A stretch of 64,000 bases of DNA from Thalassobius sp. Cn5-15. GTDB lineage: Bacteria > Pseudomonadota > Alphaproteobacteria > Rhodobacterales > Rhodobacteraceae. The stretch is from assembly GCF_022347685.1 (NCBI RefSeq), contig NZ_JAKRGF010000007.1:1-64000 (forward strand). The letters run 5' to 3'. The notes below the pieces were generated by a model. It was not told the origin of the DNA, made no database searches, and was given only the letters and a program-made list of their open reading frames with translations. The translations under genes and the position numbers were made by a program. This document shows, piece after piece, positions 1-64,000 of the stretch; position 1 is the first letter of the stretch, and every line of letters starts with the position of its first letter.

Positions 1-175
1 CCAGTTCGATCATATCGGCCATCAGCCTATCTTCATCTGCGCGACCTTGAGGAACATGCCTTTGTGTCGAGCGATGTTGTTCCAGTACTCGGCAGGCTCG
101 GCGCTCCGACACTTTGAACTGGCTGCGTACGTGATCAATGCAGGCCCGGCGACGAGCGGGGCTCAGAAGTTTCCC
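1..175 (-). CDS. IS3-family transposase OrfB, N-terminal part only
   Basis: The minus strand is open without stops from the OrfA/OrfB junction to the window edge, in the -1 frame relative to OrfA. The translation begins around the junction with LLSPARRRACIDHV and continues with SERRACRVLEQHRST, which is the usual helix-turn-helix start of IS3-family OrfB (IS407-like). The DDE catalytic domain would lie outside the window. Expression would depend on -1 frameshifting from OrfA at the heptamer at 169-175. Assignment to the family is firm; subgroup is an inference from the N-terminal sequence. Confidence 0.75.
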
Positions 176-441
176 CGAGCCGCTTCCTTCAGGATCAATT
201 TGTCCAACGTCAAATCCGATACAGCTCTTCTGAGCCGCTCATTTTCCTTCTGAAGCCGCTTCAGTTCTTTCAATTGATCTATGCCCATTCCACCGTACTT
301 CTTTCGCCAGCGGTAATAGGTTTGTTCAACAACACCGATCTGTCTGATCGCATCAAGACGAGACATGCCTTGCCCCATCAACACCTCAACTTGCCGTAAC
401 TTCGAAACTATCTCTTCCGGCTTCGGTCGCTTGTTTGCCAT
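163..441 (-). CDS. IS3-family transposase OrfA (HTH protein)
   Basis: A 92-residue protein starting MANKRPKPEEIVSKLRQVEV. It has the N-terminal helix-turn-helix of IS3 OrfA (residues about 8-50, with the conserved QTYYRWRKKYGG) followed by a leucine-zipper-like helix (LKELKRLQKENERLRRAV, about 58-75) used for OrfA/OrfAB oligomerisation. Length is normal for the family. The last sense codons contain G GGA AAC just before the TGA stop, a classical XXXYYYZ slippery site that would fuse OrfA to OrfB and make the active OrfAB transposase. It lies at the inner side of the IS tip at about 483. Confidence 0.88.
   Translation of the reverse strand: MANKRPKPEEIVSKLRQVEVLMGQGMSRLDAIRQIGVVEQTYYRWRKKYGGMGIDQLKELKRLQKENERLRRAVSDLTLDKLILKEAARGNF
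169..175 (-). promoter_or_regulatory. Programmed -1 frameshift heptamer GGGAAAC
   Basis: In the OrfA frame the heptamer reads G_GGA_AAC, directly followed by TTC TGA (stop). Slippage by -1 joins the open OrfB frame. IS3 elements are known to make OrfAB by -1 frameshifting; the heptamer fits the X_XXY_YYZ rule. No downstream stimulatory fold was checked. Confidence 0.55.
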
Positions 442-480
442 TCTTGGTCCTCCGTTTCCTAAACATAGGGGCGGACCAGT

Positions 481-675
481 TCAGTTGGGGAGGCTCAGAA
501 AGCGTTTCGTTTCCAGATCGGTCAGGCCCGCGCGGCGCTGGGCAGCGGCTTCTGCAGCGGCGAACGCTTCTACATGTGCGTCATCTGTGGCAAAGATCTT
601 GCCAACAGGGATGTCCCCGCCGGAAATGTCGGGCGGGTGGGTAGGTGTCGTCGGGGGAGTGTTGGGAATGTTCAT
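481..675 (-). pseudogene. Short reading frame truncated by the IS insertion
   Basis: A 64-residue frame that starts at ATG 675 with a Pro/Thr-rich N-terminus and an Ala-rich helix (EAFAAAEAAAQRR). Its stop codon is the TGA of the IS tip, so whatever followed has been cut off. The ribosome-binding site is weak. I do not recognise a family. It may be the remains of a gene of the first integrative element, or a chance frame. Confidence 0.3.
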
Positions 676-1020
676 ATTAAGCTGTGATTTGTCTGCAAAA
701 TCACTTGCTAATATGCTCTGAAACGCTTACTTTGTTGGGCAACGCTTCAGGTCTATTAGCTGTATGACCGAGGCAGACAACAGGTGCTGGTAACACGCTG
801 TTGCAGGTTAGGGCGGTCCTTCGGGTCGCCTTTTTCCTTTTAAAATCAACCTTTCTGATCTTGAGTGAGGGGGAGGACGCCCAGCGCATTGCCGGTCGTT
901 TGTTGCCGTCAACGTGGAGTTGCAGGGTGGGCGTCACAAGGGGCAGGTCGCAAAAAAAAAGCTGACACGGCGATCCTGCAGCCACCTTTGGCGCAGCCCA
1001 CGCCGCGCAGTCAGGCGTCC
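676..1020. other. 345-base gap without a convincing gene
   Basis: Frames across this stretch have no recognisable sequence and run through two hairpins, so I treat it as non-coding. It holds a stem at 778-803 (CAACAGGTG against CACGCTGTTG with one bulged base) and, seven bases later, a terminator-like stem with a T tract on the plus strand. This could be the 3' end of a small plus-strand RNA. Confidence 0.4.
811..835 (+). terminator. Rho-independent terminator, plus strand, with no plus-strand gene before it
   Basis: Stem GGCGGTCC (812-819) against GGGTCGCC (823-830), eight pairs including two G-T, a three-base loop, then TTTTT. On the minus strand it lacks a T tract, so it acts on a plus-strand transcript. 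No plus-strand gene ends here, which suggests a small RNA upstream. Confidence 0.5.
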
Positions 1021-1230
1021 CTAGGCAGCGTCACCAAGAGCCAAGACAGAAGGGTCAAGCAATCCTGCGTCGATCAGATCTGAGGTTTGGTAGCGCAGCA
1101 GTCCCAATACGCGCTTTGGAGCTGGCAAGTCGCCGGATAGAACGCGCCGGTCTAGCGTGGGGAGGCTGATAGAAAGCAGATGTGCTACTTGGCGGCGCGT
1201 CAGGTAATGGGGGACGGCAAGGTTAGCCAT
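1021..1230 (-). CDS. AlpA/excisionase-type HTH DNA-binding protein
   Basis: A 69-residue protein, MANLAVPHYLTRRQVAHLL..., made almost entirely of a winged helix-turn-helix of the MerR/AlpA/excisionase type: the LTRRQVAHLLSISLPTLDRRV helix pair and the later RYQTSDL region match this fold. Such proteins activate integrase expression or direct excision in P4-like elements. It lies 227 bases downstream of the P4-type integrase on the same strand, the usual partnership. The start has no alternative upstream ATG in frame. Target site unknown. Confidence 0.72.
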   Translation of the reverse strand: MANLAVPHYLTRRQVAHLLSISLPTLDRRVLSGDLPAPKRVLGLLRYQTSDLIDAGLLDPSVLALGDAA

Positions 1231-1457
1231 TCAGAGTCCTTCAAATATGCGACCTTGCCTGTGAGTAGCGACTTACTTTCGGCGCGGGCGTCAATCTGCC
1301 CCTTGAAGAGTCTGTTTGGTTAGTGACTTGTGCCCCTGCTACCCAAAGGGCGTCATGAAACTAAGAATGGGGCAGGCGCTTGTATGATGCAACGCCGAAG
1401 TCGGGCATCCTCACAAGTCGTCAATTAGTGTGCTGTCGCCAAGCCTTCGCCTAGCTG

Positions 1458-2666
1458 TCATGCCCGCACCAACTCAACCACATCGGCGCTCTTGCCTGTC
1501 ACATACCGTGCCCAAGCCTCCGCTACAGGGCGGCGCTGATCGAGCAGGTCGGATCGCGCATATGCACGGGAGACCCTTGAGCCTGTGGCATGTGCGATCA
1601 TGGTTTCTGCCACCTCATGAGATACTTGCGGCTGCCGTTCCTGAATCCATGTGCGCAAGGATGTGCGGAAACCGTGGACCGTGACGCCAGTATGCCCCAG
1701 ATCCTTTTGTAGCAGCTTTCGCGCCGTCGCGTCGGACAAGGGCCGTGCGTCGCGTGAGCCTTTTTTGGCAACGGGTGAGGGAAACACCAGCAAGGCGTCC
1801 AGCCCTCTAACGCGGTCGAGGATCGCAATAGCTTCGGGCGGCAATGGCACACGGAAGTCTTTGCGGCTCTTCATATGCTCAGAAGGTGCGATCCACAGCG
1901 CACCACCTTCGGAATCAAGGTCAATGTCCGCCCAGCGCATATGTCGCACTGGGGTAGATCTTGAGCCGGTCAGGATGGTGAATTCGAGTAGGCGGGCGCT
2001 GACTGTCTCAACACCGTGCAATTGCGTCATGAGCGCGGGCACCTCTTGCCAAGGCATCGACTCCAGCGACTGAACTTCCTGCCGGTCTGAGGTCAGGCCG
2101 CCTGACGTGGCGTCAACAGGGTTGGCGTCTGAATAGTGGTTATTGGAGATAGCCCAATCAAACACGGTGCGCATATACTCGCGGACCTTGCGCGCCGTCT
2201 CCCGCTTGTCGTGCCAGATCGGAGTCAACACCTTCAAGACGTCGCCCGAAGCCAAAGCGTCGATCCTCTCTGCGCCGATCACGGGGAAAGCGTACCTTGT
2301 AAGACGCTGCATCCAGACGCGGGCGGTTTTCTCGGACTTCCAGCTTGCCTTGCGCGCCTCATGGCATCGGCGGGCGGCTTCCTCAAACGTCAGGGCTTCT
2401 CGTTCCGCGCGGCGCTGGGCGAGCGGATCGCCACCGGTACGTGCGATCTTGCGCAAGGCATGGGCTTGTTCACGCGCTTCTGCCAGCGTCACTAGGCTGG
2501 TCGAGCCTAGCCCAATGTTCTTCACCTTTCCGGCGACGCGGGTGCGCAGAACCCAAGTGCGGGAGTTTGGCGGGGCAAAGCGTAGATAGAGGCCGGTGCA
2601 AGAATCATCTGAGGTCAGTCCCTCTTTGGTGATCTTCGCGATGTTCTTCTGCGTTAGTCTTGCCAT
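1458..2666 (-). CDS. P4-type tyrosine integrase (first integrative element)
   Basis: A 402-residue site-specific recombinase. The N-terminal 80 residues form the P4-integrase arm-binding domain (LTQKNIAKITKEGL...GLYLRFAPPNSRTWVLR). The C-terminal catalytic domain shows Arg-I in TGSRSTPV, the HxxR box in VHGFRTSL, a later His in MIAHATG and the nucleophile Tyr in RAYARSDLL, so it looks intact. The start at 2666 (MARLTQK) is preceded by AGGTGGATC; an upstream in-frame ATG at 2702 lacks such a site. It lies about 130 bases from the att copy at 2799-2817 and points away from it in the direction of the tRNA, the normal layout of a tRNA-inserted island. Confidence 0.88.
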   Translation of the reverse strand: MARLTQKNIAKITKEGLTSDDSCTGLYLRFAPPNSRTWVLRTRVAGKVKNIGLGSTSLVTLAEAREQAHALRKIARTGGDPLAQRRAEREALTFEEAARRCHEARKASWKSEKTARVWMQRLTRYAFPVIGAERIDALASGDVLKVLTPIWHDKRETARKVREYMRTVFDWAISNNHYSDANPVDATSGGLTSDRQEVQSLESMPWQEVPALMTQLHGVETVSARLLEFTILTGSRSTPVRHMRWADIDLDSEGGALWIAPSEHMKSRKDFRVPLPPEAIAILDRVRGLDALLVFPSPVAKKGSRDARPLSDATARKLLQKDLGHTGVTVHGFRTSLRTWIQERQPQVSHEVAETMIAHATGSRVSRAYARSDLLDQRRPVAEAWARYVTGKSADVVELVRA

Positions 2667-2728
2667 GATCCACCTAGGTTCTGTGTTACGTTTTGTATAC
2701 ACATCGGTAGCAGAAAACGACGCAGCGG

Positions 2729-2761
2729 AAAAAGGGGGTATGGCGTCAAACCCCTTTTTTT
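2729..2761. terminator. Bidirectional terminator-like hairpin upstream of the first integrase
   Basis: AAAAAGGGG (2729-2737) pairs with CCCCTTTTT (2751-2759) around a 13-base loop. Both strands end in a run of T. It lies between the att copy and the integrase start, so it may insulate the integrase from transcription coming from the neighbouring element, or act as a leader terminator. Confidence 0.5.
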
Positions 2762-2798
2762 ACTGGGGCGTGAGTGCGTCTGATGATGTTTGAAAAGC

Positions 2799-2817
2799 AA
2801 TACTGGTGCCCCCACAC
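2799..2817. repeat. att direct repeat, distal copy
   Basis: The 19 bases aatactggtgcccccacac are identical to 15687-15705, where they cover the last 14 bases of tRNA-Thr plus five bases downstream. Here there is no tRNA, so this copy was produced by integration. It closes the second element and at the same time adjoins the integrase of the first. Confidence 0.88.
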
Positions 2818-2978
2818 AATATCAAACTTGTCGTCGCGGTTTGTTTTTTTATTTAATTACAGCTACTTAATGATCAAGTCCGCCGTGAAAGTTGGCGATT
2901 GTGTGTGCGATAGTCCTAAGAATGTGTGTGCGCTTTTGAAGCGTTTCCAAAGCAGCGTATCGCTTACATCACCGACGC

Positions 2979-3134
2979 TTAATCAAGAAGCGAAATGCAC
3001 ACAGTACACCACGGCATTTCTAACACTTTGTCTTGGGGGGCCCATTCGCTGAAACCAAATTGCTTGGCACCCTTAGCGGTCTGCACAAACACGTCCAGCC
3101 GCCCTACGGTCAGAGAGAAGAGTTGCATCATCAT
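2979..3134 (-). CDS. Small hypothetical protein (49-51 residues)
   Basis: Three ATG codons in a row (3134, 3131, 3128) follow AAGGA at good spacing for the last of them, and the frame MQLFSLTVGRLDVFVQTAKG... is open for 49 residues to TAA. It includes an aromatic and basic stretch (AKQFGFSEWAPQD) and two Cys near the end. It is the last frame of the element before the distal att site and downstream of the ejection protein gene. Composition looks protein-like, but I recognise no family, so it may be a chance frame. Confidence 0.38.
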   Translation of the reverse strand: MMMQLFSLTVGRLDVFVQTAKGAKQFGFSEWAPQDKVLEMPWCTVCISLLD

Positions 3135-3434
3135 TTTCCTTATTCGTTAGTGTCTGAACACCGAATAGGAATCTTTGGAATCGCAGTCAATCCATATAAA
3201 ACAACCACTTAAGGGGCATTCCATTAGGTGGATACAATATCGAAAGAGCATGTGCGTCGTTACTCAGTCATCGGAAAAACCACTGATCTCACCCGCCTCT
3301 GAACCGCTCACCCAGTCCCAAGGCAAACACTAGCACCACACCTTAGTTTCTACTGCATCAGCCTAGGTCAACTTCGCAGTAAAATGGATGCCCCCCAAAT
3401 AGGGGGACACCCGATGTTGTCATCAACGTAGCGG
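3135..3434. other. 300-base stretch without a gene
   Basis: No frame with a ribosome-binding site or recognisable sequence was found. The only structure is a short GC hairpin at 3392-3406, just past the stop of the ejection protein gene. Confidence 0.4.
3392..3406 (-). terminator. Weak terminator-like hairpin after the ejection protein gene
   Basis: Five G-C pairs (3392-3396 with 3402-3406) around an AAATA loop, 29 bases beyond the stop codon. On the minus strand a loose CATCCATTTTA follows rather than a clean T tract, so function is uncertain. Confidence 0.3.
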
Positions 3435-6400
3435 TTAGAAGTGCTGTTCAGGGAAGGTGCCAGATACTGCCGAGATGATATTTCGGACACCAAATAGGTT
3501 CTGGAAAATTACCACCTTGGTAGCCGCGACAACCTCTCTGTCTGAGGGGAGGTCCCCATCGACCACAGAACCGATAAGACCCCCGCTAGCGGCAAAGGCA
3601 CCGTCGAGAAGGTCAACCGTAGGGTTCCCCATAAGCGCACCTACGGGGCCTCCACCTCCTTTCAAGCCCGACGAACGGAAGTCAAACACAGGCTCAAGGC
3701 CAACAGCTTCCAGCAAAGCATCTACCCCAACCGGAACCACAGAGGAGAATGCCGAACGCTGGAACGAAGCTTTGGCGATACTGTCCGCCGATAGCCTATC
3801 CTCAAGGAACTCTACGCGATCATCTCGACCGAACGAGTTGATATGCGTTTGGCCCACGTAGAACAGCCCGCCAAAGAACATCGAAGTCATGAACGCAGAG
3901 AACGCTTCCCAGTCCCTTTGATGGATACCCGAAAGGGTCTGTTTCACATATGCCGCCATCATGAACGAACGGAACTGCCCAATGGTCTTCCCGAGTTCAT
4001 AGCTCATGAAGTCAGGCATGTTGCCGATGTCGTTCTCTTGGATGGACTTCTTGGCCCAGCGATCAACGCCATTGATGAAGGCGTTCTTGGCGTCCACATC
4101 ATCCCACTTGTGGATGTTGATGCGGCTCACCTTCTTTCCCAGCATCCCTTTGCTTTGATCGACATACCTTCGCATTTGGTCTTGGATGCGGCTGTGCATC
4201 TCATCGCTGACGCCCATCGCACGTAGACGCCGACTGTTGATGTCACGTACACCCGCTGCGTCGTCCATAAAGCGTTGCACCAGAACGCGGGCGTTAAGGC
4301 GCTGTAGGACCATGTTAACGTGCCCCATACCGGACCCCACAACGGTGACCCTCTTGCTGCGCTGAAGGAAGTGGTCGAGTTTCTGGCGGCCAGAGGCCAC
4401 CTCTACGGCCCCTGCTTCATCGAACATAGCGGACATGTTCATGCGTTCCAGATCGGTCCCGAAGCCCCAGATCGCCTCAATCTCGTTAAGGAAATCGTCG
4501 GAGAACTCGCCCGTCTTTGCGTCAGCGAAGATACGACGGAGAGCCGGTAGGTTCTGGGACAAGACCCGCAAGCCGCCGTTGGATGCCACGTTGCCCACCT
4601 CAGCCAACTGAGCGACACCCAACTGGCCCCCGATACGGGAGAAGTTATAGTCACGCAGCATACGTTGGGCTTCGCGGAACCCCGAAGGTGCCTCGATAGG
4701 GATGCCGTTAATCAACTTGTAGGTGTGATCAAGGACACGCATCTCCTTGGCAACCTTGCGGTTGGACATGCCTTTCTCTTGGGCTTCCTTAGCGATGTAG
4801 CCTTTGACAGTCTCGAAGGATGGCGCATGGGTCGGAAGGTTCCCCTCAGCGTCCCTTACGCGGAACTCCTTAAGGAACTCCTCCATGTGCCCCGCAGCGG
4901 TGACCGAACGGACGTACTGACCGAAGAGTTGTTCCGCGTCATTCTCAAGGAAATCTTCGATGCCAACTTCACGGGGTTCACCTCCATTCAGCGGATACAT
5001 CTTGGAACGGTGGGTCTCATCCAGATCAAGACGCCACTTGGCCGATGCGATGCGGCCTTTGTCCCCGCTGTCCATGTCAAGGCGCACCTTGTCCACAATA
5101 CGGGTGACCTCCTCAGCGGACATACCCGCGTCGCCCAACATCAGGCGCAGGGTCTCTACGTCCTGACCGGCCAAGGCACGGTTCAGGTTGAACTCACCGT
5201 AGCGGCGCGAACGAATGCTCTTGATGTAGGCTTCAGCCATCTTAAGGCTGTCCTCATAATCAATTTCATCCACCGTTGAGGCCCGCCCTTGGTTGGCATT
5301 ACGCCACTTCCGGTTTGCCTTACGGATACTGTCAGCCACCAACTTGTTGACGGCACCGCCGCCGAACTCTTCCACGATTTGATCCAAGCGGTCGATGCGA
5401 TGGCGACGGACCATGTAGTTGTGGTTGGCCTTCACCTGGTCGAAGCCACGGATGCCGTATTGCTTACCAAACTGGAGAAGGTCCGCGAACTCCTTCTTCA
5501 TCTGGGAGGCCACCGCATTGACGTGAGGGTTCCCGTTAGCATCAATTTCACGGCGCACCGCTTGGGCCACCTGACGGTTGAACTCTGCACGTTCATTGAC
5601 GCCATGCTGCCAGAACAGCCGCTTGTCTTGGTCCTTGAGCCAACCGCTATATGCCTTGTTGTAGCTGCGATAGAAGCGACCTGCGCGGACACGCTCTTCA
5701 CGCGCAACACTCTCAGATACAGAGAAGCGGTTAACGCTGCCATCGGCATTGCCCACACCATCCTCTACAAGGCCAGCACCAAGGCGGCGCATGATGCCAC
5801 TCTCAGAGGACTTAAGGACAGCCGAACGGTCGATACGAAGACCAGCCATAGCGGTGGATGCAGACCCAGAACTGTCACGGGCCACCTGTTCGGCTGCCGA
5901 TAAGGTTTCCTCTTGGGGAACCCGTGCGGCCCCTACAGAGCCATCAGGGCGGCCCTTAGAGAGTGCCCGTTGGATGTTGTCACCTTCAGCGATCTGCAAG
6001 GCAGCGGCCATCGCCTTGTCCTCAGGTGTGCGCCCACGAAGACTGCCTAGGGTGCCCCCTAAGACGAACCCTGCGGCGGCTGAGATGGCCACGTCGTCCC
6101 AACTCATCGTTTGGTCCTGCGTTGCAAGGTAACCATCCAGAGCAGCGTTGGTGGCCCCTGCGGCGGTTCCTGCACGCAATGCACGGCCCACGCGGCCTAC
6201 CTTGGCCCCGTAGATCACAGGGGCAGCCACGCCCTCAGTCACCGCAGACGCGGCGATGGCCACGGGGTCTAGGATTGCAGCGCCAAGGCGAAGCCCGACA
6301 CCGCCCCAGCCGAGGCTCCCCAGTTCACGGTCAACTCGCTGTTCACCCTGCATCTGCGCTGAAAGTGCCCTTAGGTGCGCCTCTGAGGTCGCCGTATGAA

Positions 6401-7277
6401 GGCCCGAGTGGTAGGCATCGTCCAAGCCATCGGTGACTTCTTTCCAGAGGTCGTCGGACAGCCGGAACTCAGGGTCAGGCGTGAACTCGGGACGGCCCAG
6501 CTGACTGGCGACATTAAGGCCAATCCACTCCTCGTTCGCAGCCATCTTCGTAGCTTCCCAGAAGGTCGGGCGCTCAATCTGCGCCAGTTCTGCCATTTCC
6601 CTGTCCTGTGCCTTGGACCGGAAGGCCGCCAAAGGGGTTCCCTCAACGGCCTTGATCGCACGTTCTTCGGAGTTGCCCATCGGGGAGATGTCAGCAAGGG
6701 TCGCTTCATATTCACCTTGAGGGCGCACCCCAGAGCCACCTTCAGCGCTACCCTTACGGAACTCGAAAGGTGAGCCTGTACGGGCGGCCTGAAGTGCCTC
6801 CATAACGGTGCCTGTGGTGACCGTGGATTTGTTCAGACCGTCGCCGTCATAGTAGCTGCGTCCAGCGCGTTTGCCGGACACCATAGGCAATCCCGCCCAT
6901 ACCTTAGAGAGGTTGTTAGCGAACTGCTTGTCGGTGATCTTTCCGGCAGCCCAATCGTTGTAACCATGGCGGGCCATAAGGTGCGTGCCCATGCGGTCCT
7001 GAAGGGCAGCGTCAAAGAGTTCGTCGCCTGTCAGACCCATCGCATCCACCACACCGTTCATGGTGTCAGAGATAATCTGGTAGCCACCCACAGCGACGGA
7101 CTTAGAGCCAGCTTTGATTGCCTGACGTTGCCACCGTTGGACCTCGTTAACGGTCATTTGAGAGATGGGCTTAGGGGGTGTTAGGGTGGCGTACTTGGAA
7201 TAGTCGTCATAGCCACGCGATGTCTCAGCACCGCGCACAAGACCCAGAATTGCGTCTGGGGTCGTTACGTTGTTCAT
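3435..7277 (-). CDS. Large phage internal virion (ejection) protein with lysozyme-like N-terminus
   Basis: A 1280-residue protein. The first 150 residues look like a phage muramidase/transglycosylase of the lysozyme fold: a likely catalytic Glu in LVRGAETSRGYDDY (residue 18), then AVGGYQIISDT and the MARHGYNDW repeat-like helix. The rest is long, helical and low in Cys, with a membrane-like glycine-rich stretch around residue 400 (ISAAAGFVLGGTLGS) and a C-terminus (IGQFRSFMMAAYVKQTL) resembling T7-like gp16. In T7 the gp16-type protein (about 1300 residues, also with an N-terminal murein hydrolase) is ejected first to open peptidoglycan and channel DNA. The reading frame is intact, which is surprising beside the lack of other virion genes. 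Family assignment is by resemblance of length and layout. Confidence 0.68.
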   Translation of the reverse strand: MNNVTTPDAILGLVRGAETSRGYDDYSKYATLTPPKPISQMTVNEVQRWQRQAIKAGSKSVAVGGYQIISDTMNGVVDAMGLTGDELFDAALQDRMGTHLMARHGYNDWAAGKITDKQFANNLSKVWAGLPMVSGKRAGRSYYDGDGLNKSTVTTGTVMEALQAARTGSPFEFRKGSAEGGSGVRPQGEYEATLADISPMGNSEERAIKAVEGTPLAAFRSKAQDREMAELAQIERPTFWEATKMAANEEWIGLNVASQLGRPEFTPDPEFRLSDDLWKEVTDGLDDAYHSGLHTATSEAHLRALSAQMQGEQRVDRELGSLGWGGVGLRLGAAILDPVAIAASAVTEGVAAPVIYGAKVGRVGRALRAGTAAGATNAALDGYLATQDQTMSWDDVAISAAAGFVLGGTLGSLRGRTPEDKAMAAALQIAEGDNIQRALSKGRPDGSVGAARVPQEETLSAAEQVARDSSGSASTAMAGLRIDRSAVLKSSESGIMRRLGAGLVEDGVGNADGSVNRFSVSESVAREERVRAGRFYRSYNKAYSGWLKDQDKRLFWQHGVNERAEFNRQVAQAVRREIDANGNPHVNAVASQMKKEFADLLQFGKQYGIRGFDQVKANHNYMVRRHRIDRLDQIVEEFGGGAVNKLVADSIRKANRKWRNANQGRASTVDEIDYEDSLKMAEAYIKSIRSRRYGEFNLNRALAGQDVETLRLMLGDAGMSAEEVTRIVDKVRLDMDSGDKGRIASAKWRLDLDETHRSKMYPLNGGEPREVGIEDFLENDAEQLFGQYVRSVTAAGHMEEFLKEFRVRDAEGNLPTHAPSFETVKGYIAKEAQEKGMSNRKVAKEMRVLDHTYKLINGIPIEAPSGFREAQRMLRDYNFSRIGGQLGVAQLAEVGNVASNGGLRVLSQNLPALRRIFADAKTGEFSDDFLNEIEAIWGFGTDLERMNMSAMFDEAGAVEVASGRQKLDHFLQRSKRVTVVGSGMGHVNMVLQRLNARVLVQRFMDDAAGVRDINSRRLRAMGVSDEMHSRIQDQMRRYVDQSKGMLGKKVSRINIHKWDDVDAKNAFINGVDRWAKKSIQENDIGNMPDFMSYELGKTIGQFRSFMMAAYVKQTLSGIHQRDWEAFSAFMTSMFFGGLFYVGQTHINSFGRDDRVEFLEDRLSADSIAKASFQRSAFSSVVPVGVDALLEAVGLEPVFDFRSSGLKGGGGPVGALMGNPTVDLLDGAFAASGGLIGSVVDGDLPSDREVVAATKVVIFQNLFGVRNIISAVSGTFPEQHF

Positions 7278-7394
7278 TTGTAGATACCTGAATTTGGGGA
7301 AGTGGATGCCGAACCAAGGCGTGCGAAAGCGCCACCGGAAGGTTCCGTTGGTTCGGCGTTGTTATTTTCGAGGGGGTGGAAGGCTGTGCGAAGG

Positions 7395-7784
7395 TTAGCC
7401 TTGGTCTGTTCGCGGCTTTCGGAACTGTGGCAGCATCATTGCACCACGGAAGCCGTAGAGAGTGCAGATTGAAAGCACTGAGGCGAGGCCAATGTCACGC
7501 CCGACGTTCGCTTTGTGTCGAGCCTTCAGGACGTTGGCTAACGCTAGGAGGTCAGAGCGCACACGAATGACGCGGAACTGTCCAGTGAATGTGGCAAGTT
7601 CTTCTTCGGCTGCTTGCCCGCCGCCCAGCGCCGCAACCAATTCGTCGCGCGGAACATCTTTGAGTATCTCTTCGCGCAGTTCCATAGCATTGGCCGCGCG
7701 TAAGGCCCTGCGCTGGCCTCTTAAAGGGTCGCGCTCATATTCCTCTGTGGCTGCGTGAGCGTTATTTTGGGGTCCATTTGGCAT
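7395..7784 (-). CDS. Hypothetical phage-type protein, 129 residues
   Basis: Starts at ATG 7784 (MPNGPQNNAHAATEE) with AGGA seven bases upstream. The first 60 residues are charged and helical (RDPLRGQRRALRAANAMELREEIL), followed by a region with QFRVIRVRSDLLALANVLKARHKA and a short hydrophobic stretch (GLASVLSICTLYGF) that could be a membrane segment. It lies 117 bases upstream of the ejection protein gene on the same strand, so a virion or morphogenesis role is possible. No family recognised. Confidence 0.5.
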   Translation of the reverse strand: MPNGPQNNAHAATEEYERDPLRGQRRALRAANAMELREEILKDVPRDELVAALGGGQAAEEELATFTGQFRVIRVRSDLLALANVLKARHKANVGRDIGLASVLSICTLYGFRGAMMLPQFRKPRTDQG

Positions 7785-7857
7785 TCATGTTCCTTTTCCT
7801 ATGTAAAGTATGTGGCGCTAGATATGCGCTGGCGGCGCAGACCAGTGGCCCGACGCC

Positions 7858-9201
7858 TCAGTCGATGATGTGGGCTTCTTCGTCTTCGCTGAGCCAATCG
7901 GTGACGATTGCTCTCATACGAGCGTCAGGGATGTAGACCGTTACCGGCTTATCCAAGCGCACCTGACTGCGGTAAAGCCATTGCACGAACTCAGTCAGCG
8001 CAAACTCTCTGCCCCATTCTCTGGCGTTCTTTCCGAGGAACTTGCAGATAATCGGGTTTGGGTGTTGGTCGAAGAGGTAAACGGCATGACTGCAATGGAT
8101 GTGGTCATTCACGCCACGGGTCAGGTTGGAAACCCAAGTCCAGCCTCCTTTGACAGCCCACGTCGCCTTGTCGGGGTCAAAGGCCCACTTCCCAAGCAAG
8201 CCGGTGTTATGACTGAACGGACCACACTTGGTGCGGCGTCCTTCGCTTGTCCCATCGCGAAACCACATGCCCCCCGCAGAGGTGACCATGACGTTTTCCT
8301 TGGATACACCTTTCAGTGGACCGCGTTTCTGCATGTTCATGAGTTTGCTAGCCAACGCCTTATGGGCACTTGCAGATGCCTTCTTGGTCTGCCCTGTGAA
8401 GGACAACTTCATCGGCTTGCGCTTGGAAGCATGCTGATTGGTCTTCGTTTCTACCATCGGCAAATCGAAGCTCTCTACCGTGATCAGTTTCTTTTGGCGC
8501 TTGAGCCATTCTTGTTCCCCCGACCACTTTTCGACCTCATAGCCGACCCCCAGCTTGTCCAAATAGGCCGCGATAAGGCTGCCCTTGGAGAGGTATGTCA
8601 GGATTTTCAGGGACGCCGGTGCCTGCAACAACTCGATAGGGATTGCCATCATCAACAGTTCCCTGTCGTCGGTGACCAACAGCCGTCCCAAAGCAGCAAG
8701 CACATATAGCTGGGAATAGGATTTTTGGGTCCCCATCGCGGCACGCTCCATCCAACGGTCGGTAGGTGTGACCAACCCCGTTGTGTCATCCACATGAGCG
8801 AGGCCCTGTGTCTCAATTTCCGCTGTGAACTCCTTCTTGGAGATTGGTGGGGCGAGTTCAATTGGAGTGGGGCACTCATCAATAACCATGCGGTGGCGCG
8901 AAATTTTCCCCCTTTGTGCCAACTCTCGGAGCTTCACAAAGAGCGCATGCGTGCAGGCGATATTGCGGCCTGCGTCAAGCAAGCGTTCGATGTCAGCAAG
9001 TTTGGTGTTGTCTCCGTTGGCTTCTGGTTGAGCGATGTTGGCACTTGGTGCGCCAGAGATGATACGCGCCACCTCTGAGAGCCGAGGTGTAACCACGATA
9101 ACGGGCAGGTCTTTACGGCCATCCCATAGCGACAACTCCTTGATGAGTTCGGTGGTCTTTCCTGTGCCGCATGGGCGGTCAACGAAGGTGATCTTGTTCA
9201 T
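7858..9201 (-). CDS. SF2-helicase-like NTPase of phage/plasmid type
   Basis: A 447-residue protein with a Walker A motif right at the N-terminus (DRPCGTGKTTEL, residues 8-19) and a Walker B/DExx motif VIDEC (106-110), so the first half is a RecA-like NTPase domain. The C-terminal half has helicase motif V/VI-like sequence (LTRGVNDHIHCSHAVYLFD and WLYRSQVRLDKPVTVYIPD) with a candidate arginine finger in YRSQVR. It probably unwinds DNA during element replication, which would suit its place next to a 1-kb non-coding stretch. Specific role unknown; no endonuclease or primase domain was seen. Confidence 0.55.
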   Translation of the reverse strand: MNKITFVDRPCGTGKTTELIKELSLWDGRKDLPVIVVTPRLSEVARIISGAPSANIAQPEANGDNTKLADIERLLDAGRNIACTHALFVKLRELAQRGKISRHRMVIDECPTPIELAPPISKKEFTAEIETQGLAHVDDTTGLVTPTDRWMERAAMGTQKSYSQLYVLAALGRLLVTDDRELLMMAIPIELLQAPASLKILTYLSKGSLIAAYLDKLGVGYEVEKWSGEQEWLKRQKKLITVESFDLPMVETKTNQHASKRKPMKLSFTGQTKKASASAHKALASKLMNMQKRGPLKGVSKENVMVTSAGGMWFRDGTSEGRRTKCGPFSHNTGLLGKWAFDPDKATWAVKGGWTWVSNLTRGVNDHIHCSHAVYLFDQHPNPIICKFLGKNAREWGREFALTEFVQWLYRSQVRLDKPVTVYIPDARMRAIVTDWLSEDEEAHIID

Positions 9202-10243
9202 GTGCTAAGCATCCTTGGTTCAGGCACGCCAAATGGAAACGCTCCTTTTCGGGGCGCTGTCGGGTGGTCTGTTGGTGTGATTTTCAGGGGGTGACGGAGA
9301 GTGACGGAAAAGCTCCGTCATGAGGTATTTAGGGCATTGTATTTAAATGGAAAAATTCATCGCTCCCTTAAAGAATATTGGTTCTTGCTGACGCTGCACT
9401 GTTCACATGAAACCATTGGAAGGTGCCCGTTAAGGTTCCCAATAAGGAGTTGTGTTGGGTTGCCCTAGAAGTGCGCGGAAGACTTCATCACCTCGCACAA
9501 GAACAACCATGAGGCTGCACCTACTGGTACGCCAGAGTATCTGGGAACACTTTAAGGCAGGCCAGTAAGGGCACCTTGAGATTGGCTTCGCCTTGGGAGA
9601 CCCATGAAAGAGGAGTTGGCCTTAAGGTCGTGTGAGGGGGCAACTTAACATGTGCATATCAAGGTGGGTCGCCATGATCGTGGTCACGGACAGTCGAAGA
9701 CTTCCATAAGGGGCGCCTTAAGGTGGGCTAGGGGTATGACTGCGGGGAACTGGGTCTTCCCGAGGCGGCAAGCGCCGTCGCATGATGTGTTACAGTTTGG
9801 GGAAAAGTATAGATTGCGCCCCTTCACTCTGGCGCGTTGATTTCTGACGAAGACGATTGAGGTGGTCGGTTGTTGAACAATCTATAGAGTGGGTTATTCG
9901 AGGGGCACCGCCGTTGGGCCTCCCCACCACAGACCAGAGACCGCAAAGGAAGTGCGGCCACGATTACGCCGATCTAGCCTATCTCAATCCCTCAGTTTCG
10001 TGGTGTGGTGCAGTTCATGGGGACCAAACGGAGAGCTTCCCCGCCCTTTGTCATTAGGCCTTTGCGCTACTTCGCTGGTGTGGTCGCGCCAGATCAACAC
10101 ACATCGCACACACAAGAAGCACACATTCAGGCCGCCACGGGGCCAACAGACCGCCATTCAACATGAACTGCCTAAACCTTGAGAATGGCGGTGACCGCTG
10201 GTGTAAATCGCCCTAGGGGGCCTATGGGGGGAAGCGCGTGCCT
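9202..10243. other. 1-kb non-coding stretch inside the element
   Basis: No frame here has both a ribosome-binding site and protein-like sequence. It holds two direct copies of GTGACGGA (9291-9298 and 9301-9308) with an inverted partner TCCGTCA (9314-9320), and several CTTAAGG/TTAAGG words (near 9430, 9551, 9619 and 9717). This is what a replication origin or a phage promoter region would look like, but no feature is conclusive. Confidence 0.4.
9291..9320. promoter_or_regulatory. Iterated TGACGGA sites upstream of the helicase-like gene
   Basis: Two direct copies of GTGACGGA ten bases apart and an inverted TCCGTCA. The inverted copy can pair with either direct copy (seven or eight pairs), giving two mutually exclusive hairpins about 90-120 bases upstream of the helicase-like gene on its strand. 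It may be an operator, an iteron-like origin part or an RNA leader switch. Function is inference. Confidence 0.35.
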
Positions 10244-10663
10244 CTATATATATCTCTGGCTGTCAGATTTTTGCGGTGAAATAAAAGCGGTATCCAGCAG
10301 CAGGAGAGGGTGGTGTTTGATCAAGAAGTAACAGAGGCGCTCCATGCCTCCTGAAATGCTCATTGCGCTCTCAGACTTAAGAGCGTTACCTAGGAAGCGA
10401 ACATGGCTTGCCCGTATTCCCATGATGAGTTCGGTCCCACTGCGGGCGTAATCTTCTTTCCAGAATGTATTGAGCTTTGTTCCCCGCGCCCGCGCTCTTA
10501 TTCGGGAGCCTCTGGGCACGTCTACGCGCTTAATTCCCATGTATTGGTAGCAATCGCGAATGGCGAAGTAGGGCATCGCCTCACCCTCAACCCGAACCCA
10601 ACGCACATATTCACGGGTCTTTGGGTCAGCTACGACACCATATTCTTTGTCTGGCTGTATCAT
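10244..10663 (-). CDS. Hypothetical protein of the element, 139 residues
   Basis: Starts at ATG 10663 with GAAGAG upstream, eight bases after the DUF3102 gene ends, so the two are probably translated together. The middle (AMPYFAIRDCYQYMGIKRVD) faintly resembles the start of Bro-N domains (a residue pattern where an enzyme-like beta strand is followed by a conserved helix), and residues 55-75 are strongly basic (RGSRIRARARGTKLN), hinting at nucleic-acid binding. I cannot assign it to a family with confidence. Confidence 0.45.
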   Translation of the reverse strand: MIQPDKEYGVVADPKTREYVRWVRVEGEAMPYFAIRDCYQYMGIKRVDVPRGSRIRARARGTKLNTFWKEDYARSGTELIMGIRASHVRFLGNALKSESAMSISGGMERLCYFLIKHHPLLLLDTAFISPQKSDSQRYI

Positions 10664-10671
10664 GCTGCTCT

Positions 10672-11382
10672 TCAGTTTGCTTTGTAGGACTTCAGGACAT
10701 CGACAAGACGCTTTAAGCGCCCCTCATCGTCCCCGTAGGTTTGCATTAGGGCGTACTGGATGAGGTCCAACGCCGTGGGGTTTTCAAAGACACCGGACAT
10801 AACAATTTCCACTGCCTGTTTTGCTAGATCGGTGTGGACCACCTTCTGTTTGGCCTCAGCCACGCAAGGCTCTACCTTACCAATCTCTTTCTCGATCTCG
10901 TTCAGCTTCCTTTGGGCATTCTCACGTTCCCCTTCAGACGCGCTAGGGTCGTCTCTAAGCGCCCGCAAACGTTCCACCTTACGGAGGTCGTTAAGGGTAG
11001 CTGCACGGGTTTGCTGCGGGGGGGGCTTGGGGGTCTTCCCTAGGGTCAGCACGTCGCGGATACTGTCGCAGCGGTCGCAATTACCGGCGTGCTGGTATTT
11101 TGCCTTAGCCACCGCAATGCAGTCCTGCGCCGTCTGGCGACCGAAGCTGCATTCAGCTTTGACCCAAGGCATGAACTCCCCATGCTTCAGCCCAGCTTTC
11201 ACCTTGATCAGTTCTTCACCGATCTCCGCAGCGATTTCCTTAGCGGTGCGCCCTAGGCGCTGCACTTCGCGGTGCTTGGAGTTCACCGGCACGGCAAGCC
11301 GCGCAGTCTCCGTAAGAGCCACATTATTGGCATGCAGCGGGAAGGGTTGCTTGGTCTCGGAAACGGCTGTGGCGTGGTTCAT
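10672..11382 (-). CDS. DUF3102-type phage/plasmid protein
   Basis: A 236-residue protein whose central part (AAEIGEELIKVKAGLKHGEFMPWVKAECSFGRQTAQDCI) is the signature of DUF3102: an N-terminal helix, HGEF..W and a helix-turn-helix-like unit. Such proteins occur in phages and plasmids and are thought to bind DNA; their role is not known. A charged coiled-coil-like region (LRALRDDPSASEGERENAQRKLNEIEKEIG, about 140-170) and a C-terminal helix pair follow. A CxxC pair occurs in GNCDRCDS. It is upstream of, and coupled to, the 139-residue protein. Confidence 0.6.
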   Translation of the reverse strand: MNHATAVSETKQPFPLHANNVALTETARLAVPVNSKHREVQRLGRTAKEIAAEIGEELIKVKAGLKHGEFMPWVKAECSFGRQTAQDCIAVAKAKYQHAGNCDRCDSIRDVLTLGKTPKPPPQQTRAATLNDLRKVERLRALRDDPSASEGERENAQRKLNEIEKEIGKVEPCVAEAKQKVVHTDLAKQAVEIVMSGVFENPTALDLIQYALMQTYGDDEGRLKRLVDVLKSYKAN

Positions 11383-11494
11383 GGTTGCCCCTTGTGGTTG
11401 TTGTGAAGGGGCACTTAGGGAGGCGCGTGAACGCCTTCAAGTAATTATTTTTAAACGAATTTTCATGAATTTTGGGTTGGTGACATGGAGTGAC

Positions 11495-11998
11495 TTAAAA
11501 ATACCTTAAGTCATTGAAAACTAACAAATGGAATGGGATTCCTAGTCCCCCGCTAACTGGAATTTTTCTGTGGATAAGTTCGTCCTCATCCATTTCCCCT
11601 GTCGCCACCTTCTCTTCATTCTCGACATAGCCGCCGTCCTTGCGGATGGCTGGGAGAACATCGCGGGTCACCCAATCTTGGAACTCTTTGGCTTCCGGTT
11701 TGTTGGACCGCATGACCATCCTGTAAAGGCCGCTTTCGGAGACCAGAATTGCGTGCCAACAGGACCCTGAGAAAAAGTCAGGGTGCTCTTTCTTGGTTAT
11801 GTGGTGTTTCTCGTTGGCAGAGAGGCTTTTCGTCCACTGTGTTGTTCCTGAAATCAGGGTCATGCCAAGGACGCGGCAGATTTCGGGTACGAAGAACCAA
11901 GGTTCCCCCTCGCTGTCAAAACAGCGCAGATCGAAGCCGCTAAAGTTGAAGGTGGACACAGCGGTATCGCCCGCTGGGGCGGTGTTAAGGTTTTTCAT
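11495..11998 (-). CDS. Bro-N domain antirepressor-like protein, C-terminally short
   Basis: A 167-residue protein with a clear Bro-N domain (FNFSGFDLRCFDSEGEPWFFVPEICRVLG ... SGLYRMVMRSNKPEAKEFQDWVTRDVLPAIRKDGGY, residues about 17-125). Bro-N domains bind DNA and are common in phage antirepressors. Full-length members normally carry a second C-terminal domain (KilA-C, ANT or similar). Here the last 22 residues after DEDELIHRK look unrelated (IPVSGGLGIPFHLLV), as if the frame had been broken and the C-terminal domain lost. It lies 57 bases downstream of the ATPase gene. Confidence 0.78.
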   Translation of the reverse strand: MKNLNTAPAGDTAVSTFNFSGFDLRCFDSEGEPWFFVPEICRVLGMTLISGTTQWTKSLSANEKHHITKKEHPDFFSGSCWHAILVSESGLYRMVMRSNKPEAKEFQDWVTRDVLPAIRKDGGYVENEEKVATGEMDEDELIHRKIPVSGGLGIPFHLLVFNDLRYF

Positions 11999-12055
11999 GA
12001 TGTTCCTTGAAGTGGTACCTCAGAGGCGCATGCAGCCAGAAACGGCCCCCAATTC

Positions 12056-14077
12056 TCAGGCTTGTTCACTTTCTTCAGCGTTAGCGTACTCTTCAGCCAC
12101 TCCGACAAGGTACTTATCGTATGTCTTTTTAAGATACTGCAAAGCTGTTTCCTTATCGACATTAGCCTGTAGCTGTTCTTGCACGAAATGCAGCCGTGCT
12201 TTGCAGGATTGAATTACCTCAGCCCAGCTTTTGACCCATACCTGAACATTGCCATCATCCGAGATAAACACACGGCCCGCAGGCGTATCTTTCTGACGGG
12301 TCTTCACTTTTGCATAGCCGTCTAGGTCATTCGATATTACCCAAAAATTCCATACGGTGTTAACCGATCTGAAGCGTTCATCATTGGCAATGGCGAAGGC
12401 GTATTTTTCAACCTGAGTTATTTCGTCTGAGCCTATCTTACATTTGGGGCGCTTTAATTCGACCACCAGATGTTCACGTTGATCAGCACGGCTCTGTGGC
12501 ACAGCACGCGACAGCATCAAATCCACAATACCTTTCTTGTGATCAATGCGCTTTACGGGTTCGTCAATTTTGGTATCCGCTCCGATAATTTCCTTGTGCT
12601 TTCGGAGTACCTCGGTAAGGGATTGATCATCCACAGTGAGGTTAAATTCTTCGCCAAAAATCCAAGTATTGTCTTCGGCAATAATGCGATGAAGCTGGCT
12701 GCGTTCTTTCAGAAGGTTTTTGCTCTCAGCCCCAAATATTAGCGCCTCCAAGCCGTGAACAAACTTCAAGCGATCAGCCACGAGACGCGAGGCCGTAATG
12801 ACGTTGGCTAAGTCAGCTTCCTTAAGCAGCTTGGACATTTCCTTTTGCGTATTTTGCGGAAGGTCCAAAACCTCAGTCAAGATGTGCTGGAGCTCATCCG
12901 GCCCTTTTTCGACAGCCTGTCGCAGCATTCGCATCTGAAATGCGCGACTCTTTGAGCTTTGCTCATTGAAGTCAGGGATAAGCTTGTGAACATTCAACGC
13001 AACAATATCGAAAACCTGACGTTCAGCCACCTCTACTGAAGTTTTAGGTTCGATCCGGTAAGGGTACACCTCTTCCTTTTTCCATTGCGCTATCTCGTTT
13101 AAGGCGATTTCGGCATCCTTGTTTTCAAAATGCCGCTTAATCACTTCAACAGCCGCATCTTCTGCTTCGGATAGTATAGGGGCAGCCATCTCAGCGATTT
13201 CGAGGACACCTCGCTCCTGAAGTGTGTCAATGAAGCTAGACCTCAAATAAGCTGAGAACTTGTGCCCAGACGCATGAAAGCGCGGCTTAACTCGTTGGAA
13301 AGGGAACCCGTGTTCCCCGCACAAGAAAAACCAGCGATCTTGCGAAGACTTCCATTCTATCAAATCGAGAGTGACAGGGTGGGACTTCGCATCATCGCCT
13401 TCGCCATCAATTATTGGGTCCAGTGTGAAACGGACCTTCTCTGCGATGGCGTTGCTCGGGTCTAGCTTGTTACCCTCAACGTAGATCGAGACTTCTTTGT
13501 AGTCTGTCAGATAAAATGCAAAGACTTCCGAAAGCGACTGAACTGAGTGCTCTGGTTGAAGGGAACGGTAACTTTTATCCAATTCAGAGATTACGACTTC
13601 TACGCCAGTCCCAAGCGCAGCTTCAACTTCTTCTGGCTCTGTGACTCGAACGTCTACCAAGTCGTCCCGCAAAAGGAAGATTTTGTATCCGAGCAAGTTA
13701 CCTGTCCCGCTATGGTCACGGTATCTGACAGTCCACACCGCAGACCTTCCCAATGCGAGAGCCTTAAGGCGTCCTTTGCCTTCTTTGCCATGCAAAATGC
13801 GTTTCTTGCCTTTGGAGCGGCTACCGTGGTGCTTCCATGAACCACCAATGCTGCCGAAAAGTTGCTCGGTCTCCTCATGTGATATTCCATGTCCATTGTC
13901 TCGGATGGTAATAGACTGCATGCCAAAATCGTTGCTCTCAATTTCAACATCCACGCGCATGGCATCGGCATCAACTGAGTTCCAAATGAGTTCGGACAAA
14001 GCTTTAATGGCGTCTGCACTCGCTAGCTTCTTCAGGTGGTCTTTTGCCACCTGCATACGAAAATGTTTATCCGACAT
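12056..14077 (-). CDS. GHKL ATPase fused to a PD-(D/E)XK nuclease-like domain (candidate defence effector)
   Basis: A 673-residue protein. The N-terminus is a GHKL (MutL/Hsp90/MORC-type) ATPase: N-box ELIWNSVDADA (Glu29, Asn33, Asp36), G1 box DNGHG (60-64) and G2 box LHGKEGKGRLKAL (95-107). A helical middle (about 330-470) leads to a C-terminal domain with GIVDLML (Asp519), HLVVELKRP (Glu540, Lys542) and ITQVEKYA (Gln555), which is the D...ExK...Q layout of PD-(D/E)XK nucleases, seen for example in Shedu-type proteins. The combination implies an ATP-gated clamp controlling DNA cleavage. It sits right next to the integrase, the usual cargo position for anti-phage genes. All motif residues are intact. 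Domain calls are from motifs; the defence role is inference. Confidence 0.7.
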   Translation of the reverse strand: MSDKHFRMQVAKDHLKKLASADAIKALSELIWNSVDADAMRVDVEIESNDFGMQSITIRDNGHGISHEETEQLFGSIGGSWKHHGSRSKGKKRILHGKEGKGRLKALALGRSAVWTVRYRDHSGTGNLLGYKIFLLRDDLVDVRVTEPEEVEAALGTGVEVVISELDKSYRSLQPEHSVQSLSEVFAFYLTDYKEVSIYVEGNKLDPSNAIAEKVRFTLDPIIDGEGDDAKSHPVTLDLIEWKSSQDRWFFLCGEHGFPFQRVKPRFHASGHKFSAYLRSSFIDTLQERGVLEIAEMAAPILSEAEDAAVEVIKRHFENKDAEIALNEIAQWKKEEVYPYRIEPKTSVEVAERQVFDIVALNVHKLIPDFNEQSSKSRAFQMRMLRQAVEKGPDELQHILTEVLDLPQNTQKEMSKLLKEADLANVITASRLVADRLKFVHGLEALIFGAESKNLLKERSQLHRIIAEDNTWIFGEEFNLTVDDQSLTEVLRKHKEIIGADTKIDEPVKRIDHKKGIVDLMLSRAVPQSRADQREHLVVELKRPKCKIGSDEITQVEKYAFAIANDERFRSVNTVWNFWVISNDLDGYAKVKTRQKDTPAGRVFISDDGNVQVWVKSWAEVIQSCKARLHFVQEQLQANVDKETALQYLKKTYDKYLVGVAEEYANAEESEQA

Positions 14078-14248
14078 TAAATTTTACGTCCTCAAATCTC
14101 GCTCTTGTATCTGCGCCACTCTAAACATCTGATTGCAAACAGGGCAACCTCCTCAATACCTTAAGTTGAGCCATGAGTAAGTCCCACCGGACTTTTCAAA
14201 GAGAAAAGCAGCCGTTATGCCGCAACCACATGTACGGAGCTTAGTCGC

Positions 14249-15598
14249 CTATCGCAGCGCCTTCTTCAGCCACTTTCGGTCCACCTCAAGTCGATCGTCA
14301 GTGCCCCCATAAGTCGCCGCACCGATGCCGCCGATTGAGTGCCCCAAAACGCGGTCAATGACGACTTGTTCAGCGCCAGCTACGCGCAGCTTGGCAGAAA
14401 TTCTATGCCGTAGACAATAGGGGGTATGGCGGTCGCTGGTCCGGTAGGCCTCAAGGTGCTTCTTCAGGATTCCACTAAGGTTGTCGTGACTGCGGCGGCT
14501 CTTTGAATATCGCGGGAAAATCGCTGTGGTCGGCGCGGCGTTCTTACCGGCAAGTTCAACTGCCTCTTTCGCCGCCTCTAGGGCATCACCGACCAAGGGA
14601 ATGTCGCGGTCCCTTGAGCCTGTCTTCAGGTCGCCACGCAAGTTGTTCGCACGGATGCTGAGGGCTTCGCGCTCTAGGTCAATGTCCTGAAGCTCCAGAT
14701 ACGCCACTTCCTTCGCATGAGCCGAAGTGCCCGCCATAATGCGCCACGTCAAGTGTAGGGCAGGGTTTTTCTTAAGCGTCATTAGTTTTGCGCGGGTGGC
14801 GGTGACCACATCGTCGGGCAGGGGCAAACGCTTCTCACTTTTGCGGCCTTCCGACTTCGGCAATTCAAGGTTCGTGAAGGGATTGATGGCTTTCCCGTCA
14901 AGGTCATGCTCTCGGATACCAAGGGCGACCATCGCGGACATGATCGAGATTTCACGCCTGATACTGGCCACAGACAGCTTCTTTCCGTTCTTCTTCTTGT
15001 AGGTGTTGAGGAGGTAATCCCGCACTTTGCGCCCATGCTCTCGCTTCAGGGAGACCAGAGGCATATCCTTCAGCGGCCCCAGAACATGCTCCATACGGGC
15101 TACATGCCGTTCAAGTCGCGTGGTCTTGTCGGGGTCACCTTTAACGCGCTCCTCTGCGTAGATGTTGCGGGCATCCAAAAGGGTGATTGCAGGGGCTTCG
15201 GTGTCTGGGGCGAGAACGGCTTTGATGACCATCGGGTCTTCCCCGTTGTCAATCAAGCTATCGGCAACAACAGTTCGCGCATCGTCGCGGTCTAGACCTA
15301 TGACTCCATCCAGAACCCCCTCAGCCTTCAAGATGGCATCGCGCCAAAGCGTGGCGGGGCTTCTGTTGTCTTCGCCTTTCAGGCGCTTGGTCGTGTCTGC
15401 AATCAGCTTATCAAACTCTCGACCAATGGTTTCCCATTCCGCGATCATCCGTGCGCCTGATTTGTTACGGAGGTGGACTTGAAACCACTCTTTGCCCAGC
15501 GCCTCTTGGCAAAGAATCGGGATTCGGCGGCGATAACGTGGGGTGGATTTATCCTTACCCACCATGTCAATGTATTTGAGTTTCATGAGTAGAGCCAT
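14249..15598 (-). CDS. Tyrosine integrase of the tRNA-Thr element, with unusual catalytic boxes
   Basis: A 449-residue recombinase: an N-terminal arm/core-binding part (about 1-230, RRRIPILCQEALGKEWF... and YIDMVG) and a C-terminal catalytic domain. The later boxes are clear: LRHRISAKLRVAGAEQVVID, VLGHSIGG and the presumed nucleophile in ATYGGTDD. Box I reads AGTSAHAKEVAYL, with His where Arg-I is expected, and the HxxR box reads YCLR, with Tyr for His. The start is placed at 15598 (MALLMKL), after GGAG; the open frame continues upstream into the tRNA but has no start signal. It is the first gene downstream of tRNA-Thr and points the same way, as expected for a tRNA-specific integrase. Confidence 0.82.
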   Translation of the reverse strand: MALLMKLKYIDMVGKDKSTPRYRRRIPILCQEALGKEWFQVHLRNKSGARMIAEWETIGREFDKLIADTTKRLKGEDNRSPATLWRDAILKAEGVLDGVIGLDRDDARTVVADSLIDNGEDPMVIKAVLAPDTEAPAITLLDARNIYAEERVKGDPDKTTRLERHVARMEHVLGPLKDMPLVSLKREHGRKVRDYLLNTYKKKNGKKLSVASIRREISIMSAMVALGIREHDLDGKAINPFTNLELPKSEGRKSEKRLPLPDDVVTATRAKLMTLKKNPALHLTWRIMAGTSAHAKEVAYLELQDIDLEREALSIRANNLRGDLKTGSRDRDIPLVGDALEAAKEAVELAGKNAAPTTAIFPRYSKSRRSHDNLSGILKKHLEAYRTSDRHTPYCLRHRISAKLRVAGAEQVVIDRVLGHSIGGIGAATYGGTDDRLEVDRKWLKKALR

Positions 15599-15686
15599 AA
15601 GGATGTGTCTCCGATGTGTGCCGCATTGTGTGTGCGACGACAAGTCGAAGTGCCTGATTTTGCTGAAAAATATAGATATTTCGCAA

Positions 15687-15705
15687 AATACTGGTGCCCC
15701 CACAC
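15687..15705. repeat. att direct repeat, tRNA-proximal copy
   Basis: Identical 19 bases to 2799-2817. Positions 15692-15705 are the 3' end of tRNA-Thr (acceptor strand with encoded CCA), and 15687-15691 lie just beyond. Insertion into this site rebuilds the tRNA 3' end, so the tRNA remains functional. Confidence 0.88.
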
Positions 15706-15767
15706 GGACTCGAACCGCGGACCTACTGATTACAAATCAGTTGCTCTACCAGCTGAGCTATAGGGGC
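15692..15767 (-). tRNA. tRNA-Thr (anticodon TGT)
   Basis: The minus strand folds as a full cloverleaf: GCCCCTA acceptor against TGGGGGC, D loop AGCTCAGCTGGTAGAGC, anticodon stem CTGAT/ATCAG around TTTGTAA with TGT, and TTCGAGTC T loop. CCA is encoded. Its 3' end is the integration site of the neighbouring element. Confidence 0.95.
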
Positions 15768-15922
15768 ACGGCCAGCTAGGCTGGCTTGCACCTCGAATTA
15801 ACGGACCGGGCGGGGGGGTGCAAGGGGGCAAATGTCGGTCTGGGCAGGAAAAATGACAGATTGCGTGCCGCAGGTTAAAAATGCTTGCTTTGCACATTCT
15901 GAAGGTGTCGTGAGTGTTAAAT

Positions 15923-15997
15923 TGGAGCGGGCGAGGCGATTCGAACGCCCGACCCTAACCTTGGCAAGGTTATGCTCTACCCCTGAGCTACGCCCGC
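15923..15997 (-). tRNA. tRNA-Gly (anticodon GCC), copy 1
   Basis: Minus strand GCGGGCGTAGCTCAGGGGTA with anticodon stem-loop AACCTTGCCAAGGTT (GCC), T arm GTTCGAATC and acceptor end CGCCCGCTCCA. One of three identical copies in tandem. Confidence 0.95.
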
Positions 15998-16045
15998 TCC
16001 GTTGTGAACACTGACGCAGTTCTGACGCCTCCGATAGGAGGAAGT

Positions 16046-16120
16046 TGGAGCGGGCGAGGCGATTCGAACGCCCGACCCTAACCTTGGCAAGGTTATGCTC
16101 TACCCCTGAGCTACGCCCGC
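16046..16120 (-). tRNA. tRNA-Gly (anticodon GCC), copy 2
   Basis: Same 75-base cloverleaf as at 15923-15997, with encoded CCA. The spacer to copy 1 is 48 bases and unrelated to the other spacer. Confidence 0.95.
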
Positions 16121-16161
16121 TTCCTTTTGATGGTTGGGTGACCACCGTGGGTATACCTAAT

Positions 16162-16236
16162 TGGAGCGGGCGAGGCGATTCGAACGCCCGACCCTAACCT
16201 TGGCAAGGTTATGCTCTACCCCTGAGCTACGCCCGC
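16162..16236 (-). tRNA. tRNA-Gly (anticodon GCC), copy 3
   Basis: Same 75-base cloverleaf again. It is the first of the three in the direction of transcription; the three and tRNA-Thr lie on one strand and could be one precursor. Confidence 0.95.
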
Positions 16237-16345
16237 TTCCTTAGGTGAGGCGTGGAATACAAACACTGGCCGAGGGCCGCAAGTGGAAAATGTGTCGCTT
16301 GGGTAAAAAAATGCCCTGAGGGAAAAAGAGAAGTGCTGAAACACA

Positions 16346-16369
16346 AACAGGCCCGACGGGGGGCCTGTT
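16346..16369 (-). terminator. Terminator of the MAPEG gene
   Basis: Nine-pair stem AACAGGCCC/GGGCCTGTT (16346-16354 with 16361-16369), followed on the minus strand by TTTGTGTTTC. It lies 22 bases past the stop codon of the minus-strand gene. Confidence 0.65.
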
Positions 16370-16390
16370 GCGATAATGCGGGCGGACTGG

Positions 16391-16795
16391 TCAGATCAGC
16401 GCATGTGCAATAAGGCCTACGCTGGACAGGATCAGCATGACCAGGGTCAGGATCATACCGGCCTGACGCATCGGGATGATCTGAGGGGTGCGACCGAAAC
16501 CTATGGCGTGCAGAACGCGGCCCAGGACAAACGCAATACCCAGCAAATGCACCGCCCACAGAGGCGCACCCTGCAGTTCGATCAACAGCAGCAGGATCAG
16601 TGCCAGCGGCGTATATTCGCCGCAGTTGCCGTGCACGCGAATGGCCTTTTGCAGCGCGTCGGTGTTGCCTTGGCCCTGCGTCTTCATCAGTTGCCTCCGG
16701 TGTTTGATTACATAGACACTGAGGTAGAGATACAGCAGCGCCGACAGGCCGGCGTAGAGTGGTGTGGCGCTGAGGCTGTGGAGGTCAGGTGTCAT
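16391..16795 (-). CDS. MAPEG-family membrane protein
   Basis: A 134-residue protein with four predicted membrane helices and the MAPEG pattern: LYAGLSALLYLYLSVYVI in helix 1, the conserved RVHGNCGEYTPLALILLLLIEL in helix 2 and GRVLHAIGFGR before helix 4. Members of the family (membrane-associated proteins in eicosanoid and glutathione metabolism) include glutathione transferases; in bacteria the substrate is unknown. I chose the ATG at 16795 (MTPDLHS) because GGGAG lies seven bases upstream and the preceding in-frame residues are not membrane-like. Confidence 0.85.
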   Translation of the reverse strand: MTPDLHSLSATPLYAGLSALLYLYLSVYVIKHRRQLMKTQGQGNTDALQKAIRVHGNCGEYTPLALILLLLIELQGAPLWAVHLLGIAFVLGRVLHAIGFGRTPQIIPMRQAGMILTLVMLILSSVGLIAHALI

Positions 16796-16903
16796 TCGCG
16801 TGCTCCCTTGAATTCGATCATGTAAAGGTGCCCTTGCAGGGCCGATGTGACCAGATTGAAATCGCACCGCTGACGCAGCGGCGCGGCTGAATTTATCGTG
16901 GGA

Positions 16904-17425
16904 TCATGGAAGTGTCGGGGTCTGCGACAGCAGCTGGCGCAGCTGTGCGGCCTGTGCTTCTTCCAGATGGGGCAGCATCGCCCGGGTGGTGTAATTGCCG
17001 TAAAGCGTGCGGCCATCGTAGTAGGACCAATCCTGCACCTCTGCACGCGCGAATGTGGCTGCGCTGCCGAGGCTGGCACCGGCGATGGCGTTCGGCGCAT
17101 TGGCAAAGCGGCCCTGCATCTGGCCGTCCGGCAGATCGCTGAGGCTGTCGATCCAGATCACTTCGGTGTTGATGTCGGGGTGGTCGATGGGAAAGCCTAC
17201 CTTTAGCGACAGCTCCGCAGGGTAGCTGCCATCAGGTTGGCGCAGATGATCCAGCGTTGCGCCCAGACTGGCACGGGCCTCTGCGGTGGCGCGGTTCATT
17301 GCGCTGTCATCTGTGGCGAATTTCACCACGTCGTCGCCTGCGATGGACGGCGTTGCCGCCAAAGTGGCGAGGGGCAGGGCAAATGTCAGCGCCAGAGAAA
17401 GGACGCGGGCGGATCGCAAAATCAT
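16904..17425 (-). CDS. Exported DUF2314 protein
   Basis: A 173-residue protein with a signal peptide (MILRSARVLSLALTFALPLATLA) followed by a DUF2314 domain: VKFATDDSAMNRATAEARASL, then SLKVGFPI, EVIWIDSL, the DGQMQGRFANAP strand and WSYYDGRTLYGNYTTR. Its function is unknown; related proteins are found in many Proteobacteria. The start at 17425 has GGAG eight bases upstream. It lies downstream of pyc but beyond that gene's terminator, so it has its own transcript. Confidence 0.8.
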   Translation of the reverse strand: MILRSARVLSLALTFALPLATLAATPSIAGDDVVKFATDDSAMNRATAEARASLGATLDHLRQPDGSYPAELSLKVGFPIDHPDINTEVIWIDSLSDLPDGQMQGRFANAPNAIAGASLGSAATFARAEVQDWSYYDGRTLYGNYTTRAMLPHLEEAQAAQLRQLLSQTPTLP

Positions 17426-17442
17426 CTGAAAACTCCAAAGAA

Positions 17443-17470
17443 AAATCGCGGGCACAGTGGCCCGCGATTT
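17443..17470 (-). terminator. Terminator after pyc
   Basis: An 11-pair stem AAATCGCGGGC/GCCCGCGATTT (17443-17453 with 17460-17470) followed on the minus strand by TTTCTTT, 42 bases after the pyc stop codon. It separates pyc from the DUF2314 gene. Confidence 0.85.
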
Positions 17471-17511
17471 CCTTGGTGTCAACGCACGCGATGGGCGCGG
17501 CTGAGGCGCGA

Positions 17512-20500
17512 TCAGCTCAATTCGACCAGCAGGTCTTTGGCGTCAATTTGACCGCCCGCTTGAACGTGAACCGCCTTCACCACAGCTTTACGTTCGGCGT
17601 GGATGCCGGTTTCCATCTTCATCGCCTCAATCGTCAGAAGCAGGTCGCCTTCGTTCACCTCTTGACCAACGGTCACTCCGACAGAGGCGACAACACCTGG
17701 CATCGGCGCGCCGATGTGGTCAGGGTTGCCCAGCTCTGCTTTGGGACGGGCCGCAGTGGATGCTTTGACCAGACGGTTCGGCACGCGGATCACACGCGGC
17801 TGACCGTTCAGTTCAAAGAACACCTTCACTTCGCCGTTCTCATCGGTTTCACCGATGGCCTGCAGGCGGATTTCCAGAGTTTTGCCCGGATCAATTTCTG
17901 CCGTGATCTCATCGCCGGGGTCCATCCCGTAGAAGAAGGTCTGGGTCGGCAGGGTGCGTACGGGACCGTATTGATCGTGGCGCTGCATGTAATCCATGAA
18001 GACCTTGGGATACATCAGGTAGCCGTTCAGGTCCTCATCGTCGATCTCAGCCCCCCCCAGATCGGCACTCAGTTTCGCGCGGGTCTCGTCCAGATCGACA
18101 GGCGGCAGATGCGCGCCGGGGCGATCGGTGTTCGGCGCCTCACCCTTCAGGGCTTTGGCAACGATCCCTTCAGGGAACCCGCCCGGAGGCTGGCCGAGGT
18201 TGCCGCGCATCATGTCCACGACCGAGTCGGGGAAGGCCACGTCTTTCTGTGGGTCTTCGACATCCGCACGGCTGAGGCCCTGGGAGACCATCATCAGTGC
18301 CATGTCACCCACAACCTTGGATGACGGGGTCACCTTGACGATATCGCCGAACATCTGGTTGGCGTCAGCATACATCTGTGCCACTTCGTGCCAGCGATCC
18401 TCCAGCCCCAATGAGCGCGCCTGCGCTTTGAGGTTGGTGAACTGACCGCCGGGCATTTCGTGCAGGTATACCTCTGACGCGGGGGCTGCCAGACCGCTTT
18501 CAAAGGCGGTATATTGTGCGCGGACCTGTTCCCAGTAGTTGCTGATCTCGCGCACGCGGGCGATGTTGATGCCGGTGTCCCGGTCGGTGTTGGCCAGCGC
18601 TTCGACAATCGAACCAAGGCAGGGCTGCGAGGTGCCGCCTGAGAATGCATCCATCGCCGCATCCACTGCGTCCACACCTGCGTCGGCGGCAGCCAGAATT
18701 GTTGCGCCTGCGATGCCGGATGTATCGTGGGTGTGGAAATGCACCGGAATGGACAGCTCTTCCTTCAGGGCTTTGACCAGCACGCGGGCCGATGCGGGCT
18801 TTAACAGACCCGCCATATCCTTCAGGCCCAGAACGTGTGCGCCTGCGGCTTCCAGTTCTTTACCCATGTTAACGTAGTACTGCAGGTCATACTTCGCGCG
18901 GTTCGGGTCCAGAATGTCGCCAGTGTAGCAGATGGTGCCCTCGCAGACTTTGCCTGCTTCATTCACCGCATCCATTGCAACGCGCATGTTTTCAACCCAG
19001 TTCAGGCTGTCAAACACGCGGAAGACGTCGATGCCTTTGGCGGCCTCAGCTACGAAGGATTGGACCACGTTGTCGGGGTAGTTGGTATAGCCCACACCGT
19101 TCGAGGCACGCAGCAGCATCTGGGTCATCAGGTTCGGCATCGCGGTGCGCAGATCGCGCAGACGCTGCCACGGACATTCCTGCAAGAAGCGGTAGGCCAC
19201 GTCGAAGGTCGCGCCGCCCCAGCACTCGACCGAGAAGAGTTCCGGCAGGTTGCTGGCATAGCTGGGCGCCGCACGCACCATGTCGATTGACCGCATACGG
19301 GTCGCCAGCAGCGACTGGTGACCGTCACGCATGGTGGTATCTGTCAGCAGCAGTTTTTGCTGCGCCAGCATCCAGTCGGCTACAGCCTTCGGCCCCTCAG
19401 CCTCCAAAAGGTTGCGGGTGCCAGCGGGGATTTCAACGCTGTGCTCCGGTGCCTTGGGCAGTTTCAGATCGGCGGCAGGCGCAGGGCGGTCGGTGGTTTC
19501 CGGATGCCCGTTGACAGAGATGTCGGCGATATAGGTCAGAACCTTGGTGCCGCGGTCACGACGCTTGGCAAAGTTGAACAGATCGGTCGAGTCATCGATG
19601 AATTTTGTGGTGTATTCATTGCTGAGGAAGGTCGGATGTTTCAGCAGGTTTTCCACGAACGCGATATTGGTCGAAACCCCACGAATACGGAATTCACGCA
19701 GGGCGCGGTCCATCCGGTGAATCGCCGCCTCTGGCGTTGGGGCCCATGCGGTCACCTTCACCAAGAGCGAGTCGTAGTAACGTGTGATCACCCCGCCAGA
19801 ATAGGCCGTGCCGCCGTCCAGACGGATGCCCATGCCGGTTGCAGAACGGTATGCGGTGATGCGGCCATAGTCGGGAATGAAGTTGTTTTGCGGGTCTTCG
19901 GTGGTGATCCGGGTCTGCAGCGCGTGACCGTTCAACTGCACCTCATCTTGCGATGCCTTGCCGGTTGCCTCCGCCAGGGTTTTGCCCTCAGCAATTTTGA
20001 TCTGCGCCTGCACGATGTCGATGCCTGTCACCTCCTCGGTGACGGTGTGTTCCACCTGAACACGCGGGTTTACTTCGATGAAATAGAACTTGCCCGAATC
20101 CATATCCATCAGGAATTCAACAGTACCGGCGCATTCGTAGTTCACATGCGAACAGATGCGGCGGCCCAGTTCACAGATTTCCGCGCGCTGTTCGTCGGTC
20201 AGGTAGGGGGCAGGGGCACGCTCAACAACCTTTTGGTTGCGGCGCTGAACGGAACAGTCGCGTTCCCACAGGTGGTAGATTTCACCGTGGCTGTCGCCAA
20301 GGATCTGCACCTCTACGTGGCGGGCGCGGGTGATCATCTTTTCCAGATAGCCCTCGCCATTGCCAAAGGCGGCTTCGGCTTCACGGCGGCCTTCCAGCAC
20401 CTTCTCTTCCAGCTCATCTTCGCCGTAGATCGGGCGCATGCCACGACCGCCACCACCCCAGCTGGCCTTCAGCATCAGGGGGTAGCCGATTTCGGCTGCC

Positions 20501-20949
20501 TCGGCCTTGATTGCGGCCATGTCATCGCCCAGCACCTCCGTCGCGGGGATCACCGGAACATCGGCAGAGATGGCAACCTTACGGGCGCTGGCTTTGTCAC
20601 CAAGGGCGCGCATGGTTTCGGCTTTGGGGCCGATGAAGGTGATGCCGTTCGCCGTGCAGGCGTCTACAAAGTCTGGGTTCTCCGACAACAGGCCATAGCC
20701 CGGGTGGATTGCGTCAGCGCCGCATTCTTTGGCAACGCGAATGATTTCGTCGATCGACAGGTAGGCGGCCACCGGACCCAGACCTTCGCCGATGCGGTAC
20801 GCTTCATCCGCTTTGAAGCGGTGAAGGCCCAGCTTGTCCTCTTCGGCAAAGACAGCAACGGTGGTTTTGCCCAGCTCGTTGGCTGCTCGCATGATGCGAA
20901 TGGCAATCTCACCCCGGTTGGCAATCAGGATCTTATTGAACTCAGACAT
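17512..20949 (-). CDS. pyc: Pyruvate carboxylase
   Basis: A 1145-residue biotin enzyme that makes oxaloacetate from pyruvate and bicarbonate, refilling the citric acid cycle. Order of domains: biotin carboxylase (1-450, with the ATP-grasp glycine loop KASWGGGGRGM and RDCSVQRRNQK), carboxyltransferase (about 530-830, LLTDTTMRDGHQSLLATRMR, with the metal ligand region VHFHTHDTSG), tetramer-type linker, and a biotinyl domain ending in EAMKMETG with the biotin Lys near residue 1111. Length fits the single-chain bacterial form. The start at 20949 (MSEFNKILIANRG) has GGGAG upstream; the longer frame to 20997 is not supported. Confidence 0.97.
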   Translation of the reverse strand: MSEFNKILIANRGEIAIRIMRAANELGKTTVAVFAEEDKLGLHRFKADEAYRIGEGLGPVAAYLSIDEIIRVAKECGADAIHPGYGLLSENPDFVDACTANGITFIGPKAETMRALGDKASARKVAISADVPVIPATEVLGDDMAAIKAEAAEIGYPLMLKASWGGGGRGMRPIYGEDELEEKVLEGRREAEAAFGNGEGYLEKMITRARHVEVQILGDSHGEIYHLWERDCSVQRRNQKVVERAPAPYLTDEQRAEICELGRRICSHVNYECAGTVEFLMDMDSGKFYFIEVNPRVQVEHTVTEEVTGIDIVQAQIKIAEGKTLAEATGKASQDEVQLNGHALQTRITTEDPQNNFIPDYGRITAYRSATGMGIRLDGGTAYSGGVITRYYDSLLVKVTAWAPTPEAAIHRMDRALREFRIRGVSTNIAFVENLLKHPTFLSNEYTTKFIDDSTDLFNFAKRRDRGTKVLTYIADISVNGHPETTDRPAPAADLKLPKAPEHSVEIPAGTRNLLEAEGPKAVADWMLAQQKLLLTDTTMRDGHQSLLATRMRSIDMVRAAPSYASNLPELFSVECWGGATFDVAYRFLQECPWQRLRDLRTAMPNLMTQMLLRASNGVGYTNYPDNVVQSFVAEAAKGIDVFRVFDSLNWVENMRVAMDAVNEAGKVCEGTICYTGDILDPNRAKYDLQYYVNMGKELEAAGAHVLGLKDMAGLLKPASARVLVKALKEELSIPVHFHTHDTSGIAGATILAAADAGVDAVDAAMDAFSGGTSQPCLGSIVEALANTDRDTGINIARVREISNYWEQVRAQYTAFESGLAAPASEVYLHEMPGGQFTNLKAQARSLGLEDRWHEVAQMYADANQMFGDIVKVTPSSKVVGDMALMMVSQGLSRADVEDPQKDVAFPDSVVDMMRGNLGQPPGGFPEGIVAKALKGEAPNTDRPGAHLPPVDLDETRAKLSADLGGAEIDDEDLNGYLMYPKVFMDYMQRHDQYGPVRTLPTQTFFYGMDPGDEITAEIDPGKTLEIRLQAIGETDENGEVKVFFELNGQPRVIRVPNRLVKASTAARPKAELGNPDHIGAPMPGVVASVGVTVGQEVNEGDLLLTIEAMKMETGIHAERKAVVKAVHVQAGGQIDAKDLLVELS

Positions 20950-21168
20950 GGTGCGCACTCCCGCGTTCCGTGAAATTTCTGTGACAGTGCTTGGCACGTT
21001 GCTGCATCGCAGCGCAACGTTTTTGATCCATATCGGTCACAAAAGATGACCAATGGCTGTCCGTATGCTGCGATTTTGCAGGTAATTTACGGTTTAATGT
21101 GTGCAATGTGCGCATTCGCGCATCAGTTATTCACAATAGACCCGAGTCACCCTGCACCGTTGTCGCGC

Positions 21169-22302
21169 TCACTTTAAGCGGCGAGAGGTCATACCGTTTG
21201 GTCTGGTGACGCCCATCTGTCCCATATTCGCGACAAGATCGCGCTGTAGAATGTCGATCAAGTGGTCCGGCCCATGCGCCCCCAGCGCGCCGAGGGCATA
21301 ATGCCATGCCCGTCCCATCATTACAAAATCCGCCCCCAGCGCCAGTGCGCGACATAAATCCAAGCCCCCTTCGATCCCGCTGTCAAAGATCACGGGCAGG
21401 TCGGTTTCCGCACGGATCAGCGGCAGCATGTCGATGCTGGCAGGGGCCGCGTCAAATTGGCGACCCGCGTGGTTGGACACCCAGAGGCCATCGACCCCCG
21501 CCGCCGCCAGCGGTTTGACGTCGCGCGGATCCATCACGCCTTTGATAACCAACGGGCCGTCCCAGCCGTCACGCAGCGCTTTCAGATAATCCCAATCGGG
21601 CGAGGTGCGCAGTAAATAGCCTGCGTGTTCGGTGGAGCTGAGGCCAGTGACAGCCGCCGCATAGCTGTCGATCAGGCGCATGCGCGGCATGCCAAGGCGC
21701 GCCATGCCCACCGCCCACGCGGGACACCGCGCCACTTGGGCCAGTAGCCGCGGGGTCAGGCGCGGTGGGCTGGTCAGGCCTGATCGCACCTGTCGCTCGC
21801 GGCGGCTGGCAACGGGCACATCGACGGTCAGTACCAGCGTGGTGAACCCCGCATCGCGGGCCCGTTTCAGCATGTCGGCGCGGATGCTGGGGTCGCGGGG
21901 CGGGTAGATCTGAAACCAGCCGTTGCCAGCAATGCAGTCGCGCAGATCCTCCGGCGTGCGACTGGCGACTGTGGACAGCCCGTATGGAATCCGGTGCCGT
22001 GTTGCGGCGCGGGCCAAGATACGTTCGGCATCGGGCCAGAACAGGCCCGACATGCCCACCGGCGAAACGCCAAAAGGTAGGGCGTAGGTTTGGCCCATCA
22101 GGCTGACCGAAAGGTCCACCTCTTGTTCGCCGTGCAGGATGGAGGGCATGAGCTGGATCGCGTCCAGGCTTTGACGATTGCGCCGCTGCGTGTGTTCGTC
22201 ACCTGTGGCGCTATCGAGGTATTCAAAAACAAACCACGGCAAGCGTTTGCGCGCCTTGGCACGCAGATCAGTAAGGGCGGGGTAGCGTTGATGCAGATCC
22301 AT
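21169..22302 (-). CDS. FMN-dependent alpha-hydroxy-acid dehydrogenase (L-lactate dehydrogenase-like)
   Basis: A 377-residue TIM-barrel flavoprotein of the glycolate oxidase/LldD family, which oxidises L-2-hydroxy acids to 2-keto acids. Seen: FVFEYLDSATGDEHTQRRN near the N-terminus, PFGVSPVGMSGLFWPDAE, TLVLTVDVPVASRRERQVRSG, the Lys strand PLVIKGVMDPRD, and the catalytic motif SNHAGRQFD with its His and Arg, then DSGIEGGLD and ALGADFVMMGR for phosphate binding. The start is at 22302 (MDLHQRYPAL), the usual N-terminus of the family; a GTG frame to 22377 exists. It follows the diguanylate cyclase gene by 84 bases on the same strand. Substrate choice (lactate or another hydroxy acid) cannot be fixed. 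Confidence 0.9.
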   Translation of the reverse strand: MDLHQRYPALTDLRAKARKRLPWFVFEYLDSATGDEHTQRRNRQSLDAIQLMPSILHGEQEVDLSVSLMGQTYALPFGVSPVGMSGLFWPDAERILARAATRHRIPYGLSTVASRTPEDLRDCIAGNGWFQIYPPRDPSIRADMLKRARDAGFTTLVLTVDVPVASRRERQVRSGLTSPPRLTPRLLAQVARCPAWAVGMARLGMPRMRLIDSYAAAVTGLSSTEHAGYLLRTSPDWDYLKALRDGWDGPLVIKGVMDPRDVKPLAAAGVDGLWVSNHAGRQFDAAPASIDMLPLIRAETDLPVIFDSGIEGGLDLCRALALGADFVMMGRAWHYALGALGAHGPDHLIDILQRDLVANMGQMGVTRPNGMTSRRLK

Positions 22303-22386
22303 GCCGCATAGTTTTCCGAGGCGGAGGGATTGTCCAGTGCCGAGATGGCCGCAGCCCGCCCGCTGGCGTATCTGCACCTGCTCCTC

Positions 22387-24384
22387 TTACTGTGCAGCGA
22401 CGGCCGGAGGGGAAGGTTTGTCGTCTCCCTTCTTGGCGTCAGGGTCCGTGCGGTCACTTGCGCGGTCCTGATCCCAGTTTTTGACGTCGATAGGTGTGTC
22501 CTCAATCGCGGGAGCTGAGGCGTCGGTGGATGTGTTCGCCACGCTGGCATCGCGTGGCTGCGGGGCTGCGCCCATGGCTTGCTGAACTTGATTGCGGCCG
22601 TGCGCTTTGGCCTCATAGAGGGCCTCATCCGCGCTGCGCATCAGGTCCTGCGGCATCGACCCATGTTGCGGGTAATGTGATACCCCCAGCGAAATGGTCA
22701 CCGTCGGCAGCGTTTTGTCGCCATAACGTAACGAGATCGCTTCAACTGCCTGGCGCAGCGCTTCGGCTTTTATCAGTGCATCCGCATCATAGACGCCGGG
22801 TAGGATCAGGGTGAACTCTTCTCCGCCAGGGCGGCAGGCGATCTGATCGCCGTCACAGGCTTTTTCCAGGGCTGAGCCGACGGCGCGCAGGATCATGTCA
22901 CCGGCGTCATGGCCGTGGTTGTCGTTAAACTTCTTGAAGTGATCCACATCCACGGCAATCAGGCTCAGCGGCGCGCCGGTGCTCTGGCTGTTGCCGATGG
23001 CCTTGCGCAGGGTTTCGGTCATGTGGCGGCGGTTGAACAATCCGGTCAGCGGGTCACGCACCGACTGATCCTGCAACTGGTCACGCATCCGCACATTGGC
23101 AATCGCCATTGAGATCTGTTCTGCGCACATCCGCGCCAGTTTCTTGTTCTGGCGAAAGTTCGCCTCATGTCCAGCGGCGGCGCGCAGATGCATCAGCCCG
23201 ACTGTTTCGCCATGCGCCAGAATGGGAAAGCAGTAGTAAGGCCGCCCATCATGGGGTTCAGCGTGATCGCAGACAAAATCCACCTCTGACGCGCCGTATT
23301 CATAGGTGCGCCCACGCCGCAGGCCCCAGCATTCCTCTGGATGGATATGCGGTTTTACTGTCCCGCCGTTCCACTTGGCCGACCCATCCAGAACATCGCG
23401 GGAGTTGGAGTAGACATACACGCTGCCCTCGGCATTGGGCAGGATATGGGTCATGAAGCGTGCCACCATTTCAAACAGTTCTTCCAGCGAGTGGCTGGAT
23501 TGCAGCCATTCATTCAACTCCCCCAAAAGCTGCACCTCACGGGCCAGCCGAAGCTGTTGGTCGATGATATCGCGTTCCTTGTCATTGCGGCGGTTCAACT
23601 GCGTGACATGACGGGCATTGTTGCGGTGCAATAGCATTCCGGCGGTGATCATCGTCATGACAACGGCGCCAGCAATACCGGCCAACAACAGGCGTACGCG
23701 GTTCAGGATATTGGCCCGCGTTTCCGTGATATCTGTGTAAAACTCAATCGCGCCGTCAAAGTGGCCATTATGCATAAACGGCACATATATTTCTGCCACC
23801 TGGCGCATCGCATCTGCCGCATCGCCAGTGAGGTAGGACTGCGACACTGATGTGAGGTTTTCGTGTGAATGACCCTGATCATGCGTGTGATCATGCCCGT
23901 AACTGTCGTCTGTCGCCGCCTGTTGTTGAACCTTGATATGTTGTGCTGCGGTCACTTCCCATGCGGGTTTATCTTCTGTTTTGTAGTAGACCAGCCCCTT
24001 AGCAACCAATTGGTGGAAATAGTCACTTTCCGCCATGGTGCCAATTTGGGCGCCATCAGTGGACCAGAAAATCTTGCCGCTGCTGTCAAACAGATGAAAG
24101 CGGTAGACATCTGTCGCTTCCACGAGCAGGCGCAGAAAGCGTTGATCATGGGCAGTGACGGATGATGTGGTGAAGCTGTTTTCCGCATCATCCATTTGTA
24201 AAATAACTTGTTTTTTCCACAATTCCGCCTGTGCATGGATGTCGTCACGGATCAGCCGTTCCGCAATCGGTGCGGGCGCCCAGTAGACGGCCGCCAGGGT
24301 GATCACCAACATGATAGACAGGAACCCAATCAAGCCCATTCCGCGCCGAAACGTGCGAAGGAGTTCGGTGAACGTATTGGTCAT
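22387..24384 (-). CDS. Membrane-bound diguanylate cyclase with GAF-like and His-rich periplasmic regions
   Basis: A 665-residue protein predicted to make c-di-GMP. Order: membrane helix (about 16-38), periplasmic sensor (to about 230) with the His-rich loop HDHTHDQGHSHE (164-175), second membrane helix (230-252), coiled linker, GAF-like region, then GGDEF domain. The active loop is RPGGEEF (520-524). The usual RxxD product-inhibition site is not there (the corresponding stretch is CDGDQIAC). A low-complexity acidic tail follows. The start at 24384 (MTNTFTEL) has AGAGG six bases upstream. The sensor may bind a metal ion such as zinc or nickel. Confidence 0.9.
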   Translation of the reverse strand: MTNTFTELLRTFRRGMGLIGFLSIMLVITLAAVYWAPAPIAERLIRDDIHAQAELWKKQVILQMDDAENSFTTSSVTAHDQRFLRLLVEATDVYRFHLFDSSGKIFWSTDGAQIGTMAESDYFHQLVAKGLVYYKTEDKPAWEVTAAQHIKVQQQAATDDSYGHDHTHDQGHSHENLTSVSQSYLTGDAADAMRQVAEIYVPFMHNGHFDGAIEFYTDITETRANILNRVRLLLAGIAGAVVMTMITAGMLLHRNNARHVTQLNRRNDKERDIIDQQLRLAREVQLLGELNEWLQSSHSLEELFEMVARFMTHILPNAEGSVYVYSNSRDVLDGSAKWNGGTVKPHIHPEECWGLRRGRTYEYGASEVDFVCDHAEPHDGRPYYCFPILAHGETVGLMHLRAAAGHEANFRQNKKLARMCAEQISMAIANVRMRDQLQDQSVRDPLTGLFNRRHMTETLRKAIGNSQSTGAPLSLIAVDVDHFKKFNDNHGHDAGDMILRAVGSALEKACDGDQIACRPGGEEFTLILPGVYDADALIKAEALRQAVEAISLRYGDKTLPTVTISLGVSHYPQHGSMPQDLMRSADEALYEAKAHGRNQVQQAMGAAPQPRDASVANTSTDASAPAIEDTPIDVKNWDQDRASDRTDPDAKKGDDKPSPPAVAAQ

Positions 24385-24600
24385 ATCGCGCCTCTCTGAC
24401 ATATCCCCGCTTTCACCCTGACAGACGGGGCTTGATAAAAGGTTAAGACCGCGGTCCTGCGATGGCATTGCAGCGTTACGGGGTCCTGAAAATTTGAGAG
24501 ATTTGGGTGCAGCGGTTGCTTGATATTCCTGATGGAACATAGTGTGAACATTGTGCGAACGTCTCTTTTCGCGCGGACTGAATCAGGCTAGGATCACGCC

Positions 24601-27204
24601 ATGAACGATTTTGACGAATTCGACGCCTTTGAGGGCGCATCTGTCGGCGGCTCGCTGTCCCAACGCGCTATGGCCTCCCGCCCTGCGCCCTATCTTGATG
24701 ATCTGAACCCAGCCCAACGCGCCGCGGTAGAGGCGCTGGATGGCCCCGTCCTGATGCTGGCGGGCGCTGGCACCGGCAAGACCAAGGCGCTGACCACACG
24801 GATTGTGCATCTTCTGAACACCGGCCGCGCCCATCCGGGGCAGATCCTGTCGGTGACCTTCACCAACAAGGCTGCACGGGAGATGAAGGACCGTGTGGGA
24901 CGCCTTCTGGGTCAGCAGGTGGAGGGGATGCCGTGGCTTGGCACCTTCCATTCAATTTGTGTGAAGATCCTGCGCCGTCACGCTGAACTGGTTACGCTGG
25001 ATCTGGCGCTGGGCCGTGCTGAGGATCCGATTGCGCAGCTGCACAATGATGACTCGGTGATCGAGGATCTGGGCGGCCGCCCAATCCCCGGTGCGCAGGG
25101 TCCGCAGGGGCATCTGAAAAGCAACTTCACCATTCTGGACACTGACGACCAGAACCGCCTGCTGAAACAGCTGATCGAGGCGTCGGGAATGGATGTCAAA
25201 CGCTGGCCAGCGCGGCAGCTTTCGGGGATTATTGATCATTGGAAGAACCGCGCATGGACACCGGAACAGGTGCCCACGTCTGAGGCGGCTGCGTTCAACA
25301 ATCGCGGTATTGAGCTATACGCGCAATATCAGCGTCGCTTGATCGAGCTGAATGCCTGTGACTTCGGCGATCTGTTGTTGCATGTGGTGTCGATCTATCA
25401 GCGCTATCCTGATCTGCTGGAACAATATCGCCGCCGCTTCCGCTATATTCTGGTGGACGAATATCAGGATACCAACGTGGCGCAGTACCTATGGCTGCGT
25501 CTGTTGGCAGGTGGGCACAAAAACATCTGCTGCGTTGGCGATGATGATCAGTCGATCTATGGCTGGCGCGGCGCCGAGGTGGGCAATATCCTGCGGTTTG
25601 AAAAGGATTTTCCGGGGGCGGAGGTGATCCGTCTGGAACAGAACTACCGCTCCACCCCGCATATTCTGGCGGCGGCTTCGGCGGTGATTGCCAACAATTC
25701 TAACCGTTTGGGCAAGACGCTGCACACCGAACGTGACGACGGCAAGAAAGTTCTGCTGAAAGGGATCTGGGACGGCGAAGAAGAAGCGCGCTGGATCGGC
25801 GAAGAGATTGAGGCCTACCAGAAGGGCAGTCGTGGCATGCGTCCCTATAGCCTTGATGATATGGCCATCCTTGTCCGCGCCTCGCACCAGATGCGGGCGT
25901 TTGAGGATCGCTTTCTCACCATCGGGTTGCCGTATCGCGTCATCGGCGGCCCACGCTTTTATGAACGGATGGAGATCCGCGATGCCATGGCCTATTTCCG
26001 GCTGGTGACATCGCCCAGCGATGATCTGGCGTTCGAGCGGATCGTGAACACGCCCAAACGTGGTCTGGGTGATAAGGCGCAGCAGACCATTCAACGATCC
26101 GCCCGTGAAAACGGTGTGTCGCTTCTGGACGGGGCGCGCCTGGCATTGGATGACGGTCTGATCAAGGGCAAAGGCGGCACCAATCTACGTCGATTGGTGG
26201 ATGATTTGGCCCGTTGGAATGCGCTGATCCCTGTTCCGGTCACGCCCTATCAGGATGTGGACCCCGATATTCTGGACGATGGGGAGCCGGTCTTTGCGGA
26301 GACTGGTTATCAACCGGAGCAGGCCGCGCGCGCGAAGGCGACACAATCCGATTTCACCCATGTCGATCTGGCCGAGATGATCCTCGACGAATCCGGCTAC
26401 ACAACCATGTGGCAGAACGACAAAACGCCCGAAGCACCGGGGCGGTTGGAAAACCTCAAGGAACTGGTTGGCCAGCTCGATAACTTTGAAAACATTCAGG
26501 GTTTCCTCGAACACGTCTCTCTCGTCATGGACAATGAGAAGGGCGATGACGTGCCTAAGGTGTCGATCATGACCCTGCATGCCGCCAAGGGTCTGGAATT
26601 TCCCGTTGTCTTTTTGCCAGGTTGGGAAGACGGGCTGTTTCCGTCGCAACGCTCGATGGATGAAAGCGGCACGAAGGGGTTGGAGGAAGAGCGCCGGCTG
26701 GCTTATGTGGGCATCACCCGCGCCGAAGAGCTGTGCACTATTTCATATGCTGACAACCGCCGCATATATGGTCAATGGCAGTCTCAGCTGGTTTCGCGTT
26801 TCAGAGATGAGCTGCCGGTAGAGCACGTCGAGGTGCTGACCGGATCTGGGTATGCAGGCGGCGGATATGGCGGCGTCGGTCATGACTATGGCGCGTCCAC
26901 CATCGACCGCCGGGTTGCGGAGGCAGATGCCTATAACTCCCCCGGGTGGAAACGGATGCAGGCACGCAGTCAGCAGCGTCCGCTGAGCCAGCCGAAGGAA
27001 AACCGCAACACCATCATCGACCTGCAGGCGATCAGCGCCTACACGCTGGGCGATCGGGTCTTTCACCAGAAATTCGGCTACGGCAGTATCACCGGCATCG
27101 AGGGCGATAAGCTGGAGATTGATTTTGAAAAAGCGGGCCCTAAAAAGGTGGTGGCCAAGTTTGTCACCAGTGCAGACAGCGCCGGCGGGGATGTGCCGTT
27201 CTAA
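24601..27204 (+). CDS. UvrD/PcrA-type ATP-dependent DNA helicase
   Basis: An 867-residue superfamily 1A 3'-5' helicase for repair and replication restart. Motifs: Q-motif LNPAQRAAVEA, Walker A AGAGTGKT, Ia VTFTNKAAREMKDR, Walker B DEYQDTN, III GDDDQSIYGWRGA, IV LEQNYRSTPHIL, V MTLHAAKGLEFP, and VI EERRLAYVGITRA. The C-terminal tail ends in a small Tudor-like domain (YTLGDRVFHQKFGYGSI), as in PcrA, where it contacts RNA polymerase. Slightly longer than E. coli UvrD because of the N-terminal Asp/Phe-rich segment. Between UvrD and PcrA I cannot decide from sequence alone. Confidence 0.95.
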   Translation: MNDFDEFDAFEGASVGGSLSQRAMASRPAPYLDDLNPAQRAAVEALDGPVLMLAGAGTGKTKALTTRIVHLLNTGRAHPGQILSVTFTNKAAREMKDRVGRLLGQQVEGMPWLGTFHSICVKILRRHAELVTLDLALGRAEDPIAQLHNDDSVIEDLGGRPIPGAQGPQGHLKSNFTILDTDDQNRLLKQLIEASGMDVKRWPARQLSGIIDHWKNRAWTPEQVPTSEAAAFNNRGIELYAQYQRRLIELNACDFGDLLLHVVSIYQRYPDLLEQYRRRFRYILVDEYQDTNVAQYLWLRLLAGGHKNICCVGDDDQSIYGWRGAEVGNILRFEKDFPGAEVIRLEQNYRSTPHILAAASAVIANNSNRLGKTLHTERDDGKKVLLKGIWDGEEEARWIGEEIEAYQKGSRGMRPYSLDDMAILVRASHQMRAFEDRFLTIGLPYRVIGGPRFYERMEIRDAMAYFRLVTSPSDDLAFERIVNTPKRGLGDKAQQTIQRSARENGVSLLDGARLALDDGLIKGKGGTNLRRLVDDLARWNALIPVPVTPYQDVDPDILDDGEPVFAETGYQPEQAARAKATQSDFTHVDLAEMILDESGYTTMWQNDKTPEAPGRLENLKELVGQLDNFENIQGFLEHVSLVMDNEKGDDVPKVSIMTLHAAKGLEFPVVFLPGWEDGLFPSQRSMDESGTKGLEEERRLAYVGITRAEELCTISYADNRRIYGQWQSQLVSRFRDELPVEHVEVLTGSGYAGGGYGGVGHDYGASTIDRRVAEADAYNSPGWKRMQARSQQRPLSQPKENRNTIIDLQAISAYTLGDRVFHQKFGYGSITGIEGDKLEIDFEKAGPKKVVAKFVTSADSAGGDVPF

Positions 27205-27232
27205 AAGACAAAAGTGTTAAGAGAATAGATAT

Positions 27233-28126
27233 ATGGGGAAAATTACCCTTCTCGATGGCGGCATCAGTCGTGAATTGGTGGTCTGCGGCGCCGAACTGAC
27301 GCAGCCGGAGTGGTCCGCAGGGGCGCTGATAGAAACGCCAGAGGCGGTGTTGGCGGCGCATTGTAATTTCGTCGCTGCAGGGGCGCAGGTGGTGACTGTG
27401 AATGCTTATGCGCTGGTGCCGTTCCACATTGGTGAAGCGCGTTTTGAAAGTCGCGGCGCGGATCTGGCCGATCAAGCTGCCCGTTTGGCGCGGCAGGCGG
27501 TGGAAGGCAGAGCGGTACAGGTTGCGGGCTGTATCCCGCCGTTGTTCGGGTCTTATGAACCACAACGTTTTGATGCACGACGCGCGCCAGCCATGCTGGA
27601 TCAGTTGATCACCGCGCAGTCACCCCATGTGGACCTGTGGCTGATTGAAACCACCTCCAGCCTAGAAGAAGCAGAGGCGGCGCTGACCGCGCTACGCGGA
27701 GAGGCGCGCCCTGTTTGGCTGGCCTTCACGCTACAGGATGACGCAATAGATGCGCCCGTGTTGCGGTCCGGCGAATCTGTAGCTGCGGCGGCGGAGTACG
27801 CTGCGCGTGCGGGTGTCGATGCGATTCTCTTTAACTGTTCTCAGCCAGAGGTGATGGCGGCGGCCGTCTCCATTACAGCGCGCGCGATCGCGGCGGTAGG
27901 GAGCAGCGCAGAGGTGGGTGTCTACGCCAACGCCTTTGACGATCACAAGGATGGCGGCGATCAGGGGGCCAACGATCAGATTACCGAATTGCGCCCCGAT
28001 ATGACGCCTGAGGCTTACCTTAGGTGGGCGGACACTTGGGTTGCAGCGGGTGCCACGATCATTGGCGGGTGCTGTGGCATCGGGCCAGATCATATCGCCG
28101 CGTTGCACGATCACTTTGCGGAGTGA
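27233..28126 (+). CDS. Homocysteine S-methyltransferase-family protein
   Basis: A 297-residue protein of the zinc-dependent methyltransferase family (MmuM/BHMT): LLDGGISREL at the start, the first zinc Cys in FNCSQPEVM and the paired Cys in IIGGCCGIGPDHI near the end. Members use S-methylmethionine or betaine to methylate homocysteine to methionine. Which donor is used here is unknown. It starts 28 bases after the helicase gene, on the same strand, and ends before a strong terminator. Confidence 0.9.
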   Translation: MGKITLLDGGISRELVVCGAELTQPEWSAGALIETPEAVLAAHCNFVAAGAQVVTVNAYALVPFHIGEARFESRGADLADQAARLARQAVEGRAVQVAGCIPPLFGSYEPQRFDARRAPAMLDQLITAQSPHVDLWLIETTSSLEEAEAALTALRGEARPVWLAFTLQDDAIDAPVLRSGESVAAAAEYAARAGVDAILFNCSQPEVMAAAVSITARAIAAVGSSAEVGVYANAFDDHKDGGDQGANDQITELRPDMTPEAYLRWADTWVAAGATIIGGCCGIGPDHIAALHDHFAE

Positions 28127-28169
28127 ACGGCTGCGAGGTCGTGCTGTGAGGACTTGTGTATCATTGAAC

Positions 28170-28195
28170 GGGCGCGATATGGTCGCGCCCTTTTT
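28170..28195 (+). terminator. Terminator after the homocysteine methyltransferase gene
   Basis: Eight-pair stem GGGCGCGA/TCGCGCCC (28170-28177 with 28183-28190) followed by TTTTT on the plus strand, 44 bases past the stop codon. Confidence 0.88.
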
Positions 28196-28225
28196 CGTGC
28201 GGTGCAGCTAAGTCTTTAGTTATGA

Positions 28226-28267
28226 ACAAAAAACGGCGGCGCCCAGGGAGGAGGAGGGTGCCGCCGT
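28226..28267 (-). terminator. Cuckoo hairpin 8, doubling as terminator of the DUF1127-array transcript
   Basis: Twelve pairs (28233-28244 with 28256-28267, one G-T), loop AGGGAGGAGGA on the plus strand, followed on the minus strand by TTTTTTGTTC. The sRNA fold itself has taken on the terminator role. Confidence 0.85.
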
Positions 28268-28274
28268 CTTTTTA

Positions 28275-28305
28275 GTGGGGCCCTCAGGAAGGAGGAGGAG
28301 AGCAC
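28275..28305 (-). ncRNA. Cuckoo hairpin 7 (degenerate)
   Basis: The loop motif is present (AGGAAGGAGGAGGA on the plus strand) but the stem is weak: only CTC/GAG and an outer GTG/CAC can pair. This copy looks decayed. Confidence 0.55.
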
Positions 28306-28333
28306 CGTATCCCAATCAATTCAGGTCAAAGAT

Positions 28334-28368
28334 GCGGCGACCTCAGGGAGGAGGAGAGAGGTCGCCGC
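28334..28368 (-). ncRNA. Cuckoo hairpin 6
   Basis: Eleven perfect pairs (28334-28344 with 28358-28368), standard loop at 28345-28357. Its stem closely resembles that of hairpin 4. Confidence 0.85.
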
Positions 28369-28376
28369 TCTTGACA

Positions 28377-28414
28377 ACGATCCGGAGCAAGGGAGGAGGA
28401 AAAGCCCCGATCGT
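28377..28414 (-). ncRNA. Cuckoo hairpin 5 (imperfect)
   Basis: Six outer pairs (28377-28382 with 28409-28414), a mismatch, four inner pairs with one bulged A, and a loop changed to AAGGGAGGAGGAAAA on the plus strand. An 82-base interval separates this loop from the previous one. Confidence 0.75.
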
Positions 28415-28459
28415 ATTCTGTTGTCCCCGCAGCGGTTTCGCCACGCCGGGCTGTCAGAT

Positions 28460-28494
28460 GCGGCACCTCCAGGGAGGAGGAGAGGAGGTGCCGC
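28460..28494 (-). ncRNA. Cuckoo hairpin 4
   Basis: Eleven perfect pairs (28460-28470 with 28484-28494), standard loop at 28471-28483. Confidence 0.85.
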
Positions 28495-28503
28495 TCTTGA
28501 CAA

Positions 28504-28538
28504 CGAAAGACCTCAGGGAGGAGGAGAGAGGTCTATCG
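28504..28538 (-). ncRNA. Cuckoo hairpin 3
   Basis: Seven pairs next to the loop (28508-28514 with 28528-28534), one mismatch, three outer pairs. Standard loop at 28515-28527. Confidence 0.82.
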
Positions 28539-28546
28539 TATCTGGG

Positions 28547-28583
28547 TGCGGCGTCCTCAGGGAGGAGGAGAGAGAACGCCGCA
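28547..28583 (-). ncRNA. Cuckoo hairpin 2
   Basis: Eight outer pairs (28547-28554 with 28576-28583), one mismatch, three inner pairs, standard loop at 28559-28571. Confidence 0.82.
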
Positions 28584-28587
28584 GATT

Positions 28588-28622
28588 TCAGACGCTTCAG
28601 GGAGGAGGAGAGAAGCGTCTGG
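28588..28622 (-). ncRNA. Cuckoo hairpin 1 (nearest the DUF1127 gene)
   Basis: Ten perfect pairs (28589-28598 with 28612-28621) plus a terminal G-T pair, standard 13-base loop. It begins four bases after the DUF1127 stop codon, so the mRNA and the array are certainly one transcript. Confidence 0.85.
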
Positions 28623-28626
28623 AACC

Positions 28627-28851
28627 TTAAACTCGTGTGTCGCGGTATGCTGCTTCCCATGCGATGGAGCGCAGCTGGCTGCGGTGATACCCCAGATCAG
28701 CCAGGTCCCGATTGCTCAGAACCGACATTTCACTGATGGTTTTGCGATACACCTTGCGACGGGCCAAACGGTCGCGCAGATCCTGAATCAGCACCGCAAA
28801 GCGGTCTGCGATGTCAAAGGAGTGGCTGCGATCTGTAGCGGCGTGTGCCAT
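28627..28851 (-). CDS. DUF1127 small basic protein (CcaF1-like)
   Basis: A 74-residue protein with the C-terminal DUF1127 motif: TISEMSVLSNRDLADLGYHRSQLRSIAWEAAY. In Rhodobacter sphaeroides the DUF1127 protein CcaF1 is encoded just before the CcsR RNAs, is induced by stress sigma factors and binds RNA, affecting maturation of those RNAs. The same arrangement here (protein, then hairpin array, one terminator) supports the same role. The N-terminus is longer than the shortest 45-residue members, with an amphipathic helix (DIADRFAVLIQDLRDRLARR). Confidence 0.9.
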   Translation of the reverse strand: MAHAATDRSHSFDIADRFAVLIQDLRDRLARRKVYRKTISEMSVLSNRDLADLGYHRSQLRSIAWEAAYRDTRV

Positions 28852-29170
28852 TTCAGTGTCTCTTTTTGTTTAGTGGCGCCGCATATTGGCACCGTGTTTG
28901 TTTCGATGAATTGAATATGGGGGCTTTGCTGCGGCTGCACAATCCCCGATGCTGCAACGCAGCCATGCAGCTAATGCATATGCAAAGCTGACCTATTTTC
29001 CCCTGCGTCATTTTTTGGCATATCGGGTGCTAAGTCGCTGAAACATAATGCTTTGATGGATTTCAGGGCAGTTTTTTTGATTTTTCTGGGTTTCACCATC
29101 GCCTTGAAACTGGCGTAGTCTGAAGCGCATTTGCTGCAAGAATCAGCAGTTAGAAAATGAGGGAACGCGC
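28852..29170. other. 319-base divergent intergenic region (DUF1127 / mrp)
   Basis: Apart from the possible stress promoter near 28883-28910 nothing definite was seen. It must carry promoters for both directions. It is more AT-rich than the flanks. Confidence 0.4.
28883..28910 (-). promoter_or_regulatory. Possible stress-sigma (RpoH-like) promoter of the DUF1127-array operon
   Basis: On the minus strand ATCGAAAC is followed after about 12 bases by CCAATAT, which loosely fits an RpoH-type promoter (TTGAA and CCATAT-like boxes). It would place the RNA start about 25 bases before the start codon. In Rhodobacter the orthologous operon is under RpoHI/RpoHII; the boxes here are imperfect. Confidence 0.3.
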
Positions 29171-30244
29171 ATGGCTCTGGCCAGAACTGATATTGAAACT
29201 GTGCTGCAGCAGATTGATCTGCCCGGCGGCGGCACATTGGTGAGTCGCGACATGCTGCGCGCAGTGCAGATCGACGGCGGCGAGGTCCGTTTTGTGATTG
29301 AGGCGGCCAGCCCAGAAGAAGCGCGCCATATGGAACCATTGCGGGCGGCGGCGGAACGCTGTGTCGCTGCATTGCCGGGTGTCGATAAGGTTACGGTGGC
29401 GCTTACCGCTCACGGGCCGGCCGCGCCGGCCAAACCAGCGCCTAGCCTGAAGGTCGGCGGCCATCCACAGCCGCAGGCCGGTCCGATGAAGCCCTCGGGT
29501 GTTGATCGCATCCTTGTGGTTGGGTCTGGTAAGGGCGGTGTTGGGAAGTCCACAGTGTCTGCGAACCTTGCCGTTGCGCTGGCGAAACAGGGACGGCGCG
29601 TGGGCCTGCTTGATGCAGATATCTACGGCCCGTCTCAGCCGCGGATGATGGGCGTGTCGAAACGACCCGCCAGCCCTGATGGCAAAACGATTGAACCGCT
29701 GACAGCGCACGGTGTCACTGTGATGTCTATCGGTCTGATGCTGGACCCGGATAAGGCTGTGGTCTGGCGGGGACCGATGCTAATGGGGGCGCTGCAACAG
29801 ATGCTGGGGCAAGTGAACTGGGGCGAGCTGGATGTGCTGATCGTCGATTTGCCGCCCGGCACTGGTGATGTGCAGTTGACCCTGTGTCAGCGCGCAGTGC
29901 TGACCGGCGCCATTATTGTATCGACCCCTCAGGATGTCGCGTTAATCGATGCACGCAAGGCGATTGATATGTTCAACACGCTGAATACGCCGATCCTTGG
30001 CATGGTGGAAAACATGTCGATGTTTCTCTGCCCCGAATGCGGTCATGAAACCCACATCTTTGGCCACGGTGGCGTGGCGAAAGAGGCCGCTGATATGGGG
30101 GTACCGCTGCTGGCTCAGTTGCCGATTGACCTGGACACACGTCTGGGTGGCGATGGTGGCGCGCCGGTGGCACTTGGCGATAGTCCCGTGGCAGAGGCGT
30201 ATGCCAAATTGGCGAGCGGTCTGGTCAAGGGCGGCATGGCCTGA
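29171..30244 (+). CDS. mrp: Mrp/NBP35-family iron-sulfur carrier ATPase
   Basis: A 357-residue P-loop ATPase that carries and hands over 4Fe-4S clusters. An N-terminal MIP18-like region (about 1-85: IETVLQQIDLPGGGTLVSRDML) is followed, after a Pro/Ala-rich linker, by the Mrp domain with the deviant Walker A GSGKGGVGKSTVSANLA, LLDADIYGPSQPRM, VDLPPGTGDVQL and the cluster-binding CPECG. Length and order are standard. It has its own terminator just downstream. Confidence 0.95.
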   Translation: MALARTDIETVLQQIDLPGGGTLVSRDMLRAVQIDGGEVRFVIEAASPEEARHMEPLRAAAERCVAALPGVDKVTVALTAHGPAAPAKPAPSLKVGGHPQPQAGPMKPSGVDRILVVGSGKGGVGKSTVSANLAVALAKQGRRVGLLDADIYGPSQPRMMGVSKRPASPDGKTIEPLTAHGVTVMSIGLMLDPDKAVVWRGPMLMGALQQMLGQVNWGELDVLIVDLPPGTGDVQLTLCQRAVLTGAIIVSTPQDVALIDARKAIDMFNTLNTPILGMVENMSMFLCPECGHETHIFGHGGVAKEAADMGVPLLAQLPIDLDTRLGGDGGAPVALGDSPVAEAYAKLASGLVKGGMA

Positions 30245-30264
30245 TGTCGAATGCGAGGAACGGC

Positions 30265-30290
30265 AAAAGGGCGCTGCGGCGCCCTTTTTT
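30265..30290 (+). terminator. Terminator after mrp
   Basis: Stem GGGCGC/GCGCCC (30269-30274 with 30279-30284), extended by A-T pairs and ending in TTTTTT, 20 bases past the stop codon. Confidence 0.85.
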
Positions 30291-30314
30291 GTGACCGATT
30301 GACGAAGATTGCGT

Positions 30315-31127
30315 TTAGGCGGCTAGGATGGCCGGAGCTGCCTGCGCTGTGAGGTCAGGGGCGGGTTGATAAAGGTCCGCCATAGTGACGAAATCGAACG
30401 CGTGGGCCTGCGCCAATGCAAGGATGCCCTCTAAATCATCGCTAGAGCAGCGCATTTTTGCAAACTTGTTCCCCGTAGTGCCAAGGAAATGGCCGCATGT
30501 CACACCGACCCCGCCTTGCTCCTTCAGCCATGAAAAGCGATCAGCGTAATAGGCGCTGTCCAGGTTCATGCCGGTTTTGTCGGTGAAGCAGTAGGTGTTC
30601 ACCGTACGGTTTGCGTAGCGTTTGCTGAGGGAGTCTTTGAAGTGCTCATAAGGTCCTTCAAGGCGCAGAATATCAAACCGCTCCAGCAGGGGTTCAATCA
30701 GTTTTGGGCGGAACCGGAAGTAGGGGAAAGAGAAGCTGCGCGGATCAAGGCCAAGATCATTCATCGCCTCAAGCCCTTGGTCGATCTGGTCATCCAGATA
30801 GTCCTCAAGGCTGTGGGATTGCAGGTATTTAGGTAAACGCACATGCTGACGGGTGTGAAACCCGATTTCGTGACCGCGATCCTGTATCTGATGCAGCATG
30901 TCGCGCTCTTTGGCGCTGATGCGTTCGGGCCAGCACAGGAAAAATGTTGCTTTGGCGCCGTATTTGTCAAATAGATCCAGATGATCGAACCACGACTGAA
31001 CGAAGTTGTCGTCAAAGGTCAGGCACAGGGCGGGGCGTGCCTCAACCGTTTGCGGCTGCATGGCCATTGCCTGCGCCGCCAGTGTGGCATCGGGGGACAG
31101 GGTGGTTTGGGCCGGAATATAGGTCAT
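30315..31127 (-). CDS. Polysaccharide deacetylase-family (NodB/CE4) protein
   Basis: A 270-residue protein with the CE4 fold. Motif 1 CLTFDDNF has the catalytic base Asp and the metal Asp; motif 2 is GFHTRQH; motif 3 SFPYFRFRP resembles the substrate-groove Arg motif. It has no signal peptide, so the substrate would be cytoplasmic or the protein leaves by another route. Start at 31127 (MTYIPAQTTL) because GGAGG lies nine bases upstream; a GTG two codons earlier is too close to it. Function beyond amide hydrolysis of an N-acetylated sugar or related substrate cannot be told. Confidence 0.8.
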   Translation of the reverse strand: MTYIPAQTTLSPDATLAAQAMAMQPQTVEARPALCLTFDDNFVQSWFDHLDLFDKYGAKATFFLCWPERISAKERDMLHQIQDRGHEIGFHTRQHVRLPKYLQSHSLEDYLDDQIDQGLEAMNDLGLDPRSFSFPYFRFRPKLIEPLLERFDILRLEGPYEHFKDSLSKRYANRTVNTYCFTDKTGMNLDSAYYADRFSWLKEQGGVGVTCGHFLGTTGNKFAKMRCSSDDLEGILALAQAHAFDFVTMADLYQPAPDLTAQAAPAILAA

Positions 31128-31267
31128 CTGCACGTTCCTCCGCGAAAGCTATCCATCGTTGGACGCAGTTTTCGTAGAAGAATGTGGCAAACTCTGGGCG
31201 GTCTTGGGCCGGGTTTAGGGAATGTTCAGGATCTGGCAACAAAGGCCTGCGGCGAGGCGGCGCATAA

Positions 31268-31291
31268 AAAACGGGGCCGAGGCCCCGTTTT
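31268..31291 (-). terminator. Terminator after the DEAD-box gene (bidirectional)
   Basis: Eleven-pair stem AAAACGGGGCC/GGCCCCGTTTT (31268-31278 with 31281-31291) with T runs on both strands, six bases past the stop codon of the minus-strand helicase gene. Confidence 0.85.
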
Positions 31292-31296
31292 CAACA

Positions 31297-33588
31297 TCAT
31301 TTCTTGCGGCGCGGCATGGCGTCGGGGCCACGCGAGGGGCCGCTGAACTTGGGCTTGCCGCCGAACTTGCCAGCAGGTTTGCCGCCCGGTTTACCAGTGG
31401 GTTTGCCGCCCGGCTTACCGCTGGGTTTGCCTTCAAATTTGCCACCGGGCTTGCCAAAGCTCTTGCCGCCCGGTTTGCCCTTGCCTTTGAAATCACCTTT
31501 ACGCTCTTCACGCGGGCCGTCACGGAACTCGCGCTTGCCCTTGAAGTCACCTTTGGGGCCTTTGCCTGTCGGTTTGCCGTCAAACTTTCGTTCGCCCTTC
31601 TGGTCGGGTTTGCCGTCAAAGCCGCCCTTTTTGTGACGCGGTTTGCGGTCGCCGTCGCCGTCAGCTTTGCGGAAGGGTTTTTTGGCATGGTCATGCACTT
31701 CGGGGTCGCGCTTGGGCTTTTCAAAACGCGGCTTATCTGATTTCGCTTTATCGAACTTGGGCTTGTCGCGTTTGCCTTCATCGTCGCGGCGATCTTCCCA
31801 GTCCTTGGCCATCTGCTTGGGGTTTCTGCCTTTTTTCCAATCGTCGCGGCCAAGGTCCTCACGGTTTTCGCGCGGCTTTCGCTCACGGCGATCACCACTG
31901 CGATCACCCCGGTCATCCTCACGGCGCGGGCCCTTGCGGTGGGGTTTGCGGTCATCGTCAAAACGCTTGCGTGGCTCAGGCTTAGGCAGGTCGGGCAGTT
32001 CATCCACCGCGGCAACACGCACGCCTTTTTCCATTTCACCGCCATCACCGATTTTGTCGAGGAAGCGCGCGCGGGCCTTTTCGCCCAGTTCTACATAGGT
32101 CAGGTCACGGGCGACACGGATCGCGCCGATCTCATCTTTGGTCAGATCACCAGAGCGCAGCAGCATCGGCAACAACCAACGCGCCTCAGCCCGTTCCTTG
32201 CGACCGACTGAGAGGCTCACCCAACCCGACGGGCCCAGTTCCACACGCGGCTCGCGCTTGCGGTCCTTGCCCATGGTGGCGTTTTCCAGTTCTTCGGGGG
32301 CCGAGTGGCGTTCTTCATGCAGGGCCAGATAGGCCTGCGCCAGCTGTTCGGCGCTGAATTTGCCAGTTAGCAAGGCGACGTCTTCGTGGCGTGCCTCTTC
32401 TGTGACGTCCCACACAGGATCTGTCAGCATACGATCACGATCTGCGATGCGCACAGCCTCAGCCGAAGGGGCATCGCCCCATTCGGCGCTGAGTTTCGCC
32501 CATCCCAGCAGACGCTCTGCCTTCTTGCGCACTTTGGGCGGGGCAATCAGGACCGAAACACCTTTGCGCCCCGCGCGGCCCGTCCGGCCAGAGCGGTGCA
32601 GCAGCGTTTCAGAGTTGCTGGGCAGTTCCGCATGCACAACCAGATCCAGTTTCGGCAGGTCGATGCCACGGGCGGCCACATCGGTGGCCACACAGACGCG
32701 GGCACGGCCATCGCGCATGGCTTGCAGCGCGTTGGTGCGCTCCTGCTGGGTCAACTCCCCGGACAGGGCCACAACCTGAAACCCACGGTTCGACAGGCGG
32801 GCGGTCAGGCGGGCAACCATCACGCGGGTGTTGCAGAACACGATGGCGTTTTCTGCCTCATGCAGGCGCAGGGTGTTGATCACGGCCGCATCCACATGGT
32901 GGGGCATCACGCTGAAGCCCTTATAGGTAATGTCTGCGTGCTGCGGCGTGTTCGAGATGGTGCGCACACGTTCGGCGTCATCTTTAAGGAAGTTTTTCGC
33001 GAGACGCTCAATTCCCTTAGGCACGGTGGCCGAAAACATCAGCGTGCGACGATCTTCGGGCGCAGACGACAGGATCAGTTCCAGATCCTCTGCAAAGCCC
33101 ATGTCGAGCATTTCATCCGCTTCATCCAGAACCACGGCACGGATATGGCTGAGGTCGATGCTGCCGCGCTCAATGTGGTCGCGCAGACGACCGGGGGTGC
33201 CGACCACAATATGAGTGCCGCGTTCCAGTGTGCGCCGTTCGGTGCGCATGTCCATGCCGCCCACGCAAGACCCCATGCGCGCATTACATTCGCGGTACAG
33301 CCATTCAAATTCGCGGCGCACCTGCAGCGCCAGTTCGCGCGTCGGCGCAATGATCAGGGCCAATGGTGCGCCTGCGGGGGGCAGTTCGCTGTTGTCGCCC
33401 AGCAGTGTGGGGGCAAGTGCCACACCAAACCCAACCGTCTTGCCAGAACCGGTCTGGGCCGAAACCAGCATGTCCTTGGTCGCGCGCTCTGCCACAGTCA
33501 TTTCCTGCTGAACCTGGGTCAGCGTGTCATAGCCGCGTGTTGTCAGCGCACCGGCAAGGGCCGGGTGAAGGTCGGAGGGCAAGGTCAT
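31297..33588 (-). CDS. DEAD-box RNA helicase with long repetitive basic tail
   Basis: A 763-residue RNA helicase of the DeaD/CsdA type. Motifs in order: AQTGSGKT, PTRELALQV, GTPGRLRDH, DEAD, SAT, ATDVAARGIDLP and HRSGRTGRAGRKG. After the core (about 1-370) comes a DeaD-like RNA-binding region (PRVELGPSGWVSLSVGRKERAEARWLLP, around 450-480) and then about 200 residues of Lys/Arg/Asp/Gly repeats ending in KPGGKPTGKPGGKPAGK. Such tails bind RNA without sequence choice and can drive condensates. It unwinds rRNA and mRNA duplexes, usually at low temperature. Confidence 0.93.
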   Translation of the reverse strand: MTLPSDLHPALAGALTTRGYDTLTQVQQEMTVAERATKDMLVSAQTGSGKTVGFGVALAPTLLGDNSELPPAGAPLALIIAPTRELALQVRREFEWLYRECNARMGSCVGGMDMRTERRTLERGTHIVVGTPGRLRDHIERGSIDLSHIRAVVLDEADEMLDMGFAEDLELILSSAPEDRRTLMFSATVPKGIERLAKNFLKDDAERVRTISNTPQHADITYKGFSVMPHHVDAAVINTLRLHEAENAIVFCNTRVMVARLTARLSNRGFQVVALSGELTQQERTNALQAMRDGRARVCVATDVAARGIDLPKLDLVVHAELPSNSETLLHRSGRTGRAGRKGVSVLIAPPKVRKKAERLLGWAKLSAEWGDAPSAEAVRIADRDRMLTDPVWDVTEEARHEDVALLTGKFSAEQLAQAYLALHEERHSAPEELENATMGKDRKREPRVELGPSGWVSLSVGRKERAEARWLLPMLLRSGDLTKDEIGAIRVARDLTYVELGEKARARFLDKIGDGGEMEKGVRVAAVDELPDLPKPEPRKRFDDDRKPHRKGPRREDDRGDRSGDRRERKPRENREDLGRDDWKKGRNPKQMAKDWEDRRDDEGKRDKPKFDKAKSDKPRFEKPKRDPEVHDHAKKPFRKADGDGDRKPRHKKGGFDGKPDQKGERKFDGKPTGKGPKGDFKGKREFRDGPREERKGDFKGKGKPGGKSFGKPGGKFEGKPSGKPGGKPTGKPGGKPAGKFGGKPKFSGPSRGPDAMPRRKK

Positions 33589-33790
33589 GAGGTCATCCTT
33601 TGGCCCGCATCCGGGCAGATCGGGCGCCGGTGGCGCAGGTGAAGGCCCGGCAGTTAACGGGTTTTGCCCCGTTGGGAAAGGAATTTCTGGGCAGATCCGC
33701 TATGCAAACGGAGGATTTGGGCGCAAATGGCGTATTTGCGCTGATTTAGCAGGGTGAAACGCGCGGAGAGCGCTGTGAATGCGGGGGCGG

Positions 33791-34831
33791 TTAGCCGGCC
33801 AACAGCCCGCGATAGATTTTAACCAGTGCCTCTGCCTCTTGTTCGATCCGGCAGTGGCCATGGGCATGGGCGCGGGCGGCTTCGCCCCATTTGGTGCGTG
33901 TGGCGTCATCATCCAGCAGGGCTGCGGTGGCGGTTGTCATCGCCTCCAGATCCTCCACATCCACCAGCGTGCCGGTTGTGCCGTCTTGCACCAGCTCCTC
34001 AAACGCGCCGGCGCGGGTGGCGACGACGGGGCTGCCGCAGGACATGGCCTCTAGCGGGGTAAGGCCGAAACCCTCCCAGCGTTGCGGCGCGATATACAGA
34101 TCCAGCGCCTTAAACCAGCGCGAGATGTCCCAATGCGGATCCTCCGGCAGGAAGAGGAAGCGATTCTGTAGGCCCGCATCCTCGACCTGTTGTTTCAGGC
34201 CTGCATGGAACTCTTTGAACTGGTCGGTGACGCCGCCCATCATAACGGCGGTCACATTGGGGCGACTGGGCAGCAGATCCAGCATCATTTGAGTGAAGAG
34301 ATCGTTGCCTTTCTGCGGACGGATGCGCCCGAAACAGCCGACCAGAATTTGATCCTCCGGCAGGCCCAGTTCACGGCGCAGTTCGGCCTTGTTTGCAGCA
34401 GGCGCAAAGAGGTCAGTGTCAATACCGTGGTGGATCACCTGATTGTCCACCTCCAGAAAGGCGGCGGAACGGGCAGAGGTCGCCACCACACAATCCATCC
34501 GGCGCAGCATCCGTTTGGTGAACTTGCTGTGCACCCGCTGCGCGGCAGAGGTGAACATCAGCTTCAGGTTCTTGCGAAACACATGTTTCAGGACCAGACC
34601 TGCCAGCATTTCGTTGTTGCGCCGGGCGTGCCAGACGCGAGGGCGGCTATCCATGGTGACAAGGGCGCGGCTGGGCACTTGTGGCACGTTTTCGGGCACC
34701 GTCGGGCCGGTGCTGACAATCGCGATGTCACGTGCCTGCAGGGGCACCAGCCGGAACACGGTGGAGGTGACGCCGGACATCCGTTTCTTGAAATTTGGGG
34801 CGATGACGTCAGTGTCGGAAAGGCTGGCCAT
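33791..34831 (-). CDS. Glycosyltransferase family 4 (LPS/polysaccharide)
   Basis: A 346-residue GT-B enzyme. Seen: HHGIDTDLFAPA, the nucleotide-sugar region VGCFGRIRPQKGNDLF, YIAPQRWEGFGLTPLEAMSCGSPVVATRAGAFEELV with the conserved EX7E pair. No membrane helices. It lies 49 bases downstream of waaA on the same strand, so it probably adds a sugar to the lipopolysaccharide core. Donor and acceptor are unknown. Confidence 0.9.
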   Translation of the reverse strand: MASLSDTDVIAPNFKKRMSGVTSTVFRLVPLQARDIAIVSTGPTVPENVPQVPSRALVTMDSRPRVWHARRNNEMLAGLVLKHVFRKNLKLMFTSAAQRVHSKFTKRMLRRMDCVVATSARSAAFLEVDNQVIHHGIDTDLFAPAANKAELRRELGLPEDQILVGCFGRIRPQKGNDLFTQMMLDLLPSRPNVTAVMMGGVTDQFKEFHAGLKQQVEDAGLQNRFLFLPEDPHWDISRWFKALDLYIAPQRWEGFGLTPLEAMSCGSPVVATRAGAFEELVQDGTTGTLVDVEDLEAMTTATAALLDDDATRTKWGEAARAHAHGHCRIEQEAEALVKIYRGLLAG

Positions 34832-34880
34832 AATAGGATCCCTGCGCGGTAGCGCGTAAAGGTGCGAGTTTCTTCCGTCT

Positions 34881-36182
34881 TTAGCGCGGTTTCAAGAGCG
34901 CTGAAAGCTCCGATATCATCTGGTCCAGTCCCTGCATCTGCCCCTGGGCAAATTGATGTGCGGCGGTTGCGCGGCGTTGCAAATCCTCGGGGGTCTCCAG
35001 CAGGTACTGCAGCGCCTGTGCGAGGGTGGTGTCATCTTGCACCTCAACTGCGCCACCGGCGGCATGCAGGGCCGGATAATCCTCGGCAAAGTTGGCATAA
35101 AGCGGGCCATGGATCACTGCCGCGCCTGCATGGGCGGGTTCATAGGGGTTGTGGCCGCCCACAGGGGAGAGCGATCCGCCAAGGAAGACCAGCGGCGAGA
35201 GGCTGTAAAAAAGCCCCATTTCCCCCAGCGTATCGGCCAGGTAGACCTGACCGCGTGGCGGCTCTTTGCGGCTGCGGCAGCTGTGGCTGAGGCCAGTGTT
35301 TGCAATCATCTGCTGGATGTCAGGCGCACGTTCGGGGTGGCGCGGCACCAGAACCAGCATCAAGTCCGGGGTCTGCTCCAGTAGCTTGCGATGGGCCTCC
35401 AGCACCACGCGCTCCTCCCCAGCGTGGGTGGAGGCGGCAATCCAGACCGGACGCGGACCGATCTGGGCGCGCAGCGCTTCCAACGCGTCCTGCGGTACTG
35501 GCAACGGCTCAGCGGCAGATTTCAGATTTTTGCCACGGGCGCAGCGCTCAGGGGGGGCGCCCAGTGACAGGATTCCATCCAGCGTGGCCTGATCCTGTGT
35601 GCGGATCAGCGCAAAACGATCAAGAAGCAGCCGCGCTGTTTGGGCGAAGCGTCCCCAGTTGCGCAGCGATCCCTTCGAGATGCGCGCGTTCAGCAGGGCG
35701 ACAGGGCAGATTGCGGCGGTGCGCACAACCATTTGCGGCCACAGTTCACTTTCGATGAAACAGGCCAGATCAGGCTGCCAGTGTTTCAGGAACCGCCGCA
35801 TGGCGCTGCCACTGTCTAAGGGGGCAAATTGGTGCAGGCAGCGCGGTGGCAGGCGGTTTGCCACAATCTGGGCCGAGGTCGCGGTGCCGGAGGTCAGCAA
35901 AAACTGCGCATCAGGATGGCGTTCGCCCATCACGTTGATCAGCGTCAGGGCAGAGAGGCTTTCCCCCACCGATGCTGCATGACACCAGATCAGTTTGCCA
36001 TCAGGACGTGGCAGGCTGGCGTAGCCCAGCCGTTCGCGCTGCCGCGACTTCGTCACTCCGGCATCCTCCAGCTTGCGGGCGATCTTGCGATAGGCCAGCG
36101 GCACCAGAACGGCGGCCAGACAGCGGTAGAGCTGAAAGGTCAGGGTTGGACGCAGGTGCGGCGCAGTAAATTGTGAGGGCAT
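34881..36182 (-). CDS. waaA: 3-deoxy-D-manno-octulosonic acid (Kdo) transferase
   Basis: A 433-residue enzyme of LPS biosynthesis that transfers Kdo from CMP-Kdo to lipid A precursor. N-terminal membrane anchor (FQLYRCLAAVLVPLAYR), then WCHAASVGESLSALTLI with the conserved GES, ACFIESELWPQMV, IAASTHAGEERVVL and LGGSLSPVGGHNPYEPAHAGAAVI. Length matches the family. The moaA gene ends 9 bases upstream. Confidence 0.95.
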   Translation of the reverse strand: MPSQFTAPHLRPTLTFQLYRCLAAVLVPLAYRKIARKLEDAGVTKSRQRERLGYASLPRPDGKLIWCHAASVGESLSALTLINVMGERHPDAQFLLTSGTATSAQIVANRLPPRCLHQFAPLDSGSAMRRFLKHWQPDLACFIESELWPQMVVRTAAICPVALLNARISKGSLRNWGRFAQTARLLLDRFALIRTQDQATLDGILSLGAPPERCARGKNLKSAAEPLPVPQDALEALRAQIGPRPVWIAASTHAGEERVVLEAHRKLLEQTPDLMLVLVPRHPERAPDIQQMIANTGLSHSCRSRKEPPRGQVYLADTLGEMGLFYSLSPLVFLGGSLSPVGGHNPYEPAHAGAAVIHGPLYANFAEDYPALHAAGGAVEVQDDTTLAQALQYLLETPEDLQRRATAAHQFAQGQMQGLDQMISELSALLKPR

Positions 36183-36191
36183 AAAGCGTCC

Positions 36192-37208
36192 TTAGCCGCC
36201 TGTGTGACTCATATGTCGGGACATTTTACCAGCGACATCCTGACGGGAGTAGTCGAAATCATGCCCCTTGGGTTTCAGCCCGATGGCGGCGCGGATCGCC
36301 TCATAGAGGGGCGCGTCATCGTCAGGGGTGTTGCGCAGCGCCGGGCGCAGATCCTGCCAGCCCTCTTGACCCAGACAGGTGTAAATCTCCCCTGTGCAGG
36401 TCAGGCGTACGCGGTTGCAGCTTTCACAGAAGTTATGGGTCATCGGGGTGATGAAGCCGACCTTCTGACCGCTTTCTTCTAGCCGCACATAGCGCGCTGG
36501 CCCGCCAGAACGTTCTGCCAGATCGGTCAACTGATATCGCGTTGCCAGCTGGTTGCGCAGATCGGTCAGGGGCCAATATTGGTCCAGCCGGTCCTCATTG
36601 CCGATATCACCCATCGGCATCACCTCGATAAAAGTTAGGTCCATATCGCGGCTGGCACACCAGTTCACTATGTCGAACAGCTCCACATCGTTGAACCCTT
36701 TAAGGGCAACCGCGTTGATCTTGACCCTCAGGCCAGCGCGTTGTGCGGCATCAATGCCGTGCAGCACCTGTGTCAGGCGGCCCCAGCGGGTGATGTCGGC
36801 AAATTTCTGATCATCCAGCGTGTCGAGGGAGATGTTCACCCGTCGCACGCCAGCGGCATAGAGGTCATCTGCGTATTTTGCCAGTTGTGATCCGTTGGTG
36901 GTCAGCGTCAGTTCCTTCAACGCGCCGGTTTCCAGATGCCGCGACATTGCATCAAAGAATGTCATGATGCTGCGGCGCACCAGCGGTTCACCACCCGTGA
37001 TGCGCAGTTTCTCCACACCCATATCGATGAAGGCGCTGCACATACGGTCCAGTTCCTCCAGCGTCAGAAGGTCCTTTTTCGGCAGGAACTTCATGTCTTC
37101 GGACATGCAGTAAACGCAGCGGAAATCGCAGCGATCCGTGACCGAGATCCGAAGGTAAGTGATCGCCCGGGCAAAGGGGTCGATCAAAGGGGGGAGAGTG
37201 GTGTTCAT
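36192..37208 (-). CDS. moaA: GTP 3',8-cyclase (molybdenum cofactor biosynthesis MoaA)
   Basis: A 338-residue radical-SAM enzyme for the first step of molybdopterin synthesis. The N-terminal cluster CDFRCVYC is the CxxxCxxC motif; the second cluster ligands are [33 protein letters not shown] is the radical-SAM GGE motif, and the C-terminus ends in the conserved Gly-Gly (HTGG). It starts at 37208 ([12 protein letters not shown]). It converts GTP into 3',8-cyclo-7,8-dihydro-GTP, which MoaC then uses. Confidence 0.97.
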
Positions 37209-37310
37209 GAAGGGAAACTAAGCCTGACACAGGGGCGCGACAAGGGGCAGAATGTGCGAAACCTCCGCACCTTTGTTGAAAGCGTAGGCAATAGGGCGTA
37301 GCGTGAGGGC

Positions 37311-37772
37311 ATGAAACAGCTTGCGTTAATGATTTTCCCCGCCGTTTTTCTGACCGCCTGTGATCAGGTGCCGTCGGTGTCGAACTTGACGGATCGTCCT
37401 TGGCTGCGCGAAGGTTCACTCAGTACGCCCCAGACGACAGAACGCCTGCCTGAGACCCCGGATGTAGAGGTGGCATCGCTGCCTGATGAGGAAACAGCCT
37501 CCCCACCTGTGTCTTCTGCGGCGGGACAGCTTGGCCTTACGGTCGCCTCCCTTGGGGATGCGACGCGGGAGGGCTTTTGGATTGAAACCCCACTGGTGTC
37601 GTCGCCGCAGCGGGGCAAGGTGCGTTATCCCAAAACGGGGCGTGAAGTGAAAGTGGATCTGATCCCACGCAGCGGCGCCTCTTCGGGTGGCAGTTCGCTG
37701 TCATTGGGGGCGATGCGGTTGTTGGACGTGCCACTGACCGCGCTGGCAGAGGTTGAGGTCTACGTTGAATAA
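37311..37772 (+). CDS. Small lipoprotein of unknown function
   Basis: A 153-residue protein with a lipoprotein signal (LIFPAVFLTAC: Cys17 after LTA). The mature part begins with a Ser/Thr/Pro-rich segment, followed by a domain with TVASLGDATREGFWIETPL, KVRYPKTGREVKVDLIPR and LSLGAMRLLDVPLTALAEVEVY. Similar proteins in the Rhodobacteraceae are sometimes labelled D-galactarate dehydratase; nothing in the sequence supports catalysis. Divergent to moaA. Confidence 0.8.
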   Translation: MKQLALMIFPAVFLTACDQVPSVSNLTDRPWLREGSLSTPQTTERLPETPDVEVASLPDEETASPPVSSAAGQLGLTVASLGDATREGFWIETPLVSSPQRGKVRYPKTGREVKVDLIPRSGASSGGSSLSLGAMRLLDVPLTALAEVEVYVE

Positions 37773-37837
37773 GTGTCCCGCCGCAGCGGAGAGCAGCCTG
37801 ATCCGGGCGTGTGCGCCAACACTTTGCCGATGCGATC

Positions 37838-38785
37838 TTACTGCTGCTCTTTTAGGGTACGCGCCAGTATGGTGATTGCTCCCTGAACGGATTTAGGCGG
37901 CGAGCCCCCAAAAGGATGAAGGGCATAGATTGGCGTCGGTACTGGGGTTTGAGACGCACAGAGGCTGACCAACCGCCCTGCAGAGAGATCATCGGCAATT
38001 GCCACATCCGGGAGCAATGCCAACCCCAGACCCGCTCGCGCAAAAGCGGCGACAGCTTCCACGGTGTTTCCATGGAGGGCCGGGCGAAATTGCACATCTG
38101 GCGACGGGTCTGGATTGTTCTTGGTCTCAGTATACGGAAGCGTATGTTTGACGATCGCGCCCTCGCGCCGATGGGCAACATAGGGCAGGGTCTGCACCCA
38201 ACTGACAAAACCCGGATCGCTGCGTGATGGTGCCTCTTCCATCAAGTGTGGCGCCAGACAGAGAATATCGCGTAACGTACCAATGCGCCGGGCGCGCATG
38301 GAACTGTCGGGAAGCGGGCCAACGCTGATAGCTAAATCAATACCTTCGGCAATCAGATCCAGTCGGCGGTCTTCGGCAATGACATGCGGGCGCAGGTCCG
38401 GGAACCGCTGCCGCAGCTTTTCCAAGGCGGGCGCGACGACCGTCGAGATCAACGCATGGGGCGCGGTCAGGGTGATCGGTCCTGAGATTGCAGCGCCGTA
38501 GCGTTCCATTTCACGTTGGGTCTGATCGGCCATTCGCTGCATGGCGCGACAGGTGTCATAGTAATGTTGCCCCGCTGGTGTCAAAGACAGATGGCGTGTT
38601 GAGCGCACTGCCAGTTGCAAGCCCAGCTCAGCTTCCAATCGTTTCAAATTCTGACTGACAGCAGATTTTGCCAGTCCCAGCATATGTGCTGCGCCGGTAA
38701 TGCTGCCGGCGTCCACCACCGCAAGGAAGCTGAGATGAAGGGGGGATAACATAGGGATATCTGTTCTACTCATGTGAACATTCAT
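37838..38785 (-). CDS. LysR-family transcriptional regulator
   Basis: A 315-residue regulator: N-terminal winged HTH (LSFLAVVDAGSITGAAHMLGLAKSAVSQNLKRLEAELGLQL, about 18-58), then the effector-binding domain (GPITLTAPHALI onward). The start is uncertain: ATG at 38785, 38773 or 38752 are possible; I keep the longest. The TGTGAA-N7-TTCACA palindrome lies across the first of these. It faces the SnoaL-like/VOC genes and probably controls them and itself, as LysR proteins often do. Confidence 0.9.
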   Translation of the reverse strand: MNVHMSRTDIPMLSPLHLSFLAVVDAGSITGAAHMLGLAKSAVSQNLKRLEAELGLQLAVRSTRHLSLTPAGQHYYDTCRAMQRMADQTQREMERYGAAISGPITLTAPHALISTVVAPALEKLRQRFPDLRPHVIAEDRRLDLIAEGIDLAISVGPLPDSSMRARRIGTLRDILCLAPHLMEEAPSRSDPGFVSWVQTLPYVAHRREGAIVKHTLPYTETKNNPDPSPDVQFRPALHGNTVEAVAAFARAGLGLALLPDVAIADDLSAGRLVSLCASQTPVPTPIYALHPFGGSPPKSVQGAITILARTLKEQQ

Positions 38786-38791
38786 TTCACA
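38773..38791. promoter_or_regulatory. Palindromic operator candidate TGTGAA-N7-TTCACA
   Basis: A perfect six-base inverted repeat at the start of the LysR gene, in the divergent intergenic region. LysR sites are often T-N11-A palindromes; this one is of that size and place. If real, it argues for a start downstream of 38773. Confidence 0.4.
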
Positions 38792-38892
38792 TATTGCCCT
38801 CTATTTGAACAGTCGGGGTGTGAATAGTCTGCTGTCTATCAGATTGCCCACGGTCGCAACAGCGGACGCGGGCCTATATAAAGGACTCTCTC

Positions 38893-39390
38893 ATGTCGTT
38901 GAAAACCACCTATGGTGCACCTGCCATCCTTACTGCCGCAGCCCTTTGCGCTGCGCTTTTCGTACCGCTGTCCAGTGTTCAGGCCGAAGAAAAGGCCGCC
39001 GCCCCGGCGGCTCGTGCGATCGCCGAATATGAACTGAGCAAGGCCGTTGCCGCAGCCAGCCGCGAATGGCGGGAGGCGTTTAATCGTGGTGATGCGGCTG
39101 CGGCGGCAGCGATGTACGAAGAGGATGCGGTGATGGTTGCCGCGCCCTTTGGCACCTTCACAGGACGTGCGGAAATTCAGGCTTTCTGGGAAGGTCTGGT
39201 TCAGGGTGGCTATGACGACATCATTTATCGCAATACGCAAACGGTTGTGGCAGGTGATCTGACATCGGCCGTTGTGTCGGCGGACTGGGCGATGAACAAT
39301 GCCCATGGCGTGATCACCCATGAATTGTGGGTGCTGCAGCCGGATGGTACTGCACGCCTGCGCGAGGACCACTTTGAGGTGGCACAGTAA
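38893..39390 (+). CDS. Exported SnoaL/NTF2-like protein
   Basis: A 165-residue protein with a signal peptide (ILTAAALCAALFVPLSSVQA) and an NTF2/SnoaL-like (DUF4440-type) fold: REWREAFNRGDAAAAAAMYEEDAVMVAAPFGTFTGRAEIQAFWEGL. Members are small-molecule-binding or isomerase-like. The start has AAGGA seven bases upstream. It is divergent from the LysR gene and followed by the VOC gene after 60 bases, so these two may form a small regulated unit. Confidence 0.75.
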   Translation: MSLKTTYGAPAILTAAALCAALFVPLSSVQAEEKAAAPAARAIAEYELSKAVAAASREWREAFNRGDAAAAAAMYEEDAVMVAAPFGTFTGRAEIQAFWEGLVQGGYDDIIYRNTQTVVAGDLTSAVVSADWAMNNAHGVITHELWVLQPDGTARLREDHFEVAQ

Positions 39391-39450
39391 GCACCAGCTG
39401 CTTTCCCGTCGCCTGTTGGCCCATACAGCAAGGACAATGAAAGGTCTCAT

Positions 39451-40191
39451 ATGTGCACCCTTGATACGTTGACATTAAAGGTTCGCGATCCCGACGCGTT
39501 ACGACAGTTTTATTGCGATGTTCTGGGTATGCAGGATCAGCCTGCGGGCGCTGTGGGTTACGGCGGCGGGCAATGCGCCCTGCGGTTTGAACAGGGGGCT
39601 GCACTCTATGAAGCGCAGCCCACCGACACCTATTGGAAGATCGCGCTGTCCGTGCCCGATATCGAACTGGCCGTGCGGCAATTGCGCGACAAAGGTATCA
39701 ATGTGTCCGACCCGCGCCAGTTCCGAGATGTGGGCTATTTGGCGCATTTTTCTGACCCCGAAGGGTTTGCGATAGAGCTTATTGATCACTGGTTTCAGGG
39801 GGATCGTCCTGCAAATCATACGATTGGCGCAGGTTTGGGCGGTGGCGCACATCTGTCGCTGATCACCCTGCGCTGCGCTGATATTGCGGCACTGGAGCCA
39901 AAGGTACTGGCACTGGGATTGCGGCCCTATTCGGTGCAGCCGGTCACGCCCTATGGCTTCACTCTTTATTTCTATGGAAACCCTGACCATACGCCGCCGT
40001 CTGCGGATCTGAGCGCGGTAGAAAACCGTACCTGGACCTATCAACGCCGTGAAACGGTGTTGGAACTGCAGCATCGTGCGGACGGGCAGGTCACCGATGC
40101 AGTTGAGGGTGAAATCGGATACGCCGGTTTGCAGCTGGCGGGGGCGACATCAGGAGAAGGTATTGGACCCCTTGGGATCACCCTGATCTGA
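39451..40191 (+). CDS. VOC-superfamily (glyoxalase/dioxygenase-like) protein
   Basis: A 246-residue protein with two vicinal-oxygen-chelate modules: LTLKVRDPDALRQFYCDVLGM (residues 8-28) with FSDPEGFAIELIDHW, and a second from HLSLITLRCADIAALEPKVLALGL to LQHRADGQV. VOC proteins bind a metal and act on glyoxals, aromatic diols or antibiotics. Substrate unknown. It ends 65 bases before the convergent Cys-rich Sel1 gene. Confidence 0.8.
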   Translation: MCTLDTLTLKVRDPDALRQFYCDVLGMQDQPAGAVGYGGGQCALRFEQGAALYEAQPTDTYWKIALSVPDIELAVRQLRDKGINVSDPRQFRDVGYLAHFSDPEGFAIELIDHWFQGDRPANHTIGAGLGGGAHLSLITLRCADIAALEPKVLALGLRPYSVQPVTPYGFTLYFYGNPDHTPPSADLSAVENRTWTYQRRETVLELQHRADGQVTDAVEGEIGYAGLQLAGATSGEGIGPLGITLI

Positions 40192-40218
40192 TCCATCTGA
40201 CCTGAGATAGCAGCAGGG

Positions 40219-40248
40219 GCGCAGGACAATAAGGTGGTTGTCCTGCGC
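40219..40248. terminator. Hairpin between convergent genes
   Basis: Eleven perfect pairs GCGCAGGACAA/TTGTCCTGCGC (40219-40229 with 40238-40248) around an eight-base loop, between the stops of two convergent genes. The T tracts are poor, so it may work with Rho or as an mRNA 3' end. Confidence 0.6.
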
Positions 40249-40255
40249 GGCTTGC

Positions 40256-41773
40256 TTATTTCTTCTTTTTCTTTTTGCCCAGACGCAGACCGCCGCTGTT
40301 CAGCGCCTCGCAAGAGGCCTCAGCCCCATTTTCGCAGGCGTATTCCATCAAGCGGGTGCCTTCTGCGCGATCCCGATCAACCCCTTCGCCGAGACGGTAC
40401 ATCGTGCCAAGGTGGCCACAGGATTCAAAAATGTTGCCATCACAGGCCTTGTGGAACAGTGCAGCTGCTTTGGTGTAGTCTTTATCGACATGTTCGCCGT
40501 TGTAGAACATCAACCCAAGGTTGTCGCAGCCTTGTGGCGATCCCAGATCGCAGGCCTTGGTGTAGAAGTGGTGGGCTTTAACCAGATCCACCTCGACGCC
40601 TTTGCCTTGTTTGTGGGCGTAGCCGACGTTCACGCAGGCATCAGGGTCTTCGGCTTCGCACACCCCTTCAAACAGACTGAGCGCTTTCAGCAGGTCTACC
40701 TCGACCCCTTGGCCAGCATTGTAGGAAAGGCCAAGGTTATAGCAGCCCGCGTTGTTGCCGCGTTCACAGGCTTGGGCGTAAAGCGCTGTGGCTTTGACCA
40801 CGTCCTGTGCCACACCCTGACCGTTTTCATGGGCATAGCCAAGCGCGGTGCAGGCGCTGCCATGATTGTAGTCGCAGGCTTTCTTGAAGGCAGTCGCTGC
40901 GGCGACGAAATCTTGTTCAGTGCCTTCACCACGACGCATGCGGAACCCATATTCGGCACAGCTGAACGCGTAATCCAGATCGCAGCTTTTGCCGTAATGC
41001 GTGGTGGCAAGCCTCTGATCCTCGTCAACACCCTTGCCGTGTTCGTACATGAAGGCGAGGAACTTGCAGCCGCGCCCATCGTTTTGATCGCAGGCATAGG
41101 CATATATCGACGCCGCCTGCGCATTGTCTTTTTCCACGCCGTGGCCGCCTTCATACATCAGTCCGATGGCCGTACAGCCGTTCATCGACCCGTATTTGCA
41201 GCCGATATCGTAAAACTGCAGCGCCTTGTCATAGTCCTGTTCGGTGCCTTTGCCGTTTTCGTGCATCCAGCCAAGGTTGGTGCAGCTGCCGCTGGAGCCC
41301 AGTTCGCAGCCTTTTACGTAGTAGCTGACCGCTTGGGCTTCATCACGTGGTGCGTCGTTAGATTCGACCAGCGAATAGCCGATGCGCTGACAGGCCCAGC
41401 CGAGGCCGCCGGTGCAGCCGGTGTCCAGATAGGGGCGCGCCGCGACAGGATCATAGGTGCCGGCCCAACCGGCATCCAGAATCAGGCCGGTTTTGGCGCA
41501 GCCATAGGCATCGCCAGCGTCACAGCCCTGTAGGTAGTATTTCGCGGCGGTTGGGTAGTCCTGCGGCAGGATCTCATTGTAGCTGAATACATCGCCCAGC
41601 TCGGCACAGGCAGCGCCATCTGCCGCGGCGCATTGCTGTTGCAGGGTTTTCACAGCATCGGGCAGTTCGGTGGCGGCTTGGCTGTCCTGTGCGCTGGAGG
41701 GTTGTGGCGCGGCCCAGAAGGTCCCAATGGCGAGGGCAACCGCTAGCATTGATCGGATCGAAGCGTGTGTCAT
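40256..41773 (-). CDS. Exported Cys-rich Sel1-repeat (Hcp-like) protein
   Basis: A 505-residue protein with a signal peptide (MLAVALAIGTFWAAPQPSSA) and about twelve Sel1-like repeats of 36 residues plus a partial thirteenth. Each repeat holds a Cys pair spaced C-x7-C, for example CKYGSMNGC, CDLDYAFSC and CERGNNAGC, which in Helicobacter cysteine-rich proteins (Hcp) forms a disulfide between the helices. Repeats have the usual GHGVEKD/NGQGVAQD turn. The protein ends in six Lys. It would form a periplasmic solenoid for protein-protein contacts. A promising ribosome-binding site is not visible. Confidence 0.85.
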   Translation of the reverse strand: MTHASIRSMLAVALAIGTFWAAPQPSSAQDSQAATELPDAVKTLQQQCAAADGAACAELGDVFSYNEILPQDYPTAAKYYLQGCDAGDAYGCAKTGLILDAGWAGTYDPVAARPYLDTGCTGGLGWACQRIGYSLVESNDAPRDEAQAVSYYVKGCELGSSGSCTNLGWMHENGKGTEQDYDKALQFYDIGCKYGSMNGCTAIGLMYEGGHGVEKDNAQAASIYAYACDQNDGRGCKFLAFMYEHGKGVDEDQRLATTHYGKSCDLDYAFSCAEYGFRMRRGEGTEQDFVAAATAFKKACDYNHGSACTALGYAHENGQGVAQDVVKATALYAQACERGNNAGCYNLGLSYNAGQGVEVDLLKALSLFEGVCEAEDPDACVNVGYAHKQGKGVEVDLVKAHHFYTKACDLGSPQGCDNLGLMFYNGEHVDKDYTKAAALFHKACDGNIFESCGHLGTMYRLGEGVDRDRAEGTRLMEYACENGAEASCEALNSGGLRLGKKKKKK

Positions 41774-42221
41774 TGAATGCTCGTTTATTTAGTCTTTTAA
41801 GTCGCATAGCAGGTGCTGATGCACTGCCGAATGAAAATGCGTATGTGCGGTGAACAACCTTAGTTTGTTTTTTATGTCAACCCTTTGGCGAGTGCTTCTG
41901 CTGCCCATTTCCAATTTGCTGTTTCCCTCCCACAAAGTGGGCGCGCAGAATGTCGTTTCTCTGCTGGGTTTAGGGCGGTCTGCATCGATACTATTTTTAC
42001 CGGCGCCATGACCGACCACCCAGAGGATAACCATGTCCGATTTTCAGCCCGCCATCATCACGGGTGTCTGTCTCTATGACGTGTTCTGGCTTGCAAGCAT
42101 CGGCTGCCCTCATCTTCGGCGCACCGTATGGAAAATCAGGCAGAGCAGGCAAGTTGAGGGGGCGTCGCTGCGACGGCGCATGGCGGACTTTGCCTTGATC
42201 GCGCTGTCGGCGCGACATGCC
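41774..42221. other. 450-base intergenic stretch, no supported gene
   Basis: A plus-strand frame starts at 42033 after AGAGGATAACC but soon runs into the antisense of alkD and resembles nothing known, so I do not call it. The stretch presumably holds the Sel1 gene promoter. No tRNA-like or repeated structure was seen. Confidence 0.4.
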
Positions 42222-42250
42222 AAAAGCCCCACCGAAACTGGCGGGGCTTT
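42222..42250 (-). terminator. Terminator after alkD
   Basis: Eight-pair stem AAAGCCCC/GGGGCTTT (42223-42230 with 42243-42250) followed by TTTTGG on the minus strand, 14 bases past the stop codon. It ends the glmU-glmS-alkD operon. Confidence 0.8.
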
Positions 42251-42263
42251 GCAATTCGAACGC

Positions 42264-43045
42264 TTAGCTCAGCGGTTCATCGGGCAGGTCGGCGACGTCC
42301 GGCCCGTCCTCTTCTGGCCCCTGTTCCACCCACTCCGGTCGCGGCTGCTTGGCGGCGGCGCCTTCGGGTTTCGGGGGCAGCAGTTTGCCAGCCTCTTTGC
42401 GGGCAAAAGGCTTCATCATCTTGCCGTGTTCGCGCAGGAAGGCGATGACCCGGTCTGCGTCGTGTTTACTGAGGTCACGCAGCCACCATGCGACGGATTT
42501 CTGGATGAACCATTCGGGATCGTTCACATAGCCTGCCGCCCATGTCAGCACCCGCTCGCGGATCTCCAGATCCTGCGGTTTGGGGTTGTTCTGTTTGGTC
42601 CAAGGCAGGGTGATTACCATCGCCGCACGCCGCGTCCAGTGATCGGGCGAAGATGTCCACGCTTCGACTTCATCCAGGCGGCTGGGATCGGCGGCCACAC
42701 GTTTTTGACCGGCCATCATGGCATGGTCCGCAATGGCCCAGCTGTCCAGATCCACAACCCATGACTTGATCAGATCCCATACCGGCTGATCGTCTTTGAT
42801 GCGCGCCTGTGTCAGCAGTTTGGCAGCCACCACACGGCATTCAAAGATGTTGCTGTCCCAGAGCGCGCGCGCCAGTTCAACGCGCCCCTCTACATCCAGA
42901 CCTGTGCGCCATTCCTTGGCCAGATCATTCAGCACAGGGTTCGGCACGCCAAGATATTCGCGCGGCACCTTGTGGTAGTCCGCCATGCCTTCGGCGCGGC
43001 CGGGTTCAATATGGGATTTCAGCGCGGCCAGCGCCTCGTCATAGG

Positions 43046-43049
<4 letters not shown>
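42264..43049 (-). CDS. AlkD-like DNA alkylation repair protein
   Basis: A 261-residue HEAT-repeat-like DNA glycosylase family protein. Seen: LKSHIEPGRAEGMADYHKVP, the DLAKEWR helix, WDSNIFECRVVAAKLL, LDSWAIADHAMM and EWFIQKSVAWWLRDLSKHDADRVIAFL, all typical of the DNA-alkylation repair family where Trp/Asp/Arg residues face the DNA. It removes alkylated bases. Its ATG overlaps the glmS stop (ATGA), so it is translated with glmS. A 30-residue acidic/Pro tail is extra. Confidence 0.85.
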
Positions 43050-44866
<1,817 letters not shown>

Positions 44867-44867
44867 G

Positions 44868-46247
44868 TTACTGGTTCCCCTCGGTTTTATCAGCGGCTTT
44901 TGCCGCGTCGCGCTTGGCCTTCTTGGCCATCAAAATGTCATAAAGCTTGCTGGCAAAGCCCGCTTTGTTCTCTTGGCGCGCCCGGGCGACAGCCAGCGCA
45001 TCTGCTGCGACGTCTTTGGTGATCACCGATCCCGAACCAGTCATCGCGCGGTTGCCGATTTTGACCGGTGCCACCAGCATTGTGTTGGATCCGATGAAGG
45101 CGTGATCGCCAATTTCGGTCCGGTGTTTCAGCACACCGTCGTAGTTGCAGGTGATGGTGCCCGCGCCGATGTTCGTAGCAGCGCCCACTGTCGCATCTCC
45201 GATGTAGCTGAGGTGATTGACCTTGGCCCCTTCGTCCAGAAGCGCGTTCTTCACCTCGACAAAGTTGCCGATACGCACCTTTTCGGCCAGTTCGGCACCA
45301 GGGCGCAGGCGGGCATAGGGGCCGACTTGCGCGCCTTGGCTGACATGGCAGCCTTCAAGGTGGGAGAAAGCGCGGATCTCTGCACCGGATTCCACGGTCA
45401 CACCGGGGCCGAAGATCACGTTGGGTTCAATCACCGTGTCGCGTCCCACGAATGTGTCATGGGCAAAGAACACGGTTTCCGGCGCCTGTAGAGTCACACC
45501 ATTTTCCAATGCCTCAGCGCGGGCGCGGGCCTGAAACAGTGCCTCTGCCTGTGCCAGTTCTGTGCGCGAGTTAACGCCAAGTGTTTCAGACGCGTCGCAG
45601 GTTACAGCGGTGGCGCTGAGGTTGCGCTCTTTGGCGATGGCCACGATGTCGGGCAGGTAGTATTCGCCGGCCGCGTTGTCGTTGCCAACTTGATCCAACA
45701 GGTCAAACAGGACCGCGGCATCCGCCGCCACAAGGCCTGAATTGCACAGGGTGATCGCGCGTTCTGCTGCTGAGGCGTCCTTATATTCGACAATGCGGTG
45801 TAGCTGGTCACCCTCCATCACCAGACGGCCATAGCGGGCGGGGTCCGCCGGTTCGAAGCCCAGAACAACCACGTCATGTTTTTCGCGTGCTTCAACCATA
45901 CGGGCGATGGTGTCGGGCTGGATGAAGGGGGTGTCACCATAAAGGACAATCACATCGCCTTCGAAACCTTGCAGTGCGTTGCGCGCCTGCAAAACCGCAT
46001 GGCCGGTGCCCAGTTGTTCGCCCTGAATGACAACCTCTGCCTCGGGCGCCCATGTCTCCACAGCACCACGCACCTTATCAGCACCGTGGCCGGCGACAAC
46101 AACCAACCGCGACGGGTTCACCGCTGCACCAGAGGTGATTGCATGCACCAATAGCGGCGCACCTGCGACCTTGTGCAAAACCTTCGGTAGGTCGGACTTC
46201 ATCCGGCTGCCCATACCGGCGGCCAGAATGACAAGTGCTGTGCTCAT
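44868..46247 (-). CDS. glmU: Bifunctional GlmU (UDP-GlcNAc synthesis)
   Basis: A 459-residue enzyme with an N-terminal uridyltransferase (VILAAGMGSRMKSDLPKVLHKVAG, and NSGLVAADAAVL) and a C-terminal left-handed beta-helix acetyltransferase (hexapeptide-like FGPGVTVESGAEIRAFSHLEG... and GAGTITCNYDGVLKHRTEIGDHAFIGSN). It acetylates glucosamine-1-phosphate and couples it to UTP. Gene order glmU-glmS-alkD in one operon, transcribed from a promoter in the divergent region with the phosphatase gene. Confidence 0.97.
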   Translation of the reverse strand: MSTALVILAAGMGSRMKSDLPKVLHKVAGAPLLVHAITSGAAVNPSRLVVVAGHGADKVRGAVETWAPEAEVVIQGEQLGTGHAVLQARNALQGFEGDVIVLYGDTPFIQPDTIARMVEAREKHDVVVLGFEPADPARYGRLVMEGDQLHRIVEYKDASAAERAITLCNSGLVAADAAVLFDLLDQVGNDNAAGEYYLPDIVAIAKERNLSATAVTCDASETLGVNSRTELAQAEALFQARARAEALENGVTLQAPETVFFAHDTFVGRDTVIEPNVIFGPGVTVESGAEIRAFSHLEGCHVSQGAQVGPYARLRPGAELAEKVRIGNFVEVKNALLDEGAKVNHLSYIGDATVGAATNIGAGTITCNYDGVLKHRTEIGDHAFIGSNTMLVAPVKIGNRAMTGSGSVITKDVAADALAVARARQENKAGFASKLYDILMAKKAKRDAAKAADKTEGNQ

Positions 46248-46408
46248 GCGATCCTCAATTACAATATATTTACGTTAACCTTATCGGGCCAGTTTTATCC
46301 GGTTTGGCAAGCGTTGCAACCTGCCAATGGTCACTTGTCATTGCGTATTGCAATATGACGTGGCACGACTTGCGCGAATAGTTGCCAAAATTTGAGTGGG
46401 GCGCGTTG

Positions 46409-47092
46409 ATGAAAACCGTTATTTTTGATCTGGACGGCACCTTGGCGGATACCAGCGGTGACCTGATTGCCGCAGCGAATGCCTGTTTCCGCGAAATGGG
46501 GCATGGGGATGTTTTGGATCCTGTGGTGGATGCTGAAACCGCTTTTCACGGTGGGCGCGCGATGTTGACGCTGGGGTTGACGCGGCTAGGGCATGGTGAT
46601 GTGGCGGCTGAGGTTGAGCGGTGGTATCACTCGCTGCTCCGCCATTATGAGGCGGCGATTGACGTTCACACCACGCTTTACCCCGGTACAATGGAAGCTG
46701 TGCGTGCGTTGAAAGCCGCCGGTTACAAGGTCGGCATCTGTACCAACAAACCTGCAGGTCTGGCTGAAACCCTGATGACCCGTTTGGGGGTGCGCGGGGA
46801 ATTTGCGTCCCTCGTTGGGGCGGACACATTGCCAGTGCGCAAACCTGATCCCGCGCCATTGGTTGCGGCGGCGACCCGCGCTGGTGGGGATCCTAAACAG
46901 TGCGTGCTGATCGGGGATACGGTGACCGATCGCAAAACGGCTGCGGCGTTGGGTGTTCCCTGTATCCTCGTCACATTCGGCCCATCCGGGCGCGGGGTGG
47001 AGGCGTTGCAGCCCGAAGGGTTGATTGATCACTATGACGGCCTGCTGGCAGAGGTCGTGCGCCTGCTCGGCACGTCAGAGGTGCCCGCATGA
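46409..47092 (+). CDS. HAD-family phosphatase, phosphoglycolate phosphatase-like
   Basis: A 227-residue HAD hydrolase: motif I DLDGTLADTSGD with both catalytic Asp, motif II GICTNKPAGL, motif III RKPDPAPL, motif IV IGDTVTDRKTAAALG. The four-helix cap (residues about 15-90) puts it with Gph-type phosphatases. Start at 46409 (MKTVIFDLDGTL) as the upstream in-frame residues are not part of the fold. Its end overlaps the aminotransferase gene by ATGA. It may act on phosphoglycolate or on a sugar phosphate made by the next enzyme. Confidence 0.88.
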   Translation: MKTVIFDLDGTLADTSGDLIAAANACFREMGHGDVLDPVVDAETAFHGGRAMLTLGLTRLGHGDVAAEVERWYHSLLRHYEAAIDVHTTLYPGTMEAVRALKAAGYKVGICTNKPAGLAETLMTRLGVRGEFASLVGADTLPVRKPDPAPLVAAATRAGGDPKQCVLIGDTVTDRKTAAALGVPCILVTFGPSGRGVEALQPEGLIDHYDGLLAEVVRLLGTSEVPA

Positions 47093-48300
47093 ATGTGGAC
47101 AGCGGCGAGGTTTTTACCGGCAACTTCACCCAACAGGAACCGATCCCAGAAGAGGCGATCGAAGCTGCGGTTGCGGTGATGCGATCAGGGCGCCTTCACC
47201 GCTATAATGTGGCAGAGGATGAGGCGGGGGAAGTTGCGCTTCTGGAGCAGGAGTTTGCTGCCGCAATGGGCAGCAAATATGCGCTGGCCCTGGCATCGGG
47301 GGGCTACGCGCTGGGCTGCGCGCTGAGGGCGCTTGATGTGCAGCCCGGTGATAAGGTGTTGACCAACGCCTTCACCCTTGCCCCTGTGCCCGGTGCGATT
47401 GCCGCCGTGGGCGCGGTGCCGGTCTTTATCGGCGTGACCGAGGATCTGACCATTGATCTGGAGGATCTTGAGGCCAAGGCGGATCAGGCGGATGTGCTGA
47501 TGCTCAGCCACATGCGCGGCCACTTATGTGACATGGACCGGCTTATGGCGATATGTAACGCGCATGGCATCCGTGTGATTGAGGATTGTGCACATACGAT
47601 GGGTGCACGCTGGAACGGGCGGCTCAGCGGCACCGATGGGATCATCGGCTGTTATTCGACCCAGACCTATAAACACATGAATTCCGGCGAGGGGGGCTTG
47701 CTGATCAGTGATGATCCGCAGGTGATGGCGCGGGCGGTGATGCTGTCGGGGTCCTATATGCTTTACGACCGTCACCTCGCAGCACCTGATCCGGCGTGTT
47801 TTGCGACGGTGAAGTATGACACGCCCAATGTTTCAGGTCGAATGGATCATCTGCGGGCGGCGATCCTGCGTCCGCAGTTGCGCGATCTGCCGCGTCAGAT
47901 TGACCGCTGGAACCAACGTTATCGTATGGTGGAGGCGGGGTTGCAGAACATATCTGGCCTGACGGTGATCAAGCGTCCTGAGGCTGAAACCTTTGTTGGC
48001 TCCTCCATTCAGTTCTTGCTGCTTGATTGGTCGGGTGACGCGATCAATGCCGTTTTGCACCGTTGTGCTGCCCGTGGGGTGGAACTGAAGTGGTTCGGCG
48101 GTGCCGAGCCAACAGGTTTTACCAGTCGCTACGACAGCTGGCGCTATGTAGACAGCGCGCCTATGCCGGCCAGTGACCGCGTGCTCAACGGCATTCTGGA
48201 TATGCGCCTGCCGCTCACGTTCTCGCTGGAGGATTGCGCGCTGCTGGCCCGCCTTATCCGCCAAGAGGTCAGCGCGGTGTTTCAGGGGGCTGACAGTTAA
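47089..48300 (+). CDS. DegT/DnrJ/EryC1-type PLP-dependent sugar aminotransferase
   Basis: A 403-residue PLP enzyme of the sugar-aminotransferase type. Seen: YALALASGGYALGCALRALDVQPGDKVLTNAFTLAPVPGAI, RVIEDCAHTMGARW, and the PLP Lys motif GCYSTQTYKHMNSGEGGLL. Members aminate keto-sugars for LPS, capsules or antibiotics. It overlaps the phosphatase gene by four bases, so both are made together. The exact substrate cannot be told; neighbouring LPS-related genes are not adjacent. Confidence 0.85.
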   Translation: MNVDSGEVFTGNFTQQEPIPEEAIEAAVAVMRSGRLHRYNVAEDEAGEVALLEQEFAAAMGSKYALALASGGYALGCALRALDVQPGDKVLTNAFTLAPVPGAIAAVGAVPVFIGVTEDLTIDLEDLEAKADQADVLMLSHMRGHLCDMDRLMAICNAHGIRVIEDCAHTMGARWNGRLSGTDGIIGCYSTQTYKHMNSGEGGLLISDDPQVMARAVMLSGSYMLYDRHLAAPDPACFATVKYDTPNVSGRMDHLRAAILRPQLRDLPRQIDRWNQRYRMVEAGLQNISGLTVIKRPEAETFVGSSIQFLLLDWSGDAINAVLHRCAARGVELKWFGGAEPTGFTSRYDSWRYVDSAPMPASDRVLNGILDMRLPLTFSLEDCALLARLIRQEVSAVFQGADS

Positions 48301-48318
48301 GACGTCTATGCCTCCAGC

Positions 48319-48331
48319 GGGGATATTTTGG
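48319..48331. repeat. Dispersed intergenic repeat core GGGGATATTTTGG, copy 1
   Basis: Thirteen bases identical, in reverse orientation, to 53748-53760. The flanks GCCTCCAGC and the core resemble a short repeat common between genes of roseobacters. Here it lies just downstream of the aminotransferase gene. Confidence 0.45.
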
Positions 48332-48444
48332 GAATAGTGAAAGCCCTGTGAGGCGCGTGTGGTGTCCGGCGCGCTTGACGCGACTCATTTTCTGCGTCAT
48401 TTATTGAACAAGTGTTCATTAATTGCCGTGGGAGGGGCGTGAGC

Positions 48445-49608
48445 ATGTTCAACGCTGTGATGAATTTTGATCTGGGTGAAGACGTTAACGCGCTGCGTGA
48501 TATGGTGCATCGGTTCGCGCAGGATCGGGTGAAGCCACTGGCCACACAAATTGATGCGACCAACCAATTCCCCAATGAACTGTGGCGCGAAATGGGCGAT
48601 CTTGGCCTTTTGGGTGTGACAGTGCCTGAGACGTTTGGTGGCGCAGGCATGTCCTATCTGGCTCATGTGATCGTGGTCGAAGAGCTGGCGCGCGCCTCTG
48701 CCTCTGTCTCGCTGTCCTATGGCGCACACTCGAACCTTTGTGTGAACCAGATCAAGCTGAACGGCACGGATGAACAGCGCCAGAAATACCTGCCAGGGCT
48801 GATCAGCGGCGAACATGTGGGCGCTCTGGCGATGTCTGAACCCTCTGCCGGATCCGACGTGGTGTCGATGAAGCTGAAGGCGGAAAAGCGCAACGGTTAC
48901 TATGTTCTGAACGGCAGCAAATACTGGATCACCAACGGGCCGGATGCCGACACATTGGTGGTCTATGCCAAGACCGACCCAGAGGCGGGATCGAAAGGCA
49001 TCACTGCCTTTATCGTTGAAAAATCCATGACCGGTTTTTCGACCAGCCCGCATTTTGACAAGCTGGGCATGCGCGGGTCGAACACAGCCGAGCTGGTCTT
49101 TGAAAATGTTGAGGTGCCATTTGAAAACGTTCTGGGCGAGGAGGGCAGGGGCGTGCGCGTTCTGATGTCTGGCCTTGACTATGAACGTGTGGTTCTGGCC
49201 GGTATCGGCACCGGCATCATGGCCGCCTGTCTGGATGAGGTGATGCCCTACATGGTCGAACGTAAGCAGTTCGGTCAGTCGATCGGGGATTTCCAGCTGA
49301 TGCAGGGCAAGATCGCCGATATGTACACCAAGATGAATTCGGCCCGGGCCTATGTCTATGAGGTGGCCAAAGCCTGTGATCGGGGTGAAGTGACGCGCCA
49401 AGATGCGGCGGCCTGTTGTCTCTATGCTTCGGAAGAGGCGATGGTTGTGGCACATCAGGCGGTGCAGGCCTTTGGCGGCGCGGGCTTCCTTTCTGACAGT
49501 CCGGTTGCTCGCATTTTCCGTGATGCCAAGCTGATGGAGATTGGTGCTGGCACCTCGGAAATCCGTCGGATGCTGGTGGGGCGCGAATTAATGAGTGCGA
49601 TGCGCTAA
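48445..49608 (+). CDS. ivd: Isovaleryl-CoA dehydrogenase
   Basis: A 387-residue acyl-CoA dehydrogenase that oxidises isovaleryl-CoA to 3-methylcrotonyl-CoA, the third step of leucine breakdown. Family motifs: [40 protein letters not shown], the FAD region [32 protein letters not shown] and QAFGGAGFL. The catalytic Glu in this subfamily is in the GLDYERV loop (as in human IVD) rather than near the C-terminus. Start at 48445 ([10 protein letters not shown]) has GGGAGGGG upstream. It opens the liu cluster. Confidence 0.95.
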
Positions 49609-49612
49609 GCAG

Positions 49613-51181
49613 ATGTTGCCGCGCGTTGACAGTTACGGGGCGCTTTACCGCGATTTCCGCTGGCAGGTGCCTGAACGCCTGAACATGGCCGTGCAGGTCT
49701 GTGACGATTGGGCTGCGCGCGCGCCGGATCGGGTGGCGATCCGCGATGTCTCCTCTGGCGCGGCGGAGGTGGTGACCTATGGGTGCTTGCGCCAGATGGC
49801 GGATAGTCTGGCGCATCAACTCGTAGCGCACGGCGTGTCGCGTGGCGACCGTGTGGGTGTGTTGCGCACGCAATCGGCATGGACCGCGGCAGCCCATATT
49901 GCCTGTTGGAAGATCGGCGCCATTTCGATTCCGTTGTTCAAGCTGTTCGGGGTGGAGGCCTTGCTGACACGGCTGGAGGATGCGGGTGTTGGTGTTGTTA
50001 TTGCAGACCCCGACGCCACCGAGGGGCTGGTCGAGTGGTTGAAAGGCGCGAACCGTCAGGCATTGGTGGCCGAAGAAATCACGCTGACCGATCAGCCGTT
50101 TGAGGCCGCAGACACAGACGCTGAAGATCCCGCCGTTTTGATCTATACCTCCGGCACCACAGGATCACCCAAGGGTGCGCTGCATGCACACCGGATGCTG
50201 ATCGGCCATCTGCCCGGCGTTGAAATGAGCCATGATTTTCTGGGCTCCGAGGGGGATTGCATCTGGACGCCTGCGGATTGGGCGTGGATCGGCGGACTGT
50301 TTGATGTCTTGATGCCCGGTCTTGCGCTGGGCGTGCCAGTGGTGGCGACGCGGATGGGCAAATTTACCGCTGATGAATGCCAGAGAATTATCGCCGCAGG
50401 ATCGGTGCGCAATGTCTTTTTCCCGCCAACCGCGCTGCGCATGCTGAAGGCAGAGGGCGCGGTCATCGCCGGCCTGCGCACGGTCGCCAGCGGCGGCGAA
50501 CCACTGGGCGCCGAAATGCTCGACTGGGGGCAGGAAGCCTTTGGTGTGGCGATTAACGAATTTTATGGCCAGACCGAATGCAACATGGTTGCGACGTCCT
50601 CTGGCGCGCTGTTTGAGGCGCGGCCCGCCTGCATTGGCAAGCCTGCACCAGGGTTTCAGATCGCCATCCTCGACGATCAGGGGCAGGTGACGCAAGGCGA
50701 GGGCGAGGTTGCGATTAAACGCGGCGCGGCCTCGATGATGCTGGGCTATTGGAAACGGCCTCAGGAGACTGAAGCGAAGTTCATCGGCGACTGGATGCTG
50801 ACCGGGGATCGCGGCATGTGGGACGGTGATTTCCTGCGTTTTGTGGGGCGGGAGGATGATGTGATCACCTCCGCCGGCTACCGCATTGGGCCGAGCGAGA
50901 TTGAGGATGGGCTGCTGAAACACCCCGCCGTGGCGACCGTGGGTGTGGTTGGCAAACCCGATCCGCTACGGACCGAGATCGTGAAGGCCTATGTGGTGCT
51001 GAAACCGGACTTCGCGGCATCAGACGCTTTGGCTCAGGATCTGCAGGCCTTTGCCAAAACCCGCATCGCTGCGCACGCCTATCCGCGTGAAATCGCCTTC
51101 CTAAGCGAGCTGCCAATGACCGTGACTGGCAAAGTCATTCGTAAAAAGCTGAAGCAGCGCGCGTCGGAGGAAGGGAAATGA
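49613..51181 (+). CDS. AMP-binding acyl-CoA synthetase of the leucine cluster
   Basis: A 522-residue adenylate-forming ligase: P-loop-like LIYTSGTTGSPKGALHAH, EFYGQTECNMVA, MLTGDRGMWDGDFLRFVGREDDVI and the C-terminal lysine in PMTVTGKVIRKKL. It starts four bases after ivd ends. The products of the pathway include acetoacetate, so it may be an acetoacetate or a short branched acid CoA ligase; motifs do not decide the acyl group. Confidence 0.87.
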   Translation: MLPRVDSYGALYRDFRWQVPERLNMAVQVCDDWAARAPDRVAIRDVSSGAAEVVTYGCLRQMADSLAHQLVAHGVSRGDRVGVLRTQSAWTAAAHIACWKIGAISIPLFKLFGVEALLTRLEDAGVGVVIADPDATEGLVEWLKGANRQALVAEEITLTDQPFEAADTDAEDPAVLIYTSGTTGSPKGALHAHRMLIGHLPGVEMSHDFLGSEGDCIWTPADWAWIGGLFDVLMPGLALGVPVVATRMGKFTADECQRIIAAGSVRNVFFPPTALRMLKAEGAVIAGLRTVASGGEPLGAEMLDWGQEAFGVAINEFYGQTECNMVATSSGALFEARPACIGKPAPGFQIAILDDQGQVTQGEGEVAIKRGAASMMLGYWKRPQETEAKFIGDWMLTGDRGMWDGDFLRFVGREDDVITSAGYRIGPSEIEDGLLKHPAVATVGVVGKPDPLRTEIVKAYVVLKPDFAASDALAQDLQAFAKTRIAAHAYPREIAFLSELPMTVTGKVIRKKLKQRASEEGK

Positions 51182-51300
51182 TCATTCCGTCCCCGATCGC
51201 CGCCATCACTGCCTGCGCGATGCAACACGGCCAGCCTCTGAAGGAGACTGGCCGCGCGCAGAAATTCGTTGGCAAAGCCTGCCTGACAGATGCTGTCAGA

Positions 51301-51918
51301 TCAGAACTTGTGCACGTAGGACATGCCAACCAGAACCGGATCGATCTCGGCGGTGCCGATATCTGCACCGTTCAGCTTGGCGTCGCTATCGATGTCAAAC
51401 CAGCGCACGTTCAGGCGTACAGCACCTTTTTCGGTGATTTGGTAGTCAACACCAGCCTGCACTGCGAGCCCCCAGCTGTCATCCAGACGCAGGCTACCCA
51501 ACGACGACTCCTCTTCAAAGAAGGTCGTGTAGTTCACACCGATGCCCGCGTAGGGTTTCCACGCCGAGTTGGTGTCAAAGTGGTAGTTCAGCGACAGGGT
51601 CGGCGGCAGGTGGCGGGTGGTGCCGATTTTGTTGCCGTTCAGCGAGATGTCATGCTCAAACGGGGTGGCTGCCAGCAGTTCGACGCCAACGTTGTCCATC
51701 ACAAAGTATTCCGCAGTGAAAATCGGACGGGTGTCGTCGCCGATGGTCGCGTCCATGTTGGCCAGATCGCCGTTGTCCGATTTCGGCTCAAGGTAGCCAA
51801 TACCAACACCTACGGTCCAGTCGCCTGCGGATTGCGCCATAACGGCACCGCCAGCAACTGTGGCAAGAGCGGTGGTGAGAACCAGAGTTGTGCTGAGACG
51901 TTTCATTTTGAAACCCAT
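51301..51918 (-). CDS. ompW: OmpW-family outer membrane protein
   Basis: A 205-residue protein with a signal peptide (LSTTLVLTTALATVAGGAVMA) and an eight-stranded beta-barrel: GDWTVGVGIGYLEPKSDNGD at the start, ELLAATPFEHDI, TLSLNYHFDTNSAWKPYAGIGVNYTTFF, and DPVLVGMSYVHKF at the end with the terminal aromatic. OmpW proteins bring hydrophobic molecules through the outer membrane. It interrupts the leucine cluster on the opposite strand. An alternative start is 51906 (MKRLSTT). Two FNR-like boxes are upstream. Confidence 0.93.
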   Translation of the reverse strand: MGFKMKRLSTTLVLTTALATVAGGAVMAQSAGDWTVGVGIGYLEPKSDNGDLANMDATIGDDTRPIFTAEYFVMDNVGVELLAATPFEHDISLNGNKIGTTRHLPPTLSLNYHFDTNSAWKPYAGIGVNYTTFFEEESSLGSLRLDDSWGLAVQAGVDYQITEKGAVRLNVRWFDIDSDAKLNGADIGTAEIDPVLVGMSYVHKF

Positions 51919-51976
51919 TCTTCTGTCGTTGTTAAATCCGATACTCGTTCTCTAGCGCCCAGCCCGAGTCGCCGCG

Positions 51977-51990
51977 CTGATGTGGATCAA
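51977..51990. promoter_or_regulatory. FNR/FnrL-like box upstream of ompW
   Basis: CTGAT-GTGG-ATCAA matches the TTGAT-N4-ATCAA consensus at 9 of 10 positions. It lies 59-72 bases before the ompW start codon on the minus strand, a sensible distance. OmpW genes of many bacteria are activated under low oxygen. Confidence 0.5.
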
Positions 51991-52009
51991 AAACTGCCAA
52001 AAATCGCGT

Positions 52010-52023
52010 TTGATCGAGGTCAA
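52010..52023. promoter_or_regulatory. Second FNR/FnrL-like box (between ompW and mccB)
   Basis: TTGAT-CGAG-GTCAA matches the same consensus at 9 of 10 positions. The two boxes are 33 bases apart, in the divergent region, and might act on ompW, on mccB or on both. Confidence 0.45.
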
Positions 52024-52133
52024 CTTATTAGGGACGCTGTCACACCCCGAAGGCGTCTCAGTCCCTGCGAAATCAGGTCACCCTTTCCCACTTGCCCCCC
52101 GTACCCCCGTTTCCAATCCTGTAGGAGCTTGCA

Positions 52134-53738
52134 ATGAAACTGAAATCCAACGCTTTGCCTTCCTCCGATGGGTTCAAGGCCAATGTGGCTGCGCATAAGG
52201 CGGCGCTGGCCCAGATCGCTGAGGCTGCCGATGCCGCGCGTCTGGGTGGTGGGGAGAGGGCGCGCGAACGTCATGAGGCCCGTGGTAAAATGCTGCCGCG
52301 CCGCCGCGTTGCTGACCTCCTCGACCCCGGATCACCTTTCCTGGAGGTGGGCGCGACAGCGGCGCATGGCATGTACGGTGACGCGGCCCCTGCCGCAGGC
52401 GTGATCGCAGGTATCGGACGTGTCAGCGGGGTGGATTGCATGATCGTCTGCAACGATGCCACCGTGAAAGGCGGCACGTATTTCCCGATGACGGTGAAAA
52501 AACACCTGCGCGCCCAAGAGATTGCCGAGGAAAACAACCTCCCCTGTATCTATCTGGTGGACAGCGGAGGCGCCAACCTGCCGCAACAGGATGAGGTGTT
52601 TCCTGACCGCGACCATTTTGGCCGGATCTTTTACAATCAGGCCAATATGTCGGCCAAGGGCATTCCCCAGATCGCCGTTGTGATGGGCAGCTGCACCGCT
52701 GGCGGCGCTTATGTGCCCGCGATGTCGGATGTGACCATTATTGTGAAGGAACAGGGCACCATCTTCCTCGCCGGTCCGCCCTTGGTGAAGGCCGCAACAG
52801 GTGAAGTTGTGAGTGCCGAGGATCTGGGCGGCGGCGATGTCCACACTCGCCTCTCCGGTGTCGCGGACTATCTGGCCGAAGATGACGCACATGCGTTGGC
52901 GCTAGCACGACGCGCCGTCAGCCACCTGAATCGCCGCCGTCCCGCCACTGTGGATTGGGCCTCGCCAGAGGAACCCGCCTATGATCCGTCGGAAATCTTC
53001 GGCGTTGTCCCCGGTGATCTGCGCACGCCCTATGACATCCGCGAAGTGATCGCGCGCACCGTCGATGGTTCGCGCTTTGACGAGTTCAAGCCGCGCTTTG
53101 GCGAAACGCTGGTCACAGGCTTTGCCCATATCAAGGGCTGCCCTGTTGGTATCATCGCCAACAATGGCGTCCTGTTTTCCGAGGCCGCGCAAAAAGGCGC
53201 GCATTTTGTCGAACTGTGCAGCCAGCGCAAAATCCCGCTGGTGTTTTTGCAAAACATCACCGGCTTCATGGTGGGCCGTAAGTACGAAAACGAAGGCATC
53301 GCCCGTCACGGCGCCAAGATGGTGACCGCCGTAGCCTCGACCAAAGTGCCGAAAATCACCATGCTGGTCGGCGGCTCTTTCGGTGCTGGCAACTACGGTA
53401 TGGCAGGCCGCGCCTATTCACCGCGCTTCCTATGGACATGGCCCAATTCCCGCATCTCCGTCATGGGCGGGGAACAGGCGGCAGGCGTTTTGGCGACGGT
53501 GAAACGCGACGGTATTGAGCGTCAGGGCGGCACTTGGTCAGCCGAGGAAGAGGCCGCCTTCAAACAGCCCACCATCGATATGTTCGAGGAGCAGAGCCAC
53601 CCGCTCTACGCCTCCGCCCGCCTGTGGGATGACGGTATCATCGACCCACGCAAAACCCGCGAGGTGCTGGCACTCTCCCTCTCCGCGGCTCTCAACGCCC
53701 CGATCGAAGAAACACGTTTCGGCGTGTTCCGCATGTAA
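52134..53738 (+). CDS. mccB: Methylcrotonyl-CoA carboxylase, carboxyltransferase (beta) subunit
   Basis: A 534-residue acyl-CoA carboxyltransferase that moves carboxyl from biotin to 3-methylcrotonyl-CoA. Crotonase-type fold: [74 protein letters not shown] and [24 protein letters not shown], ending with [15 protein letters not shown]. It is the usual 530-540 residue size. Followed by mccA after 78 bases that hold a repeat and hairpin. Confidence 0.95.
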
Positions 53739-53747
53739 CCCATTGTT

Positions 53748-53760
53748 CCAAAATATCCCC
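53748..53760. repeat. Dispersed intergenic repeat core, copy 2 (inverted)
   Basis: CCAAAATATCCCC, the reverse complement of copy 1 at 48319-48331. It is followed at 53768-53786 by the GC stem CGGGGGCA/TGCCCCCG, which may shape the mccB-mccA message. Confidence 0.45.
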
Positions 53761-53816
53761 GGGGGTCCGGGGGCAGGCTGCCCCCGCTCCGACCTTTGCC
53801 AAAAAGGACGCCGTAT

Positions 53817-55751
53817 ATGTTTACCAAAATCCTGATCGCCAACCGGGGCGAAATTGCCTGCCGCGTTATGGAAACCGCCCGTGCCTTGGGGGTGCAGACC
53901 GTTGCTGTCTATTCCACCGCAGATGCGGCGGCGAAACATGTGGCCATGGCGGATGAGGCCGTGCTGATCGGCACCGGACCCGCGCCGGCGGACAGTTACC
54001 TGATGGGCGACGAAATTATCGCAGCGGCGAAATCAACCGGTGCGCAGGCGATCCATCCAGGCTATGGCTTCCTCAGCGAGAACCCTGAATTTGTTGATGC
54101 GGTGGAGGCGGCGGGGTTGACCTTTGTCGGTCCCTCGGCCTCAGCCATCCGCGCGATGGGTCTGAAGGACGCAGCCAAGGCCCTGATGGAGGAGGCAGGC
54201 GTTCCTGTCGTCCCCGGTTATCACGGCACCAATCAGGATGCGGATTTCCTTGCTGAGCAAGCGTCAGAGATCGGCTACCCCGTGCTGATCAAGGCCGTGG
54301 CAGGCGGTGGTGGCAAGGGCATGCGCTTGGTTGAGGCGGCAGAGGATTTCGCCGATGCTTTGGCCAGTGCACGAGGAGAAGCGCAGACTGCTTTTGGTAA
54401 TCCGGATTGCCTGATCGAAAAATACATCCAAAAACCCCGCCATATCGAAGTGCAGGTTTTTGGCGATGGCACCCGCGCGGTGCATTTGTATGAACGTGAC
54501 TGCTCGCTACAGCGTCGCCACCAAAAGGTAATCGAGGAAGCCCCAGCGCCCGGCATGACCGAAGAGATGCGCGCAGCGATGGGTAATGCCGCTGTCCGGG
54601 CGGCAGAGGCGATCGGGTATAAGGGCGCTGGTACGGTCGAGTTTATCGTTGATGGATCGAACGGCCTGCGCCCTGATGGGTTCTGGTTCATGGAAATGAA
54701 CACCCGCCTGCAGGTGGAACATCCCGTCACAGAACTGGTCACAGGCGTTGATCTGGTCGACTGGCAGCTGCGCGTCGCTGCTGGCGAGGCGCTGCCAATG
54801 GCGCAGGATCAGATCCCGCTGATCGGCCACGCCTTTGAGGCCCGTCTTTATGCCGAAGATGTGTCGAAGGGCTTTCTGCCCGCGACCGGCACACTCAGCC
54901 ATCTCAGCTTCCCCGTACTGGCGCGCGCCGACAGCGGCGTGCGGGCAGGGGACACGATCAGCCCGTGGTATGACCCGATGATTGCCAAGGTGATCGTGCA
55001 TGGTCCCAGCCGTGCGGCGGCGTTGTCGCGTTTGTCGGCGGCACTTGATCAGACACAGGTTGCAGGGACGGTGACAAATCTTGCCTTCCTTGGTGCGCTG
55101 GCCGCCGATCCGGCCTTTGCTGCGGGCGACGTGGACACCGGCCTGATCGCGCGGGAGATTGACGCGTTGGTCGCAGCGCCCGAGGTAACGTCCGTGCACA
55201 AGGCCGCCGCCGCACAGGCTGCACTTGGGCTGGCGCAGACGGAGTGGGACAGCGGATTCACCCTATGGGGCCCGCTGCGTCAATCGGTGACACTGGCCCA
55301 TGGAGAAGAAGACGTCATCGCAACGGTTGAGGTGCGCGCCGATGATCTGCAACATTGGGATGTGGGGGGCGCCCAGATTGTCTGCACGCGTGTAAACGGT
55401 CAGTGGCTGGCTGACGGAAAACGACTGCCTGATGTGGCGCTGGCGGGCGACGCGATCACGGTCTTCGCAGGCTACGGCCTCAGCTTCACCCGCATTGATC
55501 CGCTGGATCAGGCGAGCGCGGCAGCAGGGGACGGCAATGTGATTGAGGCCCCGATGCCCGGACTGGTCAAAGCGGTCTTTGCACGCGCGGGCCAAGAGGT
55601 GAAGGAAGGCGATCGTCTGGCCATTCTGGAGGCGATGAAGATGGAACATTCCCTGCTGGCCGCCCGTGACGGTGTGGTGGCAGAAGTGATGGCAAGCGAA
55701 GGCGATCAGGTCGAGGCAGGCGCCGCGCTGATCCAGTTGGAAGACGCGTGA
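53817..55751 (+). CDS. mccA: Methylcrotonyl-CoA carboxylase, biotin-containing (alpha) subunit
   Basis: A 644-residue subunit with biotin carboxylase (MFTKILIANRGEIACRVM, AVAGGGGKGMRLV, RDCSLQRRHQKVIEE, EMNTRLQVEHPVTE), the BT linker domain and a C-terminal biotinyl domain with EAMKMEHS (biotin Lys near 608). With mccB it makes 3-methylglutaconyl-CoA. Start at 53817; a frame from 53796 has no start signal. Confidence 0.96.
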   Translation: MFTKILIANRGEIACRVMETARALGVQTVAVYSTADAAAKHVAMADEAVLIGTGPAPADSYLMGDEIIAAAKSTGAQAIHPGYGFLSENPEFVDAVEAAGLTFVGPSASAIRAMGLKDAAKALMEEAGVPVVPGYHGTNQDADFLAEQASEIGYPVLIKAVAGGGGKGMRLVEAAEDFADALASARGEAQTAFGNPDCLIEKYIQKPRHIEVQVFGDGTRAVHLYERDCSLQRRHQKVIEEAPAPGMTEEMRAAMGNAAVRAAEAIGYKGAGTVEFIVDGSNGLRPDGFWFMEMNTRLQVEHPVTELVTGVDLVDWQLRVAAGEALPMAQDQIPLIGHAFEARLYAEDVSKGFLPATGTLSHLSFPVLARADSGVRAGDTISPWYDPMIAKVIVHGPSRAAALSRLSAALDQTQVAGTVTNLAFLGALAADPAFAAGDVDTGLIAREIDALVAAPEVTSVHKAAAAQAALGLAQTEWDSGFTLWGPLRQSVTLAHGEEDVIATVEVRADDLQHWDVGGAQIVCTRVNGQWLADGKRLPDVALAGDAITVFAGYGLSFTRIDPLDQASAAAGDGNVIEAPMPGLVKAVFARAGQEVKEGDRLAILEAMKMEHSLLAARDGVVAEVMASEGDQVEAGAALIQLEDA

Positions 55752-55765
55752 GAGAGGACAAAGTG

Positions 55766-56440
55766 ATGACAGAGGCCAAACCAATCCTACACTCCATTGC
55801 CGGTAGCCGATCGTTTCGTGTCCTTTGGTTGCTTTGCGAGCTTGGCGTCGACGTTGACCTGCAGCCCTATCAGATCACCGATGGTTCCCTTCAGCAGGAC
55901 GCGTTCAAGGTGCTGTCGCCAGCGCGGCGCGTTCCTGCCTTGGAAATTGACGGCATCACGCTGATCGAAAGTGGCGCAACCGTGCAGTATCTTTGTGAAA
56001 CGCGCATGGGCCACAGCCTGATGCCTGCCGTTGGCGATCCTGAACGGGCCGAATGGCTGCAATGGATTCACTATTCCGAAACCCTTGGGGTGGCGATCCA
56101 GAACCTCAACATGCAGCACCTGTTCCTGCCTGATCCTGCGATGCGCTCGATCCCGGTGATGGGCATTGAAACCAAACGCTTGGCCATCGCGCTTAAGGCG
56201 CTGGAGGCAAGGTTGGCGGATGGGCGTGACTTTCTTTTGGCTTCGGGATTCTCTAGCGCGGACGTTATGATGGGCTTCACCGTCACGGCGGCATCGCATT
56301 ACGTGCACTTTGATGCTTTCCCCCGTCTTGTCGCTTATCAGGACCGGCTGGCAGAGCGTCCCGCCTACCGCCAAGCGCAGCAGATGGAAGGGCCGCAGCA
56401 GTTCTATACCCGCGATTTTTATGAGCTACCGCAGGGGTGA
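55766..56440 (+). CDS. Glutathione S-transferase-family protein
   Basis: A 224-residue GST-like protein: thioredoxin-fold N-terminus (ILHSIAGSRSFRVLWLLCELGVDVDL, with ARRVPALEIDG and LIESGATVQYL, the usual ES pair) followed by an all-helical C-terminal domain (DFLLASGFSSADVMMGFTV). Its Ser in AGSRSF suggests a Ser-type enzyme. Start at 55766 (ATG; AGAGG nine bases upstream); a GTG at 55748 overlaps the mccA stop. Its place inside the leucine cluster hints at handling a reactive enoyl-CoA by-product. Confidence 0.85.
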   Translation: MTEAKPILHSIAGSRSFRVLWLLCELGVDVDLQPYQITDGSLQQDAFKVLSPARRVPALEIDGITLIESGATVQYLCETRMGHSLMPAVGDPERAEWLQWIHYSETLGVAIQNLNMQHLFLPDPAMRSIPVMGIETKRLAIALKALEARLADGRDFLLASGFSSADVMMGFTVTAASHYVHFDAFPRLVAYQDRLAERPAYRQAQQMEGPQQFYTRDFYELPQG

Positions 56441-56444
56441 TCTG

Positions 56445-57299
56445 ATGACAAAACAGGTAGAGATTTTTGAGGTCGGTCCGCGCGACGGCTTGCAGAATGA
56501 AAAGCGTCAGATCCCGACGGCAGAGAAAGTGGCGCTTGTTGATTGCCTCAGCCGCGCTGGGTTTCGCCGCATTGAAATTGCCAGTTTCGTCAGCCCCAAA
56601 TGGGTGCCGCAGATGGCGGATAGTGCTGAGGTACTGGCCGGCATCAGCCGTGCATCAGGTGTATCCTATGCCGCGCTGACGCCGAACCTGCGCGGGTTTC
56701 AAGGCGCGGTTGCTGCTGATGCGGATGAGGTGGCGATATTTGGCTCCGCCTCAGAAGGGTTTTCACGCGCAAATATCAATGCCTCCATCGCCGAAAGCAT
56801 TGAGCGGTTTGTCCCGGTTGCTGAGGCTGCGCGTGCTGCAGGCATTCCGATGCGCGGCTATGTCAGCTGCGTTACGGACTGTCCGTATGATGGGGCCGTT
56901 GATCCGTCCGAGGTGGCGCGTGTGGCAGAGGCGCTGCTGGCGCTGGGGTGCTATGAAATCTCACTTGGGGATACAATTGGGCAGGCCACGCCTGAGAGGA
57001 TCGCCGCGATGCTGGACGCGGTGCAGCGGGTGGTGCCAGCGGACAAACTGGCGGGACATTATCATGACACCGCTGGGAGGGCGCTCGACAATATCGAGGC
57101 CTCGCTTGATATGGGGGTCCGGGTGTTCGACGCCGCCGTCGGTGGTCTTGGCGGTTGCCCCTATGCGCCTGGCGCGGCGGGCAATGTCGCGACCGAAGGC
57201 GTTGCGCGGCGGCTGGCGGATCTGGGGTATCACACCGGCCTTGATTTGGATGTCATCGAACAGGCGGCTGAAATGGCGCGCCAGATGCGGATTGAGTGA
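56445..57299 (+). CDS. hmgL: Hydroxymethylglutaryl-CoA lyase
   Basis: A 284-residue TIM-barrel lyase that splits HMG-CoA into acetyl-CoA and acetoacetate, the final step of leucine breakdown. Seen: VGPRDGLQNEKRQIPTAEKVALVD, IEIASFVSPKWVPQMADS, MRGYVSCVTDCPYDG, LGDTIGQATPERIAAML, LAGHYHDTAGRALDNI and GGLGGCPYAPGAAGNVATEG with the catalytic Cys in CPYAPGA. Start at 56445 (MTKQVEIFEV), four bases after the GST stop. Confidence 0.96.
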   Translation: MTKQVEIFEVGPRDGLQNEKRQIPTAEKVALVDCLSRAGFRRIEIASFVSPKWVPQMADSAEVLAGISRASGVSYAALTPNLRGFQGAVAADADEVAIFGSASEGFSRANINASIAESIERFVPVAEAARAAGIPMRGYVSCVTDCPYDGAVDPSEVARVAEALLALGCYEISLGDTIGQATPERIAAMLDAVQRVVPADKLAGHYHDTAGRALDNIEASLDMGVRVFDAAVGGLGGCPYAPGAAGNVATEGVARRLADLGYHTGLDLDVIEQAAEMARQMRIE

Positions 57300-57317
57300 G
57301 TGGGTAGCGGCAGCAGC

Positions 57318-58112
57318 ATGAGCGATTTTGAAACCATTGAGATTGAGCGCGACCCGCGTGGGGTGGCAACCCTTTGGCTGGCGCGTGAAGCAAAGCATAA
57401 CGCGATGTCGGCCCAGATGATTGCCGAGTTGCACAAGGCGGCTGACCTTTTGGGCGACGACGACAGCGTGCGGGTTGTGGTGCTGGCGGCGCGTGGGCCG
57501 TCGTTCTGTGCAGGCGGTGATCTGGGCTGGATGCGCCAGCAGTTCGAGGCCACCCCAGAGGTGCGCAAGGCTGAGGCCGGCACGCTGGCCTATATGCTGC
57601 AGGCGCTTAACACGCTGCCCAAACCATTGATCGGGCGGTTGCAGGGCAATGCCTTTGGCGGCGGTGTTGGTCTGGCGTCGGTTTGTGATGTGGCGATTGG
57701 CGTTGATAGCCTGATGATGGGGCTGACAGAAACGCGTCTGGGGCTGATCCCCGCCACCATCGGTCCTTATGTTTGCGCCCGCATGGGCGAGGCACGGGCG
57801 CGTCGTGTCTTTATGTCTGCCCGTCGGTTCGGCGCGGCGGAGGCGGTGGATCTGGGCCTGTTGGCACGGGCTGTTCCGGCGGAAGAGCTGGACGCAGCGG
57901 TGGAGGCGGAGGTTGTCCCCTATCTTGACTGTGCGCCCGGTGCGGTGGCACGGGCCAAGGCCCTGTTGCGCACATTGGGGCCGCAAATTGATCAGGCGGT
58001 GATCGCGCACACCATCGACCAACTGGCGGAATGCTGGCAGGGGGCCGAAGCACCGGAGGGCATCGGTGCCTTCTTTGAAAAGCGTAAACCCAGCTGGCAG
58101 GGAGAAGTCTGA
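57318..58112 (+). CDS. Methylglutaconyl-CoA hydratase-like (enoyl-CoA hydratase family)
   Basis: A 264-residue crotonase: oxyanion-hole motifs EAKHNAMSAQM and ARGPSFCAGGDLGWM, and GNAFGGGVGLASVCDVAIG, with the second acidic region LTETRLGLIPATIGPYVCARMG. By gene neighbourhood it hydrates 3-methylglutaconyl-CoA to HMG-CoA, between mccAB and hmgL. Start at 57318 (MSDFETIEIERD). The order of the genes (ivd, ligase, mccB, mccA, gst, hmgL, hydratase) gives the whole route from isovaleryl-CoA to acetoacetate. Confidence 0.9.
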   Translation: MSDFETIEIERDPRGVATLWLAREAKHNAMSAQMIAELHKAADLLGDDDSVRVVVLAARGPSFCAGGDLGWMRQQFEATPEVRKAEAGTLAYMLQALNTLPKPLIGRLQGNAFGGGVGLASVCDVAIGVDSLMMGLTETRLGLIPATIGPYVCARMGEARARRVFMSARRFGAAEAVDLGLLARAVPAEELDAAVEAEVVPYLDCAPGAVARAKALLRTLGPQIDQAVIAHTIDQLAECWQGAEAPEGIGAFFEKRKPSWQGEV

Positions 58113-58124
58113 AAACAGCGCCGG

Positions 58125-58148
58125 GATCACCGTAAAATAACGGTGATC
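58125..58148 (+). terminator. Hairpin after the leucine cluster
   Basis: Nine perfect pairs GATCACCGT/ACGGTGATC (58125-58133 with 58140-58148) around AAAATA, 13 bases past the last stop codon. No T tract, so termination may depend on Rho. Confidence 0.45.
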
Positions 58149-58513
58149 AGCGATTTGGGGAAGGGCGGAATTGCAGGAATTTGAGCTGATTCCCTTTCCT
58201 TAGGATTCGCGTCGGAAAACGGCGTTGTTGCCTGTTAGCGCCACAATGAAACATTTCTGCGAAATACATGTTCTGTAAAAAGTTAATCCCGCGGAGTTGA
58301 TTTCGGGTGCCCGGGGTGCAGATTGGGAAATTGACCGCCTTTAAAACAAGGGTTGTGTGCATTTGTATACCGCCTATCGGTGTGCAAAAACGACATGAAT
58401 ATAAAGTCTGAAAAAGCCTCCACTCGGTTGACCCTGCCTGCCTCGCAGGAGTAAACCGTGCCAAAGATATAGCAGCCTACTGACTGCGCGGATCGCGCAT
58501 GAAAGGAGCCACA
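58149..58513. other. 365-base upstream region of the nuo operon
   Basis: Non-coding. TTGACC words (58331, 58428) could be -35 boxes, but no good -10 partner was found at the right spacing. It presumably holds the nuo promoter and leader. Confidence 0.45.
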
Positions 58514-58879
58514 GTGGAAGACATGCTGAGGGAATACCTTCCCATCCTCGTCTTTTTGGCCATCGCAATTGCTCTTGGCCTCGTTCTTATTCTTGCCGCC
58601 GTTGTTCTGGCCGTCCGAAACCCGGACCCGGAAAAGGTCTCTGCCTACGAGTGTGGTTTTAACGCCTTTGATGATGCACGGATGAAGTTTGATGTGCGCT
58701 TCTATCTGGTGTCGATCCTGTTCATCATTTTTGATTTGGAAATCGCTTTCCTCTTTCCCTGGGCCGTCGCGTTCAAGGACATCTCGATGGTGGGTTTCTG
58801 GTCGATGATGGTGTTTCTTGCCGTGCTGACAGCTGGTTTTGCATATGAGTGGAAGAAGGGGGCTCTGGAATGGGAGTGA
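58514..58879 (+). CDS. nuoA: NADH-quinone oxidoreductase subunit A
   Basis: A 121-residue membrane subunit with three membrane helices; [49 protein letters not shown] is the family signature (the Cys-containing loop near the quinone site). I chose the GTG at 58514 ([12 protein letters not shown]), because AAAGGAG lies five bases upstream and the Rhodobacter subunit starts the same way; ATG at 58523 is too far from it. First gene of the nuo operon. Confidence 0.96.
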
Positions 58880-59403
58880 TGGCCGGACATAACACCGCCG
58901 GGTTCGACCGTGAGGTTGCCACCCAGGAGCTGAACCGTGAGCTGCAGGATAAAGGCTTTCTGCTCACAACGGCTGAGGATCTGATCAACTGGGGCCGCAC
59001 AGGCTCTTTGCACTGGATGACTTTCGGTCTGGCCTGTTGTGCGGTTGAAATGATGCACACCTCTATGCCGCGTTATGACGCTGAACGTTTCGGTATCGCC
59101 CCGCGTGCCTCCCCGCGTCAGTCGGACGTGATGATCGTGGCGGGTACGCTGACCAATAAAATGGCACCGGCGCTGCGCAAGGTTTACGACCAGATGCCAG
59201 AACCGCGCTACGTGATCTCTATGGGGTCCTGCGCCAACGGTGGCGGCTATTACCACTATAGCTATTCGGTTGTGCGCGGCTGTGATCGCGTGGTGCCCGT
59301 GGACATTTACGTGCCCGGCTGCCCGCCCACTGCTGAGGCACTGCTGTATGGTCTGATGCAGCTGCAACGCAAAATCCGCCGCACTGGCACCATCGCACGC
59401 TAA
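58879..59403 (+). CDS. nuoB: NADH-quinone oxidoreductase subunit B
   Basis: A 174-residue subunit that holds the terminal 4Fe-4S cluster N2: [19 protein letters not shown] and [15 protein letters not shown] bring the four Cys ligands. ATG at 58879 overlaps the nuoA stop by one base (an ATG at 58870 is an alternative). Confidence 0.96.
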
Positions 59404-59424
59404 AGCGACGGGAAGGACAAGAAC

Positions 59425-60042
59425 ATGAGTGACGCTCTGAAAGATCTGGCCGGCCACCTTGAGCTGAAGCGCCCCGATTGCGTGCTAAGCTGGGATATTG
59501 CCTACGGCGAACTGACCGTGGATGTGGCCCCTGCTAACATCGCGGGCTTTGTTGATTTTCTGAAGGCAGACCCGACCTGTAAGTTCTCCAGCCTTGTGGA
59601 CATCACTGCTGTGGACTACCCCGAGCGGGCGAAACGGTTTGACGTCGTCTACCACTTCCTGTCGATGTATCAGAACCACCGCATCCGTTTGCGTGTGTCG
59701 ATCCGCGAAGAAGAGGTTGTGCCCTCGATCGTGTCTGTTCACCCCTCGGCCAACTGGTTCGAGCGTGAGGTGTTTGACATGTTCGGCATCATCTTCTCCG
59801 GTCACCCGGACCTGCGCCGGATCCTGACGGACTATGGCTTCCGTGGCTATCCGCTGCGCAAGGACTTTCCGACCACCGGTTACACTGAAGTGCGCTACGA
59901 CGAAGAGCTGAAGCGCGTGGTCTATGAACCTGTGAAGCTGGTTCAGGAATACCGTCAGTTTGATTTCATGAGCCCGTGGGAAGGTGCAAACTACATCCTG
60001 CCCGGTGACGAAAAAGTTGATGAGAAAGGGGAGGCGAAATGA
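59425..60042 (+). CDS. nuoC: NADH-quinone oxidoreductase subunit C
   Basis: A 205-residue peripheral-arm subunit of the 30-kDa type: [28 protein letters not shown], then [41 protein letters not shown], the family signature. Separate from nuoD here (not fused). Its stop overlaps the nuoD start. Confidence 0.96.
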
Positions 60043-61256
60043 TGGACGGCTCCAAAGGTTTCGACGACGCCCTGACCGGCGAACAGAAGATCCGCAACTT
60101 CAACATCAACTTTGGCCCGCAGCACCCTGCGGCTCACGGCGTGCTGCGTCTGGTTCTGGAGTTGGACGGCGAGATTGTGGAACGTTGCGATCCGCACATC
60201 GGCCTGTTGCACCGTGGCACCGAAAAGCTGATGGAAAGCCGCACCTATCTGCAGAACCTGCCGTATCTGGACCGCCTCGACTACGTGGCGCCGATGAATC
60301 AGGAACATGCCTGGTGTCTGGCGATTGAGAAACTGACCGGTGTTGAAGTGCCCCGGCGCGCCCAGTTGATCCGCGTTCTGTTTTGCGAAATCGGTCGCGT
60401 GCTGAACCATCTGCTGAACGTGACCACGCAAGCGATGGACGTTGGTGCGCTGACCCCGCCGCTTTGGGGATTTGAAGAGCGTGAGAAGCTGATGGTGTTT
60501 TATGAACGTGCCTGTGGCGCACGTCTGCACGCCAACTATTTCCGCCCCGGTGGTGTACATCAGGATATCACGGACAAGCTGATCGACGACATCGAAGAGT
60601 GGTGCATCGAATTCCCCGCCGTGCTGGAAGACATCGACGGCCTGCTGACCGAAAACCGCATTTTCAAACAGCGTAACGCCGACATTGGTGTTGTGACGGA
60701 ACAGGAAATCCTTGATTGGGGGTTCTCCGGCGTGATGGTGCGCGGATCTGGTCTGGCATGGGATCTGCGTCGTTCTCAGCCCTATGAATGCTATGACGAG
60801 TTTGACTTCCAGATTCCTGTTGGCAAAAACGGCGACTGCTATGACCGTTACCTCTGCCGTATGGAAGAGATGCGCCAGTCCGTTTCGATCATTCGTCAGG
60901 CCATCGTGAAACTGCGCGAAACCCCCGGTGACGTGCTGGCCCGTGGCAAGCTGACCCCGCCGAAACGTGGTGAGATGAAGACCTCGATGGAGGCGCTGAT
61001 CCACCACTTCAAACTCTACACCGAAGGTTTCCATGTGCCTGAGGGGGAGGTTTACGCCGCCGTGGAGGCGCCCAAAGGTGAATTTGGCGTCTACATCAAA
61101 TCTGACGGCAGTAACAAACCCTACCGCGCCAAACTCCGCGCGCCTGGCTTCCTGCACCTGCAGGCGATGGATCATGTCGCAACCGGCCACCAGCTGGCCG
61201 ATGTGGCCGCGATCATCGGCACCATGGATGTGGTGTTCGGGGAGATTGACCGCTGA
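60039..61256 (+). CDS. nuoD: NADH-quinone oxidoreductase subunit D
   Basis: A 405-residue 49-kDa-type subunit lining the quinone cavity: [75 protein letters not shown] and [20 protein letters not shown] ending. Start at 60039 or 60042 (two ATG in a row); both overlap nuoC. Order nuoA-B-C-D follows the usual set. Confidence 0.96.
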
Positions 61257-61534
61257 TGTTGAAGAAATCTGTAACGCTCGTCGCGCTGATCCCGCTGCTG
61301 GCCGCCTGCGGTCTGCCGCAGGGCCTGAACCAACAGGATGTCCTTGCTTATGAAGCCGCTGTGGCCTCTGTGGGCTGCGTGATGCGGGTTGAATCCGATT
61401 ACCTGCCGGTGGAGCTGCAAACAGGCTTCACCCGCGAACAGGTGATCGGGCTAACAGAATATGAACTCGCCAAGGGCAATGCTGTGAAGCTTGACAATGG
61501 CGGGGTGAAACTTACGATCGGAGCCTGTGCCTGA
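61256..61534 (+). CDS. Small lipoprotein inside the nuo operon
   Basis: A 92-residue predicted lipoprotein: [23 protein letters not shown] has a lipobox with Cys19. The mature 74 residues contain two further Cys (GCVMRVES and IGACA) and resemble nothing named. It overlaps both nuoD (TGATG) and nuoE (TGATG), so translation is coupled on both sides, which argues that it works with complex I, for example as an assembly or periplasmic partner. It is not one of the 14 standard subunits. Confidence 0.85.
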
Positions 61535-62643
61535 TGCTACGCCGTCTCTATCATGACCAGCCAGAAAGCTTTGCTTTCACGCCCGAAAACCAAAAATGGG
61601 CCGAGGCACAGATCACCAAATATCCCGCAGGTCGGGCGCAGTCGGCGGTTATTCCGCTCTTGTGGCGTGCGCAGGAACAGGAAGGCTGGCTGTCGCGTCC
61701 GGCGATTGAATATGTCGCCGATATGCTGGGCATGGCGCATATCCGCGCGTTTGAGGTGGCATCGTTCTACTTCATGTTCCAGCTGACCCCGACCGGTTCC
61801 ATCGCCCACGTGCAGATCTGCGGCACCCTGTCGTGCATGATCTGCGGTGCTGAGGATCTGATCAAGGTGTGTCAGGAACAGATTGCCGACAAACCCTTTA
61901 CCGTATCTGAGGATGGCGCGTTCACTTGGGAAGAGGTGGAATGCCTCGGTGCCTGCTCAAACGCCCCGATGGTGCAAATTGGCAAGGACTACTACGAGGA
62001 TCTGACCGCCGACCGTTTTGCCGAAATTCTGGCAGAGCTGCGCGCAGGCAAGGTGCCGGTTCCTGGTCCGCAGAACGGCCGCTTCTCTTCTGAACCTCTG
62101 TCCGGTCTGACCTCGCTGAAAGAATTTGACAGCGGCAAAACGAAATACAACGCCTCGGCGCAGTTGGCTGTGGATCTGGGCGAAACCGTCAAACGTATCG
62201 ATGGTACAGAAGTGCCGATCCTGACACCCTGGATGAAGGGCAAGGAAGCCACCGCAGTGGCCGCGCCGGCTGGTGAGACGGTTGTCGATCCTGCACCCGT
62301 CGCCAAACCCGCCCACGCACAGGCGGCGCAGGCGAAAGCCACGGCATCCAAGCCGAAACCCAAAGCCGTCGCTGCCGCCGAGATTGATGAAGCCGAGCCC
62401 GAGGTTCTGACCGCCGCACGATCAGAGGGTGCAGATGATTTGAAAAAGATCAGCGGTGTTGGCCCCAAACTAGAGCAGACGCTGAACGAACTGGGCTTTT
62501 TCCACTTCGACCAGATCGCCAAGTGGACGGATGCCGAAATCCAGTGGGTTGATAACCGCCTGAAATTCAAAGGCCGGATCACCCGTGACGACTGGATTGG
62601 CCAAGCCGCAGAACTGGCTAAAGCGCTGGCCAAGAAGGACTGA
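61534..62643 (+). CDS. nuoE: NADH-quinone oxidoreductase subunit E with C-terminal extension
   Basis: A 369-residue subunit, about twice the usual size. The first 165 residues are NuoE with the 2Fe-2S ligands in CGTLSC and CLGAC. Then comes a linker rich in Ala/Lys/Pro (about 240-295) and a terminal helix-hairpin-helix-like domain ([31 protein letters not shown], then [15 protein letters not shown]). The extension is known from Rhodobacteraceae and other alphaproteobacteria; its role is not settled. It may bind nucleic acid or protein. It starts at the overlapping ATG at 61534. Confidence 0.95.
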
Positions 62644-62653
62644 GGGTAACACG

Positions 62654-62890
62654 TTGAGCGAACAGAAGGATGCAGAACTGGCACGTAAGGGGCGTATCAC
62701 CTCACTGGTGATCGCGGGCACGGCCGTGTTCTGGATCGTCGCGTCGTTTGTTGGTGGGCAGCTGGGGCTGCCGAACCGCACGCGCGCTCTGTTCGATCTG
62801 ATTGCCTTGGCGGGATTTATCTACGCCATCGTGATGATTTTCCAAATCTGGCGCTTGCGTCAAAGTAACGACCAGAACAGCAAAGGGTAA
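62654..62890 (+). CDS. DUF5337 membrane protein with TTG start
   Basis: A 78-residue protein with two membrane helices ([19 protein letters not shown] and [20 protein letters not shown]), typical of DUF5337 found in the nuo operons of this family. TTG at 62654 is chosen because GAGGG lies seven bases upstream and the following [13 protein letters not shown] is the usual N-terminus. It may help to anchor or assemble complex I. Ends four bases before nuoF. Confidence 0.8.
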
Positions 62891-62894
62891 CGGG

Positions 62895-64000
62895 ATGCTG
62901 AAGGATCAAGACCGTATCTTTACAAACCTCTACGGGATGCATGAGCGCACCCTGGCCGGCGCCAAAGCGCGCGGTCATTGGGATGGCACCGCAGGCATCA
63001 TCCAGAAGGGGCGCGATTGGATCGTGGATCAGATGAAAGCATCGGGTCTGCGCGGTCGTGGCGGTGCGGGCTTCCCGACTGGTCTGAAATGGTCCTTCAT
63101 GCCGAAGGAAAGCGATGGTCGCCCGGCCTATCTGGTGATCAACGCCGATGAATCGGAACCCGGCACCTGTAAAGACCGCGAGATCATGCGCCATGATCCT
63201 CATACGCTGATCGAAGGCGCGCTGATTGCCTCCTTCGCGATGAACGCCAACGCGGCCTATATCTACATTCGCGGTGAATACATCCGCGAACGTGAGGCGC
63301 TGCAGGTCGCGATTGATGAGGCGTACGACGCTGGCCTTTTGGGTAAGAACGCGGCTGGCTCTGGCTGGGACTTCGACCTCTACCTGCATCACGGGGCAGG
63401 GGCCTACATCTGTGGTGAAGAAACCGCATTGATCGAAAGCCTTGAGGGCAAAAAGGGCATGCCGCGCATGAAACCGCCGTTTCCGGCGGGTGCGGGCCTT
63501 TATGGGTGCCCGACCACGGTGAATAACGTGGAATCCATCGCCGTTGTGCCGACCATTCTGCGTCGTGGGCCGGAATGGTTCGCGGGCTTTGGCCGTCCAA
63601 ACAACGCGGGCACGAAGCTGTTTGCCATTTCGGGTCACGTCAACACCCCCTGCGTGGTTGAAGAGGCGATGTCGATCAGCTTTGAAGAGCTGATTGAAAA
63701 ACATTGCGGTGGTATTCGCGGTGGCTGGGACAATCTGCTGGCCGTGATCCCCGGCGGGTCGTCCGTTCCTTGTGTGCGTGGTGAAAACATGCGCGATGCG
63801 ATCATGGATTTCGACTATCTGCGCAATGACCTCGGCTCGGGCCTTGGCACTGCGGCGGTGATCGTCATGGACAAACAGACGGATATCATCAAAGCGATCT
63901 GGCGTCTGGCCAAATTCTATAAACACGAAAGCTGTGGTCAGTGTACGCCGTGCCGTGAAGGCACCGGTTGGATGATGCGGGTGATGGATCGTCTGGTGCG
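62895..64000 (+). CDS. nuoF: NADH-quinone oxidoreductase subunit F, partial
   Basis: The first 368 residues of the 51-kDa flavoprotein (window edge cuts it). FMN/NADH site: [64 protein letters not shown] and the start of the N3 cluster ligands [16 protein letters not shown] at 62895. It takes electrons from NADH and passes them to the iron-sulfur chain. About 60-65 residues are missing. Confidence 0.97.

Follow-up and report, generated by a model that had tools for sequence, protein, structure and literature searches.

Eight cuckoo-type RNA hairpins behind a DUF1127 gene of Thalassobius sp. Cn5-15 and their possible link to the PHB-storage regulator PhaR

In the present study, a stretch of 64,000 nucleotides from Thalassobius sp. 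Cn5-15 (hereafter the window) was analysed, and a small DUF1127 gene followed by eight hairpins with a constant loop was observed on its minus strand (Table 1). As read from the sequence, the locus is very probably an operon of the ccaF1-CcsR type (cuckoo, CIN1) that makes small RNAs, and the array is an ordinary addition to this known operon family; the upstream elements TTGTGCAN3GCAGCA and CTGCN3GCAG seem to be new. Herein, we propose that, in this bacterial family, the PHB-storage regulon might include the cuckoo array as its RNA arm. The RpoH promoter would be gated by PhaR, bound to two sites that mostly lie 29 nt from each other. The anti-Shine-Dalgarno (aSD) RNAs would thereby silence import and acyl-CoA genes only during carbon storage combined with sensed stress, and the phasin mRNAs of some genomes would carry cuckoo hairpins of their own. 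We place the probability of this proposal at about 0.5.

Table 1. Features of the array locus and its upstream region, with positions in the window.
Feature	Position	Strand	Basis
CTGCGTTGCAG, agrees with the PhaR site CTGCNNNGCAG reported for R. sphaeroides; the second element follows after 20 nt (after 29 nt in most relatives)	28952..28962	minus	PMC12542648
TTGTGCAGCCGCAGCAA, second operator-like element, conserved; overlaps the putative -35	28926..28942	minus	motif comparison
CCCCATATT, RpoH-type -10-like element	28914..28922	minus	motif comparison
DUF1127 gene (74 aa), corresponds to ccaF1 of R. sphaeroides	28627..28851	minus	PF06568
Hairpin 1, loop TCTCCTCCTCCCT	28589..28621	minus	loop comparison, covariation
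Rfam ar14 (RF02344) match, hairpins 2-4	28455..28588	minus	covariance model, 69.7 bits vs cut-off 58.8
Hairpin 2, loop TCTCCTCCTCCCT	28547..28583	minus	loop comparison, covariation
Hairpin 3, loop TCTCCTCCTCCCT; forms with hairpin 4 a block of which 5+6 is a diverged duplicate	28503..28539	minus	loop and block comparison
Hairpin 4, loop TCTCCTCCTCCCT	28452..28502	minus	loop comparison, covariation
Hairpin 5, altered, loop TTTTCCTCCTCCCTT	28377..28414	minus	folding, loop comparison
Hairpin 6, loop TCTCCTCCTCCCT	28334..28368	minus	loop comparison, covariation
Hairpin 7, decayed in the window, intact in G003	28278..28311	minus	folding
Hairpin 8, T6 tail, probable terminator	28228..28272	minus	sequence

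The 74-aa ORF (28851-28627, minus strand) matched DUF1127 in Pfam with an E-value of 1.1e-7, above the cut-off, and an NCBIfam search of the same ORF gave no match. Its stop codon, TAA, occupies 28629-28627 and the first 10-bp stem begins at 28621; the sequence-only reading was right to place the array directly behind the gene, and the spacing of four bases that it gave is five when counted. The hairpins extend from 28621 to 28228, with CCTCCTCC in all eight loops and CCTCCTCCC in seven of them, and the sole further CCTCCTCC on either strand of the 64 kb lies at 54188. The 13-base loop had been said to be identical in six hairpins and is identical in five (1, 2, 3, 4 and 6); that of hairpin 8 deviates at its first base, and hairpins 5 and 7 deviate too. 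In these five hairpins, to which the covariation count was confined (hairpins 5, 7 and 8 being left out), 98% of the stem cells are paired and seven of ten stem pairs have changed on both sides, a number reached by 2 of 500 shuffles. The claim that the loop is constant and the stems variable is supported by these compensated changes and by the eight CCTCCTCC loops, and compensated changes were also observed in hairpin 1 between the window and the same-genus genome G003. The order of gene and hairpins on one strand, with TTTTTT directly after hairpin 8, agrees with the single operon that had been suggested, and the earlier view of the last hairpin as the terminator is graded probable; hairpin 8 was absent from the output of a terminator scan because the scan allows loops of 3-8 only. 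Turnover within the array, claimed from one decayed and one altered copy, was also observed. Hairpin 7 folds poorly (-9.9 kcal/mol) compared with its counterpart in G003 (-15.4), hairpin 5 has a longer loop and still folds (-17.1), and block 3+4 duplicates block 5+6, with 77 of 96 aligned columns identical and a loop-masked score of 40, the highest score among shuffles being 16. Among the loop-masked comparisons of doublets, only D2/D3 and D1/D3 exceed all 500 shuffles, the scores of D2/D4, D1/D2, D1/D4 and D3/D4 being reached by 1, 26, 22 and 41 of them, respectively; a doublet pattern is not evident in the hairpin gaps of the window (40, 44, 44, 81, 45, 56 and 44).

Cuckoo RNAs are defined with two to four hairpins. 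The array is matched over hairpins 2-4 by the ar14 covariance model at 69.7 bits, two further ar14 matches within it (43.6 and 42.4 bits) falling under the cut-off. This covariance-model check, the Pfam match and the eight hairpins together bear out the identification of a CcsR/cuckoo array behind a DUF1127 gene. In R. sphaeroides, the DUF1127 gene ccaF1 and CcsR1-4 are reported to share one transcript, which starts at an RpoHI/RpoHII promoter and undergoes processing by RNase E; the CIN1 locus is named in the same report (PMC10253847). The ccaF1 (RSP_6037)-CcsR1-4 operon resembles the locus in the window in the DUF1127 gene, the same-strand hairpins with CCUCCUCCC loops behind it and the terminator-like end, and the window also has a putative RpoH-like promoter element; the comparison, made through published descriptions and Cereibacter ovatus, gave no difference in kind. 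The rhizobial ar14/NfeR1 and RFMSmelA075/A099 RNAs share the CCUCCUCCC loops and variable stems (PMC3927594; PMC10746234) and differ in having three or four hairpins; NfeR1 is moreover a free 123-nt small RNA with its own promoter, for which the relevant passages of the source describe no DUF1127 operon. The number of hairpins varies within the CCUCCUCCC family (PMC3927594).

The sequence-only reading had set the eight hairpins against four RNAs in R. sphaeroides, but the array is probably no larger than that one. RS0680a, an RNA of R. sphaeroides, consists of two stem loops with one aSD motif each (PMC3927594), and therefore CcsR1-4 probably equals, by analogy, about eight hairpins. In C. ovatus, which shares the genus of R. 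sphaeroides, the eight hairpins are arranged as four doublets (gaps 39, 92, 38, 65, 40, 65 and 40), an arrangement that would be consistent with four CcsR RNAs of two hairpins each. With an E-value limit of 1, matches to a hairpin model (R1) were obtained in 39 of 61 genomes, including all nine genus members, although some weak matches outside the bacterial family may be chance. At least one hairpin was observed in 29 of 30 loci (one per genome, the window's own included), with counts from 1 to 15, a DUF1127 gene upstream on the same strand in 28 of the 29, and exactly eight hairpins in six of the nine genus loci. A larger set was drawn from 115 relatives of a DUF1127 query of the Rhodobacter type, of which it holds the best 80, and is for this reason not a random sample; in 79 of these 80 loci the DUF1127 gene is followed by a hairpin chain (median 9, maximum 16), and one locus, L094, has zero hairpins in the chain. 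Ten hairpins occur in 23 loci, eight in 13, nine in 11, seven in nine, twelve in seven, six in six, four in four and five in two, with 2, 13, 14 and 16 once each. The medians of successive gaps in the 79 arrays alternate (39, 67, 40, 66, 39, with later gaps of 39-44), which suggests that arrays tend to be built of doublets. Behind the DUF1127 gene of L226 (G181:C1:332500-336700), 26 aSD hairpins were counted, and a 140-nt unit is repeated there 6.5 times with its copies 97% alike; therefore arrays can grow by tandem duplication. Such expansion might also be expected of functionless mobile or REP-like palindromic repeats; this explanation was rejected as extremely improbable, since place, strand and loop are constant across the loci examined and the stems are compensated. 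The survey corrects the size comparison: eight hairpins are about average, doublets are the common unit, and tandem growth reaches 26. Among the other arrangements seen, at L013 (G015:C6) about 2 kb of one strand holds four DUF1127 matches, three of them followed by hairpins, and arrays without a detected DUF1127 gene occur at L227 (G120:C27), L022 (G031) and L206 (G150), with the second operator element upstream in L227 and L206. In the genome of the window itself, L005 (G000:C9:979438-979570) matches ar14 at 27.4 bits (below the cut-off) and has one aSD hairpin preceded by TGC-rich sequence.

Several observations bear on what the loops do. The 13-mer loop, picked without folding, occurs 159 times in 52 of the 80 loci, and its flanking arms pair at 8.33 of 10 positions compared with 5.61 when re-dealt, with at least eight pairs in 121 of the 159 occurrences. 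The loop is named as the anti-Shine-Dalgarno core in PMC3927594, and the aSD motifs of NfeR1 silence ntrB in a manner that depends on the loops (PMC10746234). The leaders of DUF1127 genes (79 usable loci out of 80) contain AGGAG or GGAGG in no case, compared with 39 of 322 uncurated long ORFs. Such avoidance would be predicted from silencing of these sites by the loops, although weaker Shine-Dalgarno cores are frequent in the same leaders (45/79 vs 82/322). The hairpins might instead be confined to a role in cis, serving the DUF1127 mRNA as 3'-UTR stabilisers or as stops for processing, given that they adjoin the stop codon (the first loop motif lies within 30 nt of it in 73 of 79 arrays) and that TTTT follows the final hairpin in 40 of the 79. 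We consider this improbable, because stabilisers need no constant loop, arrays occur without a detected DUF1127 gene (L022, L227), hairpins are also found behind phasin genes, and silencing by NfeR1 is loop-dependent. Equally doubtful is a sponge in which the loops titrate an RNA-binding protein such as CcaF1 and silence no mRNA: the tandem copy number of up to 26 and the reported action of CcaF1 on CcsR RNAs (PMC10253847) are consistent with it, whereas the identity of the loop with the anti-Shine-Dalgarno core and the avoidance of AGGAG and GGAGG in DUF1127 leaders argue for the silencing of mRNAs. For candidate targets, 13 sites of the form GGGAGGAGN3-9ATG were found in the genome compared with 6 for the reversed control, an excess that is suggestive only as a target signal. 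These leaders include those of a DctP-type TRAP solute-binding protein, a thiolase-like ORF, an aldehyde dehydrogenase, a short-chain dehydrogenase and a periplasmic binding protein; two sites belong to short acetate-CoA ligase starts whose frames extend beyond the sequence read, with family matches below the cut-offs, and one of the 13 sites is antisense to a phasin hairpin.

Conserved elements were observed within the 300 nt upstream of the DUF1127 genes. In a set of 107 loci, 94 have TTGTGCAN3GCAGCA, a pattern that dinucleotide shuffles gave 0 times, and 60 have CTGCN3GCAG, which shuffles gave 1.3 times on average and 3 times at most. This set counts four genomes twice (L023=L042, L024=L075, L025=L047, L028=L038); without the repeats the elements are present in 90 and 58 of 103 distinct loci, respectively, and both in 53, with 43 of 56 pairs starting exactly 29 nt apart, although these counts are not independent events because the loci are related. 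As background, 2606 windows from the same loci (1303 stretches, both strands) gave CTGCN3GCAG 40 times and TTGTGCAN3GCAGCA 7 times. The locus in the window is one of six with a spacing of 20 nt, and only CTGCATGGCTG is found at 28 nt before its second element. The second element, which overlaps the putative RpoH promoter, is missing in its exact form from 13 of the 103 loci, including three of the nine genus members, and a -10-like pattern, CCnA[TA]nT, follows 4-5 nt further on in 48 of the 103. In the window, the putative RpoH-type -10-like CCCCATATT has TTG upstream; no sigma-70 promoter match was found at this promoter. The exact second element occurs once in this genome, at the operon, and in 156 of 199 family genomes. 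Among 30 loci listed for it, 19 lie before a DUF1127 gene, 18 of these with hairpins, and two more lie before hairpins with DUF1127 undetected (21/30 in total); as for the remaining nine, a biotin-carboxylase-type start lies 24 nt from one and an HpcH-type start 75 nt from another, and several are inside long ORFs. Elsewhere in the window, a PhaR-like GCTGCATCGCAGC lies at 21001-21013, about 50 bases before a likely pyruvate carboxylase start, and four tRNA genes, three of them with identical scores, lie on the minus strand at 15695-16236.

Several findings bear on a possible link of these elements to PhaR. First, a phaR gene is present in the genome (L153 3558-4124, PF07879, E 1.5e-27), as is PhaR (PF07879) in 194 of 199 family genomes. 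According to PMC12542648, R. sphaeroides PhaR binds CTGCNNNGCAG, which is matched by the predicted PhaR site at 28962-28952, and PhaR also binds the promoter of the mmgR small RNA at ATTGTGCACCGCAGCA. The S. meliloti mmgR gene under PhaR (AniA) likewise has a PhaR-type site in a small-RNA promoter; mmgR, however, is a different RNA, binding was shown there by EMSA whereas the site in the window is predicted from sequence, and the second element of the window has one middle base more than the mmgR site. Second, similar paired sites are found at phasin promoters. The organism's own phaP locus (L004/L153, G000:C13:215833-216500) has two CTGCN3GCAG sites 28 nt apart upstream, and its stop codon is followed by two CCTCCTCCC cuckoo hairpins and then by phaR; one more site, common to phaZ and phaC, lies between these two genes. 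Of the 22 phaP loci (own included; matches in 22 of 46 genomes), 21 have CTGCN3GCAG, 18 have it as a pair with a spacing of 26-30 nt, and eight have aSD hairpins behind phaP. The motif alone is unspecific, since 13 of 20 GCTGCN3GCAGC in the genome lie inside ORFs of at least 300 aa, and the S. meliloti PhaR core YGCRNYGCR showed no enrichment in the promoter set (31/107 vs 29.9).

Third, the genomes that lack PhaR were inspected. G011 and G169, each rated 100% complete, have DUF1127 genes with 3 and 8 hairpins, respectively, and neither upstream site; by eye, ATTGTGC and a -10-like stretch are kept in G169 and GCAGCA is lacking, and G011 has one exact second-element copy elsewhere. In two further PhaR-less genomes, DUF1127 was not found (G118) or gave a weak match only, with no hairpins (G158). 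The PhaR-less draft MAG G141 (92% complete, 590 contigs), in contrast, retains the second element before DUF1127, and TTGTGCA is missing in six of 107 loci, including the PhaR-bearing G017 and G035, of which G035 has exact second-element copies elsewhere and G017 none. These cases, together with the four bases, not three, between TGC and GCA in the second element, which is therefore not of the canonical PhaR spacing, would fit an upstream dyad that belongs to another regulator or is just an extended RpoH promoter, with PhaR uninvolved. Against this alternative, which we hold to be somewhat less probable than our proposal and a serious one nevertheless, stand the paired sites of the phasin promoters, the exact CTGCN3GCAG in more than half of the distinct loci (58/103) and the lack of GCAGCA in PhaR-less G169, which keeps ATTGTGC. 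Among the open-licence papers listed, no link of PhaR to CcsR, CcaF1 or DUF1127 was found; PMC9230146, the only one of them with both PhaR and DUF1127, mentions the two in unrelated places.

The operon probably works as follows. A single transcript would begin at the putative RpoH-type promoter and encode the DUF1127 protein, and its 3' part would be cut by RNase E into small RNAs of one or two hairpins each, as in the published relatives. By analogy with the same relatives, the loops would base-pair with ribosome-binding sites resembling GGGAGGAG, so that a number of mRNAs are silenced; copy number changes by duplication of hairpin units. In the added proposal, the repressor PhaR, which moves from DNA to PHB granules, would occupy the sites over and upstream of the -35, and production of the RNAs would require both an active stress sigma factor and the withdrawal of PhaR by PHB. 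In other words, stress (RpoH) and carbon-store status (PhaR) might jointly gate the cuckoo RNAs, a reading for which we see roughly even chances. The proposal addresses which input besides the stress sigma factors controls the CcsR RNAs and, if the PhaR link is true, carbon storage would be joined to global post-transcriptional silencing in this family, comparable to what is already reported for mmgR in S. meliloti.
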